From: Antedon bifida
Lineage: Eukaryota > Echinodermata > Crinoidea > Comatulida > Antedonidae
DNA length: 64,000 nucleotides
NCBI GenBank assembly: GCA_963402885.1
Contig: OY727099.1
Span: 15,643,001 to 15,707,000 of the forward strand
Direction of reading: 5' to 3'
Shown here: piece after piece, positions 1-64,000 of the stretch
How positions within the stretch are numbered: position 1 is the stretch's first letter
Layout of the letters: every line of letters starts with the position of its first letter
Made by a program: the position numbers and the translations under genes
Notes under the pieces: generated by a model
What the model was told of the DNA's origin: nothing
The model's input: the letters and a program-made list of their open reading frames with translations, nothing else
Databases searched by the model: none

Positions 1-54
1 TTACAATTACAGCTTGTATATGTAAAATACTGATTTTATTCTAACAAAATTGCT

Positions 55-1085
55 ACCTCGTAAACTACTTGTAGTAGAATGCTAAATCATACATTAAATG
101 AAATGTTTATATTCATTGTAATGGAACATTAAATCTCAGGTACATGAATTTTAAATATAATATCTGGTTAATTGTACATAAATCAAATATTTGTAATAGA
201 AATCAAGACGAAAAAACATTCCCTTAAAATGGTCAAATACAAAATTTGGCAAAATTCTGCTATAAAAACCATGAAGACTTTTTCAGTAGTTAGGTAGTTT
301 AACCTAATGTAATAACATGTCTTGTGACTCCCTAGAAGGTAAAAAAAGATTGTGGATATACGGTGGATAATTTTTGTTATAGCATGAAAATAAAATTCTG
401 AAGTTGAATAAAAATACTAGAAATGTAAAATTCAAGTTATATTACCTATATTTAGTCATCTGATAACATTTCTTACCACACAGTTTATTTTTCATAGTTT
501 TTTTTAAATGCCTATCTATTTACAAAATTTGTGTACAAAAGAATAGAGATTTTACTGTGTAATTTCAACTATCCCTCACTGATAAGAAAGTGCTTATTTT
601 CAACAAGCTGGTGTAACACAAATAAAATCCCAAAAATTATGAAACATAGGGGAAAGATCATTAAGTATTGGAATAATATGATCAATAGAAATTTTCTGCC
701 CGCACCCGGCCTTTAAGTTATCATAAGTTTAGAAATACTGATTTAATTAAATGAAAGCCAATGGTAATGTTTATATTCATTGTAATGGAGGTCTATGACA
801 AAAACCTCCATTACAATAAATATAAACATTACCATTGGCTTTCATTTAATGTATGATTTAGCATTCTACAACAAGTAGTTTACGAGATAGCATTTTTTGC
901 GATTTTTAACAAAAAATCAGTATTTTCATTCATATCTTTAGAAAATACTTATTTTCATTCATTTTTTATTTACAATAAATGCCATCTCGTGAACTACTTG
1001 TCATAGAACGCTAAATCATACATTAAATGAAAGCCAGTGACAATCTTTATATTTATTGTAATGGAGGTTTTTGTGTCAAACCATA
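55..1085. repeat. Palindromic MITE-like repeat cluster
   Basis: Several inverted and direct copies of one AT-rich unit lie here. Recurrent phrases are CTTTCATTTAATGTATGATT, TAGCATTCTAC and AAACTACTTGT, which appear on both strands. The tightest part is the hairpin annotated separately at 749-847. A further copy is at 27.78-27.99 kb, so this is a dispersed family. I see no coding potential and no clear terminal duplication. Confidence 0.7.
749..847. repeat. Near-perfect hairpin, about 44-bp arms
   Basis: The left arm starts AAATGAAAGCCAATGGTAAT and runs to AATGGAGGT. After a loop of about 11 bases (around CTATGACAAAA) the complementary arm returns to ATTACCATTGGCTTTCATTT. Only one or two mismatches separate the arms, so the palindrome is young or maintained. 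Confidence 0.85.
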
Positions 1086-1489
1086 CCATAAGTCATCCTA
1101 TAAAGACAAATTAATTAAACATTAATACTGTGGTAGTAGATTACTCTAGTCTCATGTTTATTTCTTTCAATCATACATGTTTTGGAAAATATTTTCCATC
1201 TTCAGTGTGTAGTTTTCTAGTTAGATGCATTGATGTGATGTGATGCATTATTTTTATTATTATTACAGCTGACAACGGTCGTAACTTCGCTATAATCGTA
1301 TTCAAAAACTTCAAAACTAAATTATACAAAGTGATTTAGTGACAACTTTCCCAATTGATATGTTTAAAGTGTCTTTTGAATTTAATTAGTAAGTTGTCCA
1401 GTATTTATTGAGTGAACTTGCACTGGTATTTAAATTCCTAATTATCCTTACAGCTGACAGCAGACAAAACATTGGTATAGGCCCAGGCG

Positions 1490-1765
1490 TATTCAAAACT
1501 TTCAAACTAAATACAAGCATGCTGCGACAATTGTTTTCCTTTCTCAATATCGATGTGCAAAGCTTTTTTTAATTCAATTTGTAGGGTAAGAGTGTATTTG
1601 CAAAGTTTAGAATTGTGAAAAAACTTTTTAAAAGATTTTATCCTGCGGTTTTCAAATGTTGAAAATGTGAGAGGACTTGTGACAGACTAAATATTAATGC
1701 ACTATACTAGTTGATAAATATCCGGCACAAAAATATTTGTAAGAGACGCGCTTTTGTACTGACAA
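1490..1765 (-). mobile_element. Penelope-like element fragment (inverted partner)
   Basis: Read on the minus strand this stretch matches the plus-strand fragment at 1870-2120: both contain CACAAGTCCTCTCACATTTT and TTTTCACAATTCTAAACTTT. It continues past the homologous part into a tail with AGCTTTGCACATCGATATTG, which recurs at 50.44-50.54 kb. No intact frame remains. Together with 1870-2120 it forms a head-to-head inverted pair. Confidence 0.5.
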
Positions 1766-1869
1766 GATACTAATTAAATTACTTAAATCAAACATCAATT
1801 GTGAAAATTGTTTCATTTAATATCGCTTTTAATATTCTTTTGAATTAAGTAAGTTAATTAGTATGTTGT

Positions 1870-2120
1870 CCAGTACTAAAGACCTTGTCCCGCATCTTTT
1901 ACAAATATTTTGTGCAAAATGTAATTCTGTGTATATTGGCGAAACTTGTCGACATTTATCGAGTACATGAATATCTAGTCCATCACAAGTCCTCTCACAT
2001 TTTCAACATTAAAAAACTGCAGGATACTCTCATAAAAAATCTTGTCACCATTTTTTTCACAATTCTAAACTTTACATATTACATATTACCTCAGCCCTAC
2101 AAATTAAATTAAAAATAAAA
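1870..2120 (+). pseudogene. GIY-YIG endonuclease remnant of a Penelope-like element
   Basis: Around 1912-2010 the frames together spell a GIY-YIG-type motif: a cysteine pair (CAKC), then NSVYIGETCRHLS, and after a frame change HEYLVHHKSSHIF. This is the signature of the C-terminal endonuclease of Penelope-like retroelements. The frame breaks near 1965 and there are stops, so it is a dead fragment. The upstream reverse transcriptase is not present. Family assignment rests on recognised motifs; a GIY-YIG domain from another retroelement is possible but less likely. Confidence 0.6.
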
Positions 2121-2559
2121 TAATAATGAAAATTAAATATAACTAGGTCGTGTCCACAGATGGTTCTCGAATACACAGTAATTTCAGCGTCAAAAAACTG
2201 GCGATTTCAAATGTACTTACCACAGGACTATAAATACATTTTCGTTTTCAGAAACGAATAAATAGACACGATGATTAATGTAGTCAACTAAAATTAGCAC
2301 ACTGGGAATTAGGCCTACTTCCAAAGGAGAAACTTGTCTTAAAATGAGTCCAAAAAACTAAAACTGTCCCTGTTATAGTCGATTGAAATAGTAAAGTACA
2401 TGTAACGATATATTTTTTATAGTTACTAATTAATACAATAAACAGTAACCACATTCACAGTAAGAAAATTTTGATTCAAATGACGACCAAAAATGGTTAT
2501 TACATACAGTATTTACAATATTGTCAAAGTATTGCAATGCTATATCTCAGTTTTAAGTT

Positions 2560-2680
2560 TATTCTCAAAGGGCCCATAAATTTACCTACAAACTGGGAGT
2601 CTGAGAGATTGGAATGTTCCATTCATCACAAATCAATACATTTGTATAAACGTATATTAAATCTATCAAAATAGTATTTT
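2560..2680. repeat. Dispersed repeat, first part
   Basis: GAGAGATTGGAATGTTCCATTCA in this stretch recurs in nearly the same form at 16.32 kb, where it is followed at short distance by the sequence seen here at 3.4 kb. The LINE end at 2.74-3.13 kb therefore appears to have split this copy. Confidence 0.5.
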
Positions 2681-2739
2681 TTTAAGAAAATCGGCCTGTC
2701 TTCAACATTATGATACTGTACTCGAACTGTTAATAATAA

Positions 2740-3133
2740 TAATAACTGGTACTTATAGCGCATTATGCTGAAAGCCTCAATGCGCTTTACAAAGACAGAA
2801 AATTTAGAAAAATTACAAATTAAAAAGGTGGGTTTTGAGGAGAGATTTGAAGACACTGGTGGAAGTAGCCTGACGGATTTCAATAGGCAACGCATTCCAT
2901 AGAGAAACGGATGCCGAAGAAAATGAACGATTTCCATAAAACTTAGTGGAAGGATGAAATATATGGGCAAGAAGAGACTCAGATCTAGATCTCACAGACC
3001 GCTTAGAAACATAAGGTTGAATAAGTTCAGAAATGAACTTAGATGAAGAATTATGAAGAGCTTTGAAAACAAAAAGCAGGATCTTGAAGGTAATTCTTTG
3101 TGTTACCGGAAGCCAATGAAGCTGTCTCAGCAC
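2740..3133 (-). pseudogene. CR1/L2-like LINE 3' end: reverse transcriptase C-terminus and tail
   Basis: The minus strand encodes about 106 residues starting LRQLHWLPV and containing RITFKILLFVFKALH, SELIQPY, SFSSASVSLWNALP and SVFKSLLKTHLF. This is the conserved C-terminal segment of reverse transcriptases from CR1/L2-type non-LTR elements. It is followed by a 3' UTR with AAAGCGCATTGAGGC and GCGCTATAAGTACCAG and an (ATT)n tail at about 2727-2745, typical of 5'-truncated copies. No catalytic domain is present, so this copy is inactive. Confidence 0.8.
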
Positions 3134-3289
3134 AGGTGTTCAAACGGTTTTCAGCTATTAAAAACAATTATCGTAGGAGGAGATAGGAAAATGCGAAGCA
3201 TCCTCGTATTATTGTGTGCAGGTATTTTTTAAGAGGGCATCCATTAGACAGTGTATACTACGGTAGGAAAACATCCCTATTTGGGGCAA

Positions 3290-3490
3290 ACCGTTGAACC
3301 TAAATTCGTTTTAATTGTCAATAACTAATTATCTAACTCAATTTAATTAGTAAACAGGGTTACATCTGGTGGTTTAAATCAATACCAAGATTCTAACCAA
3401 CTTTATATACCATCGAGTAAACATTCTAGAAAAAACGCACGATTTACCGAATTTTGCCCTTACATAAATTTATATATAGAAATGCACACA
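3290..3490. repeat. Dispersed repeat, second part
   Basis: CCAACTTTATATACCATCGAG and CCTTACATAAATTTATATATAG here are repeated almost exactly at 16378-16461, next to an ASCC1 exon. No coding content is seen. Confidence 0.65.
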
Positions 3491-3609
3491 GAAAAAAGAA
3501 TTATATGCTATTATCATCTGAAGATCAAGAACATTGTTGTCAGTTTTTCTGTCTGTTTTGTGTCCAAGTATGTAGGCCTACAGTATACACTACTTCATAT
3601 GGGACTCGC

Positions 3610-4030
3610 CTTTTATTCCAATTTTTAACATGATGACGTCATCAAAATGAAAGACAAAGATAGCAATTTCGGATGAAAATTGTCTGAAAAACAACATATT
3701 AATGTGTAGAAGAAATGTTGATATGTAGAATATAGATGCACGCTCTTTTAAATGTCTTGAACTACAACGCAAAATATGAAAATACGAATTTATAATTCAA
3801 CCGGCCTTATGATGACGTCACAACATCCAATGCACAAAATTTGTACATGAATTCGTATTTAAAATCCAACAGCTTCCAGAAAACGTTTTAATTATGAGTT
3901 TCACTTTCATTCTAAGGAGCTATAACATATTTAAATCTACTGTAATGATGAAAATAAGTGACCCAAGTAAATCATGCTTTTGAACATGATGATGTCATCA
4001 AAATTTTAAAAATGGTAAATCATGCGAAAT
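3610..4030 (+). repeat. CRE-palindrome repeat family, copy 1
   Basis: The copy begins with AACATGATGACGTCATCAAAATGA and continues with AAGATAGCAATTTCGGA. Further along is GATGACGTCACAACATCC, then CATGAATTCGTAT and ATTCTAAGGAGCTATAAC. The same ordered phrases recur near 7.35, 43.1, 53.4 and 56.9 kb. The octamer TGACGTCA is a CREB/ATF-type site in form; whether it is functional is unknown. Confidence 0.75.
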
Positions 4031-4490
4031 ATAATTGATTGACCTAGACCTAGCCCCCGCACCCCCCTGATTTGGAGTCTGTCGGCACATCGCAGTCCGT
4101 CGGCAAAACAAGGGTGCCGGGAAAAAAAATAAGTTAGGCAAATAAGAATAAACTGCAGAAAAATTGTTGAAATGTACATACCCGTTTCTCAGAAAGTAAA
4201 TTTGACAGCCATCATAAAATTTAAATAGAATTACAGCTAAACACAACTTTCAAACCATTTTCCCACGGTATGTAAAATTGCGGTCATGCAACCCAAGTGT
4301 TTACATGTATTTCAAGAGCTTTCAGATTTTGGGGATTGCGACGTGATGTAACATCTCAATACTGATCTCACTCTGTTATTGCAACATCACTGTATACTAG
4401 TCGAGAGTCCCGGATACCAGTATTGCCAAGATAAAAAAACCAAGCAGAAAACCTATGCGAACAAAGTTACAATGTTGTGTTTGCAACGCC

Positions 4491-4719
4491 ATGTTTGACG
4501 ATGATTATCGTACTATACATATCATATAAATTACATCAAGAGAAAGAAATATTGAATTAGCAGATAGAACGCCCAAAAAGTTCAACCTCAACTGCGCCAT
4601 CGGCAGCAAGTGCGAATGCTTCGCCCCAAACCCCCGCCAACCGACCGAGCCAGCAATACTTCCAGGAGTCGAATTTGAAGAAACCGCTGTCATTACAACA
4701 GTAGATACAGCTACAGAAG
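4491..4719 (+). pseudogene. Possible 5' exon of the hAT transposase gene
   Basis: From an ATG at 4491 the frame reads through one TAA (near codon 13) and then stays open to 4719. It encodes a region with NLNCAIGSKCECFAPNP and an acidic Thr/Val-rich tail, with much higher GC than its surroundings. A donor-like GAAG|GTACAG ends it with one leftover base. The next exon, after TGTTGCAG at 5233, restores exactly the frame of the hAT N-terminus. I recognise no domain in it. Linking it to the hAT gene rests on splice phase and proximity, so confidence is moderate to low. Confidence 0.35.
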
Positions 4720-5232
4720 GTACAGCAAAATTAACCAACTGGTTTTGCGGCCAAATATTACTGTTATTAGAGTAGTTGTTATTATACTAATAAAATGAAG
4801 TGCTTGTCTGGGTAATTTGTGTTTAAATAAATTAAATTAGGTCTATATGAAATAGGCCTTTGAATTACTATTTACACGATAGAATTTATAATCATCCTAA
4901 GCAAAGTACATGTATATATAAGTATTTGTGAACGCTCCTTTGTACAATTCATTTCTTTTTTTAATAAGTTTTAAAAACCTAAATAAATTATATATCTTAA
5001 AACTACTATTTCAGAAACACCCTTAAACTTAAAGTTAGAACTTTATAATTCTTAGCATTGTGTATAGTCTACAATAAGTCTACATACTTTTAAGGTACAT
5101 ATTTGTCAAGTTGATATTTATTTGCTATTAAATTTGTACAATAAAGATAACCAAGTTGAAGTTTATCATTATTTAACATAATTATTAAAAAGACACCTCT
5201 TCCTTGTTATTAGTTTGTGTTTTATGTTGCAG

Positions 5233-6990
5233 AAGCCAGAAATTCGCAATATTATGGAATTGTTGAACATGAGATCGGCAGTGAGAGTACACAAGAAAGC
5301 ATGCAGCTTTCATCATCTTCTGAATCTGACACAATTGAAACTAAAGACATGTCTATTGATATGTCTAAGCTAGCTGAAGCTAGTCTTCACAGCCTGATGT
5401 ACCGGTAGCGGAAAGTGTACAAAGTTCAATTAATTGGACAGAAATGCAACCTAATGATCCTGCACATCGGACCAATTTAGTGTATTAAACAGAAACATCA
5501 AAGCTGCAAATGTGTCACATGGGTCCGCGTCAATATAAGCTACTTATCGAACGAAAAAACAACATAATAGAATGCGTTCCTTCCAGAATACATGGTACAC
5601 ACGTCAACTACCATTAGGAAAGGTCACCAGAGATTGGCTAGAATACTCTCCAGCAAAGGATGCTATGTTTTGTTTTGCATGCTCTGTGTTTGGAGGAACC
5701 AAATTGAGTAGTGCGGCAGTTAATTGGATGGTGTGTCCAACTGGAAGAAGGGATTAGAAAAAAGTGCAAAGCATGAACATTCAAAGCCTCATCTTGCAGC
5801 TGCCATTGCTTGGAAGATATTTGTAGCCAAAGGAAACATTTCTGAACAACTAGATGAACAAGCCAAGTTGCAGAAACAAAAGGAAATTGAGCAAAACCGT
5901 GCAATTCTCACTAGATTGCTAGATATTGCTTTTTTCCTGGCAAAGCAAAATCTGCCTTTCCGCGAACATGACGAAAGCGAAGAATCATTAAACAGAGGGA
6001 ACTTTCTTGAATTAGTTGAATTACTAGCGAAATACGACCCTGTACTGCAGAATCACGTCAAGGAAGCGAAAAGAAATGAGCGATACTTTTCTCCTATAAT
6101 ACAGAATTACTTCATTGCAGCACTGTACTGTACGGAAGCACATCATAGATCATATAATTAAGGCCGACTGTTACAGCATAATCATGGATGAAACTTCCGA
6201 CTGTGCCCGTGTTGAGTAAGTCTTGTTTGTTCTTATAGGTATGCCCTTGAAGTAAAAACATATGCGTCGTTTCTCAAGTTCCAAAATGTTGAATCTCTGA
6301 CTGCTGAAGCGTTATTCAAATGTCTATGTAAGACGTTAAAGACATGGGGACTTGTATCAAGAGGTCAGGGGTATGATGGAGCTAGTAACATGTCAGGCAG
6401 GTATAATGGCTTGAAAACTAAAGTCTTGAATGAAAATCCTAAAGCTTTGTATGTACATTGCAGTAATCACTGCCTTAATCTAGTCCTTGTGGGTGCCTTT
6501 AAATCCAATATCCTATGCAAGAACTTTTTCGGTAAAGTAGAACGAGTGTATGTATTTATCGAATCTAGTCTAAAACGAGATTCTATCTTTGTCAGATGTC
6601 AAAAAGAGCGAAACATAGAGCATCCATCATCCCTGAAGAGACTTTCAGAAACCAGGTGGGCTAGTCACTGCGACTCCCTAAGGACAATTGAAAAAACTCT
6701 ACCAGCATTGTTAGACGCTTTGGAGGAAATTTCAGGAGAGGAACATGACAGCAAAATTGTGTCGAATGCAATTGGTCTTTTGGAAAGTGTGTCAACGTTT
6801 GACTTCATTGTAGCTATTACAGTCTTCAAAGACATCCTTGAGACAATTCGTGTGGCTTCTGATGCATTGTAGTGGGAAAGCCACTTCGTGTTTTGTTAAA
6901 TCGTGTAAAATCGACTTATACTTCCGTATTGATGATTTTGAAGCGCCACCTACCGTTGAAAACTGAAACCACGATTTTGCATCGCCTAGC
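5233..6990 (+). pseudogene. hAT-family transposase (ZMYM1/TTF-zinc-finger type), decayed
   Basis: Fragments in shifting frames line up in family order. First is a Ser/Glu-rich N-terminus (5233-5408). Next is a TTF-type zinc finger with WLEYSPAKDAMFCFACSVFG (5572-5720) continued by KHEHSKPHLAA in another frame. A DUF4371-like helical part (5870-6120) precedes the RNase-H-fold motifs: IIMDETSD near 6180 (first catalytic Asp) and GQGYDGASNMSG near 6370. The block with VHCSNHCLNLVL runs to 6872. At least four frameshifts and several stops are needed to read it, and the C-terminal dimerisation segment is not recognisable. Such proteins cut and paste their element. This copy is dead. Terminal inverted repeats were not identified. 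Confidence 0.8.
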
Positions 6991-7099
6991 AAATAAGTGC
7001 TGCTTTAATAATAATATTTATTTGGAACAACACTTTTTTAACAGTGGCACACATACGTAGATGGTGTGTCCATACCAATTACAAAATTTAATACAAAAA

Positions 7100-10000
7100 C
7101 AATGGAAAACTAGAATTTAATTCGTCACTTTGACGAATTATAGGTGATCATTTTTATCATTTTACTGAAATTAATATTTTTTAAACATGCACGTACGTTA
7201 ACATACGATCGGAAAATGTTGATGTATGCCATCCTATTATATGCTTATAGTGCTGAGTTGTGCCTATATGCCATATACAATATGTACAGTATATACTGTA
7301 TATCTATATACAGTGTAGCATAGGTGAAATTACGAGACACACATGTTCTAATTCTTTGGCATGATGACGTTATCAAACTAAACTTTAAGATGACAATTTC
7401 GAAAGATAATTAATTGAGCAAAAAAATATAAGATTTGGAAAAAAATTTGGCACGTAGAAGCGCTGTGCGCGCTCTTTGAATTGTGTATAACTTTGACGAA
7501 AAATATGGAAAAACTACTTTTTCACTTCAACTGGCCATATGTTAACGTCACAACATCCGATAGGCTTAATTTTTATATGAATTAATATCTACATTTCATC
7601 AGCTGTCATAATAAATTATAATCATCAAGGTAACCTTTAATTCTGAAGAGCTGTACGATATTCAAATTTACTGCGAAGGTGAAATTACACGGCCTACGTT
7701 ATTCAAGTTTTTACGCGTGATGACGTCATTAAAATGAAGATAGTGTCAACTCATGATAAAGATAATTAATTAAGCAAGCACATACTGAAAGTTGTGCGAA
7801 ATTCGAGCACACATAACCAAGATGCGCTCTGTTGAATGTGATAATCTACACAAAAAGATAACAAATCCTAATTTTTAAATTCAAGTGGCCATTTGATGAC
7901 GTCAAAACATTTTGTACGTAAAATGTGTACATGAATTCATATCTACAACTCAATGGCTTCCAGAATAAGTTAAAAAAATCGGGGGTCATCTTGCATTCTG
8001 AAGAATTATTTTCATTTTAAAAAAGACCTATTTTTCACCATTTTCAGAACTTTTGTAAAATTAATGTGCGCATTTTGTCATTTTTAACATGCTCGTATAG
8101 CGTTATTTTAAGTCGGAACTGACTCAAATTTGGTGAATGTACTAAAGATGGTGAGTAGAATGAGATTTGTAAAAAAAATTCATATTTTTTACGCTTTTTA
8201 AGTATCGCGCGCGCAAAAACGCATTTTTGCGCAGTAATTTTTTGAAACACGCAAATGGCCTAATTCATGCTCTAAATTGATCAAAACTTAATTTTGAGCG
8301 TTTTAAATTTTTAACGCGCGATATCACGCGCATGAACCTACGTGCGCGTGCGTTTTTATTTGCTAATATTTTTACCCTTGATCTGAAGTTTACGTGTAGT
8401 GAATTTCATTAATGTAAGATAATGAATTATGGAGATATGATTGATAATGTGATTTCGCAAAATGGCGTATAAATGTAGTCACGGATGAGTGATCACGTTG
8501 GAAAGCTTATTAGGATTAAGTTATATTATTTGAAAGATATTCTGAAATTTTTGTAATCATTGACATTAAACTTTTTGAGATAATTGTTACACAAAATAGT
8601 GTACAGAAACAATAAAAAGAAAAAAAACTAGAACTTAAACTCGTCACTTGAGGACGAGTTTGGTTATCCGCCCGCAACAAAACGTATCTTGCGCATTCAA
8701 GTACTTTTCAGTTGTGACTTTCCCAAAAAGTAGCCTATTCAAAATTAAAACTGCCCTTTCAGTGTAATAACTAAACAAACCCTTTTATTTTATTGGTTTC
8801 CCGTGATGGGATTCGAACCCGGTACCTCTGATACCAAAGTCGGTTGCACTACACATCGAGCCATTTAAGCACCTGCTGAAGAAAATCCGAAGAAAGAGTC
8901 CTCGTTCATTCGGTATTTCGTAAACCCCCTCGATGCAAGTTGATTATTACATATCGAACTTAAATCATAATTTTTACTATGATGACATCTTCAAAAATTT
9001 TAAACAGTGACATATTATGAAAGTGCATACTTTCAAGTTTTATATATTAACATGTAAAGAAAAAAGATAAACGTTATGTTTATTGTTTTGATCTTTGAAT
9101 ATGTTTATGTTTGTTTAATGATAATTATTTCAAAAATTACATTTAATATGCAAGTAATGTAGCCATCAAACACGTTTTAACATTCAAGACTATAATAAAT
9201 CAGACCTATGATTCATACACTGCAAGAAAATAAAATAAAAAGTGGGGGTAACCTTGCATTCTGATGAACTGTATCACTTTTAAAAGTAGACATATTTTGC
9301 AACATTTTCACAACTTGTTGACGTTTTCGTGCGCAACCAGTCATGTTTAACGTGCTCGTAGAACGCCATTTCAAGTTAAATAGTGAATAAAATAACATAA
9401 AATTGTTAACACAAGTTTGAAAAACACAATTTATGTAAAAGAAAAGCTTATACGCGTTCCCTGCGCCGTGCGCGCGTAAAAATGTGCGCACCAGTGGCAA
9501 TTTTGTAAACGCTTAAAATGACCTGAAACGTGCTCTAATTTAATCAGACATTGATTTGAAGCATTTTAAAATTTCAAACGCCGTTTACGCACGCACTTTC
9601 TAATGTTACAAAATTCGGTAGGGATAAAAAAGTTAACAATTGATGTGAAGCAAACGTGGCTGAAAATTACGTTAAAAATATTTGTCTGTTTCAAAGTTAT
9701 GATCAATTTAAGATTTTCAGAAAATCGCGCGTAACTTACGATACGCCCCTCTGACAGGGTCCAAAAGCTTGGCTGAACAACTTCAGTAAAATGTCTAAAT
9801 GCTGAACAAGTTACAACATATTATGTTTACACGTTGAAGAGAAACAGCGTGCACAAAATAAGAAGAGTAAAATATTTCAAACGCAATTTACGCGAAAACT
9901 TTCTAATCTCCAAAAATTTGTTAAACATTCCAAAAGTTAGCCATTGATGTGAAGAAAACGAGGCTGAAAATTTCGTTAAAAAATATTTATCGGTTTCGAA

Positions 10001-10295
10001 GTTATGACCGATTTAAGATTTTCAGAAAATCGCGCGTAACTTACGCTACGCGGATCTGACATCGTCAAAAAGCTTGGCAGAACATCATCAGTTAAATGTC
10101 TATATGTTGACGAAGTTACAACATGTTATGTTAACACGTTAAAGAGAAAACGCGTGCACAAAATCCGAGAAAGAAAGAAGAATAATAAAAAAAAAAAGTA
10201 ACACTACAATAACAAAGGTTATCCGCTTGAGGCGGATAACCAATAATAAAGATTTTATACAATAACAATAGGTGATCATTTTATTCTAAATGATC
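7100..10295. repeat. Stem-loop-rich repeat cluster
   Basis: No gene is seen in these 3.2 kb. The stretch opens with the hairpin ATTCGTCACTTTGACGAAT (7120) plus AGGTGATCA, and a related hairpin ACTCGTCACTTGAGGACGAGT sits at 8640 followed by GGTTATCCGC. It ends with GGTTATCCGCTTGAGGCGGATAACC (10216-10240) and AGGTGATCATTTT...AAATGATCACCT (10270-10300). Between are repeated blocks, for example TCGCGCGTAACTTACG at about 9725 and 10030, and TGACGTCA-containing blocks at 7350-7960. It looks like a nested or tandem array of one non-autonomous family. Confidence 0.65.
8797..8882 (-). repeat. tRNA-like sequence (degenerate tRNA or SINE head)
   Basis: On the minus strand TGGCTCGATGTGTAGTGC resembles a tRNA A box and GGGTTCGAATCCC is an excellent B box, at tRNA spacing. 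The acceptor and anticodon stems do not pair properly, so I do not call a functional tRNA gene. A SINE head or tRNA pseudogene is more likely. Confidence 0.45.
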
Positions 10296-10299
10296 ACCT

Positions 10300-11887
10300 A
10301 ATAAAAACTGAAACTAAAACATTTTTCATATTTGAAAAAACGACTCGATGCTATTACAAAACTTATTTTTGTTGTCTATTTTCTGAATAGTCGGAGGTGC
10401 ATCCCACAGAATTAAAAAAAATATATCAATTGTTTTATCAAGAATAATATTAGTTTAATCGAGTATGAGATATTTCTATCCTGTTCAAAATTTATTGGTA
10501 TATTCTCAGACCTCAAAAGGTAGGTACATTTTCTAGCTGTGAGTGTAGTTTCGGCGACGCGAGACATGTGTGTTAGTATAGGCGATATGGAGACCTGTGT
10601 TGTATTGTGTTGATATGCTGATCCGATAGTCGTTAAGTTGTACTGTATACGAGTATCATTGGTCCTGGCCGGCCTAGCCTGGTGATCTGATCCCCCAAAA
10701 ATTCCTTTTTTTCTATCAGTATTGTTAATTTATTATTATTTTATTTTTCATTTATTATTTGATTTAGTAAGCTGAATAGATGCCTAGGCTACAGGTAGTA
10801 TTACTAGTAGGCCGAGATTATATAAATAATAAAAGTAATACTGTAATTTAATAATAAAATACAGCCCCCATTTTAGGCCATCATATAATATTATAATGAT
10901 ATAATACAACCAGACATTAAAATATATATATATTTTAAATAACATTTATTTGTGACTTCAAATAGAGAGTGAAGTAAAAAGATGACATCGGTACCTACTG
11001 ACATTACTTTTCACCCAAACTATACTTTAATAATTTAAAACAAAATGTTGAATTACAAATATATGTATATTATATTGCAGAGGATTCATATAGGCGAATT
11101 ACAATACAAATGTTTTATGTTGAATGCAAACCTACTACACAATACTCTGTAAATTATGTTATTGAATTTTTATTGTTAATGTTAGGCCTACCGGTATATT
11201 ATATTTTATAAATACTGTATTAATTATCAAATATTATACAGTACAGTAGTTTGTAAATATGTTTTTACTAAAAAAAATGAATAAATAATTTGTTATTCAA
11301 AATAATTACTTGTTTGTTTGTTTTTAAGCAAGTATATTACAGCAGTTCTTGTTAGCCGCTTATTTCAGGTCATATTATTAATATTAGCTAGGACCGACAT
11401 GCCCGATCACGATGTCACTAAGTGACTTTCACAATATTAGGCTGGGAGATGAGTCTAAAATATGGGAGTCTCCTGGCCAAAAACAGGCGATTCGTATACT
11501 TTCATTAAATAACTCTTGAAAAACAAATTTAATAAACGACCCCTTCTGTTGAAGCTTATTGAATGCAGTATTACAAATATATAAGAATCTAAAAAAAATG
11601 TTTTCAACAATACTCTGATTTTGAGATGGACTGCCTCATACTGAAAAATTGGGGTAAAAATAATTTTTCGAAAATCGAAAGTTAATATTTTTAATAAAAT
11701 GGTCAATTTATCAATTCAACTCGACAATGTGTAGATTAATAAATTGACAGAAGGATTATTGTCATGTGGAGGAAAAATTATTTTTGTGATTTTATGTAAA
11801 TATGTTTGGACTGATACTGGAAAGTATCAACATTAAATTGTTACAAAATGCATCTACACCAAAAAAAAAAAAATAAAAATAGCATAC
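10300..11887. other. No gene recognised; expected ASCC1 3' intron
   Basis: This AT-rich stretch lies downstream of the last ASCC1 exon I can find. I searched the minus strand for the remaining LigT-like part of ASCC1, including a second H-x-T/V motif, and did not find it. It holds no clear repeat or open frame of note. Confidence 0.4.
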
Positions 11888-12007
11888 TTGTTGGAATTAT
11901 CAGTTGGCTGTACCTTACAGTAAAGAACATCAACTTCTGCAGGATCATCATTCATATACTCTAAGCCAGACAGTGATACCTTTAGTGGTTCACCATGCAA
12001 TATAGCA
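11888..12007 (-). CDS. ASCC1: ASCC1 exon with EYMNDDP motif
   Basis: Acceptor TTTTGGTTGCAG starts a 120-bp exon encoding LKVSLSGLEYMNDDPAEVDV and on to TDNSN. I prefer the distal donor GTATGCTA because the extra residues match the family. A nearer donor, GTACAG, after VLYCK is an alternative. Confidence 0.82.
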
Positions 12008-15000
12008 CTGCAACCAAAATAAAGTATTTGAAAATATTTGAATTATACAGTATTCACCTTAGTAAACACCTAAAAGCTAAAGGCTACATTAATCTACAGC
12101 CTATTGAATAATGTTTTGATCATGCATGTTTTTTATGTGCCCAATAATAATAATAGTGTATAGCTAGGCTGCGGTTTCATTAAAATCCTATATAATGATA
12201 AGATAAATGAATCTCCCTATATAATTGAGTACCTATTGGTTTTGCTTTAGGACTGGCAAAGTGTGATATGTCAAACCAGTCCCAGTTTTATTATTTAAAT
12301 AAATGCATGGAAAAATGAATGAAAGATTTTATATTTGAGTTTTATTCTATTAGTCTTGTCTCTCCTAAAGCTAAAAGTTCGGTTAAGTTTTCTCTGAGGA
12401 AATATTATATCGCCGCCATCGCTAAGAGAAAGAAGCTAATTTGGGGTAACACTACCTCACAGGCGTTTGTTGCGTCGCAAAGCATTATGGGTTTAAAGGA
12501 AGTACAAATATATTCTGAATATTCATACATGATAATGTTTAATACAAGGAGGATATAAAAAAACAATTTCTCAGAATATCTATTACAATTAACACTCCTC
12601 AGCTTAAGCAAAAATATAACAAATATTGATAAATGCCAACAATGGTTTTTAGTAATTTTGCAAATTTTTGGCTTTGATTTAATATTAATTATTCAATCAC
12701 AACATTGATGACTTTTACTTCAAAAAACATTTTTTTTTTATAATTTATTTTTATCATTGGTGGAGGTCGGAACTCTTTTTATACTTGTTGTATAAATATG
12801 GAGGAATAAAGGTGATAATTGAATTGATATTAAGAAGAATGTATGTGACAACCTCATTATATCTGCCAAATTTAATAAGATTTTTAGGGACCTACTATTT
12901 TAAAAATTAACATACTACCTTATAATGCTGGTTCTACACTTTTCAAGTAAGTTGATAGCTTTATCCTACAATAGAAAACAATACCATTTTTTGTTCAGAT
13001 TTAAGAGAATTGGATCTAAAAGCCTATGCTCCTTAAAACATTTAAACAGATTACGTTACAACTCTGTTGATCCTCGTAACTTTAACAATCGACAATGAAA
13101 AATGTCCGGAAACCCTTACAGTGCGAGCGTTGACTTGACTGTCCCCCAAACATATTATACTACTTTAAATTGCGAGCGGTGACTGTAATCACCCAGGGCA
13201 ATATGCTTTTTCAAATACCATTTCGTTGTATTTCTATGTCATTGAAATAGCCTACTGACCTTTTGGAAATTAAAAAAAATCTATCAACTAACTAACTTTT
13301 GTTATACAAGAAGATATTTGTGCATATATACGCGATTTAATATTAGTGAACTTTAGCAGTGTAAGGGTTAAGATTAGAAACCGTTACTGAAATTTGATAA
13401 GTAACATTTGTACAGAAATAATGTAAAAATCTTCTTTTGTATTTGTATACTGTATTACAGTAATATGTATAACAATACTTACCACTTCATGTTTATTCAT
13501 TAGCACCATAGTTCCTAGTGTCAGATGAAGATGTTGTGACTTCTGAAACATTGTTTCATGTAATCCTTCAGACTTTAAGAAAATAAAAACAAACTAGATT
13601 TTAATTTGTGACTTTAATGAATTATAGGTGATCTTTGTGGTAGAGAAGATCATTTTCATAGGAAGGAAGATCACATAATTAAGAAAGTTTTTAATAACGT
13701 TTTCCCTGGTATTACAAAGCAGACAGATGTAATGAATATAATGGGTAAGATTGAGACATTCACAACACACAATACACACACAGTAAGACAATAAGGACTA
13801 TTATTATTATTAATTTGAAATTCATATAGTCCATACCTGGCAACCTATAAAAATGCAACAAGCCCATTTTTCAAGTGGGGCTTTAAAGGCACATTTCATT
13901 GAATTGAATCTGATTGAAAAACTGCATAATTAATTGAATAAAGTTTAAATTAGTACTATAGGTGTTTTAGAAACCAAATTTTTGAATAAAGCCTGAATGT
14001 TCTATTCTAATAGAACAATACATCTTTCAAGATTGTTTTCATTAATACTACACCAAGTAAATTGTTACCTGAGAACATGTTTTCAGAACATCAGTTTTAA
14101 ATTTGTTGACAGCTTCAGTAATCTTTGGAGTGATAAGTGGTATAGAGAGAAAATGTGTGAATGGTTGTCTTCGACGAGCAGATTCTACCAGCAAATTAAT
14201 TCGATCTCTTGCTGCAGCAACATTCTTTTTTACCTCTGATTTGATTGCTAGGATGCCAACAGAAAAAAATTTACATTAAAAAATTTGATGAAATACCTGA
14301 ATTCACGTATTTAGAAAAAAAGTTTATTTCTAAGTTGTCTTTTATTATTGTGTTATTATTTAAATAAGGTAATGTTGGAAAACAATTTCTTTTCATTGAA
14401 TTCTGGTGGCCTTTTGTACATACATAAAGAAAAATAAATTAAATTTTGCACAATTTTGTCAATGTTTTGTCAACCAAAAGATTTTGGAAATTGTACAAAC
14501 TGTTATGAATTGGGAGTAACTTCTAACAGTTGATTGGTCAGGATAGGAGTAAAAAGACGATGTAGAGGGCAGCAGGAAACAGAGGGTGAGATAGCAGGAG
14601 CAGTACAGAGTAGATATGTGAAGCCAGACGAGAAGTGATATTAGAGATAGAGATAAGAATAAAACAATCATTTTCATTGAATAAAGGAGTTGAGAAGTTC
14701 ATGAGACGTGAGTAGTATTGTAGTTTTATTTTGTTGTTTCATTATTTATAAGAGGAAACAGTAAAACAGTGAAGCCCTGTAAAAGATAAGCCGGGAGTCA
14801 CATTATTTAGATGGTGGTTACAGAGTTAGTCAGTGGTTACGCTTACGGTTATGGTTACAGTAGTTACAGAGTTAGCCAGTGGTTATGGTTAGATTGAGAA
14901 TACTTGATTCACTGGTGCTTACAGAGTTAGCCAGTGGTTACGTTTAGACTGAGGACCTTGATTCATTGGTAGTTACATACAGTAGTAAGCCAGTGATTAT

Positions 15001-16687
15001 TCTTAGACTGAGAATACTTGATTCATTGGTAGTTACATAGTAAGCCAGTGATTATGCTTAGACTGAGAATACTTGATTCACTGGTAGTTACATAGTTAGC
15101 CGGTGGTTACGCTTAGACTGAGGATACTTGATCCACTGGTGGTTAAAGCGTTAGTCAGTGGTTACGCTTAGGGTTAGGGTTACAGTAGTTACAGAGTTAG
15201 CCAGTGGTTATGCTTAGATTGAGAATACTTGATTCACTGGTGCTTACAGAGTTAGCCAGTGGTTACGTTTAGACTGAGGATACTTGATTTATTGGTAGTT
15301 ACATAGTAAGCCAGTGATTATTCTTAGACTGAGAATACTTGATTCACTGGTAGTTACATAGCCGGTGGTTATGCTTAGACCGAGAATACTTGATCCACTG
15401 GTGGTTACAGAGTTAGTCAGTGGTTACGCTATAGACTGAGGGTACTTGATCCACTGGTGGTTAAAGCGTTAGCCGGTGGTTATGCTTAGACTGATGATAC
15501 GTGATTCACTGGTGGTTACAGAGTTAGCCGGCGGTTACGCTTAGATTGAGGATACTTGATTCACTTGTGGTTACAGAGTTAGCCGGTGGTTATGCTTAGA
15601 CTGAGGATACTTGATTCACTGGTGATTACAGAGTTAGCCGGTGGTTACACTTAGACTGAGGGTTACTTGATCACTGGTGGTTACAGATAAGTAACCCTCA
15701 GTCAAAGCGTAACCACCGGAAACTCTGTAACCACCAGTCCTCAGTCAAGGTGCAACTACCGGCTAACTGTGTAACCACCAGTAGATAAGTAATCCTCAAT
15801 AAGCCTCTTTCCCAGCCACTGTCCACATAACAGCATATTCAACCTTCTCAGGCGAAACACATCGCCTTCATTCCCCAGCTGCCCACATAGCACTGTGTCC
15901 ATTTATCTTGCTATATGCACCTGCTGCACCAATCCCCTACAAAAACCAGCTTCTCTACTCCATATCCAGGCTTAATATAACTCTTGCATCACACAAAAAA
16001 CGACTAGCCTAGTCCCTACTGTACTCACAACCTTCTATTCTCCTGTCCTGCTCTCCTTGTTCTTCCCAAACTTCTCCTCAGCCCTGCTCCCAACCAATTC
16101 CGTAACAAATTGGCTATAGTCTACCTCTTGTTCTGCTAGGATTTTATCAAACAGTTCGCAATCTTTGATCATCGGTTGCGGTGTTAAAATCCCTAAAAAC
16201 TAATACGACTATGTTGAACATTTTTATACCAACTGCAGGCATGCGGATCCAACAAAACTGGATATAATTTCTGTTATGATTACTTTTTTGGGCACCGATT
16301 TATTAAGCCTGAGGGAATTGAGATTGGAATGTTCCATTCACAGCCGTCAAGCAATATATTTGTACCGAAAGTATGTACCAACTTTATATACCATCGAGTA
16401 AAAATTCTAAAATATAGGGGAGATTTACCAAAATTTGTCCTTACATAAATTTATATATAGATTGAATGAGTTGCTGTTTGACCTACTTATTACTTCGTTT
16501 GCTTGGCCCTTTGGAATGATGATGTTTGCACCAGTTTCTGTTTCAATCCTCTTTCTTGTTTCTCCTTTTTTTCCAATGATATAACCATAAAAAGCACTTG
16601 GTACATTTATTTGTATTTGGTATCCTTGTTCAATGAGTTTTATGTCATCAATTACACAAGGTCCATCATCACATGTAAACTCATCCT
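11888..16687 (-). CDS. ASCC1: Activating signal cointegrator 1 complex subunit 1 (partial gene, five exons)
   Basis: Five exons read in order on the minus strand: 16487-16687, 14069-14247, 13483-13572, 12919-12965 and 11888-12007. All have AG/GT borders and phases match at every junction (1, 0, 0, 2). The first holds a KH RNA-binding domain with the GxxG loop IIGKKGETRKRIE. The second contains RRRQPFTHFLS. The third has HLHLTLGTMVL, the first H-x-T of the LigT/2H-phosphoesterase-like domain. The last contains GLEYMNDDP and VDVLY, ending in TDNSN. This order is that of animal ASCC1, a nuclear subunit of the ASCC complex that helps the ALKBH3 alkylation-repair pathway and RNA processing. The N-terminal exon and the C-terminal quarter, with the second 2H motif, were not found. 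The gene otherwise looks intact. Confidence 0.88.
12300..12560 (+). other. Unassigned short open frame inside an ASCC1 intron
   Basis: The plus strand is open for about 79 codons (12319-12558) with a basic middle part (SLRKYYIAAIAKRKK). It lies antisense in an ASCC1 intron. I recognise no family and there is no sign of splice sites; probably chance. Confidence 0.15.
12919..12965 (-). CDS. ASCC1: ASCC1 short exon
   Basis: A 47-bp exon follows acceptor CTATTGTAG and encodes DKAINLLEKCRTSII plus two bases. Donor GTAGTATG follows. The phase (two leftover bases) fits the next exon, which begins with T. Confidence 0.8.
13483..13572 (-). CDS. ASCC1: ASCC1 exon with first 2H-type motif
   Basis: Thirty codons in phase 0 at both ends lie between acceptor TTTTCTTAAAG and donor GTAAGTAT. 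The peptide contains HLHLTLGTMVLMNKHEV, whose H-L-T is the first of two H-x-T/S motifs of the LigT-like fold. Confidence 0.86.
14069..14247 (-). CDS. ASCC1: ASCC1 exon linking KH to the LigT-like domain
   Basis: The exon lies between acceptor GCATCCTAG and donor GTAACAAT. It encodes AARDRINLLVES followed by RRRQPFTHFLSIPL, the conserved stretch at the start of the 2H-phosphoesterase-like domain, and ends with KTCSQ in phase 0. Confidence 0.88.
14800..15790. repeat. 55-bp minisatellite with inverted end
   Basis: About 15 imperfect copies of a 55-bp unit, with recurring phrases AGAGTTAGCCGGTGGTTA, GCTTAGACTGAGGATACTTG and ATTCACTGGTGGTTAC, run from 14800 to about 15685. From about 15690 to 15790 the units appear in reverse orientation (AAGTAACCCTCAGTC, AACCACCGG, CTCTGTAACCACCAG), so the end can fold into a long hairpin. 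The array is inside the ASCC1 intron between 14247 and 16487. Confidence 0.9.
16240..16462. repeat. Dispersed repeat next to the ASCC1 KH exon
   Basis: It shares GAGATTGGAATGTTCCATTCA and CCAACTTTATATACCATCGAG with 2.6 and 3.4 kb, where the two parts are separated by a LINE end. It ends 25 bp from the ASCC1 exon donor. Confidence 0.65.
16487..16687 (-). CDS. ASCC1: ASCC1 exon with KH domain
   Basis: Acceptor TTCCTATTCAG precedes 16687 and donor GTAGGTCA follows 16487, leaving one base that joins the next exon to give the reading NEVITIKSE. The exon carries an acidic start (EDEFTCDDGPC), then YIIGKKGETRKRIETETGAN, the KH-domain nucleic-acid-binding loop, and a strand ending IIIPKGQ. An earlier donor-like GTAATAAG would break phase with the next exon and is rejected. 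Confidence 0.88.
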
Positions 16688-16739
16688 CTGAATAGGAAAG
16701 AATACTCATAATCAAAAATTATGTGAACTGTCTACAGGA

Positions 16740-17655
16740 AGGTGTAATTAGGAATTTGATAATATGGTTCTGGTAATGTTTTCATTTTTGTTCTGTTATT
16801 TCACAAAACATGACTCTCTGCTCATCCAAATGAACTACAATTTGTGACATTCACAAAAATGTAAATCTAAATGTAGGCTTAACAATGGCATGTTCAACTT
16901 TCAGTTGATGCAAAAAGATGAATTCATCAAGATCGATTGATTGAAATCTAGTGTTGAAAAAGATGAGAATTTACAAAAATGCCCAGCCTAATACATTATG
17001 TTTCTCGTCAGCACTTCAATTTAGGTACATATCATGCAGAGTCAAGTTTTATGAAAATATCAACAAAAACAGATATAATTGTTTACATGGATCAAGGTCA
17101 TCAAAGAAAAAAGGAAACATGCAGGCACAAATTTCAAACATTTATGGCTGACAAAAACCGTGGTATCTATCAGTATTTCCCATGGCCTGTTCTCATTTAC
17201 CTATATAAGGGGCTTGTTCAGATTCATTGCATCCACGACTTTCAGATGTTAGTATTTTTCGATAGAATCTACCACCTACATTTACAATGGGCGGTTTTAA
17301 CACATCCATTGCTGAAAAAAAAACCAAATTGAATCATTCATAATATAGGCCAAACTGTTGGTGTATACTATAATTTTCTGATGCCAGTAATTTTAACTCA
17401 AACTCATGCCACACTTATCTCAAAACAAAACAAGAAATATTTCTTACAAAAAACGCTGCTCGACTTTTTGATTAACATTTTTAATCATTGTTCTTTCTTA
17501 AAATATAATGATTTTTGTTTAAAAACAATCAGTAGTAAACATTTTGTGTAAATATAGTCTACTGTAGAAAACAAAAATAAAATCATAAACTAAACTACAG
17601 TATATGTACATATTCCAGGGTAGTAGCATTAACTTCCTAATCACACACATACAGG
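16740..17655. other. Intergenic or 5' intron of ASCC1; nothing recognised
   Basis: A minus-strand exon encoding the ASCC1 N-terminus is expected somewhere upstream, but I could not find one here. The overlapping plus-strand frames at 16951-17332 have no recognisable domain. Confidence 0.3.
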
Positions 17656-17660
17656 ATCCA

Positions 17661-18281
17661 GTCAAGTCGCACCATCGCAAAGTCGCCCCATCACAAAGTC
17701 GCCCCATCACAAAATTGCCACGGCACAGCCGCCCATCGCAAAGTCGCCCCATCGCAAAGTCTTTTTCAAAGTTTCATTTCGGTATGAAGCGGCGCCGCTA
17801 GTAGCACGCTGTTTAATCATATCAGTTGCGGTGGATATCGATCGCGTTGTTACTTTTGTCGCCCTAAATGTCATATACATTATAATGTTTATCCGAGTGA
17901 CTCCGGCGGGGTTTCCCCTCTTCTTCAGATTGTGCGTTGTGTAGTGCGACAACGGCGGAGTAATTACATGGGTTTCCCTCTGGTGGTAAACTAGCGCGTT
18001 AGTGCGACCGCGGAGTGATTAGTCGGGGGCTTCCTCTCCGCGGATGGATGGGAGCGTGCCGATCGTGTAACCTGAGACTACATGGCGGGACTTCCCATTT
18101 TCCGTGTTATTTTGTGTATCATTGCAATATTTTACGCACTGTTTTAACGTTTTGGGGCGACTTTGCAATCCAATGGGCTGACTTTGTGTTTGGGCAACTT
18201 TGCGATGGGGCGACTTTGCGATGGGCTGACTTTGCGATGGGGCGACTTTGTAAGGGCCGATTTTATATGGGCCGACTTGAC
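17661..18281. mobile_element. Fold-back element with 16-bp minisatellite arms
   Basis: The element opens GTCAAGTCGCACCATCGC and closes with GGGCCGACTTGAC in inverse orientation. Each arm is a short array of a 16-bp unit, TCGCCCCATCGCAAAG: about six units at 17665-17765 and their complements at 18155-18260. The centre contains degenerate repeats of a 55-60-bp GC-rich phrase (GCGGAGTGATTAGTCGGGGG and relatives). No transposase frame is seen. Target duplication is unclear (ATCCA occurs near both ends). Confidence 0.75.
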
Positions 18282-19035
18282 TAGCATCCACACATACTAC
18301 TAGGCCTACTACAGTAGTTGTACTTTACTAATACTAGAGTAGTAAGTAGGCCTAGGCCTACTACTACCTAAAGGATATGATAACGAAGCAACATTAGTTA
18401 AGCTAGGCCTACTACGCATACCGATGCAACATTAGAAGTTAATAGCGTACATTGCCTGTTAATATTTTGTATCAATATTAAAATAAAGAAAGAATTATGA
18501 AATATAGGCCTAGGGTCCAAAACATCGCAGAAAGTAATCGTTTTCAGCCACGAACCACGAACGAAGTCACGAAGTAAATAAATTGCGCCCTCAGTAGGCA
18601 ATTGTATGAACTTGTATCAACATTGTAAAATTCAATCAAATTAATATGATATTACATGTTTATTAAATAAAAAGAGTGTTTATTTAACCTCATTCAAAGA
18701 ATTTCAATACATTATTTTCCTGACGTGCTTTGGACATTTGGTGGAAAAAATTGCAATAAATGATTTATGCACTTATTTGATAAATAAAAATACTATAAAC
18801 GTCTTGTAAAACAGTCTCTAAAATCGGACAACAGAAAATCTGTATTTAAAAGAGAAAAGTATCGAACTTTGTTTTGTTTTCTTGCGCGATGTGTTCAAAT
18901 TATACCCTTAAACGTGGACATTTCAAAACTCTAAACAATATTTAAACTTCTAATTTCATCGTTTTAACGAATTTTTTGGGGTTAAAATGGCTGTGCTAAA
19001 AGCAATAGGCCTTCTGTGCGGTGGTGTTTAGGGTG
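18282..19035. other. No gene; TAGGCCTA-rich tract
   Basis: 18300-18420 holds repeated TAGGCCTA/CTACTA words. The rest is AT-rich and I see no coding, RNA or mobile feature. Confidence 0.35.
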
Positions 19036-19185
19036 ACAGTGGCGTCAAATGAAATCGGTCGCGCTTGAAATCGGTCGCGATAAAATCAACATCCGGAATT
19101 TGTATGTAGCGCCGCTAGATACGCTTTTTGTCATATTAGTTACGTTTGATATCGGTCGCGTTTTATTTTGGACGCACTAGATACA
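19036..19185. repeat. Relative of the 17.7-kb fold-back element
   Basis: GAAATCGGTCGCG is repeated here, and the stretch TAGCGCCGCTAGATACG...ATATCGGTCGCGTT parallels GGCGCCGCTAGTAGCACG...ATATCGATCGCGTT inside the element at 17.8 kb. It appears to be a one-armed or truncated copy. Confidence 0.5.
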
Positions 19186-20400
19186 TTTTTAATGAAACGC
19201 TAATTATGTTTTTAGTTAATTTTGAACATATAATTTCTAATAATGCTATTGACATTTTTCTTAACTCGATCGTTATTATTTTTTAAGTACATTAAATATA
19301 AATATTTACCTCATTATTTATAAATAATTTGTGTTTTCATTTTATCTTACAGGTGTCAAAGAATTGCGTATTTTTTAAGCACAGATAATTACGAAACTCG
19401 TTCTATACCTGCAAGTGGATACCAGCTCAATAAGGTTTAAGCAATAAAGGAAGATAATGCATGACGATGATTTTTACGTTTGATATCCGCCACTCTGACG
19501 TGAGCATGGTTTTAGGATAATAATGCCGTTATAAATCAATCTACCGGGCCTATACAGTAGGACTATGATGTACAATGATAGATGTGAGAATAATAATGAA
19601 TGGACAATAAAGGTGGACACGATTCTCAGAGAGGTAATCTGCACTGATATTTAAACATTTAGATTTACGAACGGCGTATGGATGTGAGACACTGAGTTGT
19701 ACTTTATTTACATTAAATAATTATTATAAATGAAGAAATAAAAGATATTCAAATTAAAAACTATAGTATCGCCGACGTATATACGTAAATTATATACATC
19801 GTTTCACAAAAACACGTGCAGGAGGCCTATATACGTTTCAAACGTATGGTTATTAGTAATATAGTACGTCATCTTTACCTGGCCATGGACAACGATCGTA
19901 CGTGTTTTATCCACATGATTTTTACACACTAGTGCCTGTTTTTTTTAGAAAGGGGAATCCCCGTTGGCAAAATAACGTGCTCTCTTAAATTGGTCGACTG
20001 AATATTCAATCGATACGGTTGATTTTTCAACTTTTGGCCGACAGTGATTAGGGACAAATCGGATCGATTGAAATAACGATTGAGGAAGTTTCAATCAATT
20101 CAAAGATTGAAATATTTCAAATTAAGAAGATTGGAAAAATTATTTTTCAACCAAAATCGATTGACCTTTTGTTTGAATACAATGCTTAAAAAAGAAACGT
20201 TTCTTATATATTTTCTATTTTGATTTTATTGAACATAACAAATAACAGTACACTACTATAGTCAAGATACTTTTCCCCTATGTGCATTTCTCCAAGGAGA
20301 CGTTAGCTAACTAGCTCTTCAACGCCTTTTGTTAAAATATCGGATTTTGCTAGAATTTTGCTTTAAAAAGGATATATACAGGGTGCATTACCCTCAAATA
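19186..20400. other. No gene recognised
   Basis: AT-rich sequence. 19985-20165 is dense in TTGAAA/ATTGAAA and ATCGATTG words in both orientations, probably an old palindromic repeat. No protein or RNA feature could be supported. Confidence 0.3.
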
Positions 20401-20410
20401 AAGCCTAAGG

Positions 20411-20490
20411 TAAAAAAGCATATGATTTTTTTAGTGGTTAACTCGTTGGCTTACTGTTATGTACGTATAGTTCCAAGTCGATGTTCTAAG
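20411..20490 (-). repeat. Inverted copy of the 22.6-22.9-kb tandem unit
   Basis: ACTCGTTGGCTTACTGTTATGT and TAGTTCCAAGTCGATGTTCT are the reverse complements of phrases in the three-copy repeat at 22.57-22.91 kb. The flanking AAAAAAGCATATGATTTTTT also matches 22.92 kb in inverse. The pair brackets 2.4 kb of sequence. Confidence 0.75.
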
Positions 20491-21090
20491 ATATCCCTAT
20501 TTAAATCCAAGATATCTTCTACCTACTTACAGTTTCGTAGGTAATCAATGTTAATTTACGTTATTAAACACCATCATTTTACAGATGTTTAGGTTTAGGT
20601 TTAAACAAGAAACATTTCTTACAAAAAACGCCGCTCTACTTTTTTGACGTAACAGTTGGAACTGAAAAATTATTACTTTTATGTTGAACCAAAAAAATAC
20701 ATACACAATTCGTATAAATACATTTAGTTTGTGTATGTGTTTTTTGGTTAACATAACAGTAATCATTTTTCAATTAATTATATTCGGAACCAGATGAATT
20801 TATTTAGGGCCTAATAGTTTTAATTATTGTTCTTTCGTCATTAAATTATGTTTTTTTAATTGATATTCTATTTGATAATTTAAGAAATAATAAAAATTAG
20901 TTTATCAATCAATTAATTGAATCTTATTTATTGATGTATAGAACAAAAGTATAATTTTAGACTAAACTATTGTACTTTGCATATTCCGGTGTAGGGGCGT
21001 AACTCCTTAATGTCGTATTGACCCACAAAACCCAAAATTCATGTATACAAAATTTCCCAGAAATTTCGTTATACAGCCGCCGACATTATT

Positions 21091-22545
21091 ATAGTTGGGG
21101 AGCCAGAAAGGGGTTACCTGCACCCTCTAGCAAACTATGACAACAATGGTTTTTTTGCTTCCTTATATCAATACAAATCAATTTTTTGCTGTTGGCCAAA
21201 AAAAATTGGGATGCTTGGTCAGTACAGGGGCCAAAAGGTCAATATGGACTGTTAGGACTGTGCGTAACTTGGTAACTACTGGGTATATTTGAATATTTTT
21301 TGTGCCAAACTACTCAGAAGACCCATATTCCTATTCACTCTAATGGGAAACTATTGCCAAAAATGGACGGAAACACCTTTTTCTGGTCAAGAAATTGGCC
21401 ATATTATGAATATCTCAGCAACCAGTGGATAGAAAGTGATAATTGTGGTCTCAAATTACTCGCCAAGTATATGTTTATATTTGTTCTAATGTAATAAAAA
21501 TCATAAAACTTTCAATAAACCCTTAGTTTTGACATATAGCCGGCACAAACATTTTTTGGCTTAGAGCACACTTTCCATATCTCAGAAATTGTTGGGCGGA
21601 TATGGTCGTAGTTGGTGTCAAAATACTCAGAAGATATTTATTTTTGACCATTGGTTAAGAAAATAGCCATCAATATCTCAACAACCACTAGTCAGAAATT
21701 TAATTTTAGTCTCAAATTACTCGCAAAATATATATTCATATTTGCTCTAATACAACACAGAAATACACAAAATGTTAAAAAACACCTTATTTTGACATTT
21801 GATCTATAGCTGGTGCAAACATTTTTGCGTTGGAGTATCACTCTAATGAAGAAGTACCAAAAGACATATCTACTAGATGGTTGATGAGATATTCATATGG
21901 CAAAATTTCTTGACCAGTGGTCAGAAAAGGGGTTTCTGTCCACTTTTGGCATTTCACAGTTTCCCATTAGAGTGAATAGAAATATGGGTCTTCTGTGTAG
22001 TTTGGAACAAAAAATCTAACCAGTGGTTATCAAGTTATGCACAGTCCTAACTGTGACCATATTGACCTTTTGGCCACTGTACTGACCAAGCATCCCAATT
22101 GTTTTTCTTCTTCATCTTCTTCAATTTTAAGGAGCAAACTTCATAGTTGAAGGCTCCTGCTCCACTAAGGGTCCCGTTGTGACATCGGCAGCCAACTACG
22201 GCGCCAATTCGTCTGTCCACGACAGTGTGTGTGTATGAATGAACTAGTACACCGGGGTAACCCCCTACTCGTCTCGAAAGATGTACTAGGTTCTTTAAAG
22301 TGCACATGAGCCAGATGTACACAGATAGTCCTTATCCGAGAAGACTTGTTCGACCACCAGAACCATGGAGCGAGTGAGCCTCGAACCCTTGCCAATGTTA
22401 TGGCTATGGATTTCGGTTCCACTGTCTTAACCGCTCGGCCACACTCACTCAAAAAATTGATTTGTATTGATATAAGGAAGCAAAAAAACATTGTTAACAT
22501 AGTTTGCTAGAGGGTGCAGGTGAACTCTTTCTGGCTCCCCAACTA
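21091..22545. mobile_element. Fold-back element, about 1.45 kb, with a SINE in one arm
   Basis: Left arm (21091-21370) begins AGTTGGGGAGCCAGAAAGG and contains GGATGCTTGGTCAGTACAG and GAAGACCCATATTCCTATTC. The right arm (21945-22545) repeats these as reverse complements and ends CTTTCTGGCTCCCCAACT. The right arm is interrupted at 22104-22448 by a tRNA-derived SINE. The centre holds at least two degenerate copies of a unit with CTCAAATTACTCG and ATATTTGTTCTAAT. No transposase is present. Confidence 0.85.
22104..22448 (-). mobile_element. tRNA-derived SINE
   Basis: Read on the minus strand it starts near GTGTGGCCGAGCGGTTAAG (A box, Leu/Ser-tRNA-like D arm, 22431-22441) and has the B box GGGTTCGAGGC (22378-22389). 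A tRNA-unrelated body of about 230 bp follows, then a purine-rich tail (GAAGAAGATGAAGAAG). It sits inside one arm of a fold-back element; the other arm lacks it, which fixes its insertion as the later event. Pol III would read it. Confidence 0.8.
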
Positions 22546-22566
22546 ATAGTACACGATACTAACCAT

Positions 22567-22913
22567 GACCTTGTAGTATCGTGTACGCGCGCAAAAACAT
22601 CGAACATCGACTTGGAACTAGACGTACATAACAGTAAGCCAACGATTTAACAACCACACACCACACCACAAGTAGCAATGGTATACATGACCTTTTAGTG
22701 TCGTGTACGCGCACAACATAAAACATCGAATCGAACATCGATTTGAGACTATACGTACATATAATAGTAAACCAACGAGAACAACCAAACACACAAGTAG
22801 CAATGGTATAATAATATGACCATGACCTTGTGGTATCGTGTGCGCGCCCAAAAAACATAGAATAGAACATCGACTTGGAACTAGACGTACATAAAGTAAG
22901 CCAACGAGTTAAC
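22567..22913. repeat. Three tandem copies of a 120-135-bp unit
   Basis: Units start GACCTTGTAGTATCGTG (22567), GACCTTTTAGTGTCGTG (22689) and GACCTTGTGGTATCGTG (22824). Each contains ACATCGACTTGGAACTAGACG-type sequence and AGTAAGCCAACGA. Short frames through it are by-products of the repeat. Confidence 0.85.
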
Positions 22914-22959
22914 CACTAAAAAAATCGTATGCTTTTTTCATATACTTGTAACATTCATT

Positions 22960-23930
22960 ACATGCAGTAGACTTATACCCTTCTTCACAATTATACCTAT
23001 ACCTATGTGTGTTCATTATTTTTTTTTTTTTGAAGAAATAATATTTCATTTTAATTAATTGTGACTAAAAAAGAGAGAAGGTTTCTTTTCGAGATTACTT
23101 TTGCAAAGGCCTTCTTTTCAAGGAATGCCTTTTCAAGATGGGCTTCTTTTACTCATATACATTTCAGTCAATATGATGTAATTTTCAAATGAAATCACAT
23201 ATACAAGGTCATTAGTAATCTATTAATATTGTTCGTGGTTCATAAAAACAATAGGAAGGGTAATCGATTATATAGAAGCTAAACTTCGCAAAAAAAAAGG
23301 CGCTCAAGCTTGACTTAAATTGCGTTTTCACTGTTACACATGGTATAAGATCACTGAATGTGTTCATTGAGGATGAAAACATAAGTGTTTGCCACAAAAA
23401 TTGTAATAATGGATTATTAGTTTAGGAGATGTCGTGAAAATATGGGTTTTATAGCTAATTTGCATATTTATGCTCATTTGCATATGAAGGCGGTGGATGA
23501 CGGAGAGTTGATTTGTTGTAAGTGATCAGGACAATATATACATTCATTTAATACGAACAAACCTTGACTACAAATTTGGCCCGCTCATATGCTAGATTCA
23601 GTAGCCTAATAGCAAAATAAAAGAAAATTATGAAAATATATAGAAATAATGTATAGAATTTTACGAACATTGATTAATTAATTGTGACTAAAAAGAGAGA
23701 AGGTAGGCACCGCTGGGAGATATAGCTTATACCTGTGTATCGTATCATGTACTACTCACTGTATCTCATTTGCTACGCCCGTACGTTCATCTGGGTCATG
23801 GGGACAACTAGAACTTGAAAAAGTTAAATAAAAACGAAAACACACATCGATATTTCCAATTAAGTTTTCCAAAAGACATTATCATTTTAACCATTTGTAT
23901 TTTGATGTTTTTTAAGCGGCAACTGACTCT
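22960..23930. other. No gene recognised
   Basis: The stretch AATTAATTGTGACTAAAAAAGAGAGAAGG at about 23050 recurs at about 23670, so part of this is an unnamed repeat. No coding signal is seen. Confidence 0.3.
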
Positions 23931-24035
23931 TTGAGTTATAGTAATTGTTTTTCTTTAGTTGCCCCTGACCATTGTGCTTTGTTTCTGTTCTGTATCTGTG
24001 TATTAGTCGAATAAATAAATGAAATGAAATGTTAG
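23930..24035 (+). mobile_element. LINE 3' end with tail
   Basis: TTGCCCCTGACCATTGTGC, then CTGTTCTGTATCTGTGTATT, then AATAAATAAATGAAATGAAATG has the look of a non-LTR retrotransposon 3' UTR ending in a simple tail. No reverse transcriptase frame lies upstream, so it is strongly 5'-truncated. Clade unknown. Confidence 0.45.
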
Positions 24036-26480
24036 GAAATTTTATAGTTTAGCATGACTTAAGTTTAAATTTAGACTAAGCAATGGTTTGTCTGGTGGTA
24101 GACTCGATAATAGTTTTGTTCATAGTAAACAAGTCTTTTTTAAATATACTGCTTTGTTAAGTTTCTAACTAAACTTTACTCTGGTCTTCTTTGCCATTAT
24201 GAGATTGAGAACTAAATTCGTTCTCGCGTTATTGCTTTTTCATGTCTGGTTAAGGTAAAATCAGAATGCCTTTTTCTAGTCTGCGATTAAACTGTATTGC
24301 ATCACAGAAAGGATTGCCAGAATCCTCTGGCACAAAACGGTCATTTTAAAACAGGCATAACCATCATAATCATGCGATACTAATGCAAGAGCATGACAAA
24401 TAAAGTTTGTGTCAATAACATCACATTGCATCTTTGAAATTTCTTATGGCTATCATTCTATGGTCAATAAATCACAATTATACTCACCCCAGAATTTACC
24501 GATCTTTTCTGTTTCAAGATTGCTTTTTAATATCGATATATTGGTTATTTGCGGAAATTACCAAAAATAAACACAAATAAAGAAGAGCTAAAGGCAAGAT
24601 GTAGTACAAACTGTAAAACACATGACACATGGCAGCACACCACAATTAATTTTTCAAAAGATGTACGTGGTCAATTCCACAAATAAAGATTCATAATTGG
24701 TATATTAAGGGGAGATATTGAGACAGAAGGGATCACTACAATCAGGTGTGAGGGTTATTATGATTTATTGACCATTCAGACTGGCATAAAAGATCCCAAA
24801 AATGTTTTTTTTTTGGAGTGGACATCATTATACGTTTCATGTGGGACATTCCAGATGTTAAGAAGTAAGTTCTACTTCGGAGGTGTCTTTGTGGAGTCAT
24901 TACAACGGTTGAGGAATATGCACCAAAAGAACTTTTTAAGCAAAATGATTATGCGATACCATATCGAATTGTTATGATTAAATCGTATGGAGGATAGGAG
25001 AAAGCATAAGAAAATAACTGGGGAAAAATCAGAATAACAATGGAATATATATAATTATGAAGATGTATAATATCATTGTATGATCAAAGGCATGATTTTG
25101 GCACTTACTAAACTTATATAGAAACCCTGTATCCGAGTCATTTGAGGCCAAAAGCAAAGTCTGTACATTTTGGCATTATATAGAGAAGTGCGGTCGAGGG
25201 TCAAATGTTGTACTTCCAGACACTTTTTCGTAAAATGTTTCATTAGGGAAAATATAAATACCGGTATACATTTTGAATAAATCAGTGAAAAAATCACCTC
25301 TCTCTGACCTGTAATTTCAACCTAATTTTCCTATTTATTGCTAATCATTGGGATGAGTGATAGATGTATTTTGATCTCCTCATCATATGTTACCATTTTA
25401 ATTTCAATACATTTGTATGGCTATAGGCCTTATAAAAAAATCTTTTGCAAATTAAAGGTCAAATTTCAATATTGACCAATCACAAAGTTTGCCTATAAAA
25501 CACAATAAAACATTTAACACAAAATGTGATGTTTTATATCGTTCTGTTATTGACATCAATCAAAAGAGCACATTCATCGTTACACCAGTTGAAATAGGTC
25601 AAAGGTTAACATTTTAACAAGTGATATAACTATGAGATCGATGGTCATACTGTAATCACAATATTTGATCAGTAAAGTTATGGTATTAATCACCACTGAA
25701 CATTGGTCATTTACGATACTAGGGATCATGCTGAACATTTTACAGCATGTTTGAAAAGGTTAGATTTGAGCTGATGTAGCACACTTTTGGAGGGTGGGAT
25801 GTTTGACGGGGTCCGATGGGCACAACCCACCACTGAAAATGTCTGTTAATGATCATTCATGATAGTTATGAAATGAAAACTTTTCCACCAGCAGTTTTAG
25901 GGGCTTAACTTTTGGGCTGATCTAGAAACCACCTGAACTAGGGGTCTGGCAAGCATCCCCACCGCTAAAATGATCTGGCAATGGTCATTCATTACATTTT
26001 GTTCTATGTCATGGGTTTAACTTTTCAGCTGATTGAGATCCTTTTTTTAACCCTTTACAATTTCCCTCCGTGTAAATGTTGTTGATTAATCGAAATTTCG
26101 CCCTCACGCATGAAGAGACACCCTAGTAATCTGCTCATTATACCTCCTACAATTTTGATGGCAATACAAAACAATTAAGACGACTCGTTAAGAATAATAT
26201 TTCTTCAAATAAAAAGGAATAACAAATAATCATACGTTTTATTTATATAAACAAGTGAACAAACAAAATCAGTATCTTTTCTTTTTGTAAAGGGGTATTA
26301 TAAAGGGATTATTGCTTCATTGCTGTACTACTATGAATATTATTGTATTGTAGTTTACTGATGATCTTTTAGAACATTGGTTCATCGGAGATGAATCACA
26401 TGTATTATATTGACTTTGTTGAATCGATTTTAAGTATTTTATCCTTTTGTTTTATTTTGACAATGTTGATTCGTCTATTT
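24036..26480. other. No gene; weak repeats only
   Basis: 2.4 kb of AT-rich sequence. 25770-26040 contains two or three very degenerate copies of a unit of roughly 130 bp (for example CTGTTAATGATCATTCATGA versus CTGGCAATGGTCATTCATTA). Nothing else could be supported. Confidence 0.3.
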
Positions 26481-26645
26481 GTAATATAAATTTTTATTCA
26501 TTGTTGTTACTTTGGGAGTACGGAACCTGAACTCTTGTTATAGTGATTTGGTTCACTTTTAGGTTCCTGCCTACTCCCTTAGTTTCTGTGTTTTTGTATG
26601 TTTGTAACTGGTTTTTGGCAATAAATAATAATAATAATAATATAC
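26480..26645 (+). mobile_element. LINE 3' end with (AAT)n tail
   Basis: TTTGGGAGTACGGAACCTGAAC through ACTGGTTTTTGGCAATAAATAATAATAATAAT resembles a non-LTR element 3' UTR with polyadenylation signal and trinucleotide tail. Coding part is absent. Confidence 0.45.
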
Positions 26646-27779
26646 TATATAAATAAATATTGAGATTCATGAGGACCCATTGTCAAGCTTGATCCCTCTG
26701 ATCTGTGTTTTCTTACATAACTGATGTGTTCTTATACCTACTGAAGTACGATGTACATCTATAACAGTATATATTATACAGATATTGACTGCTTAGAGGT
26801 TAAATATAAGATTTGACATCCCCGAGGAAATGATATTTTATTCGAAAGAATATATATTTGCCGAAGCGCTAGCTGAGGGAAATATATTTTTCGAGAAAAG
26901 GCGATATGTTATATTACATAGCCAACAACAAGTTGAATATCTATTGCTGTGTCGGGTGTAGCTAGGCCTCCTTTGTAATAAGCCTGCCTAGTTAGGCGTT
27001 GCATTCACCTTACCTTGCGAATATACAAGTAATTACTAATTAATGATTCCGACAAATCATCGCGAGTTCACGTCCCAGTAGATGAGTTTTGTTTATTTAT
27101 CGCCAAACGCGAGTGTTCCCACACGAAAATTACACAGTCAATATCATCGCACTCGAGAATTTGCTGGATTTTATGTCCATAAATGACAGGAACACGATAA
27201 TTACGCGAAAATTAATCAATATCGAGTACTCGAGGATATATACGCTACCTCGCAGCGGTAGTCATGTGATGCAGTTTCAACTAATCACGTTCACGTATTT
27301 ACATAGACTATGTAATATAACAATATATAACGTAGCTCTTCATTGTTAATGTTATATCAAATAATCAATCATCAAAAATTAAAATATAAGTGTATAGCAT
27401 GGTAAAAACGTAGATCTCGAGTACACCAGTACTGCAGCTAATAATACTAGGAGTGTTTAAAGTAAGTAGAAATAAATTAAAATGTTTTATTTTGTTTATT
27501 CGTTTACATTCAATGTTTATATAAATAGGTACATCGATATTACAACTTTTTATTTTACTGCTTTACTACTGTCTTATTAATGATGTTTAAAAATGCAAGC
27601 ATTGATTGAAAAAACAATTTCCAAAACCTGTATGGCCATATAAGAAATAAACATGAGAGTACTATTCTACTACTAGACTACAGTAGGCCTAAATGTTTAT
27701 TTAATTTGTCTAAATAGGATGACTTTATGACAAAAATGATGACAATGATAGTAAACATTGTCACTGATTTCATTAAAGG
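26646..27779. other. No gene; imperfect palindrome at 26.85 kb
   Basis: GAATATATATTTGCCGAAGC...GCTAGCTGAGGGAAATATATTTTT (26850-26895) is an imperfect palindrome. An open frame at 27089-27349 has no recognisable domain and probably reflects chance. Confidence 0.25.
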
Positions 27780-27995
27780 TATGACTTCTTCTACGACAAG
27801 TAGTTCACGAGATATCATTTACTGTAAATTTTAACCAAAAATGAATGAAAATACGTATTATCTAACATTATAATGACTTATGGTAGGTTTATGATTATAA
27901 GAATCTATGAATATAAAGATTGTCATTGGCTTTCATTTAATGTATGATTTAGAAGTAGTTTACGTTTTTTACCTAAATGAATAAAATCAGTATTT
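27780..27995. repeat. Second copy of the 0-1.1-kb palindromic family
   Basis: CTACGACAAGTAGTTCACGAGAT and GGCTTTCATTTAATGTATGATTTAG match the repeats at the start of the window. Confidence 0.7.
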
Positions 27996-28014
27996 TACAT
28001 ATACAAGCTATATA

Positions 28015-30510
28015 TAGACTAGGCTATGAATGAGGTAGGTGCCACCCGGAGCGGTAGAAATTCTCATATGACTTTTCTAGACCAGTTTTTTCTGGGGAAT
28101 CCAAATATATTGGGTAAACGGGCTGTAACCTGAGAACTTTCGCGTGAGGGCGCTTTTTTCAAAATGGCTGCCAGTTACAGTAGACTATGATATCTTGGCA
28201 ACCACTGGTCATAGAGAGTTGATTTTGGTGTCAAATTGTTCGGAATGTACATGTTCCTATTTGATGTAATAGAACATTTTGTCCAGAAATGGCCGGAAAT
28301 ACCTCTATTGACCTTTGACCCAATATCTAACAGATATCATATCTCCGTAACTACTCGACACAGAAAGTTGTAATTGGTGTCAAACTCTCCAGAACATAGA
28401 TGTTTATATTCAAACTAATAGAACATTATATGTAAAAATGACCGGAAATAACGTTACTGACCTTTGACCCAAAATGCAAGACATTTCTCCTATCTGATCA
28501 TGTTTAGTAATATCTTGTCAATTAATTCATTTTGTGCCAATTGGAGGTTGACATTCTCATATTATTTTCTGGACCAGTTTTTCATGTGCAATCCGAATAG
28601 ATGAGATAAATAAGCCATAACAATTAGGCCAGGAATTTAATTCTTTTACTACACACATGCTTCCCTTTAGTGTTTCAGTCTGTATGTTGTGTATTAATAT
28701 TCAAGATCGCTCACATCACTGCAATCTGAAAAGTATTCATATTTTCAACAACATCCCTAAAGGATAGAAGCGTGTTGATATTGTTGCCGATGCATACTTG
28801 CCAAAAAGCATTAAGTCTGTTGAGAGAAACAGACGCGGTATTGCACCAAAAGTAATTGTAAGCTCAACAATATCAAAGTTGCCCCGTGATTTCAACAATT
28901 TCCTTGCCAACGGCGAGAACAAGAAGACCAGATTGATTGAGCTTATTCGCTGTGTACTAGTGTCAAAGAAAGAAAGTATTCTAACAGATATGAGGAGTGA
29001 TGTTATCTACTTTTCATCGTACAAAGAATGCATCTACGTTACTAACAGAGATGTTGTATTGGTTCCGGAGCTTATAGTAGCCAAGAAGAAGCCGACACGA
29101 AAGTCATCCTGCATGCAAAGCATGCTTTAACAAATAACAATCAAGGCGTAGCAATAATTCGTTCCCATTCTGGAGACATTGATATTCCAGTCATTGCACT
29201 ATCTCATTTCATAGATGATGGGCAGAGGGTAATTATTAAAAACAAACACTGGGAAATACCGAAAGGTACTGAAATTGAGTGACATTGATTTAACAAAAGC
29301 GCAGAAATCATCCCTTATTGGATTCCATGCTTTCACAGGTAACGATTATAACTCCGCTTTCTTTCGGAAAGGAAAACGTACCTGCTGGAAGCTTCTGGAA
29401 TAAAAAGCAAAATTTGTTGACACATTCTGCAACCTTGGAGTGTCAGATGTTCCATCAAAAGAGTTGTATGAGGAACTTGAAGAGTATGTTTCACTATTGT
29501 ATGGAGTGAAGGGGGAAAGTGTAAATCAAGCAAGATATGATATCTTCAACAGAAAGTTTTCCAGACACAACAAGATTACAGATATATCATTACTGCCACC
29601 ATGTCAGCAGACCCTTGAGTTTCATATACTTAGAGCAAACTTCATTGCTAAAGAATGGCAATCAGCAGACGTCAATGATTTTGTCAACAACAGTACACAC
29701 AATGGATGGAAAGAACAAATGGAGCCTAAATGGATTGAGACAGTGATGCCCGCGGATGTCCAGGAACTGTTTACACATAATGAATATGAAGACTTTTCAG
29801 ATTGCAGTAATGTAAGCGATCTTGAAGATTAATACACGACATACAGACTGAAACACTAAAGGGAAGCATGTATATAGTAAAAGAATTAAATTCTTGGCCT
29901 TTTTATGGCTTATTTATCTCATATATTCGGATTGCACATGAAAAACTGGTCCAAAAAATAATATGAGAATGTCAACCTCCAATTGGCACAAAATGAATTA
30001 ATTGACAAGATATTACTAAACGTGATCAGATAGGAGAAATGTTTTGCATTTTGGGTCAAAGGTCAGTGATGTTATTTCCGGTCATTTTTACAGATAATGT
30101 TCTATTAGTTTGAATATAAACATCTATATTCTGGAGAGTTTGACCCCAATTACAACTTTCTGTGTCGAGTAGTGACGGAGATATGATATCTGTTAGATAT
30201 TGGGTCAAAGGTCAATAGAGGTATTTCCGGCCATTTCTGGACAAAATGTTCTATTACATCAAATAGGAACATGTACATTTCGAACAATTTGACACCAAAA
30301 TCAACTCTCTATGACCAGTGGTTGCCAAGATATCATAGTCTACTGTAACTGGCAGCCATTTTGAAAAAAGCGCCCTCACGCGAAAGTTCTCAGGTTACAG
30401 CCCGTTTACCCAATATATTTGGATTCCCCAGAAAAAACTGGTCTAGAAAAGTCATATGAGAATTTCTACCTCTCCGGGTGGCACCTACCTCATTTATATA
30501 GCCTAGTCTA
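28015..30510. mobile_element. Element with about 730-bp terminal inverted repeats
   Basis: 28015-28744 and 29783-30510 are inverted copies of each other over their full length. Outer ends read TAGACTAGGCTA and TAGCCTAGTCTA; then come GGTGCCACCCGGAG, TGGCTGCCAGTTACAG, CCTTTGACCCAATATCTAAC and more. The ends are compatible with a TA target duplication. The arms contain two degenerate tandem copies of a unit of about 145 bp. The inner 1.04 kb carries a broken nuclease-like gene whose last codons lie inside the right repeat, so the left repeat holds an antisense copy of the gene's 3' end. No recognised transposase is present. Confidence 0.9.
28760..29832 (+). pseudogene. XPG/FEN1-like (PIN-fold) nuclease-like gene, decayed
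   Basis: Pieces in order are VDIVADAYLPKSIK (28770-28812), then KLPRDFNNFLANGENKK, then after a frameshift near 29085 EEADTKVILHA. They are followed by SHSGDIDIPVIALSHF, then (shift near 29265) LIGFHAFTGNDYNSAF and FRKGKRTCWKLL. A stop near 29401 precedes the C-terminal segment 29420-29832, ending in an acidic tail. EEADT, the D-x-D in GDIDI and TGNDY occupy the places of the acidic metal-binding motifs of Rad2/XPG/FEN1 nucleases. The family is common as uncharacterised proteins in invertebrates; I infer, not know, the activity. N-terminus missing, two frameshifts and one stop: not functional as it stands. Confidence 0.65.
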
Positions 30511-31150
30511 ATAATTGTAACGCAAATTTAAAAGTTATTTTTGATATCCACTCCCATATAGATAGGGCAGTTTTTAAAAGTTGTTTGAAAAAAATTCAAG
30601 CATATGTTACATAAATATTTGTTATTTATTAAAATAAAAAAATGAAATTTTACCAAAAAAATTGAATAAATGAGTTTATTTTCCATATTGTAAAATAAAG
30701 TCTCAAATGACTTTTTAAATGTGTAATATGATTCATCGGCTTTAAATTGAGTCTCATTCCAAAAGAATTGATGCATTTCATCAAATACTGTGCCATAAAA
30801 TATATTGGTAAAATTGCGTGAAAATTAGGTCATTGATCTCTGACACGAAAGTGCATTACCAACATTACGTAATTGGGTTTTCAGATGTATCAAAGTATAT
30901 CTCACACAAAAATCATATTAAGACCAATGGTAAAATATGTGCTTTAAATCGACTATAACAACAGGATGCTGAGCTCGACTTGCCAGGATAGACTATCTTA
31001 ACAGACTTCTAACGAATTCATACAAAGCCGTCGACTTCTAGGCTATGAATCGTTTTTATTGCTATTTAATTGTATTTAGGTAATTTATTTGTCTATTTTT
31101 TTTACAAACATGAAGTTAATGCATCTATTTTTGAAATAGATTTTATCGAT
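30511..31150. other. No gene recognised
   Basis: AT-rich flank between two mobile elements. A minus-strand open frame at 30528-30776 has no recognisable domain. Confidence 0.25.
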
Positions 31151-31162
31151 AAAAATATTTTT

Positions 31163-32305
31163 TTCTTTTGGATGATCCAAAGGGAATAAAACCGTAAAAC
31201 TTATGCGACTCGGCGGTCGGTCGGTAACCACTAACTTGAGCACGCGACTGCAGCGATGTATATGGCCTTGTTACTCTAGTTTTTGCTGGTTCATCGACAC
31301 AGCTTAATCATGAGTTTATGTGACTTGGAATTGCTACCATGAAATCTCGTAGTTGGAAACGACGACAGTTTACAGAAAAAAGACCCATACAGATCAATAC
31401 TTAAACTTTCACTCCTGCCATCCATTGGAACACAAGTTAAGTATGGTTAACACTCTGGTTGACAGATGTAAAAAAGAAGAGAAACTAACAGAAATGAAAA
31501 AGATTAAACACGTGCTCGTTGGGTGCGAGTACCCAATTGGTCCTTGGACAAGATAATCCAAAAAAGATCGGAGAAAGGAAAACAAAATGTCAAACAAAAA
31601 ACGAAAGATACAACTAAAAAAAAAACAAAGGGAACATAGCTAGGGATCATAGGTATACCATACATACCAAGAATATCAGAAAGAATCATACGTTGTTTAT
31701 CCAGTTACAATGTTTTAAGAAATCTTTTAAAATAAAAAATGATGACAAATCTGGTGTAATATACCAAGTAAATTGAAACAACTGTGAAAGGGTTTATATA
31801 GGAGAAACAGCGAGAACCTTATCCACAAGGATAAAAGAACACAAAGCAGATGTTACTTCACATTGCACAGGTATTCTAACACGTTCAGCCAGAAAATCAG
31901 CCTTCAGAAATTGTTAATTACTCAGCCATCACCGATCACATGACAACTCACACTCATTTACCAAATTGGAGCGTAAATATACTAGGCACAGAATCTTAAT
32001 GGAAATATAGAAAAATAAAAGAATCCATAAAAATAAGAAAACATGGTAATACTATGAATAGAGACGACAGTGGATTAGAACTACCAAACTGTATTTAAAC
32101 AACTTACTAAAGAGGAGGCCTCGACAATCCCATGGGTAAACCTGAACGTTCCATAGATGGCGCTACACCAACTACGAGATTTTATGGTAACAATTTCAAG
32201 TCGCATAGACTCACTCATGATTAAGCTGTGTCGATGAACCAGCGAAAGCTAGAGTAAAAAACGTAAGTTTTACGGTTTTATTCCCTTTGGATCATCAAAA
32301 AGAAG
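31163..32305 (+). mobile_element. Penelope-like element flanked by inverted repeats
   Basis: Left arm 31163-31356 and right arm 32168-32305 are inverted copies (GATCCAAAGGGAATAAAACCG, GGTTCATCGACACAGCTTAATCATG, TCTCGTAGTTGG). The left arm has about 75 extra bp. Between them lies the C-terminal half of a Penelope-type polyprotein. Penelope-like elements often carry terminal repeats in complex orientations, so the arms probably belong to the element. Confidence 0.7.
31353..32095 (+). pseudogene. Penelope-like reverse transcriptase C-terminus plus GIY-YIG endonuclease
   Basis: Frames spell YRKKTHTDQYLNFHSCHPLEHK (31373-31440), the conserved end of the Penelope reverse transcriptase. The linker follows, then RVYIGETARTLSTRIKEHK (31780-31845), the GIY-YIG endonuclease core with its conserved Arg and downstream Glu region. 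Then come SAITDHMTTHTHLPNW and KYRKIKESIKIRKH (31920-32040), ending near 32095. Several frameshifts and stops separate them. The enzyme copies RNA and nicks target DNA; this copy cannot. Confidence 0.78.
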
Positions 32306-32469
32306 GGAAAAAATGACCCAGATGAACCTTTATACTAATGATTTGATCGAAGTAGACACAATATTTCATAATTGAAATTTTGTTAACCTTCATTTTTGAA
32401 AAGGTTTACAGTAAAATTCATAAAACCATCACTTTATTGCCTTTTATACATGCTATTTAAATCCGACAT

Positions 32470-33205
32470 TTATTAATTTTGAATTATTGAATTTAAATTC
32501 CAACTTAATAAAGACGACCTAATTACCGTGTTTATGGGTTATATTAGACCTCTTTTGGAGTATGCTGTTCCTGTTTGGAATGCTGGCATAACGAACAAAC
32601 AGATTGATCAATTAGAAGCAATACAAAGGAGGGTACTTAGAATAATTCTTGGTATAAATTATATAAGCTATGAAAATGCTCTCAGTGTATGTAATTTAGA
32701 AACCCTCGCTACTAGAAGAAAAAACCTATGTCTAAGGTTTGCTGAAGACCTAGAAAAGTCGGCATAATTTCAATCATGGCTACAGCCTAGAAATAAACCG
32801 TACAACTTAAGAAAGACCAACCCATATCAACAAATAAAATGTAGAACTAAACGATATAAAAATAGCCCTTTCCCATACCTAATTAACCTGTTGAATAATA
32901 AAGAATAATTACATTTAGCCAAAGTTGCCGTCATCAACCAATGTGAAATAATAAACAAATAATACATAAGTTTTAATACAGATATTTTATTAGGCCATGA
33001 TTCGTAACAATTTCTTTGATTTTTCAATGTTTTTTTTATTTTCATATTATGTACTTTATCCAATTCCATTTTAATATTAGATGTTCTTTTTATGTGATAA
33101 CTTTTTTATATGTGCAATATTTTGTAAAATTTTACACAATTTAGCCTTTGGCTACAATGTAAATTTTCGCTTAATTCAATAAAACCTTGAATTGAATTGA
33201 AAGTA
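32470..33205 (+). pseudogene. Non-LTR retrotransposon 3' end (RT C-terminus, UTR, tail)
   Basis: From about 32490 the frame encodes VFMGYIRPLLEYAVPVWNAG, QIDQLEAIQRRVLRIILG and LATRRKNLCLRFAEDL. A stop at 32765 is followed in the same frame by FQSWLQPRNKPYNLRKT and RCTRKRYKNSPFPYLINLLN-type residues up to about 32908. This is the C-terminal part of a jockey/CR1-superfamily reverse transcriptase. The UTR ends with TTCAATAAAACCTTGAATTGAATTG, a polyadenylation signal and a pentamer tail near 33200. 5'-truncated copy. Confidence 0.8.
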
Positions 33206-33445
33206 GGGAGGAGTTTTGGATTAAAGCAAGGCTATAAGTGTACAGATTATAGATGGTACCATTTTGGTACCCACTGGTGTCGCTTAATATAAACATTTTA
33301 GGAAGTCAATTGGCCAATCGAAAATCAATCTAAAGGTAAACCATTTGATCTGGCCACGCTCAGCATCCTGTTGTGAGATTGCATGGTTTTACATGTGATT
33401 TTAAACTGAAAAACTGAATTTCAAAAACATCAGTCTTCTTTATAT

Positions 33446-33551
33446 ATAGGATTTTTAAATCCTGGATCCTCCCCTGATCAGTTAATGTAGTATCGTATAA
33501 TTATATGATAATACATTAACTGTTTAGAGGAGGATCCAGGATTTTTTAATG
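33446..33551. repeat. Palindrome with about 40-bp arms
   Basis: AAATCCTGGATCCTCCCCTG...AGTTAATGTA, a central AT-rich loop, then TACATTAACTGTTTAGAGGA and GGATCCAGGATTT. A small inverted-repeat (MITE-like) element without visible target duplication. Confidence 0.75.
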
Positions 33552-33559
33552 GGTTAGAG

Positions 33560-34210
33560 GTAACATATGTGTAAAAAATTGATATCTAAAATTAATTCAT
33601 AATTTAATTTTTAGCTGCAATTTTTGGATCCACCCATGCTGAAGACAGCATAGAGAAATAACAAAATAAATAAATATTATTTATAATAATTAGAAATAAT
33701 AATTATAAGAAATATCCAATTGCTTCAAAACAATTATTACATTATTCATGTAATTCAAATGACTTGACTATTTTAGTACACTAAATTTTACAAAACCATA
33801 ACACTGTATTTACATTGCTGTTTGCAAGTACACATACCACATGAGAAATATTTACAATTATATACTTTCCATTATTTTCAAGCAGATTCAGGTATTGATG
33901 GTGATGTTTTCAATAAGGTGCCATTAGTTTCAACTTTTTGCGTAAAACATTTCCAAAGGTTTGTTTACTTTACAGTAAAGTTCATTGACCTGTTCTAAGG
34001 ATTGATTGCCATTCAGCATCTGAAATTAGACAGAATATAAAATGTTTCATATTTAACAAAAAATAAAATAATGATACAAGCACTCAGAATCTGAGCAAAA
34101 TAATTTAAAAAAAAATTAGGCTATAAGCAGTAAATTAACATTTCATCTTGTTCCGATGTCATGGATCTACAATTTCTTTAAATATTTAGAATAATAATTC
34201 CGCAGTATCT
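33560..34210. other. No gene recognised
   Basis: AT-rich sequence with no supported feature on either strand. Confidence 0.25.
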
Positions 34211-34214
34211 CCAT

Positions 34215-34690
34215 GATTTGCTGGTCAGGCATGCACCAGCTCGGAATCTAAGGTCTAGTAGTCTGCAACAGCTTATTGTGCCTAGGTCCAGGCATTCATG
34301 GGGTGATAGGTCATTTGCTGTTGCATTGCAACACATTACCATCCCATATTAGATCTAACAAGTCTACTGATGTGTTCAAGAGTGCGCTTAAGACACATCT
34401 GCTGTCGGCTGCCTTTGGAAATGTGTAAGGTTATTGTTTAGCTAGATAACCACATTACTGAGAACACATGTGAGTAATGTACTGGCAGGTGTGTGCACCT
34501 TAAATTGCCGGTAAACGAAAGCAGTGATGTGCGTTCGATTAGTCTGCTTTTATTCCGGTTTTTTTTTTGCAAAATGTTTTGTTGTTTTTAGTTTCAAGGT
34601 TAGTATTTTTCATGGCTTTCACAAGCGCCTTGAGCACTTTGTGGATATGTGCGCTTTATAAATCTTATTATCCTATCTTATCTTATAAAT
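34215..34690 (+). pseudogene. CR1/L2-like LINE 3' end
   Basis: Broken frames around 34240-34430 carry the RT C-terminal pattern (a Leu-Arg-Ser-Ser start, WGDRSFAVA, then STDVFKSALKTHLLSAAFGNV). The UTR ends TCACAAGCGCCTTGAGCACTT, GTGCGCTTTATAAATCTTATTATC and a CTATCTTATCTTAT tail. It is related in layout to the minus-strand copy at 2.74-3.13 kb, but a different subfamily. Confidence 0.7.
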
Positions 34691-35470
34691 AACAACATAT
34701 CAAAAGTTTACCATAATCGTTTTGGTAAATTTTTTGAAAATAATGTTTGATTTTGGTACCTTATTTTAATATACACTGTGTAAGTGTTTTGGCCGGGGTG
34801 AACGTTACATGTTCAAATTATCAGCAACATCTTAAAAACTGTACCATGTGATCGTATTTCACCAATCATGCAAACCCCAAAAATAACACAACTCACATAC
34901 GGCAACGTCACTTTATGTTTTTGTTATAATTATGTACAATAGTAGTAAAAGTAGTAATGAAAGTTAAAAATAGTATGAAAGCAAGAAATACGTTGAAAAA
35001 ACATCCATTACTTTAAAAATGTTTTATATACCAGGTTGCATTGTCAATAAACACTATAATAAGTGTGTGGTAAAGTAAGTAAAGTTGATAATGTTTCAAC
35101 ATTTCTGTGTATGGGTTACCACAAATCTGAACTAATTTTTAAAATAAAAAACAAAAGATTCATTGTAATTTAATAATATTGAGTATAACTGAAAATATTA
35201 AGTAATTGATAAATTAGATAATCTATTCTTGATAGATTTAACTTAAATAGGAAAGGCTTCAAATCAATAAATGTCATCTTGAATTGTTCATGAACTTGTA
35301 AATGCAAAAATCTCTGTTGATCACATTTTATTTAATTGTACCTACCGACCACTTAGTATGTACATACTGTATACTATTATTATTATTCAAATAAGGATAT
35401 TCCAAATAGTATGTTCCTATGGAATGATTATTACTACATAGTTAAAATTTATTTGCATTGTACTAGCCAT
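34691..35470. other. No gene recognised
   Basis: AT-rich sequence between two LINE ends, with no supported feature. Confidence 0.25.
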
Positions 35471-35473
35471 TAA

Positions 35474-36005
35474 AAAAATTAATTAAACGTGCCTCCCGAA
35501 TTATTACTTTTTCTCATTATTGCGCACTTTCTGAACCGATCTTTAAGAAACTCAATATTCTCAATATATACGATTTATATAAATTACGAACTGTATCTTT
35601 TATTTTCAAATTCCAAAATAACAATTTACCAGTGACCATGTCAAAATTATTTAATAAACTGACAAAATCCCATACACATAAAGCCTTGCTAAACTGTATA
35701 CAAATACCCTCGTTTAAATTAAAAACTTTAGAATTCTTCATTACTTTCGCTGGACCACGCTTATGGAATGGACTTAATGACAACCTTAAGACACCAAAAT
35801 CTATTATTGTGTTTCGGGCCAATGCTAAAAAACACTTAATTTCTTTATATAATGATAAATCTGATGTCATACTGCTGTTTTTATTTTTTATTGATCTGTT
35901 TACTTGTTAATTATATTATTTTAGTTTGATAAGGGTCTTATACGTGACAAGAATAATTTATTCTTCTAGTGCCATATAGATCCTCAATATGATATTGAAA
36001 TAAAA
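35474..36005 (+). pseudogene. LINE reverse transcriptase C-terminal fragment
   Basis: One open frame from about 35474 to 35910 encodes RASRIITFSHYCAL, FKKLNILNIYDLYKLR, then FKLKTLEFFITFAGPRLWNGL and ends in FRANAKKHLISLY. This is the C-terminal region of another non-LTR element clade (L2/Daphne-like in pattern). The 3' end near 36000 carries GATATTGAAATAAAAATAA. It is less decayed than the other LINE fragments: no stop interrupts 145 codons. Confidence 0.75.
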
Positions 36006-37385
36006 ATAACCGTTGACGGAAATCTTAAGCAATACCACACCTGAAAATTGACAACTTTTCTACTTGACTACTAATTATGTTGGTACTGCGTAGCTAGAGA
36101 AGAGTAGGATTATACACTGTATATTGGGCAACATATACTGTATGTAGGGTTGTGGAAAAACAGAAATCCAAAAACCAAAAAAAAATAATTAAGTATGTCA
36201 ATAAATTTTTAATCAAATTTTGAGTGTTTAAAAGTTAATTTTTACAGTCCATATTTGTTCTTTATACCCTACGTGATAAATTGCTTTCATTTCCAAATAA
36301 CGCGACACATGCACATGAAAGTTAAGTAATCGTGCGCTCTCCAATTGGAAATTCAATGCAAATTTGTCTACAAAGATATCTATCTTTTATAGCTCTTCAG
36401 AATGCAGAAAACTAAGATCTCAGATATATCTATATCGCGCCATTAATTTGTTCTTACGATCTCGCAAAGAAACCAAGTCTATATATTTCATATTTCAAAT
36501 TATAGTAAGTGCCATTTCCAGACATCTAGCAGCTCTATTTTTTGAAACAATTTTCTTAACAATTAATTAGCTTTAACCATCTGGAGATGGAAAAAATGCT
36601 TATCTTTGAACTAAAGATACTATGGCGCTATTGTTATGTAAAAAATAAATGATAAAATAATAAAACAGTATTATAAGTTTTCTTACTATTACTGCTACTT
36701 GTAAGAAGCGGCCTACAAATTAAATCATAAAAAAAATACAGCAAATTTTACCGAAATCTCAGATCTAGAAAACTTCTAGACACCCCACAGTGCAGATGCA
36801 GAACTTATTATGGAAGCCAATGAGTTGTAGATATGAATTCATGTGCATAGACCACGTACGTCTTGATTAGGAAAAAGTGCATAGTGCATGCGCGTATCTC
36901 GGGACAGTTACATAGCGCCCTCAATTTGTATTTTAAATCGTGAATCTTGTTTACATCTTGCCACTATTTTAAACCAATCATAGCAACGAATGTAAAACGG
37001 TTTGGTCGATTTAGCAGTTTGAAATTAAAAATATATTTATGCCACATAAAAATACCATTAAAATTGAAGATATTATAAACTAACTTTGTATAATATAAAT
37101 GTTTGATGACGTCATATATTTTTATGATTTTAAAACGTAAAATGTATACCTATATTGTTAATTTGATAATTTAAAAATAAAAGTTTTTGAATTGAAGCGA
37201 GACTCTCATGAATATTCATAACCTATTCCTTTATCATAAACAACGTGTCTTGCAACCGGCTTAATAGCGTGCGAGCCATAATCTTGGCGAGAGGTAAGTG
37301 TGGTTTTCGATGTGTAATTTTGAGTTTGTTTAATATATACTGGCTTTATCTTTCCTGAAAGTCACAAAATTATGAATTCTAAATT
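36006..37385. other. No gene; short CRE-repeat remnant
   Basis: Around 36760-36860 and 37080-37150 there are phrases of the TGACGTCA repeat family (TTTGATGACGTCATATATTTT, GAGTTGTAGATATGAATTCATG). Otherwise nothing is recognised. Confidence 0.3.
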
Positions 37386-37791
37386 GTTTTAATATTATAT
37401 TATATAGCCTAGTCCAATTACTGTACTTTGTTAATAGCTATCCTATTCAGAAATGTAGTGTAGGAAGCTTAAGAAAGGAACATGTGCGACATTTGAGAGC
37501 ATGTGCTATAGACATGGGATGGACGCACGTGTGTTGACCTTATCCACGAAATGTGTAGACCTCTATCCATGGATGGGGCAACAGTCCTGTTTTAATATTA
37601 TATTATATAGCCTAGTCCAATTACTGTACTTTGTTAATAGCTAGCCTATTCAGAAATGTAGTGTAGGAAGCTTAAGAAAGGAACATGTGCGACATTTGAG
37701 AGCATGTGCTATAGACATGGGATGGACGCACGTGTGTTGACCTTCTCCACGAAATGTGTAGACCTCTATTCATGGATGGGGCAACAGTCAT
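37386..37791. repeat. 203-bp tandem duplication
   Basis: 37386-37588 and 37589-37791 are near-identical direct copies; I count only about three to four differences (TATCC/TAGCC, CTTATCC/CTTCTCC, TCTATCCATG/TCTATTCATG). The unit contains GGAAGCTTAAGAAAGGAACATG and ATGGGATGGACGCACGTGTG. The duplication is recent. Confidence 0.95.
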
Positions 37792-38344
37792 TTTAATAGA
37801 TAACCGGTGAATATTAGAAAATAGGCCTATTGTGAATATCAAAAGCTAGGCCTAGTATTTTATATATATATACAGTACTATAAATATAATATGTACTTTA
37901 AATTAGCTTTGAAAAAAGGGTCTAAGAAGACTACTGTAGGAAATTTTAATATTATTAGCGCCACTCACTGCACTGTCTGTCTGATGATAAATAATACTAT
38001 ATAGTAGCCTACACACATTTTATTAATAAACTAAAATATTGATGTACAAACTGGAGTTTCTGCAATCGCTTATTTATTTTATTATATTTATTATTCCTTT
38101 CATCATTAGGAAAGTTAGTCGTTGTCTTGTACTTGGTGATTGGATAGTGGTTACATCACAATACGTTACAGCCATTTATGCAGTGTGGCCGCAAACCAAA
38201 CCGTCCATGTTCTGTGGCCCCACACCATGTGTGTGGGGGTTTTGAAAAGAAGAATTCAACTCAACAAATATACATTGCCAACAAAAGTGGGTATTAATTG
38301 AATGTAGAGTCTAGACATACAGTTCTAAACACTAGTTTCAATAT

Positions 38345-38350
38345 TTTATT
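38345..38350 (-). promoter_or_regulatory. Putative polyadenylation signal of the RAG1-like gene
   Basis: AATAAA on the minus strand about 50 bp past the MITE that follows the stop codon. It is the first such hexamer downstream of the coding region on that strand. Confidence 0.4.
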
Positions 38351-38399
38351 TTAGTGTCATGTATTTAACAATAAAACTATTTTAAAACTATCAATTACT

Positions 38400-38586
38400 G
38401 TATACCTGCCAAATATCACGCGCAATGTGATTGTCGCGCATGAGGGCTGATTTATAATACGCCAAAAAGTTAAACATGGAGAGCATATTTTGCGATTGTT
38501 TTGAGTTAAAATAGCATAGAGGGCGCTATATATAATTTTATTTGAATGCCTCACACATTGGCCACTGAAAAAGTTGGCAGGTATAC
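38400..38586. mobile_element. 187-bp MITE, 13-bp TIR, 4-bp TACT target duplication
   Basis: Ends are GTATACCTGCCAA and TTGGCAGGTATAC, flanked by TACT on both sides (38396-38399 and 38587-38590). The interior has no frame. Removing the element and one TACT leaves TAA at the stop codon of the RAG1-like gene. With the element present, the stop reads TAG and the protein is unchanged. Confidence 0.88.
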
Positions 38587-38941
38587 TACTGAGAAAAATT
38601 ACAGTACAAAGAATGTGGTATCAACTGATCAGGCATCTTTGAAGCTTTCTTTTTTTTTTTTTCCGGTTTTGCTGCTAGCATCTGTGGCGATGTTTTCACC
38701 CAATGTTGCTTGATAACACTTTCTAACACTTTCAAATCATCTGGTATGCCCCTGATATCTCTCTTGATCGTGTTGAGCTGGGAATGTGCACTTTCACCCC
38801 CCTGCTCGCCATGAAAGCCTAAACCGAACCCCCACATTCGGATCCATTCACACACATGGTGTTCCAATATGTGCATTTTGGGGGGTTCGGTTTCTTGAAA
38901 ATTCTCTCTAAAGTATTTTATGTAGTCTTTAATGTTGTTTT
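38586..38941 (-). CDS. RAG1L: RAG1-like exon 10: His zinc ligands and catalytic Glu
   Basis: After acceptor TTTTTAACAG the exon encodes NNIKDYIKYFRENF, then KMHILEHHVCEWI, GFHGEQGGESAHSQLN and ESVIKQHWVKTSPQ, and a Lys-rich tail to a TAG at 38586-38588. H-x4-H and Glu (GES) align with RAG1 H937/H942 and E962; QHWVKTS resembles HHWLYTS of RAG1. The stop codon is shared with the end of a MITE. Confidence 0.82.
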
Positions 38942-41900
38942 CTGTTAAAAATAATAACATTTTATAGCATTAATTTTTTTTTAATTTTTAACATCTGAAA
39001 GGTAATTTTTTACTTTAATTTTGTTGACACTTCTTACCTAGAACTGAAACCATATCTTCCGTAAAGAAGGAAGCCAAGTTATATGATCTGTGGCATTGAC
39101 CAAATTTGGTGAAGAGGCTGCCATATTTTAACGTTAAAGCATACACATCTTCAGTTATTGCTGGGCATAGTTCTACTGCTGTTGCCTCTATTTGGCTCAT
39201 AATTTTCTTGATGTTCTCTGGCTGAAATATATAAATACAATAATAGTAAGTAATTATTCTAATTTTCTTTTGCGACTTTAATGAATCAATGTAAAGTAAG
39301 ATTCCAACACATGTGTCATACCTTCACGCATTTGTGGACGTGGTTTCCAACAAAAGAGCGTCCATGGTAGGCCTGCCTCTTCACTTTTATGGACTGTAGC
39401 GTATTTTCAATCGAGGTTGTCACATGTCCATTCTTGGGCAACTTCAAACTTTTAGATGCCTTTTCAGCAGATTCTCTCTAAGTTATAAATATATTTCTAC
39501 CAATAAGTGTTTTTAGTTGATGTTATGTTCATTAAAACTTGTAAGTAATCAGACTAACAATACATACCAATTGTTGTTCCTGTTCAGTTTTCTGATGAAT
39601 CTCATTGAATAATGGTGTCAACTGATTGGCATCCTCACCAAGAATTAGGAAAACATTCAAATAGTCCTTCAGTGCTTCAATTTCATGGGCCAGCTCATCA
39701 GCCTTAAGGGTCTTTTCCTGAATACCTCGAAGCACCCCCACATGTTTGGTAAACTGGGGGGTTGCATGCAAGTCTTCAATGGAATTTAAAGCAATTAAGC
39801 TGCCTATTTTAAAATCTAAAACTTGGCATGCTGCTTCGAGGCTGTTGTAATGCTTCAGGAAAAGCCCAAGGCTTATGTGAAGACCGGGGGGGGGGCAAAT
39901 CTGTAAAGAAAAATTATCAATTAGTTTTTGAATCAGGTGTAAAACAATAAGAACATAAAAGAACAGAATAAAAATCAAATTTAGGTAGATATTCTTTCAA
40001 TAAGGCATTTGCTTACTTGTGTAATGGGTACTGCAAATAGTGGCTTCGAAATAACGTTATTGAAAAGCTTTGCTCTTGTTATGCGCTCTCCATCGGCTAT
40101 ATACTTGGCATTGTCAATTTCCAAAGTCTTCAGGGTTCTTGGTGTCAAGTCCTTCTTCACCTTGGTTGAGTGACACCAAAGGCAATAATGCTTTCCTGTA
40201 AAACATTGTCATTGTCTATCAAAACCAATTCTAAATTTTTATTTTTTTAATAAAGGTAATCAAATAAATGTAAAGGCCATTCCACTTACCATTTGCGCCT
40301 GTTAGACCGTAAATTCGAGTTAGATACTCGTAATCACCAAATATAAAAAGTCTTATCTGTTTGTCTCTGTCAAAAAAACATGTGGTTGACGTTGTAATAG
40401 TATTTATCATGAAATTTTATCCTTTTTTTAGGATGCTATCAACATTAAGCAAACAAAGAGAGGGGTTATCAACTAACCTAATTGTTGATTCCTGCAACTG
40501 GTGTACTTGTGGAATTAGGCGTTTTAATCCAACATTTAAATTATGTAAACTGTCAGTAGCTTCAAAACAGTTAATCACGATGGTATTTTGCAATGAGTTG
40601 GGTGTTTGAACATTTCCGATCTGTACCATCTGTTTGAAATTGCCGCCACCCTTGTCGCCCCCCAACTTTATCCACAGTTCATTTTTTGGTATGTTGCCTT
40701 CATGCCAAGTTAACAGGTCGAGTCTGAAAGAAAACCAGTAACCAGTAAGTCATGACTCATTTTTGTACAGTATATCAAATTATTTTATAAAATATTTTTT
40801 ATACTATGACATTTTCACTTACTTATCTAAGTCATCAATATGTTGTGTTACTTTTTGTTTCAGGTCAGCAACACCAACAGAAGCCGTTTTTAAAACTACT
40901 TGATCTCCTGATTCATCCTTGTGAATCATTGGTAGATACTCTGAATTGATGTTGTTGCTGATGATTGTGTCTTGTTGGGTCCTCATTTTGGCCTCACATT
41001 CAGTTTGAATGCCATATTTTGTAAGCCATCTATAGGATAAAATAAAGGTACTTAACATTTTATTGATGTTACATTTTTGTTTTGGTTTATTTTAGTTTGA
41101 TGTGTTGCTCGTACTGACCGCTTTAATTCACGATTTCGGGTCCATGTAAGACCGAGGTTCGTCTTCAATGAAAGCAAGTCGCCTGTTGGTAGTTTTATAG
41201 GCTTGCGGAGAAGTTGCTTTAGCTCTTCTGGCAGTCTTCTGACTTCACCCGTCATTTGAAACATTGACTCACCACCACTGACCACATCTCGTACTACCTC
41301 AACTAATTTTGTACGATTTCGTACTGTCCTCTGACCAGCAAGTGATGAATCAACTTTCGGTATTATAATAGTTTGTAGTGTCTTAAATAAAATATAATAA
41401 TTGTTTTGATTGATCTTTTTATAGTTTCTTTGTTCATACACTAATATTGTTCATTATGTTTTATTTTAATTTTGTAATTTTTTATATAGACTTACTTGAT
41501 TCTAATAACTCTAATAGGCAATTCTTTAATGTTGACACATTTTAAGCTACTGTTTACTGTAATAAATTACCTTTCCTTTAAATGTGAAGTCTGCCGTGCG
41601 TTTCTTTGAGCTTTCTATCTTGGCTTTTATAATATGGTGACCCAGTTCTTCCATGAGTTGTGTAACTGGTTGGTTTGGTGGATGGTGCAAAATGTCTTGG
41701 ATTAAGTTATTGTTGTGTAAGTCTGTTGGTGTTGGCATGATATGTGGTGAAGTAGAACATGTAGGTGAAGCCAAGTAATCATGGTCAGAAACACAAACAT
41801 GGGTAGACGCATCTTTACATTCAACTACAGTTCGACAACATTTACAAGTCACATTTAAAGACAGATAACATTGAGCAAATATTAGTTGTACAGCAGTAGT

Positions 41901-42524
41901 AGATGAAAAATGGACAGGAATGTTACAAACACAACACTGAACTGTGTCAGTATCCTCATAAAGAGGCTGAACACAGGTCTTACATGTAATGTGTTGACAT
42001 GGAGGGACAACAGGACACTGACAAAGAAGTTTACAAATATTACATTTAAAAGAATTCATAGAATTACTTGGCACAAATGATGATGGTACTGGGGTGAGAA
42101 TGGGTGGATGTAAGTTACTGAAATGTTTTGTGATGTTTTGTTTATGGCGCAATGTCTGTATGTAAATGGAAGAACCGAGGCCACGCTTCTTTTTGGGGGG
42201 TCTTCCTCCCTTTTTTTGTTCCTCAAACAAACCACACGCTTCACACAATTTTCGTTTGTGTGGTACCCACTTCGCCACTCTTCCCAATGGTGTATTGTTG
42301 TCGATTTTTTTTTAGCAGAATCTACACATATATGGAGGGTGTACCCCTTCAACATCGAGGGAAACATCCAGGCCGGTTATCTTGTTTTGATTTTCTTTAA
42401 TTTTTGATTTTCTGTATTCAATTTTCCCATTATTTGATTTGTAAGGTCTAATTCTTTCACCACATAACCTACATAATAATTGAAGATTGGCTAAGTGGTC
42501 CTCCATAATTGGTCTTGTTATCAC
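38586..42524 (-). CDS. RAG1L: RAG1-like protein / transposase, ten coding exons, one internal stop
   Basis: Minus-strand exons: 41571-42524 (ATG at 42506), 41119-41381, 40823-41029, 40478-40723, 40290-40366, 40017-40195, 39568-39900, 39322-39477, 39038-39221, 38586-38941. All introns are GT-AG and phases agree throughout, giving 978 codons; vertebrate RAG1 has just over 1,040. Order: N-terminal zinc motifs (LCRLCG, GVHPPYMCRFC, LCEACG), a basic patch (GGRPPKKKRG), a RING finger near residues 155-195, a C2HC-type zinc segment, then a DDE core. The core has Asp in GGDKGGG, Asp in FGDYEYL, CLWC zinc ligands, HILEHH and Glu in GEQGGES, then QHWVKTS. These parallel RAG1 D600, D708, CxxC, HxxxxH and E962. 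Codon 65 is TAA beside an A-run. It could be a transposase or a domesticated gene. Confidence 0.85.
40017..40195 (-). CDS. RAG1L: RAG1-like exon 6: CxxC zinc ligands
   Basis: The exon begins by completing Gly and encodes KHYCLWCHSTKVKKDLTPRT, then ERITRAKLFNNVISKPLF. CLWC matches the position of the RAG1 C727/C730 pair; its partners HILEHH lie in the last exon. Confidence 0.82.
40290..40366 (-). CDS. RAG1L: RAG1-like exon 5: second catalytic Asp
   Basis: A 77-bp exon encodes DKQIRLFIFGDYEYLTRIYG and LTGAN, with one base left at the end. The Asp in FGDYEYL sits at the expected distance before the zinc-binding CLWC of the next exon, as D708 does before the CxxC in RAG1. Confidence 0.82.
40478..40723 (-). 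CDS. RAG1L: RAG1-like exon 4: first catalytic Asp
   Basis: Between acceptor TTTCTTTCAG and donor GTTAGTTG the exon encodes ELWIKLGGDKGGGNFKQMVQ and continues to TIVINCFEATDS. The Asp in GGDKGGG is at the place of RAG1 D600 (in CDGMGD) followed by a beta-strand segment. The exon ends ESTI plus two bases. Confidence 0.82.
41571..42524 (-). CDS. RAG1L: RAG1-like exon 1: N-terminal zinc motifs and RING finger
   Basis: An acceptor-like TTTTTATGTAG precedes 42524, so a 5' non-coding exon is likely. From ATG 42506 the frame encodes MEDHLANLQLLCRLCG, then LDVEGVHPPYMCRFC, a TAA at 42312-42314, and continues in the same frame with KWVPHKRKLCEACG. The spacing parallels the conserved N-terminal zinc region of RAG1 (LCRICG, HP..FC, WHPH..CDIC). 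The RING motif has CNIC, CQHITCKTC and CCVC; a further C-x2-C...H-x-C zinc segment follows (CKCC, HVC). An ATG at about 42059 lies just before the RING and could start a shorter protein. Confidence 0.85.
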
Positions 42525-42849
42525 CTACATAAAAAAAAAAACTAAAATTAAGCCGGTTTTTAAACAAAGACAAACATTTAAAATGAATATTTATCAACAA
42601 AATAGAAAATGTGAATTTTTCATAAAAACTTTTATTATTTAATAAATCGATAATTTATGTATCTAACAAATATTTGGAACTGTTTTAAAGCAATGTACCT
42701 AGAGAATTGGAGGTCTGACTAATATCGGACCTATTTAACCTTTCGATAAACGAAACGTTTTGAAACTTTATTTCCTAGTAGATTGTTTTATTATTTATAA
42801 AATTCAATAAAAAAATTCTTACTTTTATTAAGTTATCGTAGTAAATTTT

Positions 42850-42985
42850 AACATTTACCGAAGTTTACCGAAGTTTTAAACTCCCCGCGGCTCGTGTCGA
42901 ACGTGCGCGTACGAGCTACAAGTACGTTGCTACGGGAGCCGCTGATTACGCCCTCTATTTTTTTCGAAATCTCAATTTCCAAACA
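42850..42985 (-). promoter_or_regulatory. CpG-rich segment upstream of the RAG1-like gene
   Basis: CTCCCCGCGGCTCGTGTCGAAC and nearby CGTGCGCGTACGAGC stand out in an AT-rich background. On the minus strand, donors CTTCG|GTAAAC and TTCG|GTAAATG (near 42865) could splice to the acceptor at 42524. I read it as a candidate promoter and non-coding first exon; there is no TATA box I would trust. Confidence 0.35.
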
Positions 42986-43009
42986 TCGCACTAGCGAGAC
43001 GTACAAAAT

Positions 43010-43535
43010 GGTATGTCATCATCATTTGGACACCTGATTTAAAAAAATAAAATTTTTCCCTTTTTTCATAGACAATTCACATTCAACAGAGCGCATCAGA
43101 TTTTCTCTCAAATTTACATATATTCTTTCTCAAACAATTCTCATGGATTACCAATATTTTAATTTTGATGATGTCATCACGTTTAAAAATTTGAATAATG
43201 TGGGTCGCATAATTTTACCTATACCGATTATTATTTGAAATCATACAGTTGTTCAGAATTAAAGATGACCTTGATGGTTATAACTTATTATCGAAGCTTC
43301 TGAAATTTACATATGAATTCATGTAAAAATGTCTTGAAGTCATCATATGGCCAACTGTATTTGAAAAGTAGTTTCTTTTTCCAAGTTATACAAATTTAAA
43401 ACAACTCGCAGAATGCTTCTACGTGTCCAATTTTCTTCCAAATCTACTATATTTTTGTTTAAATCATTATTTACCGAAATTGTCATATTCATCTTTGATT
43501 TTGATAACGACACCTATGCTACACGGTATGTGGAT
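43010..43535 (-). repeat. CRE-palindrome repeat family, inverted copy
   Basis: On the minus strand it carries, in order, CGTGTAGCATAGGTG, ACAATTTCGGTAAATA, GGCCATATGATGACTTC, CATGAATTCATATG and TGATGACATCAT, matching 53.35-53.7 kb and 7.3-7.7 kb. It sits between the RAG1-like gene and the BEL/Pao element. Confidence 0.7.
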
Positions 43536-43938
43536 AACAGTTTATAATGTATTTTATTAGGTATGGTAACGCTGTGCGTGTGCGTATTGCATCCTTGATA
43601 ACAAGGCTAAAATCTCAACATTTGTGGACTTTATATTTTTTCTATTTTCACTATCTTTATTTATATTTTCATAAATAAGAATATTCTGAATATTACGAAC
43701 AATGAGTCGATTTAGTGCACATATTCTACCATTGGTCTTAATATGATTTTAGTCCGCCATTGCTTTTTGAGTTTTTGAGTTGCAGAAACTGATCAAGACT
43801 GTATAATAATTGATTGTTAATTGTTACAAAATAATTTGGTGATCCAGGTTGTCTCTGTGTTGCGGAGGCCACCATTGTTTTCTGCGTTGCGGAAACTAAT
43901 CGAATTTGTTAACCAAATTGTTTATTCTGTGTTGCGGA

Positions 43939-44975
43939 ATGGAAAACGATTCGCAGTTTGGTTTAGGTGGATACAATTTGAGGAAGGTGCCCGCTCAAAC
44001 TGAAAAAGGAAACCAATATAGGATGGAGTTGGGAAAGGAAAATCGGGATTCATCTAGAAATTGTGCAGTCAGTCCATCTCAACACATTACAGTTCCATCA
44101 TCGTCGTTTAGTCCATCTCAACACATTACAGTTCCATCATCGTTTACTCCATCTCAACACATTACAGTTCCATTATCGTTTAGTCCATCTCAACACATCA
44201 CAGTTCCATCATCGTTTACTCCATATTCACTTGTTACTTCATTATCACCACAGCGTGTTGCATGTCAAGCCACAACGCCAGTCTCATCACAAAACTTTCC
44301 GATTTTGTCACCATTTGTGCAACCTTCACTGTTTAATCAGCCACAGTTTAATCAGCCACAGTTTAATCAGCCACAGTTTAATCAGCCACAAGCACCGGTT
44401 ATGAAAGAGTTAATAGATTCATTACGATTACCAACAGGGTGGAAAGGTTTGATGGAAACCCTTTAAAATACCGTAGGTGGGAATGTGCATTTACCTCTTT
44501 AATTGAATCTAAAGCCGTATCGTTGAATGAAAAGTTGAACTTACTAAGTCAACATCTGTCAGGAGAGCCGCTAGCCATGATAAGTAGCTATATGTTACTA
44601 CAGTCGGAAGAAGTTTATTAGTGTATATCGTTATGTATTATCGTAGTGAACTTAAAAATAGATATGGTAACAATGCTGTTATTTCTAAGGCGTTTTTGTA
44701 CAAGTTAGAAAGTTGGCCAAAGATTCAACCAAGAGATGCGCCTGGTCTTAGAGTATTTTCAGACAAAATCGTGGTAGCTAAACAATAGATTCCGGATTTG
44801 GGAGTTTTAGATTACCCTCAAGAGAACCTTAAACTAATAAAGAAGGTACCTTATTTCATAGAAAATAAGTGGCGAAATATTGCACAATCTTATGCTAATG
44901 TTGACTCTTTTCCAAGTTTTGAAATATTTGCAGGTTTTGTCAGAGCAAGGGCTGATGAAGCCAATATACCAATTA
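43939..44975 (+). pseudogene. BEL/Pao gag (DUF1759-like)
   Basis: ATG at 43939 starts a frame beginning MENDSQFGLGGYNLRK. It contains four copies of a decapeptide-like unit around PSQHITVPSSF (44081-44225) and four copies of FNQPQ (44331-44395). After a frameshift near 44450 come MERFDGNPLKYRRW and LSQHLSGEPLA, then (44640-44975) KNRYGN, DYPQENLKLIKKVPYFIENKW, the usual core of BEL/Pao gag. Stops at 44619 and 44788. The repeats make the N-terminus unusually low in complexity. A gag zinc knuckle was not seen. Confidence 0.75.
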
Positions 44976-45440
44976 ATACGTCTTTGTGCACCTCCGTTAC
45001 AAGTAAATCATCAAATACTTCTATGATAATGCCTGTTTGTTTTATTTCAGATAGCATTGCTGAGAAACTAAAGTTGGAGGGGAATAAAACCAATCTACTT
45101 TTGTCAACTATGCATAGCAAATCATCCGTGTCATGTCACAAGTTTAGCCACATGGAAGTTGTTAGCTTTGACCGAAAGACTGTGATACCAGTTCCTACAG
45201 TTTTTTCTAGAGATCAAATTCCAGCCACCAGATCCCTACTCCGTCTGTCGCAAGTAAGTGGACTCACTTGAACCGCATTTCATCTGTTATTGTTCCTTAT
45301 ATGCAGAATGTGCCGATAGAGATGTTAATAGGAAACAATGTTCCAAATGCCATTAGACCTAGAGACATAAGAGTTGGTGGAGAAGACGAACCATACGGAC
45401 AACTATCAGCTCTTGGATGGGGTGTCGTGGGCACCATGTG
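44976..45440 (+). pseudogene. BEL/Pao aspartic protease region, truncated
   Basis: Segments SIAEKLKLEGN (45055), HSKSSVSCHKFSHMEV and VPTVFSRDQIPA (45190), then after a shift IEMLIGNNVPNAIRPRDI and PYGQLSALGWGVVG (to 45432), are the C-terminal part of the DUF1758-type peptidase. The first catalytic motif (D-S/T-G) is missing, so a deletion seems to have joined gag to mid-protease. Confidence 0.7.
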
Positions 45441-45539
45441 CCAAAAGGTTCCGGAAGTGTCGGTGTCTAATCACATGGTTGCTTCGGAAAAAGACTCAAA
45501 TGTATCACAGAAGAATCATTTGGTAAGTCAAACTAATGC

Positions 45540-46290
45540 CAAAGAGATGATTTTGATAATGTATGAACTAGATTTTAATGACGATAAGCCTGGTCAATCT
45601 GCAATGTCAGCCGATGATCGTAAATTCATGGATATCATGGAATCTAATGTAGTTCAGCGTACAGATGATCACTACGAAATGCCTCTGCCCTTAAAGATAA
45701 GTAACATGGCTTTAAAGCGTCTAAAACAGCTTAAACACAAACTAAATCATAATTTAACCTTTAAGAATGACTACATGAACTTTATGGTAGATGTTCTTGA
45801 GAACTGTTCCTGTAACGAACTGGACATGCGTAATGGTGAAATTAACTACGTTCCTCATCATGGTGTATATCACCCGAAAAAAAAGATTGTTCAGCCGAGT
45901 ATGCTGGAATATCATTAAATAAACGTTTATTACAGGGACCCGATATGATTAACAATTTATTTGGAGTCTTAACTCGTTTCAGAAAGGAACCAATTGCTAT
46001 TCAAGCCGATGTGAAAGGAATGTTTCACCAGTTTTTTGTTTCAGAGCCTGATCGTAACTTTCTTCGATTTCTATGGTGGAACGACGGTTCTGAAGAAATT
46101 GTCGAACATAGGATGACTGTACATCTGTTTGGTGCAGTGAGTTCGCCTCAGTCGCTAACTTCGGCCTACGAAAGGCTGCTGATGATGGTGAATCTTAATA
46201 CGGTAAACCAGTTGCTGACTTCATACGTAACGACTTTGACGTCGACGACGGTTTGAAATCTCTTCCATCGGAAGTTGATGCAATTTAATT
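45540..46290 (+). pseudogene. BEL/Pao reverse transcriptase
   Basis: The N-terminal part has MSADDRKFMDIM and YEMPLPLK. Next come NNLFGVLTRFRKEPIAIQADV with KGMFHQFFV (first Asp motif), then HLFGAVSSPQ. The catalytic pair is in FDVDDGLKSLP (about 46225-46255) in a different frame. Stop codons at 45916 and 46254. This reverse transcriptase cannot be made in one piece. Confidence 0.8.
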
Positions 46291-47160
46291 GATCGACTCT
46301 TCTACTAAGATGTGTGCTAAGGCAGGTTCAACATTGCATAAATGGGTAACTAACAATAGACAAGTGTTAAATTCAATTCTCACAGATTTGAGAGCAACCG
46401 ACTGGAAGGAGATTTCTTTACACGACAAGTTACCTATTGAACGTGCACATGGTGTTGTTTGGTACGTGGAAAAGGATACGTTCGAGTTTCGAATGGAATT
46501 TAAAGATAATCCAGTCACTCGCCGTGGAATTCTCTCTACTTTAAGTGCAGTATACGATCCGTTTGGTTTCCTGGCACCTGTATTGATTGTTGGAAAACTG
46601 ATTCTACGAGAATTGTGTATGTCTCAGCTTGATTGGGACGATCCACTTCCAGACGAGACGTATCATAAGTGGGCCAGATGGCGAAATGATATAATATCTG
46701 GAATCGAGAACATTAAGGTCAAACGATGTTTTAAACCGGTCAATTTTGGTTCCAAGGCGGAAATGCATTTTTTCTCAGACGCAAATGAATTTGCTTATGC
46801 TCAATCATCTTACATCAGACTAATTAACACTCTAGGACAAGTGTCCGTATCTTTTCTTCTAGGTAAATCCAGGATTGTACCTAAAACCAAAACCACTACC
46901 ATTCCAAGGTTGGAACTTGTCGCCGCAGCCTTATCAGCACGTATGAGTGGACTGATAACGAGAGAACTGGCTTACGATGCTACACATTATTATTGGTGTG
47001 ACAGCAAAGTTGTCCTGGGGTATATCTGAAATGAAGCAAGAAAGTTCAAGGTATTTGTATCTAACCGCATACAACAAATTCATGACCACTCCAATACCAG
47101 TGATTGGCATTACGTTCCATCCGCATCTAATCCAAGTGACTCTGCTACAAGGGGAGTGAG
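46289..47160 (+). pseudogene. BEL/Pao connection and RNase H region
   Basis: SAVYDPFGFLAPVLIVGKLI and LDWDDPLPDE (46545-46655) mark the Pao-specific segment. HFFSDANEFAYAQSSYIR (46765) holds the RNase H Asp in the SDA context; KTTTIPRLELVAA supplies the Glu and YYWCDSKVVLGYI the third Asp. The frame is open for 246 codons and breaks at 47029. Confidence 0.8.
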
Positions 47161-47164
47161 TATT

Positions 47165-48365
47165 GTTCAGCTGACGAACTCTACATGGTTAAATGGACCG
47201 CCCTTCTTGCATACTAACGAGCCATTACCGTCTGATGAATCTTATGTGGAAACTACTGATGTTGACATTTCAGACGAGATGCGGAAGACTTGTGTATTTT
47301 CTACTTGCATATCTTTAGATTTTTTTCAGAAATGGTTTATTAGTTTATGCAACAATTTCTCATCATGGACCAGGTTGCGCAGGGTAATCACTAGATGTCT
47401 GATGTGGAAGAAACGACTGATGAACGCTGCTAAAGTTTACATAAAGGAGGGTAGCGTGTTTAAATTGATTTCTTAGGACTGTACCATACCTTGTGTAGAT
47501 GACATTCAAGTAAGTGAGAAGTTAATATTGAAACATGTTCAAGATCAACACTTCTACGATGAGAAAGTATTACTAAGCAAGCTGTTAAACACTAACAGTT
47601 TAGAGGATCGCAAATCAGATGTTCAGCTGAAAAGATCAAGTTTTCTATGTGGACTAGATCCGTTTTTAGATGAAAACCAACTTATAAGAGTTGGGGGAAG
47701 AGTAAAACGTTCAAAGTTTGCATTTGATGTTAAGCATCCCTTGATCTTACAGAAAAAGTGTCACATTTTCATGAGCAGATGAACCATGCCAGGAAAGTTT
47801 CAACCTTAAATGAAGTCCGACAACGAGGCTATTGGATAATCCACGGTCTATCGACAGTTGGCGAATTGGTTCATCGTTGTGTAATCTGCCACAAGTTAAG
47901 GGGTAAATTATCGAACCAGAAGATGGCAGACCTACCAATTGAGAGGATTTCAGATGCTGCACCATTTACCTACAATGGACTAGATTTATTTGGACCTTTT
48001 AACATAAAAGAAAGAAGAAGCCTCGTAAAAAGGTACGGAGTACTTTTCATTTGTTTATCATCGAAGGCCATACATTTAGAGACAGCAAATACGTTGGAAA
48101 CCAATTCATTCATTAACGCATTAAGATGGTTCGTTAGTGTTCGTGTACCAGTCAGACAACTACATTCGGATAGGGGAACCAATCTTGTCGGTACCAGAAA
48201 TGAATGACAAAACGTAAATGAAGACAAGGTCAAGAAATATCTTGTGGGCCAAGGTTGTGATATCCATTTCAAATTTAACTTCCCGTCCACCAGCCATATG
48301 GGAGGAATTTGGGAATGCCAAATTCGTACTGTGAGAAATGCTTTGGCTCTTCTACTAATTGGATG
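47165..48365 (+). pseudogene. BEL/Pao integrase core
   Basis: Order: RVGGRVKRSKFAFDVKHP (47690), then HFHEQMNHARK and CVICHKLRGK (HHCC zinc finger, about 47760-47905). Then come NGLDLFGPF (first catalytic Asp, 47985), LHSDRGTNLVG (second Asp, 48160) and, after a stop at 48205, SSHMGGIWECQIR (third, Glu, about 48310). The frame is lost at 47476, 47780 and 48205. Confidence 0.8.
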
Positions 48366-48487
48366 ATGAATGTTTTCGTACGTTGCTTTCCGTCATGAAC
48401 ATTGTAAATTCCAGGCCCCTTACTGTTAACAACTTAAATGACCCAAATTCAATGAACCGCTAACACCTACTCACATTCTAACCTTAA

Positions 48488-49528
48488 CACTTTGACTGCC
48501 AAACACGAAGATCTTCGTTTTTGGAAACACAACGCTTGACTGCCAAACACGAAGATCTTCGTTTTTTGCGTTTTTTTACGAAATCCGGTAGATAGGTTAA
48601 TTATTGGTATATACTATAAATATGAACACTATATTCGGTCTAGACCGCCAATATTTTACAATTTGAAAGTAACTAATCTGGTTACGAACGACTTTCAAAA
48701 TGGTACCTGTCGAAATAACAAACACCGCTCATCACAGTAGCGCGTAGAGGGATGGCTTGGCGCATTGTGTATCGGTCGCGCGCTAGCTATGCCGCCGAAG
48801 CATTACAAAGGTTTTTGTGGATTGACATGTTTGTTTGTTATCTGAATAAAAAATAATGGAGTCATTTTCAATATGAAGTCTTTAATTTTATTATTGTATG
48901 TATACCCTAATTGTTTAGGTGTTTTACTGAAAGTGACCGAGTTTCACGCAACAAACTTGTTTTGAAATGGTATGGATATTATCATCAGTTTACTATCTAG
49001 GCTAGTAGTACTAGGCTAGCCTAGGCCTAGTCGTAAAACGGTTCCGGACCAACTTTAGGCCTGGTTAACTAGGCCTGGTGTCTTTACTATGTGGATTTTG
49101 GCGAAACATTGATGTAAGATTTATGATTTATAAAATGTAATACATTTTTCGATAGTGATAACTTGTTTTTATAGGCCTATCGGTGCCGTGTAAGTAACTT
49201 TTTTGTTGTTTGTTGATCTCACCGGTCGATATTTTCATATTGTGATGTCTTGCACAAAATCGCGAATATCTCGACTTTCTTGCGCGAAACTATGAAAAAC
49301 TCAAAAAGTGGGTTACTTTCATTTTACTATTACGATTTACATATTGCGATTTAAAAATCGTTCTTGGTACCATTGGAAAGCTAAAATCTTTATGATTATT
49401 TTAGTCTAAATTACATATAAATCAGATCACATACATGGTTTCAAACAGCTTTAATAAAAACATCGAATTGGGCTAAAAATGCTGGCGGTGGCAGTTTCTA
49501 ACTGGAAAAACCTCTGGCAGTCAAAGTG
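48488..49528. mobile_element. 1,041-bp piggyBac-like non-autonomous element (TTAA target)
   Basis: Ends CACTTTGACTGCCA and TGGCAGTCAAAGTG are perfect 14-bp inverted repeats flanked by TTAA on both sides (48484-48487, 49529-49532). Removing the element and one TTAA rejoins the BEL/Pao integrase frame across LTPTHIL and TLKHKVV. The left end has a second copy of CTTGACTGCCAAACACGAAG 47 bp inside. No transposase was found. TTAA duplication is typical of piggyBac and Kolobok families; family choice is inference. Confidence 0.88.
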
Positions 49529-49532
49529 TTAA

Positions 49533-49951
49533 AACATAAAGTTGTAGTTCCTCCACCAGGTATCTTTCAGAATGCTGATATGTATTGTAGACGGCGATGG
49601 AGACGAGTGCAACACTTATCCAACGAGTTTTGGTGTAGATGGCGGAAAGAATACTTATCGTCAATGCAGTCACGGTCAAAGTGGACGTCACCAAAGAGAA
49701 ACTTTAAAGTTGGCGACGTAGTGCATTTGAAGGGAGACAACGTTCCACGTAACATCTGGGAATTAGCAAAGGTTATTGCACTGCATCCAAGCGACGACGG
49801 TCTCGTAAGAAAGGTTTCCGTGTTCGTTGGACGACGACAATCTGTGCTGGAAAGACCTGTGTACAAACTAGTGCAGTTGATTGAACTTATGAACTTGATA
49901 ATACTAGAATCATGGTTAGCCATGTTCTTATATAAAATGTATTGCGAATAA
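49533..49951 (+). pseudogene. BEL/Pao integrase C-terminal segment (DUF5641-like)
   Basis: The frame resumes after the TTAA element: LKHKVVVPPPGIF, YCRRRWRRVQHLSNEFW, RWRKEYLSSMQSR, FKVGDVVHLKGDNVPRNIW and GRRQSVLERPVYKLV. It is intact for about 130 codons to a stop at 49949, and matches the typical last part of BEL/Pao polyproteins. Confidence 0.82.
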
Positions 49952-50154
49952 TATGGATTTTGGCGATTCTCCTATACTGATGATAATCTTTGATTGAACA
50001 GACCTTAAGTCTTAATCGTAAGTAATTTCATTATTGTTTCAAATCCCAGTCAGTGGAGCCTTTATAACATGATCATGCTGTTTAATATTTATTATGTGTC
50101 ATTATATTTCATGTTTTGCAAAGATCTCTAGTATCGTTTGCAAGGGAGCCATGT

Positions 50155-50417
50155 TAAAGTGTGCGCCCTCTATTGTTGTGGCATTTATCCACTTATATGC
50201 AAATTATGCTTATACACTACAGTATAAAGCCGATCACGTAAAACGGCATTGAAAGGGACATTGTGGTCAAAGGCGGTGTTATGTGCGAGGCCTTACAATT
50301 TATTATCAGTGTTACCAGGATATGTATTGTAGTACCATACGTTATTCAAAGAATAAACCCTGCATAAAAATTAAGCCTTCGTGTACGAGTTATTTATAAA
50401 GTGTCGCTTTATTACAC
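50155..50417 (+). repeat. Probable 3' LTR of the BEL/Pao element
   Basis: It begins TGTTAAAGTGTGCGCCCTC after the purine-rich GCAAGGGAGCCA and ends GTCGCTTTATTACA. A TATAAAG (about 50222) and AATAAA (50352) are at suitable places. The 5' partner is not recognisable, so boundaries rest on the TG...CA rule only. Confidence 0.45.
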
Positions 50418-50424
50418 CGAGGTA

Positions 50425-50560
50425 ATGTGTATTTGCAAAGTTTAGAATTGGACTCTTACCCTACAAGTTGAATTTAAAAAAAGCTTTGCACATCGATATT
50501 AAGAAAATAAAACAATTGTCGCAGCATTCATCATGCTTGTTCACTAGATAAATACTGGAC
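50425..50560. repeat. Penelope-related repeat, copy of 1.5 kb
   Basis: TGTATTTGCAAAGTTTAGAATTG is followed by ACTCTTACCCTACAAGTTGAAT and AAGCTTTGCACATCGATATT, which match the minus-strand fragment at 1510-1620 in inverse. Confidence 0.65.
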
Positions 50561-50624
50561 AACTTTACTAATTAAAATCAACTTTTACAGCAATTTCATA
50601 ATTTTTTTTCTCATAAATTACTTG

Positions 50625-50845
50625 CTATGATAGTCCTAGTAATGATAGAACCAATAATATTTTAGCTGGTCTTGATGGTGTTAGCATTGAAAATTTCAGC
50701 ACATATTTTAAATGTGAATTTTGCTTATAGATGCCTTGTGAAGCAGCATAGAGAAGTTCTTCTGGTTCTCTGACTATTAATAGCTGATGAAATGAACCTT
50801 GTGATGGCCATACTTGTACCATCTTCTTCGTAAACAATAAAGAAA
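50625..50845 (-). other. Unassigned minus-strand open frame
   Basis: About 70 codons include VWPSQGSFHQLLIVREPEEL and LYAASQGIYK, which look protein-like, but I do not recognise a family. It could be an exon of an unidentified minus-strand gene. It does not match the expected last exon of RNF2. Confidence 0.2.
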
Positions 50846-50997
50846 TAGTTTGATAGTTTTAGTAGTATACTCTTCACATTTTCAAGAATGTTATCAAGCC
50901 ATTCTCCTTCAGATATACAAACTTTTATTTAATTTGAAAAGGTCATCATATTCAAATAATTAAATAAACGCGAGTGGTGTAAAATATAAACTAACCG

Positions 50998-51096
50998 TCA
51001 ACTAAACTTTTCAAGTGCACGATTTTTAAAGTTTGATGTGCGTTTACAATGCCAATAACGTCAACTTTTGACGTTTGTTGAACAGTTTTGATCGAT
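50998..51096 (-). other. Possible exon, family uncertain
   Basis: Between AG-ending GTATGAACAG and donor-like GTTAGTTT the frame encodes SIKTVQQTSKVDVIGIVNAH and LKSLVD. VDVIGIV is the type of strand seen at the start of OB-fold domains, but the match is short. Confidence 0.2.
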
Positions 51097-51185
51097 GCTA
51101 TGCTGTTCATACAATCGTTGTAATGCAGCCTACTGTGACTAAGCCTAATAAATAGCATGAGCATGTTACGATTTATTTTATTCAA

Positions 51186-52898
51186 AGTTGTATGTATTAT
51201 AAGTTTTATTTTTATACAACTGAATATATAATATTTGGGGTTTTTTTCAATTTAAAACACACTTAGCCAATGTACACAACTGATTTACTCACACATCATA
51301 AACGCTTGAGCACAGTGTATGCCTTATGTAATGAGATACACTGAAATAAGACACTGGCAAAACCTGGTTTGAAAACCCGTCAGGTCAGGCAGGTTTTCTG
51401 GTAAAAGAGATAGTTACGGCATGCAGCTAATGCAAAACATGAATTAAACTCACAGTATACTGTCCATTTCCCATTGATACATAGATCTTATATACCATTT
51501 CTGCTCTTTTACTGCTTTCTAAAATGAATAAGATCAAAGTAAACAAAAAACAAGCCCTAGAAAAAAATTGGTTTTTTAAAAACCAGGGAAACCTGCAAAT
51601 TTCAGAGAATTTGGAAACTCTGATTTTATTTTCATTTATACTGTAAATTGTGTTACTGTAAAAACTTGATAAATAAATGTCTGTACAAAAGGCGAGTAGC
51701 TGCCATGGTATTGACTAAGAGGAAGTGTCAAAATTATACTACTCTGTGTAACGCGGTGCACAATGGTTATCGTTATTCGGTGTATTACAACTTGTTAATG
51801 AGGTGGGTGAAACCATGTTCATTGAAGCTACTAACGTTTTGCATCATGCATGTTTATGAGGTGATTACTGAATTGTTTACTTCATATAAATAAATAAAAA
51901 ACGGCGCACATGGTAAATGGTTTGTACATTTTGTAATACAGTATATGTTACATGTGTTTCCACCGTTCTCAATTAAGGGGAATTCACATTTTTGGAGACC
52001 GAACAAAGTTTTTTTTTTCAGGGACAACATGCGGTAGTAAAGTAGAGTTTGTAAACTGTGTTTATTTTGTAACATTGTGGGCGGTCCGCAGTCTGTCGGT
52101 TAGAGTCATGAAAGCTTTGATCTTAAACTGATGCATATCATTCTATTCCTTAATCCATGATGTACACGCACCCCTCTGATCAATCGTTGGTTGGAAAAAC
52201 AATTCCGAGCGAGCCGAACGATTGTTGTAGAAATTCCATTTGATGTACACGCCACACCACTGGTAAGAAATTATCACTGTGTATATTCATATTCTTGGGT
52301 TGACCATTTTCCGTATTTGTAACATCTATCGTGATGTAATTATTTTATTTAATGATTTTTAATAAAACGAAAAAAAACAGTACACGGATATTTTTTTCAG
52401 AATTATATTTTCAGCTAATAAAAATTATTAGCACCGTCTTGTTCATCCTGCTAGCCTAGTCAACAACTTCATGCGTGTATACCACCAACGACATCGCACT
52501 ATATTTAGACGTTGACAGGGTTTGCCCACTGTCTGATCGTGGTCTGGGTGAGAGCGTGCGGCTTATTTTTGGTATAAATAATAGTAACAGTAGAATGTTA
52601 TAAATTAGGCAGGATATTTATTGTTTAAATGCTTGTATTAACTCCAAAAATCAACGGAGCGTGTCTCCTGTTTCTGCTGTCCTACTACTATATTTATTTG
52701 CTTACTTATGAATAATCAATTTGCTAACGCAATTACTGAAATCTACAAGATTATGCATAAACATTACAGGTAGTGCGTTAACCACTGTAAACGTTGTGTT
52801 ACACAGAGTAATATAATTTTGACCCAGCCCCTAACCAGTACACAAACATTTGATCATAACAAAATTATATAATAAATAAAACAAAATAAAAGTGTAAC
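51186..52898. other. No gene recognised; RNF2 last exon not found
   Basis: The second half of the RNF2 RAWUL domain should lie downstream (lower coordinates) of 52899 on the minus strand, but I could not find it down to 50.5 kb. No other feature is supported. Confidence 0.35.
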
Positions 52899-53043
52899 CT
52901 TTGCTTTCAATAGACAATCTAATTGACAGATATCTGGCAAGATGATCTATGGTTGCGTTTGCAGTTGTTTTCAAATAACGACTGCTAGCTCGTTTCTTCT
53001 CTTTTTCATCCAATGGGTATGGTTTAAACACCAATTCTATTTC
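52899..53043 (-). CDS. RNF2: RNF2 exon with RAWUL domain start
   Basis: [38 protein letters not shown] and SIRLSIESK match the first half of the ubiquitin-like RAWUL domain that binds CBX or RYBP partners. Acceptor TTTCTGTAG, donor GTTACACT, one base left. Confidence 0.92.
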
Positions 53044-55430
53044 CTACAGAAAGAATAAAATATACATAAACAAAACATGATTTATTTATTTATTTCAACA
53101 GGGTGGTCCATCCCGTCAAAGCTCATCATTGTATTATACATACTGTAATATCTCCCAATAAATCCTAATTCTAACTAGATATGAACTCGTCACTTTGACG
53201 AGTTAGTTATCCGCACAACATACGCCACGTGCACGGCATACGTTGTAATGTTACACACAGAAAAAGATTATACCATTATGACCTGAAGAATATGTTGTGC
53301 TGAATTCTGTCTATTTTGTGTCATGTGCAGATACAGTATATACTGTATACATACTACATACAATGTAGTATAGGTGAAATTACGATACCAGTTTTTAACA
53401 TGATGACATCATCAAAATGAAACACAAAGATAACAATTTCGGAAAAAAATAGTCTGATCAAAAACAAATTAAATTAACATGAAGCGATTTAAATAGGTAG
53501 AATGTAGATGAGCGCTCTTTTAAATGTGATGAACTATGAAGAATTCATTCAACTGGCCATATGATGATGTCCCAACATCCGTTTGGAAATTTAAACAATT
53601 AACATCTTCCAGAACACATTTTAATCATGAGTATCACTTTTTATTCTAAAGAGCTATAACAGATTGAGATTTACTGTAAAGATGAAATAAGTGATTTTGT
53701 AACTTTTTCAACTAAAACGCATGCACATTGTCTAATCAAACGTGTTTGTATGGCGTAATTTAAAGCTTAAATGATCTCAATCGTTTTTAAAATTACTAGC
53801 AAAGGCTGGAAAATAAAATTTCAAGAGGAAAAAACATGATTTTCATATTCCGTGTGCACCATACATGTAAAATATCGAATGTGAAAAAAATCCAATTTTT
53901 AATATTCAGATGGCCATATGATGACATCATAACATCCGAGAGTTAAATTTTCTGCATGAATTCTTTCTATGAATTCATTCAGAGCTATAATAGATTAAAA
54001 ATAGGCATAATTTTAACAATATTTTGTCAGTTTTGCAACTAAAATGCACACCAATGGTCTAAACCAACTTGTTCGTATGACATCATTTTAATTTGAAATG
54101 ATTTCTTTCTGACTAGAAAAGGCTAGACAATCACAATTCAAGAGAAAAAACATGATTTTCATTTTCAGTGCGCACTGTATGCGCAAAATTGTGTGCGTGG
54201 GGAAATTTTGACATCAGCAAAATGTCATAAATCGCATAAAAAGTTGAATAGAAATTAATTTTGCGCATTTTGAAATTTTAAATGCGTGTGCACATGTAAC
54301 TTCTTGTAAAACATGCCATTTTTAGTGCACAAAGAGTTGACCCTTGATAAGAAATAACCTTTCACCAAGTGTCAATACAAAAACTTGTCATGAATGAAAC
54401 ATAATATAATAAATGATGGTGTAATATTTATTTTCAAACTAATATACTGATAAAGCACTAAAAAGCATGCTGCAAAATAAACTGACCTGTACAGGTTCTG
54501 TTGGTTCTTGTATTGGTTCTTGTTCTGTTTCTGTGGCAGCATCTTGGTAATCTTGGTCATAGTCTTCAGTAGCAGGTTCATCTTCTACAACATGTGTTTC
54601 ACATGAGTTCACTGGTGGTAGAGATGGCATGTCAATTTCAACAGGAGTACTAATGATAGCTGGCTGGTAGCCACAAAGTGCTTCAGCATCAGATTCGTCA
54701 GATGTTCGAGTTCTCTTCTGAGGGGGCTGCACCTGCTCTGTTTCGCCAGAAACTTCCACCTGTTTATCAACTGCTATATTGACTGGATTTTGTTTCCTCT
54801 GTAGAAATGGTATCAGAAAAATAAAAATGATATGTATGCATGAATAACCCCAGGCTTTATTACATCACCCTATTTCTGGCAAATACACTTACTACACGTT
54901 GAGCTCTGTTCATAGCTTGCCATTTCATGCCCTCTTCAATGCTACTGCTAAGTGCATTAGGATTTGTATTTTTTGTTAAACTCAAGAGAACACGTTCCTG
55001 GTGGGCATCATACTCTTCTCGACTCGGATATATCTTGGATATTAGGTCGTCAAAATTTGGATCTGGTCGAAGAGACCGCTTCGATACCAGTTTTTTTCTG
55101 CATGTTGGACATTCTTTATTGCTAAAAAAAAAATACATTTTTAATCAATTAAAAAAAACAATTTTGCAAGATAGAAAAAAAAGTGTAGTAATCCAATATG
55201 CAATCAAATTAAATTTATCAAAACAATTTCTTACCCACTTCTTAAAGCAGTAATAATACAGTCTTGGCAGAATCGATGCAGACACTCTTTTGTTGTCATA
55301 GTGTTTTTTAACATATCAAGGCATATTGGACACATCAGCTCACTATGCAAGCTACGTGGAGAAACTGCAATTTCAGTATCATCAGTAATAGCTTCCTGGG
55401 GCGTACGATTTAACTCATACAAACTAAGTT
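52899..55430 (-). CDS. RNF2: E3 ubiquitin ligase RING1/RNF2 (Polycomb PRC1), partial, five exons
   Basis: Minus-strand exons 55235-55430, 54893-55121, 54487-54798 and 52899-53043 follow in phase (2, 0, 0, 1). They encode [45 protein letters not shown] (RING, first part) and then [39 protein letters not shown] and [15 protein letters not shown] divergent acidic linker follows (KKR.. nuclear signal QKRTRTSD), then [11 protein letters not shown] and [19 protein letters not shown], the start of the RAWUL domain. RING1/RNF2 is the catalytic subunit of Polycomb repressive complex 1 that monoubiquitylates histone H2A. The near identity over the RING leaves little doubt. First exon and the rest of RAWUL are not seen. 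I count four exons with certainty; a fifth (the end) is expected. Confidence 0.93.
53080..53165 (-). mobile_element. LINE 3' tail (minus strand)
   Basis: On the minus strand, TTTGACGGGATGGACCACCC followed by TGTTGAAATAAATAAATAAAT reads as a LINE 3' UTR end with an AAAT tail. It lies in an RNF2 intron. Confidence 0.5.
53165..54335. repeat. CRE-palindrome/stem-loop repeat, intronic copy
   Basis: It begins with the stem-loop ACTCGTCACTTTGACGAGT and GTTATCCGC (53185), then ACATACGCCACGTGCACGGC. AACATGATGACATCATCAAAATG (53395) and GGCCATATGATGATGTC (53555) follow; the second half repeats the block (GGCCATATGATGACATCAT at 53910). It fills most of an RNF2 intron. Confidence 0.75.
54487..54798 (-). 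CDS. RNF2: RNF2 linker exon
   Basis: 104 codons, phase 0 at both ends. It begins [15 protein letters not shown], carries a basic [11 protein letters not shown] stretch and is rich in Glu, Asp and Pro, ending EPTEPVQ. The linker is variable among animals; acceptor TTTCTACAG and donor GTCAGTTT are good. Confidence 0.88.
54893..55121 (-). CDS. RNF2: RNF2 exon with end of RING finger
   Basis: Acceptor follows a T-rich tract (TTTTTTTTTAG). The exon encodes [20 protein letters not shown], with the last zinc pair, and the conserved helix up to NRAQRV; donor GTAAGTGT. Confidence 0.93.
55235..55430 (-). CDS. RNF2: RNF2 exon with RING finger N-terminal half
   Basis: It starts after TTTTTAG by completing a Glu codon and ends SG plus two bases before GTAAGAAA. 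It has [13 protein letters not shown] and the H2A-binding helix residues typical of RING1B. Confidence 0.93.
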
Positions 55431-55439
55431 CTAAAAAGT

Positions 55440-56690
55440 TTTAAATGAAAAAAAAAATCAACTACACATGAATGTAGTACCAAATTATTGAAATAACCCA
55501 TTTTATAAATTTTGTTATTAGTTGGTATAAAATAAAATTTTAAAATGTGTTTATAATTTGACAAGCAATACAATAACATGCAATACAACATATAAAAATA
55601 AAAAATGTTGGGCAGGGGCAGCTTAAGCAAAGTACATTCAATAAAATTCAAATCAGCCAGCTATATCAAATTACAGCTCTTAAAAGTATGTTGGCCATCA
55701 CATCGTCATTTTTCATGTTTTTAGTTTCAGCTACAGTAAAGTATAGAAGACCTCTGAATGTTTTCAACTGAGCTCACTCCACAAGAAAGAAGTCCTAGGC
55801 CTAGGGCCTAGCCTAGTTTTGCACAACATCACAAAATAAATATAATATGATCATAACAATGATGGTGAATAAAATGAATTGAAAAGCAAACGATCCCCTA
55901 TTAACGTACACATGGCCAGCTGAGTTGGGGATTATTGTGACGTTTACATTGTAAAGATCTATCAATAAATGAAATACGGTGTTGTGCTATAAATTATTTA
56001 TATGGAATAATTCATGATTATACATTATTTAAAAAGAGAAAGTTTATAATTAAAAACCAAATTTTTTTATTTATTTATTTATTTATTCCGGTATATAAAA
56101 AACATTACAAAAAGCAGAACAAGTCTGAAATTATTGTAGTACATATAATAAAAAGTTACATTACAGAACAAAAATACAAAAAAATTTACAATATGTATAA
56201 AAAAATAAATATACTGTACATTAATCATTAAAATTTATCCAATAGAGCAAAAATGCAATGTCATAAAAAAATAGATCATTTTTCATTCATTTTATCAGTA
56301 CAAAGTATTATTACTTAGGTTCACTAGTATTTTAAATATATTTATCAACAATATTGCAATGTCATAAAAAAAAAAATCATTTTTCATTCATTTTTTAATT
56401 CATTTGACTGACTTCAAATTTTAATTAAATTAACCCAAAATAAAGGTGCGCCCTAGCATCCTCGCGCTCGCCCGTCCATCACGCTCGAAAGATAAAACTG
56501 TCAATGCGGTGTAAGTAGAATATTTTAATAAATAATACTTCATTCTGTTTACGTCGGTAATTCATTACATTGATCCTGTTGTATGGCTAGGCCTAGCTCT
56601 AGGCCTAGACTCGCGTCGGCAAATTTTTCCCCGGGTCTGGCAACCTCACGTCACCGTTTACGTCGGCAATGCTGAATGTCGGCGTTAATT
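55440..56690. other. RNF2 upstream region; LINE-like tails only
   Basis: No further RNF2 exon was recognised. (TTTA)n at 56063-56090 plus a neighbouring AT-rich stretch may be the 3' end of a minus-strand LINE. ATCATTTTTCATTCATTTT occurs twice (56270, 56375) as a local direct repeat after GCAATGTCATAAAAAA. Confidence 0.35.
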
Positions 56691-56694
56691 TTTT

Positions 56695-57055
56695 GGGCTG
56701 CAAATTAACTAAATTTAGTTATCCGTGCAAACGCAACATGCACATACGTTAAAATATGAACGCCAACAATTATTACGCCATCCTATGACATGAATTCAAT
56801 ATGTTTACAGTGCTGAATTGTACTTACTGTATTTTGTGTCATAAAGCATAACTATATTTACGGAATACACTGTATATGTTATATACAGTAGTAGCATAGA
56901 TGAAATTATGAGACCCATCTTTTAATCCATTTTTTAACATAATGACATCATCAAAATGTAACATAAAGATAGCAATTTTGGAAGATAATTATCTAAATAA
57001 TTACATTATGAAAATTTGAAGAATTTTAGGCACGAAAAAGTAGAAAAACTAAGGC
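56695..57055 (+). repeat. CRE-palindrome repeat family copy
   Basis: TTAGTTATCCGTGCAAACGC, CAACATGCACATACG, ATGACATCATCAAAATGTAAC and AAAGATAGCAATTTTGGAA are the family phrases in order. The element is truncated at about 57.05 kb. Confidence 0.65.
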
Positions 57056-57870
57056 ACAGTTGGAATTGTCATGATTGAACATGTACCAAAAGTTATGGGA
57101 AACTGGGAACGATAATGGCAAATCAACAGATGAATAAATATCAAATTTGAAAGTAACATTCAGCACATCCATTATACAGGCTCTGCTGAAGAATCTACAC
57201 CGTACTTTCTATGCATATCATTTCCAATGAAAGACAAAAACTGTGAACAAAATTCAAATATTGTACAGATAAAAATGACAAAATTAAACATTAAACAATA
57301 AAAACATCTGAACTCTCCATCGAAATGTAAATGTGCATCAAATATTCCCATTCCAGATTTTGTTGGAAAGTGTGTGGAGAATTTATACGAGGACGAAATT
57401 ACAGGAGCAGAAGAGTGGTATATCAGAACAAACAATTAAACTAAATGTCCCCAAACTTGGCAGTTATTACAAATAAAGATTCCTCTACATTAATCCGTAA
57501 TCAAGTTTATAAATTAAACATTTTTATAAAACACTACGTTTGAATCTTTAGGTTTGCAACACGCTGTGTGTTTAAGTTCGTGATACCGTAGCTGATTACA
57601 GGCTCTGCATAGACATCGCGTAACATGCCTCCTGTACTGTAGTTTCGAAAATATTTTGTGCCATAAGTATCAAAGATAAAAACCTTATGTTTTCGCTTAT
57701 TTTTTTAACATAAATATTTTGAACAATTTGACACAGCTGTCTACTACAAGCGGTTACCGATTTTCAAAAATTGGTGGCCATCTTTTGAACCTTTGCGGTA
57801 GTCTGATTTGAGTAAACTTTTGAAATGTTTTTTGAGACCATATTTTATTGTAATACATCAAAAAAACATT
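57056..57870. other. No gene recognised
   Basis: AT-rich flank with no supported feature on either strand. Confidence 0.25.
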
Positions 57871-57871
57871 T

Positions 57872-58700
57872 TCATGCAATTTTTTTGGGGTAATGAAACA
57901 GTTTGACTCGACTACGGAATTGAAAGAGGGTAAATAATATGTTTAATGATCCTGCTATTTTTATACCATCCACACCTTCAGTGTTGTAACAAGTTGTATA
58001 ATTTCTTCTGGGCTGGTAGGATAAAAAAAGAAGGAGTATAGTAAAACTACCTTTTAAAAATATCTGATAGTTTATGTTGCTAGTCTGGATATTATTAGCC
58101 AGGGCTGCCCCAATATTTGTAAAATAATCAATGAAACCATCAGCAGCGGATTTAGTCAGGGGTAACAGCTTTCTTCTTTTTGCCCCGGCTGAGAACCTCA
58201 CCAAGAATATTCCAGATCTGCTTAATGTTATTTTTAGCCGCACTTGAGTAATATTGGCGTTTACTAATTCTAATTAAGTGAGTGAGTTTGTTTTTGTATA
58301 TTTTTGTCTATTGTTATCACTGATCAGTTTTTTATATACACAATTTTTTTTATTACTGGACTTCATGATCCCATTAGTAATTCAATGTTTCTGATTAACT
58401 TGCCGCTTTGAAATAATTTTTGTGGGAATATTATCATCAATTAGTGAAATAAATTTGTTAATAAGCAAGCTCTAGCCTTCATTGTGATCATTTGAAATAA
58501 ATATATCATTCCAACTCTCTCTATTTACTGAGGAAAGAAGAATATTAAGTGTTGTGTCGTTTCTAACTTTTGTCGTTTGTTGAGCATTATGTTTGGTTCG
58601 TCTATTTTCATAATGAGTAAAATTTAAAATAGGAAAATGATCAGTGATGTCTGAAATTATTATTCCACTATTACTTGAATTTGAAGTGTCATGATTTCAA
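57872..58700 (-). pseudogene. Non-LTR retrotransposon endonuclease-RT junction fragment
   Basis: On the minus strand, broken frames carry GIIISDITDHFPILNF (58630-58680), the C-terminal SDH-type motif of an apurinic-like endonuclease. Then come NRESWNDIF and the linker, KKKK, ADGFIDYFTNIGAALANNI (58060-58150) and YNTEGVDGIKI near 57980. This is the junction region before the reverse transcriptase of a CR1/jockey-superfamily LINE. Several stops and shifts make it inactive. Confidence 0.7.
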
Positions 58701-58825
58701 TAATTGAGGTGGTCAGATTATTAGATGTATTGTTAATTTGAGTGGGATAAAATATGAATGGTGTAAAGGCATTTGAGGTATACGGTGGCCCACAACTGTC
58801 ACGCACACTATATAAATCATATTCA

Positions 58826-58886
58826 CACAATTAAAGAAGGAATCACACAATTAAAGAAGAAATCACACAATTAAAGAAGGAATTGC
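58826..58886. repeat. Three tandem copies of a 21-bp unit
   Basis: AATCACACAATTAAAGAAG(G/A)A occurs three times in a row, with a looser fourth unit around 58935. Confidence 0.85.
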
Positions 58887-59265
58887 ATATAAACAAACGA
58901 AAGCATGAAAATATAAAACGAAGTGCACAAATAAAGAAGAAACGCGCAATTAAAGGAAAGGAACACCCTGGGCTAAATGTGCCACTGTGCTTATAGATAA
59001 ATGTAATAAAAACATGATTACAATGGTTCAAGGTACAATAGTAAGCAATTTAGTTAAAAAATAGACTTTTAAACGACAACATATCGGAAATTGAACAGCG
59101 GCATTTTGACAGGTTAAGAGCAATTATGTGACGTCAGATTAGGTGGACGCATTCAAGCAAATCCAAGCGTCCATCGTCTTAGTACAGTATTTCAATATGG
59201 AAGTGTGGGATATAACCATAAATAAAATCAATTAAATAGCCTAACATACCTAATATTTTCGGAAT

Positions 59266-59442
59266 ATGGCTTGGAGTTTTTATAATTCAGAAAATTTGGA
59301 ACCAGAATATACAGAAAGAGAGTTAGTTTTGAGTCGTGCTGATGAGGAAAAAAGAAGAGAAGAAGAACATTCTCGAGCATAACAAGCCGTCGAAGAATGG
59401 TGTACTTGCGGCCAGTGTATCTGTACTGTATGCCTTACACTA
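59266..59442 (+). pseudogene. Possible P2RX7-like zinc-binding protein start, interrupted
   Basis: ATG at 59266 opens MAWSFYNSENLEPEYTEREL and a Glu/Arg-rich helix. After a TAA at 59380 the same frame continues VEEWCTCGQCICTVC to the border of the transposon at 59443. The EPEYT(x)EEL start and the W-C-x-C-G-x-C motif resemble the zinc-binding P2X7-intracellular-domain-like proteins common in invertebrates. The stop and the insertion make it a likely pseudogene. Recognition is from memory of the motif. Confidence 0.4.
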
Positions 59443-62400
59443 CCCTTTGCAAAAAAGCCGTATACGAACGTATACGATTTACATATGTTTCGTATATGTT
59501 TCGTATAGGAAGTCCATTTCGTATACGAAACGTATACGTCAATTCGGAAGTTCCTGCCCGCATAATAAACATATACGAACCGTATACGATCATTTATAAA
59601 CAATTTCCTAAGTATACGATCCGTATACGATCCGTATACGATACGACGCGCGTATACAAACTGCATCATAATACCAAGCGAAAAGGGACTGTCCCTCTTT
59701 TTACAAGACGACGATAGCATACGTTTACGATGGCAGGAGCATCTTGACTTCAGTAATTAGTGTACAATGTGTTTGTTTTTTTTCAGTCGGTATATGTACA
59801 TTAAATTCCCTATGATGATTTAGTTCATAGTTCTCGCTAATGAAAAAAATTGGTGCTGTATTTTTTTACAAGACGTTATTTTTCTATCAAGCATAAAAAC
59901 CCACCCAGGCTGTTCCGTCTTGTTTATCCCCTCTGCTATTTCTTTACCTTTGGTACGTTCCATTAATAAGTGAATCATACAAAATGTGCTGTTATTAATT
60001 TGAAAGTGCTTTAATTAATATTAATGTACTTGGAAATTAATAAATAAATATTAAATTGGGCCCGCAGTATATTAAATTTAAAACGAGTAAGTAAAATCCA
60101 TAAATTACGATGTAATAAAAATGTAGAATACATGTGGCTCCCTATTATATATATGGAATGATCCAAATAAATTCGCACAAAACGTGCCTGTGTTGTGTGT
60201 GCTGCTAGACTTGCCCCAAGTCTGTATTTATTGTCTTTTTTTTTATTTATTTGTTTTTATTTCGACCGCGATTTTTGTCTGAAAATACAGACTTGTGAAA
60301 CACGTATAGAAATCGATTTGCAGACCGCAAACATCCGATAAGAATGACGTAGGTTATCATACCGTATTTGGCTATATGGGGCGGGCGGTATGTAAATATG
60401 GATTTCGAATCAACCAATGATCATTTTGTTTCAAAATGAAAAAGATCGAGTACGTACGTACAGTGCTGAATGTACGATCGAGACTGAACAACTGTTGAAA
60501 TATAAAATCGTGTTGCCAAGTTGTTTTGTTTATTAATTGTTTAGTCCTGGCCTAGGCCTCCTTCGTAGGGCTACTCAACTCGTAGGCCTACGTGTGACCT
60601 GCCAAATAAAACGCCAATAAGGTACATACCACTACTGACCGGCACACAACAGGGCTACACCACCACACAGAACAGGACAGGGTCTGGGTGGGAATTAAAT
60701 CAAATTTTCTCCGCATAATAACTGATTCATTCAAAGTTTGATTTGGCGGAGAAGCTAGCCTATCATATCAAGACGAGTTTTCATGTTCTTGGGAAAAATC
60801 TCATCAAATGTTTACCAGACTACTAGGCATATAAAATCATTTCTAGCCTTCAGAAACTTTCATCAATGTACCCAACCAAGTACACATTGTCTAAACCCTA
60901 AACGTAACATAGCGCATGCGCATCGTCTTAGATGTTGAGTCTTTGAAAGTCTGAAATATGAATATTAAAACGACGTACGAGTGAGTAGCCAATGGCATGC
61001 GGCTGAAACTAGTCAACTGGATAATTTATGCACCAAGAATTCTTGGTGTCAAACCACGTGACTTATGCGTGTTTCCCCAGACGGAGTATCCAAACTCAAG
61101 TAATACACGTATGAAACGCCATATGTGCAAAAATATTTATATTATTACAAAACTCCGTCTGGAGCCCAGACTATGTGTGCTGCATGCATGCATGCATCAC
61201 ATGGATGGATCAGATTTCATTCATTTTAAATCATCATTGTTGTTGTCCAACAGGATTTTTTTTGCTACGGGTTTTAACTCGCCATAAAAAAAATAAAAAA
61301 TGGGATGTAGGCCTAGTTACAGTAGGCCGAAGTAGATAGTAAATTCGATGACTTCTAGCTAGCTAGGCTATAGGCATATTGTAATTGTATAGATCGAACA
61401 TGCAGTAACTAGCTACTGCAGCAGCAGCTCTAGTAAAAGAGTAACTAGGCCTGGGAAAAATACGCCAAGGAAAAGAGTCTGTGGTACACTCATTGTGAAA
61501 ATAAGCTAGCTAGCTTTCCCTTATATATTAGATTTGGTTATATTGTATTATTTTAATAACCTACTCTAGCTAGTAGTAAATCAACAACGGTGAAATGGAA
61601 ATACGATGCATTATGGATATCATCGTTGCAGAGTTAGGGGGTGCCAACAAAACATTCAGCAGCCAAAAATACAAAAAAAAGAAGCTCCGACGTTTTAAAA
61701 GCATTTTACTATTTTAGGCATCAGAACTAATTGCTGTAAATTTCCTAGAGTTGTCACTGATGAATACAATTTAACATAACCTACATTAAAAAATCCAAAT
61801 GATAAATTGTACGCGAACGTAGTAAAACTAGGTAAATGTTAAATACTTATTTTACATCTCCCTGGTAAAAAGGTACCCCACGCCCCATTTTTATGCCTCC
61901 ATCATTAACAGGCCAAGCGGTATTGAATTATATTTTTATTTATTTAATTCGTAAATTTTAAAAAAATCGTTAATATAAATATGTGAACCTTTGTAACTTT
62001 TTGTTGTATATGCGCGGGCGCGAGATACTATTTAATAAGATAGGCTTTATTCATATCATATGTGTTGGAGTGGTAAACAACTATGAGCCTATAGGTTGCG
62101 AGGATACCGCCTCGTAACTACGTATTGACGTATAGACGTTTTACTATAATATGGAATGTGTTACTTAAAAAAGGATGTAATAAATTGTGTACAATATTAG
62201 TAGCTAATCGTTTTTTGTGCCCTCTCTGTACACACGGCTGCTGGATATTTGTTTATCCATTTTAATGAATGTAGTACGAGTCTAACTCCAAATTAAGATC
62301 ACATTTTGAGAATTCAAAGTTTTGATCTTTTTCAAGAATCTGATAAACATGACTCATCTGTTTACATAATATACAGCATCAGCATGTACAATCTAATTTA

Positions 62401-63668
62401 ATTGTCACACAATTGAATTAACAAAGGACAAGGATTTCAAATAAACTGTTACAAATAAACAATTATGAATGAAATAGTTGGGGTATTGTTGGGTCCATGG
62501 GAAATCAACAATGTTTAGTAGACTTATTTAATTTGTTATTTACAGTTGAGGGTGGTTATTTTTTAAATACATGTTTTATGATTTCTTAATCACCAAGCAG
62601 AAATACCGCTGAGATAAATGAAAGCAATTCAATCTGTTCGCTTAACCGGGAAAAAATTGAAATTCGATATAATTGTATTTACTATAACCACTAATTTTGT
62701 TTTTTAATTTTTTTCTACGGAAGTGATCAACTTCATATTCAAAATCCGATTGTATTCATCGTTAAATAATTATTATTATTATATAATGTTAATGTACATA
62801 TCAACACATCCCACTTCTGTTCTGGATCATGGTTTTCCTCTTCGGCATTATTTGCCAAATTATTGTTACTCCATCTCCATGCTATACTCTACAACACATG
62901 TCGCGGAATAATATCGCTTAACATAAACGATGTAATTTGACCACCCAAAGCTCGCACGTGGTGTGACGAATTGAGAAGATCGAACGACGTACCCGATGAT
63001 ATGCATGATTGGCCACCAGAGAGCCGAGTCGACCACGAGTTGCAACTGTAGGCAACCGAGCGACGCTCGGTCGTCGTCGGCGGCTGAACTTACTGACCTC
63101 TGTCATATTTTATAAAGGAAAACTGCAAACAACATCGTGAAAATGGCCCCTTGTCTTGTCCTTTCTAGGCCTACCTAGTAGTAGTATACCTGTTTAGCGT
63201 ATTTTATTGACTTGCGAAAAACGTTGTTTGAATTTTATCGGTAGCCTAGGCTATCTAATAAATAGAAATAAATATGGTCTTATGTCCTAGCTCCTACTAC
63301 TACTATACTAATAATACTACTCTAGACTAGGCCTAGTGGCTGGTGCTAGCTAGGCCAGAGAGCCAGCCTACGTACGTATTTGTTGTAATGACAATTTAAA
63401 TGTTTTATTTAGCTCTATTCTACTCATTACTACTATTATAATTTATAAAATGGCCTAGTTTGTTCGTATATGATTCGTATACGTCCCGTATACGATATTC
63501 TTATCATGAATAAACAACGTATACGTTACGTATGCTAAACGTATACGACGCCAACTCTTTGTGGAGCAACAGAGTGGAAATAATGTAAACAGTGAAATCG
63601 TATACGATCCGTATACGTCGTATACGTTTTCAGCGTATACGGATCGTATACGGCTTTTTTGCAAAGGG
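59443..63668. mobile_element. 4.2-kb TIR element with subterminal CGTATACG clusters, TA target
   Basis: Ends CCCTTTGCAAAAAAGCCGTATACGA and its inverse (63644-63668) form about 25-bp terminal inverted repeats flanked by TA on both sides. Within about 210 bp of each end the 8-bp palindrome CGTATACG or near variants recurs roughly eight to ten times, as expected of transposase-binding subterminal repeats. No transposase frame is visible in the interior, so the element looks non-autonomous. The superfamily (perhaps ISL2EU- or Kolobok-like) is not determined. Confidence 0.85.
59720..63455. other. Interior of the 4.2-kb element; no gene
   Basis: No transposase motif on either strand. Landmarks are a (GCAT)n run at 61180, paired ACGGAGT...ACTCCGT around 61082-61157, and GAGCGACGCTCG at 63057. 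Short frames such as 60997-61287 and 62918-63106 have no recognisable domain. Confidence 0.4.
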
Positions 63669-63689
63669 TAGGCCTAGACCTCGTGTTGA

Positions 63690-63934
63690 ACAAAAATAAA
63701 TTAGACACTGCATCGTCAACCAACAGCCTCCGTTTGGAAGGTTTGCCAGTTAATTCCCCTACCAAATCCCGTTTGAAACAGCTAGGCAATAAAAGTAACA
63801 ATAGATTAACAATAGCTGAAAGATTTACGAATTGGCTTGCAGAAGAAAAGATCGATCGAAGGTTTGTTTACCAAGTCAGCGCATGCTCATACCGTGTCAT
63901 CGCCGTCCTGCATGACCGCATGTCGCGTTATTAG
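63690..63934 (+). other. Open frame in the right flank, unassigned
   Basis: Beyond the element the plus strand encodes SSTNSLRLEGLPVNSPTKSR and LTIAERFTNWLAEEKIDRRF before a stop at 63932. A donor-like GAAG|GTTTGT lies at about 63858. It may be an exon of the gene cut by the transposon, but no domain is recognised. Confidence 0.22.
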
Positions 63935-64000
63935 CCAATCATATTAGCGGATTCGCTTAGCCAATAGAAGCGCTGAATGCAACCGCGAATCTTAAAATTT

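Follow-up and report, generated by a model that had tools for sequence, protein, structure and literature searches.

RAG1 is the enzyme that cuts antibody genes. Among DNA transposons, two subgroups of Chapaev have a Chapa domain fused to a RING finger; the Chapa domain is also found in the RAG1 N-terminus, and from this a shared ancestor that already combined Chapa, RING and core has been inferred (Kapitonov and Koonin 2015, PMC4411706). DUF1280 has been assigned to Chapaev transposases, and RAG1 and DUF1280 fall together in clade II of an RNase H tree (Majorek et al. 2014, PMC3985635). Chapaev elements produce a target duplication of 3-4 bp (PMC4079192) and a DDE triad whose second D and E enclose the motifs C(2)C and H(3-4)H (PMC12730594). 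Transib is described without a Chapa or RING region in the relevant passages of PMC4411706, and a 5-bp target duplication is given for Transib and RAG1/2 (PMC8355894). In Aplysia, RAG1 N-terminal-like sequence occurs in the transposable element N-RAG-TP (Panchin and Moroz 2008, as cited in PMC8355894).

The stretch analysed here (the window) comprises 64,000 nt, C12:15643001-15707000 of a crinoid genome (G000, 315.6 Mb) from a feather star near Antedon. We are highly confident that it holds a decayed cut-and-paste DNA transposon of the Chapaev superfamily, presumably once autonomous, with Chapa domain, RING and a DDE core of RAG1/Transib fold (predicted for its relatives) in one gene. The direct evidence comprises the exon model, an in-frame stop, the transposon ends, a 4-bp duplication, a sister copy, the family match, the motif order and the predicted fold of relatives. 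Like the Chapaev elements with Chapa and RING in the excerpts of PMC4411706, it combines Chapa, RING and DDE core in one protein, with a DUF1280-type transposase, a CAC end and a 4-bp duplication (here AGAC). Its DDE core has the CxxC and HxxxxH ligands. It differs from published Chapaev in belonging to a crinoid family; in this copy a stop interrupts the frame, the inverted repeats are weak and one of the ends is degenerate. The features are listed below, with strand where assigned; exons 2 to 10 are placed by the exon join and by intron comparison, and further evidence is in brackets.

36853-42996, minus strand: whole Chapaev-type transposon, 6,144 bp; plus strand starts CACGTACGTC and ends CACTAGCG (borders of the sister copy on C14; 4-bp duplication)
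36849-36852: target site duplication AGAC, left copy (compared with unfilled repeats)
42997-43000: target site duplication AGAC, right copy (compared with unfilled repeats)
41571-42506, minus strand: exon 1, with Chapa domain, RING and second zinc finger (donor GT; PF12560; hhalign to RAG1 N-terminus)
42312-42314, minus strand: in-frame stop TAA, codon 65 (joined translation; also in the C14 copy)
41925-42044, minus strand: RING finger, codons 155-194 (Cys pattern; hhalign; PDB RING matches)
41793-41846, minus strand: C2HC-like finger downstream of the RING, codons 221-238 (sequence; position taken as equal to that of RAG1's post-RING finger)
41119-41381, minus strand: exon 2, where the DUF1280 match begins (Pfam match)
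40823-41029, minus strand: exon 3
40478-40723, minus strand: exon 4, with first catalytic Asp D492 (40654-40656, GGDKGG); DUF1280 match ends (Pfam match; sequence)
40290-40366, minus strand: exon 5, with second catalytic Asp D562 (40333-40335, FGDYEY) (profile pairing with RAG1)
40017-40195, minus strand: exon 6, with zinc ligands C581 and C584 (CLWC) (profile pairing with RAG1)
39568-39900, minus strand: exon 7
39322-39477, minus strand: exon 8, with GNHVHKC
39038-39221, minus strand: exon 9
38586-38941, minus strand: exon 10, with zinc ligands H884/H889, catalytic Glu E910 (or E906), C-terminal helix and stop (profile pairing; sequence)
40138-40887: 750 bp missing from the C14 copy, which thereby loses exons 4 and 5, with the two catalytic Asp, and portions of exons 3 and 6 (DNA alignment)
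38401-38585: MITE-like insertion immediately downstream of the transposase stop codon, its inverted ends of 12 bp being TATACCTGCCAA/TTGGCAGGTATA (by eye; within the stretch shared with C14)

Gene model, insertion site and sister copy

The ten minus-strand exons, joined from exon 1 to exon 10 as listed, run from an ATG at 42506 to a TAG ending at 38586 and make 979 codons with the stop, which is therefore the same model as the 978-codon frame of a preliminary description made from the sequence. Splice sites are GT-AG at every intron and exon phases close across the joined model, but translating the joined exons exposed an in-frame TAA that interrupts the frame at codon 65, immediately past the first zinc region's second Cys pair; the perfect 978-codon frame of that description is thus not confirmed. 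In our reading of the alignment, all nine internal junctions coincide with exon borders in the homologous gene of another locus (L024, whose exons match protein P0002), which has extra introns, and the exon model is therefore not a product of chance. The GT-AG introns, the closing phases, the nine junctions found again in L024 and the TAA together indicate that the exon model is right and the gene broken.

One could suppose that the Chapa/RING exon and the core are two neighbouring genes joined by the gene model alone, since they sit in separate exons. We give this a negligible probability, because P0001 and P0002 of Antedon mediterranea each carry both parts in one annotated protein, the families agree with one another in intron phase and placement, and N-terminal region and core were both found by tblastn, in the same order, in 8/8 further loci (of 15 fetched; L026 and L028 belong to one family).

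When the window was searched for CAC...GTG repeats accompanied by a duplication, one poor match (12/16) came up, and the ends were taken from the sister copy. The left end, CACGTACGTC, is identical in the two copies; the match between them reaches 42993 on the right, and the remaining three bases were assigned from the 4-bp duplication. Comparison of the two ends of the window copy, CACGTACGTC and CGCTAGTGCG, found no clear terminal inverted repeat, and the right end reads CGC instead of CAC in gene orientation. Clean CAC repeats of the Chapaev type (5'-CAC...GTG-3') are present in relatives L024-L027. Four unfilled relatives of the surrounding repeat were examined and all cross the site uninterrupted. 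Two of the four have AGAC (L018 and L020, reading CACATT AGAC GTACAAAATGG), L019 differs at its first base, and the unfilled copy at window 7701-8100 is without it. From AGAC on both sides of 36853-42996 and these unfilled relatives, it follows that the element is 6,144 bp long with a 4-bp duplication. The host of the insertion is another dispersed repeat (more than 30 rows, about 72% identity), whose halves lie at 36802-36852 and 42997-43507.

The sister copy (G000:C14:9584090-9589270) was found by DNA search and covers window positions 36853-42993 except for the missing 750 bp. It is 98.3-98.7% identical to the window copy with gaps, with 43 mismatches in 5,379 aligned bases (a 0.2-kb tandem stretch being counted twice). 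It also carries the codon-65 TAA, plus an 8-base deletion in exon 1. No target duplication was found at this copy, which ends three bases short on the right. Because its flanks differ from those of the window copy, a segmental duplication does not account for it. A 203-bp tandem duplication at window 37385-37790, with two copies 98% identical, is single on C14. Given the same stop in two near-full copies at different places, at least one of them probably moved after the stop arose, by transposase supplied in trans, the alternative being gene conversion.

These findings bear on whether the locus might be a domesticated host gene with a cellular function instead of a transposon, as its many introns, long open exons and lack of clear inverted repeats at the window copy could suggest. 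We rejected domestication, which we consider extremely improbable, on the filled site, the shared stop and the sister copy: the target duplication is matched by unfilled relatives, both copies have the in-frame stop, and the copy elsewhere, 98-99% identical, has lost 750 bp of the catalytic part. Many relatives, some of them near-identical, are also present in the genome.

Outside the transposon, the window contains a broken BEL/Pao retrotransposon at 43900-47200 (plus strand; Peptidase_A17, PF05380, E 9.1e-43 at 46289-47026), a satellite-like tandem array at 14812-15800 (self-comparison) and a 218-aa open frame at 6216-6872 (plus strand) that resembles, by eye, a transposase fragment of hAT-like or ZMYM/DUF4371 type.

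The two halves of the protein compared with RAG1

RAG1-type zinc motifs had been proposed for the N-terminal region, and the profile comparisons bear this out. RAG1_imp_bd (PF12560) matches the 64 residues before the stop above its cut-off (E 8.6e-6), and the N-terminal region aligns with the RAG1 N-terminus in hhalign at E 2.5e-16. In the shuffles of this Chapa comparison the real score was 76.2 and the next best among 140 was 24.3, apart from one higher-scoring shuffle that is a two-column artefact. Codons 140-260 align with RAG1 at E 1.7e-8 (hhalign), and the best PDB RING match to the protein has E 4.5e-4. The C2HC-like finger probably corresponds in position to the finger that comes next to the RING in RAG1; a phmmer match to 1rmd covers this stretch, at E 1.5 only. 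The order of Chapa then RING is thus present in the window protein as homology to the RAG1 N-terminus, established by PF12560 and hhalign rather than by a Chapa profile.

Downstream of the stop, the protein matches DUF1280 (PF06918) at E 1.4e-19 (71.1 bits against a cut-off of 25). The motifs follow in the order D492, D562, C581/C584, H884/H889, E906/E910, all invariant in an alignment of eight sequences (A1); in a ten-row alignment that includes shorter proteins (A2), the columns listed, which do not include the H and E positions, show invariance just for the first Asp and both Cys, and the second Asp conserved in at least 90%. The preliminary description had placed these residues in RAG1 order and rough spacing. 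Taking the RAG1 residues to be D600, D708, C727/C730, H937/H942 and E962, the order holds, as do the D562-C581 distance (19 residues, equal to D708-C727) and the H884-H889 distance (5, equal to H937-H942), but D492-D562 spans 70 residues vs 108 in RAG1.

The HMM-HMM comparison that had been proposed as a check was clear for the N-terminus and RING region and weak for the core, where sequence-only comparison with RAG1 profiles gave E 0.019-0.029. Profile-profile runs aligned the second Asp and CxxC in register with RAG1, and a separate run aligned H/H/E and the C-terminal helix; the first Asp was paired with RAG1 in none of the runs. In the wider run, whose RAG1 side was residues 1-815 of the N-truncated P0037 and not the core alone, 4/200 column-shuffled controls reached the real score. 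The core-only repeat gave E 0.029, with 0/55 shuffles as good.

Structural overlay, another check suggested, was run on predicted models of two relatives, P0001 and P0003 (50% and 38% identical to the window protein), whose N-terminal third is of low confidence. Foldseek was applied to the P0001 model, and a second look (VIA) to that of P0003. Both models contain a RAG1-like core fold, and the predicted core fits RAG1 better than Transib (25.8 vs 19.2 in one model, 25.9 vs 22.2 in the other), a difference in Z that longer RAG1 chains also favour. The best structural alignments start near RAG1 residue 459, beyond the nonamer-binding domain. Predicted structures of relatives thus connect the cores of Chapaev and RAG1, for which comparing sequences alone gives a marginal signal.

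Should the element then be counted as a strict RAG1-like gene (RAG1L/ProtoRAG/TransibSU), a direct relative of vertebrate RAG1? With vertebrate RAG1 and amphioxus ProtoRAG RAG1L it shares the N-terminal zinc region, the RING, the DDE residues with CxxC and HxxxxH ligands and the predicted core fold; the homologous N-terminus and a predicted core closer to RAG1 than to Transib in both models favour such membership, although the chain-length effect weakens the second point. Against it, the RAG1 core profile PF12940 failed to match the window protein with E values up to 10 allowed, and likewise four family proteins (P0001, P0002, P0003, P0009) with the limit at 1, where only PF06918 was found; HMMER filters discard most matches above about 0.1. 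In the same scan as the four, P0052, 35% identical to the RAG1 query, scored 362 bits with PF12940. The duplication is 4 bp vs 5 bp for RAG1L/ProtoRAG. There is also no second long open frame: an open-frame search for a RAG2-like neighbour, which small-exon genes could escape, found none above 87 aa outside the gene span (36853-38585 and 42507-42996). We rejected strict RAG1L membership, which we judge very unlikely, for want of PF12940 and for the 4-bp duplication. What had been described as a near-complete RAG1-like gene is RAG1-like in architecture and, judging by the models of its relatives, in predicted fold, but it is a broken Chapaev-type transposase and not a RAG1 gene or a RAG1L/ProtoRAG member.

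The window enzyme appears to work like a RAG1/Transib-type recombinase; its membership is with Chapaev and not RAG1L. On the model of the Chapaev/Transib/RAG1 group, the core would have bound the element ends as a transposase dimer, pairing the two ends, and made double-strand cuts through D492, D562 and E910 (or E906). A Cys2-His2 zinc site would have braced the insertion domain, and the ends would have been joined to target DNA with a 4-bp stagger. In RAG1 and Transib the hairpin is formed on the flank. The Chapa/RING part may have had one of the roles put forward for the RAG1 N-terminus (nuclear import, dimerisation or ubiquitin ligation), and the RING may have the E3 ligase activity of its RAG1 counterpart (PMC4411706).

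Relatives in the genome and the origin of RAG1

Homologues of the window protein at E <= 0.001 number seven, all from echinoderms (two each from Antedon mediterranea, Patiria and Holothuria, and one from sea urchin). A second search, with an alignment of these, found five proteins, one from sponge, among the best 7,988 candidates scored. Of the two from A. mediterranea, P0001 is 50% and P0002 40% identical to the window protein, over 96% of the query; they are annotated as uncharacterized proteins and not as transposases. They represent families separate from the window element and have DUF1280 in common with it; RAG1_imp_bd was called in P0001, and the P0002 family (L024) shares the intron positions.

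Counting copies, as had been suggested, yielded 66 DUF1280 places in the genome, window copy included. Scanning genome contigs with P0001 returned 23 pattern matches, none of them a relative. A PF12940 search of the genome returned no match; the same query was also without a match in its controls, so the empty search does not show RAG1L to be absent. L024 is 96-100% identical to P0002 over four exon pieces that align without intron gaps, a match which, rather than host genes, is the basis for calling the genome crinoid. It is 99.86% identical to L025 over 6.5 kb; this pair has ends CACGTATCCGCG and duplications CTCA and TTGT. L026 and L027 have ends CACGGCAGTTTC and duplications ATGG and CATC. 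These four are the copies, among 12 of other families examined, in which a clean CAC pair and a 4-bp duplication were located; L030 is flanked by masked bases. Within 0.65 Mb on another contig (G000:C8:21557845-22207099; L032, L033) lie 19 of the 66 matches, in both orientations and with equal or near-equal score, and two of the copies share 99.4% identity along more than 9.2 kb, an alignment that stops short of their ends. This cluster is a local amplification of a Chapaev gene.

The preliminary description had suggested that one gene holding both N-terminal region and core newly informs the assembly of RAG1. This was anticipated in the passages cited from Kapitonov and Koonin 2015 (PMC4411706): the architecture has been in print since 2015, and because this kind of jumping gene was described earlier, the window element is a good new example and not a new discovery. 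In the open-access literature we found no report of a crinoid Chapaev, and in the excerpt of PMC12730594 no model of how a Chapaev core is folded. The present analysis contributes a precise crinoid example with transposon ends, unfilled sites and predicted structures linking the Chapaev and RAG1 cores.

As a tentative and rather doubtful extension, the Chapaev core may be a true RAG1-type recombinase core, running from the DDBD through the C-terminal domain and no further from RAG1 in fold than Transib is; full-length RAG1 might then descend vertically from a Chapaev-like one-gene element, and crinoids might hold recently mobile members for direct tests of the N-terminus. The origin of RAG1's two halves is debated, and the window element has counterparts of both in one gene. 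Its near-identical relatives in the same genome point to recent movement, and such recently moved relatives are material for testing the role of the N-terminal half in transposition.
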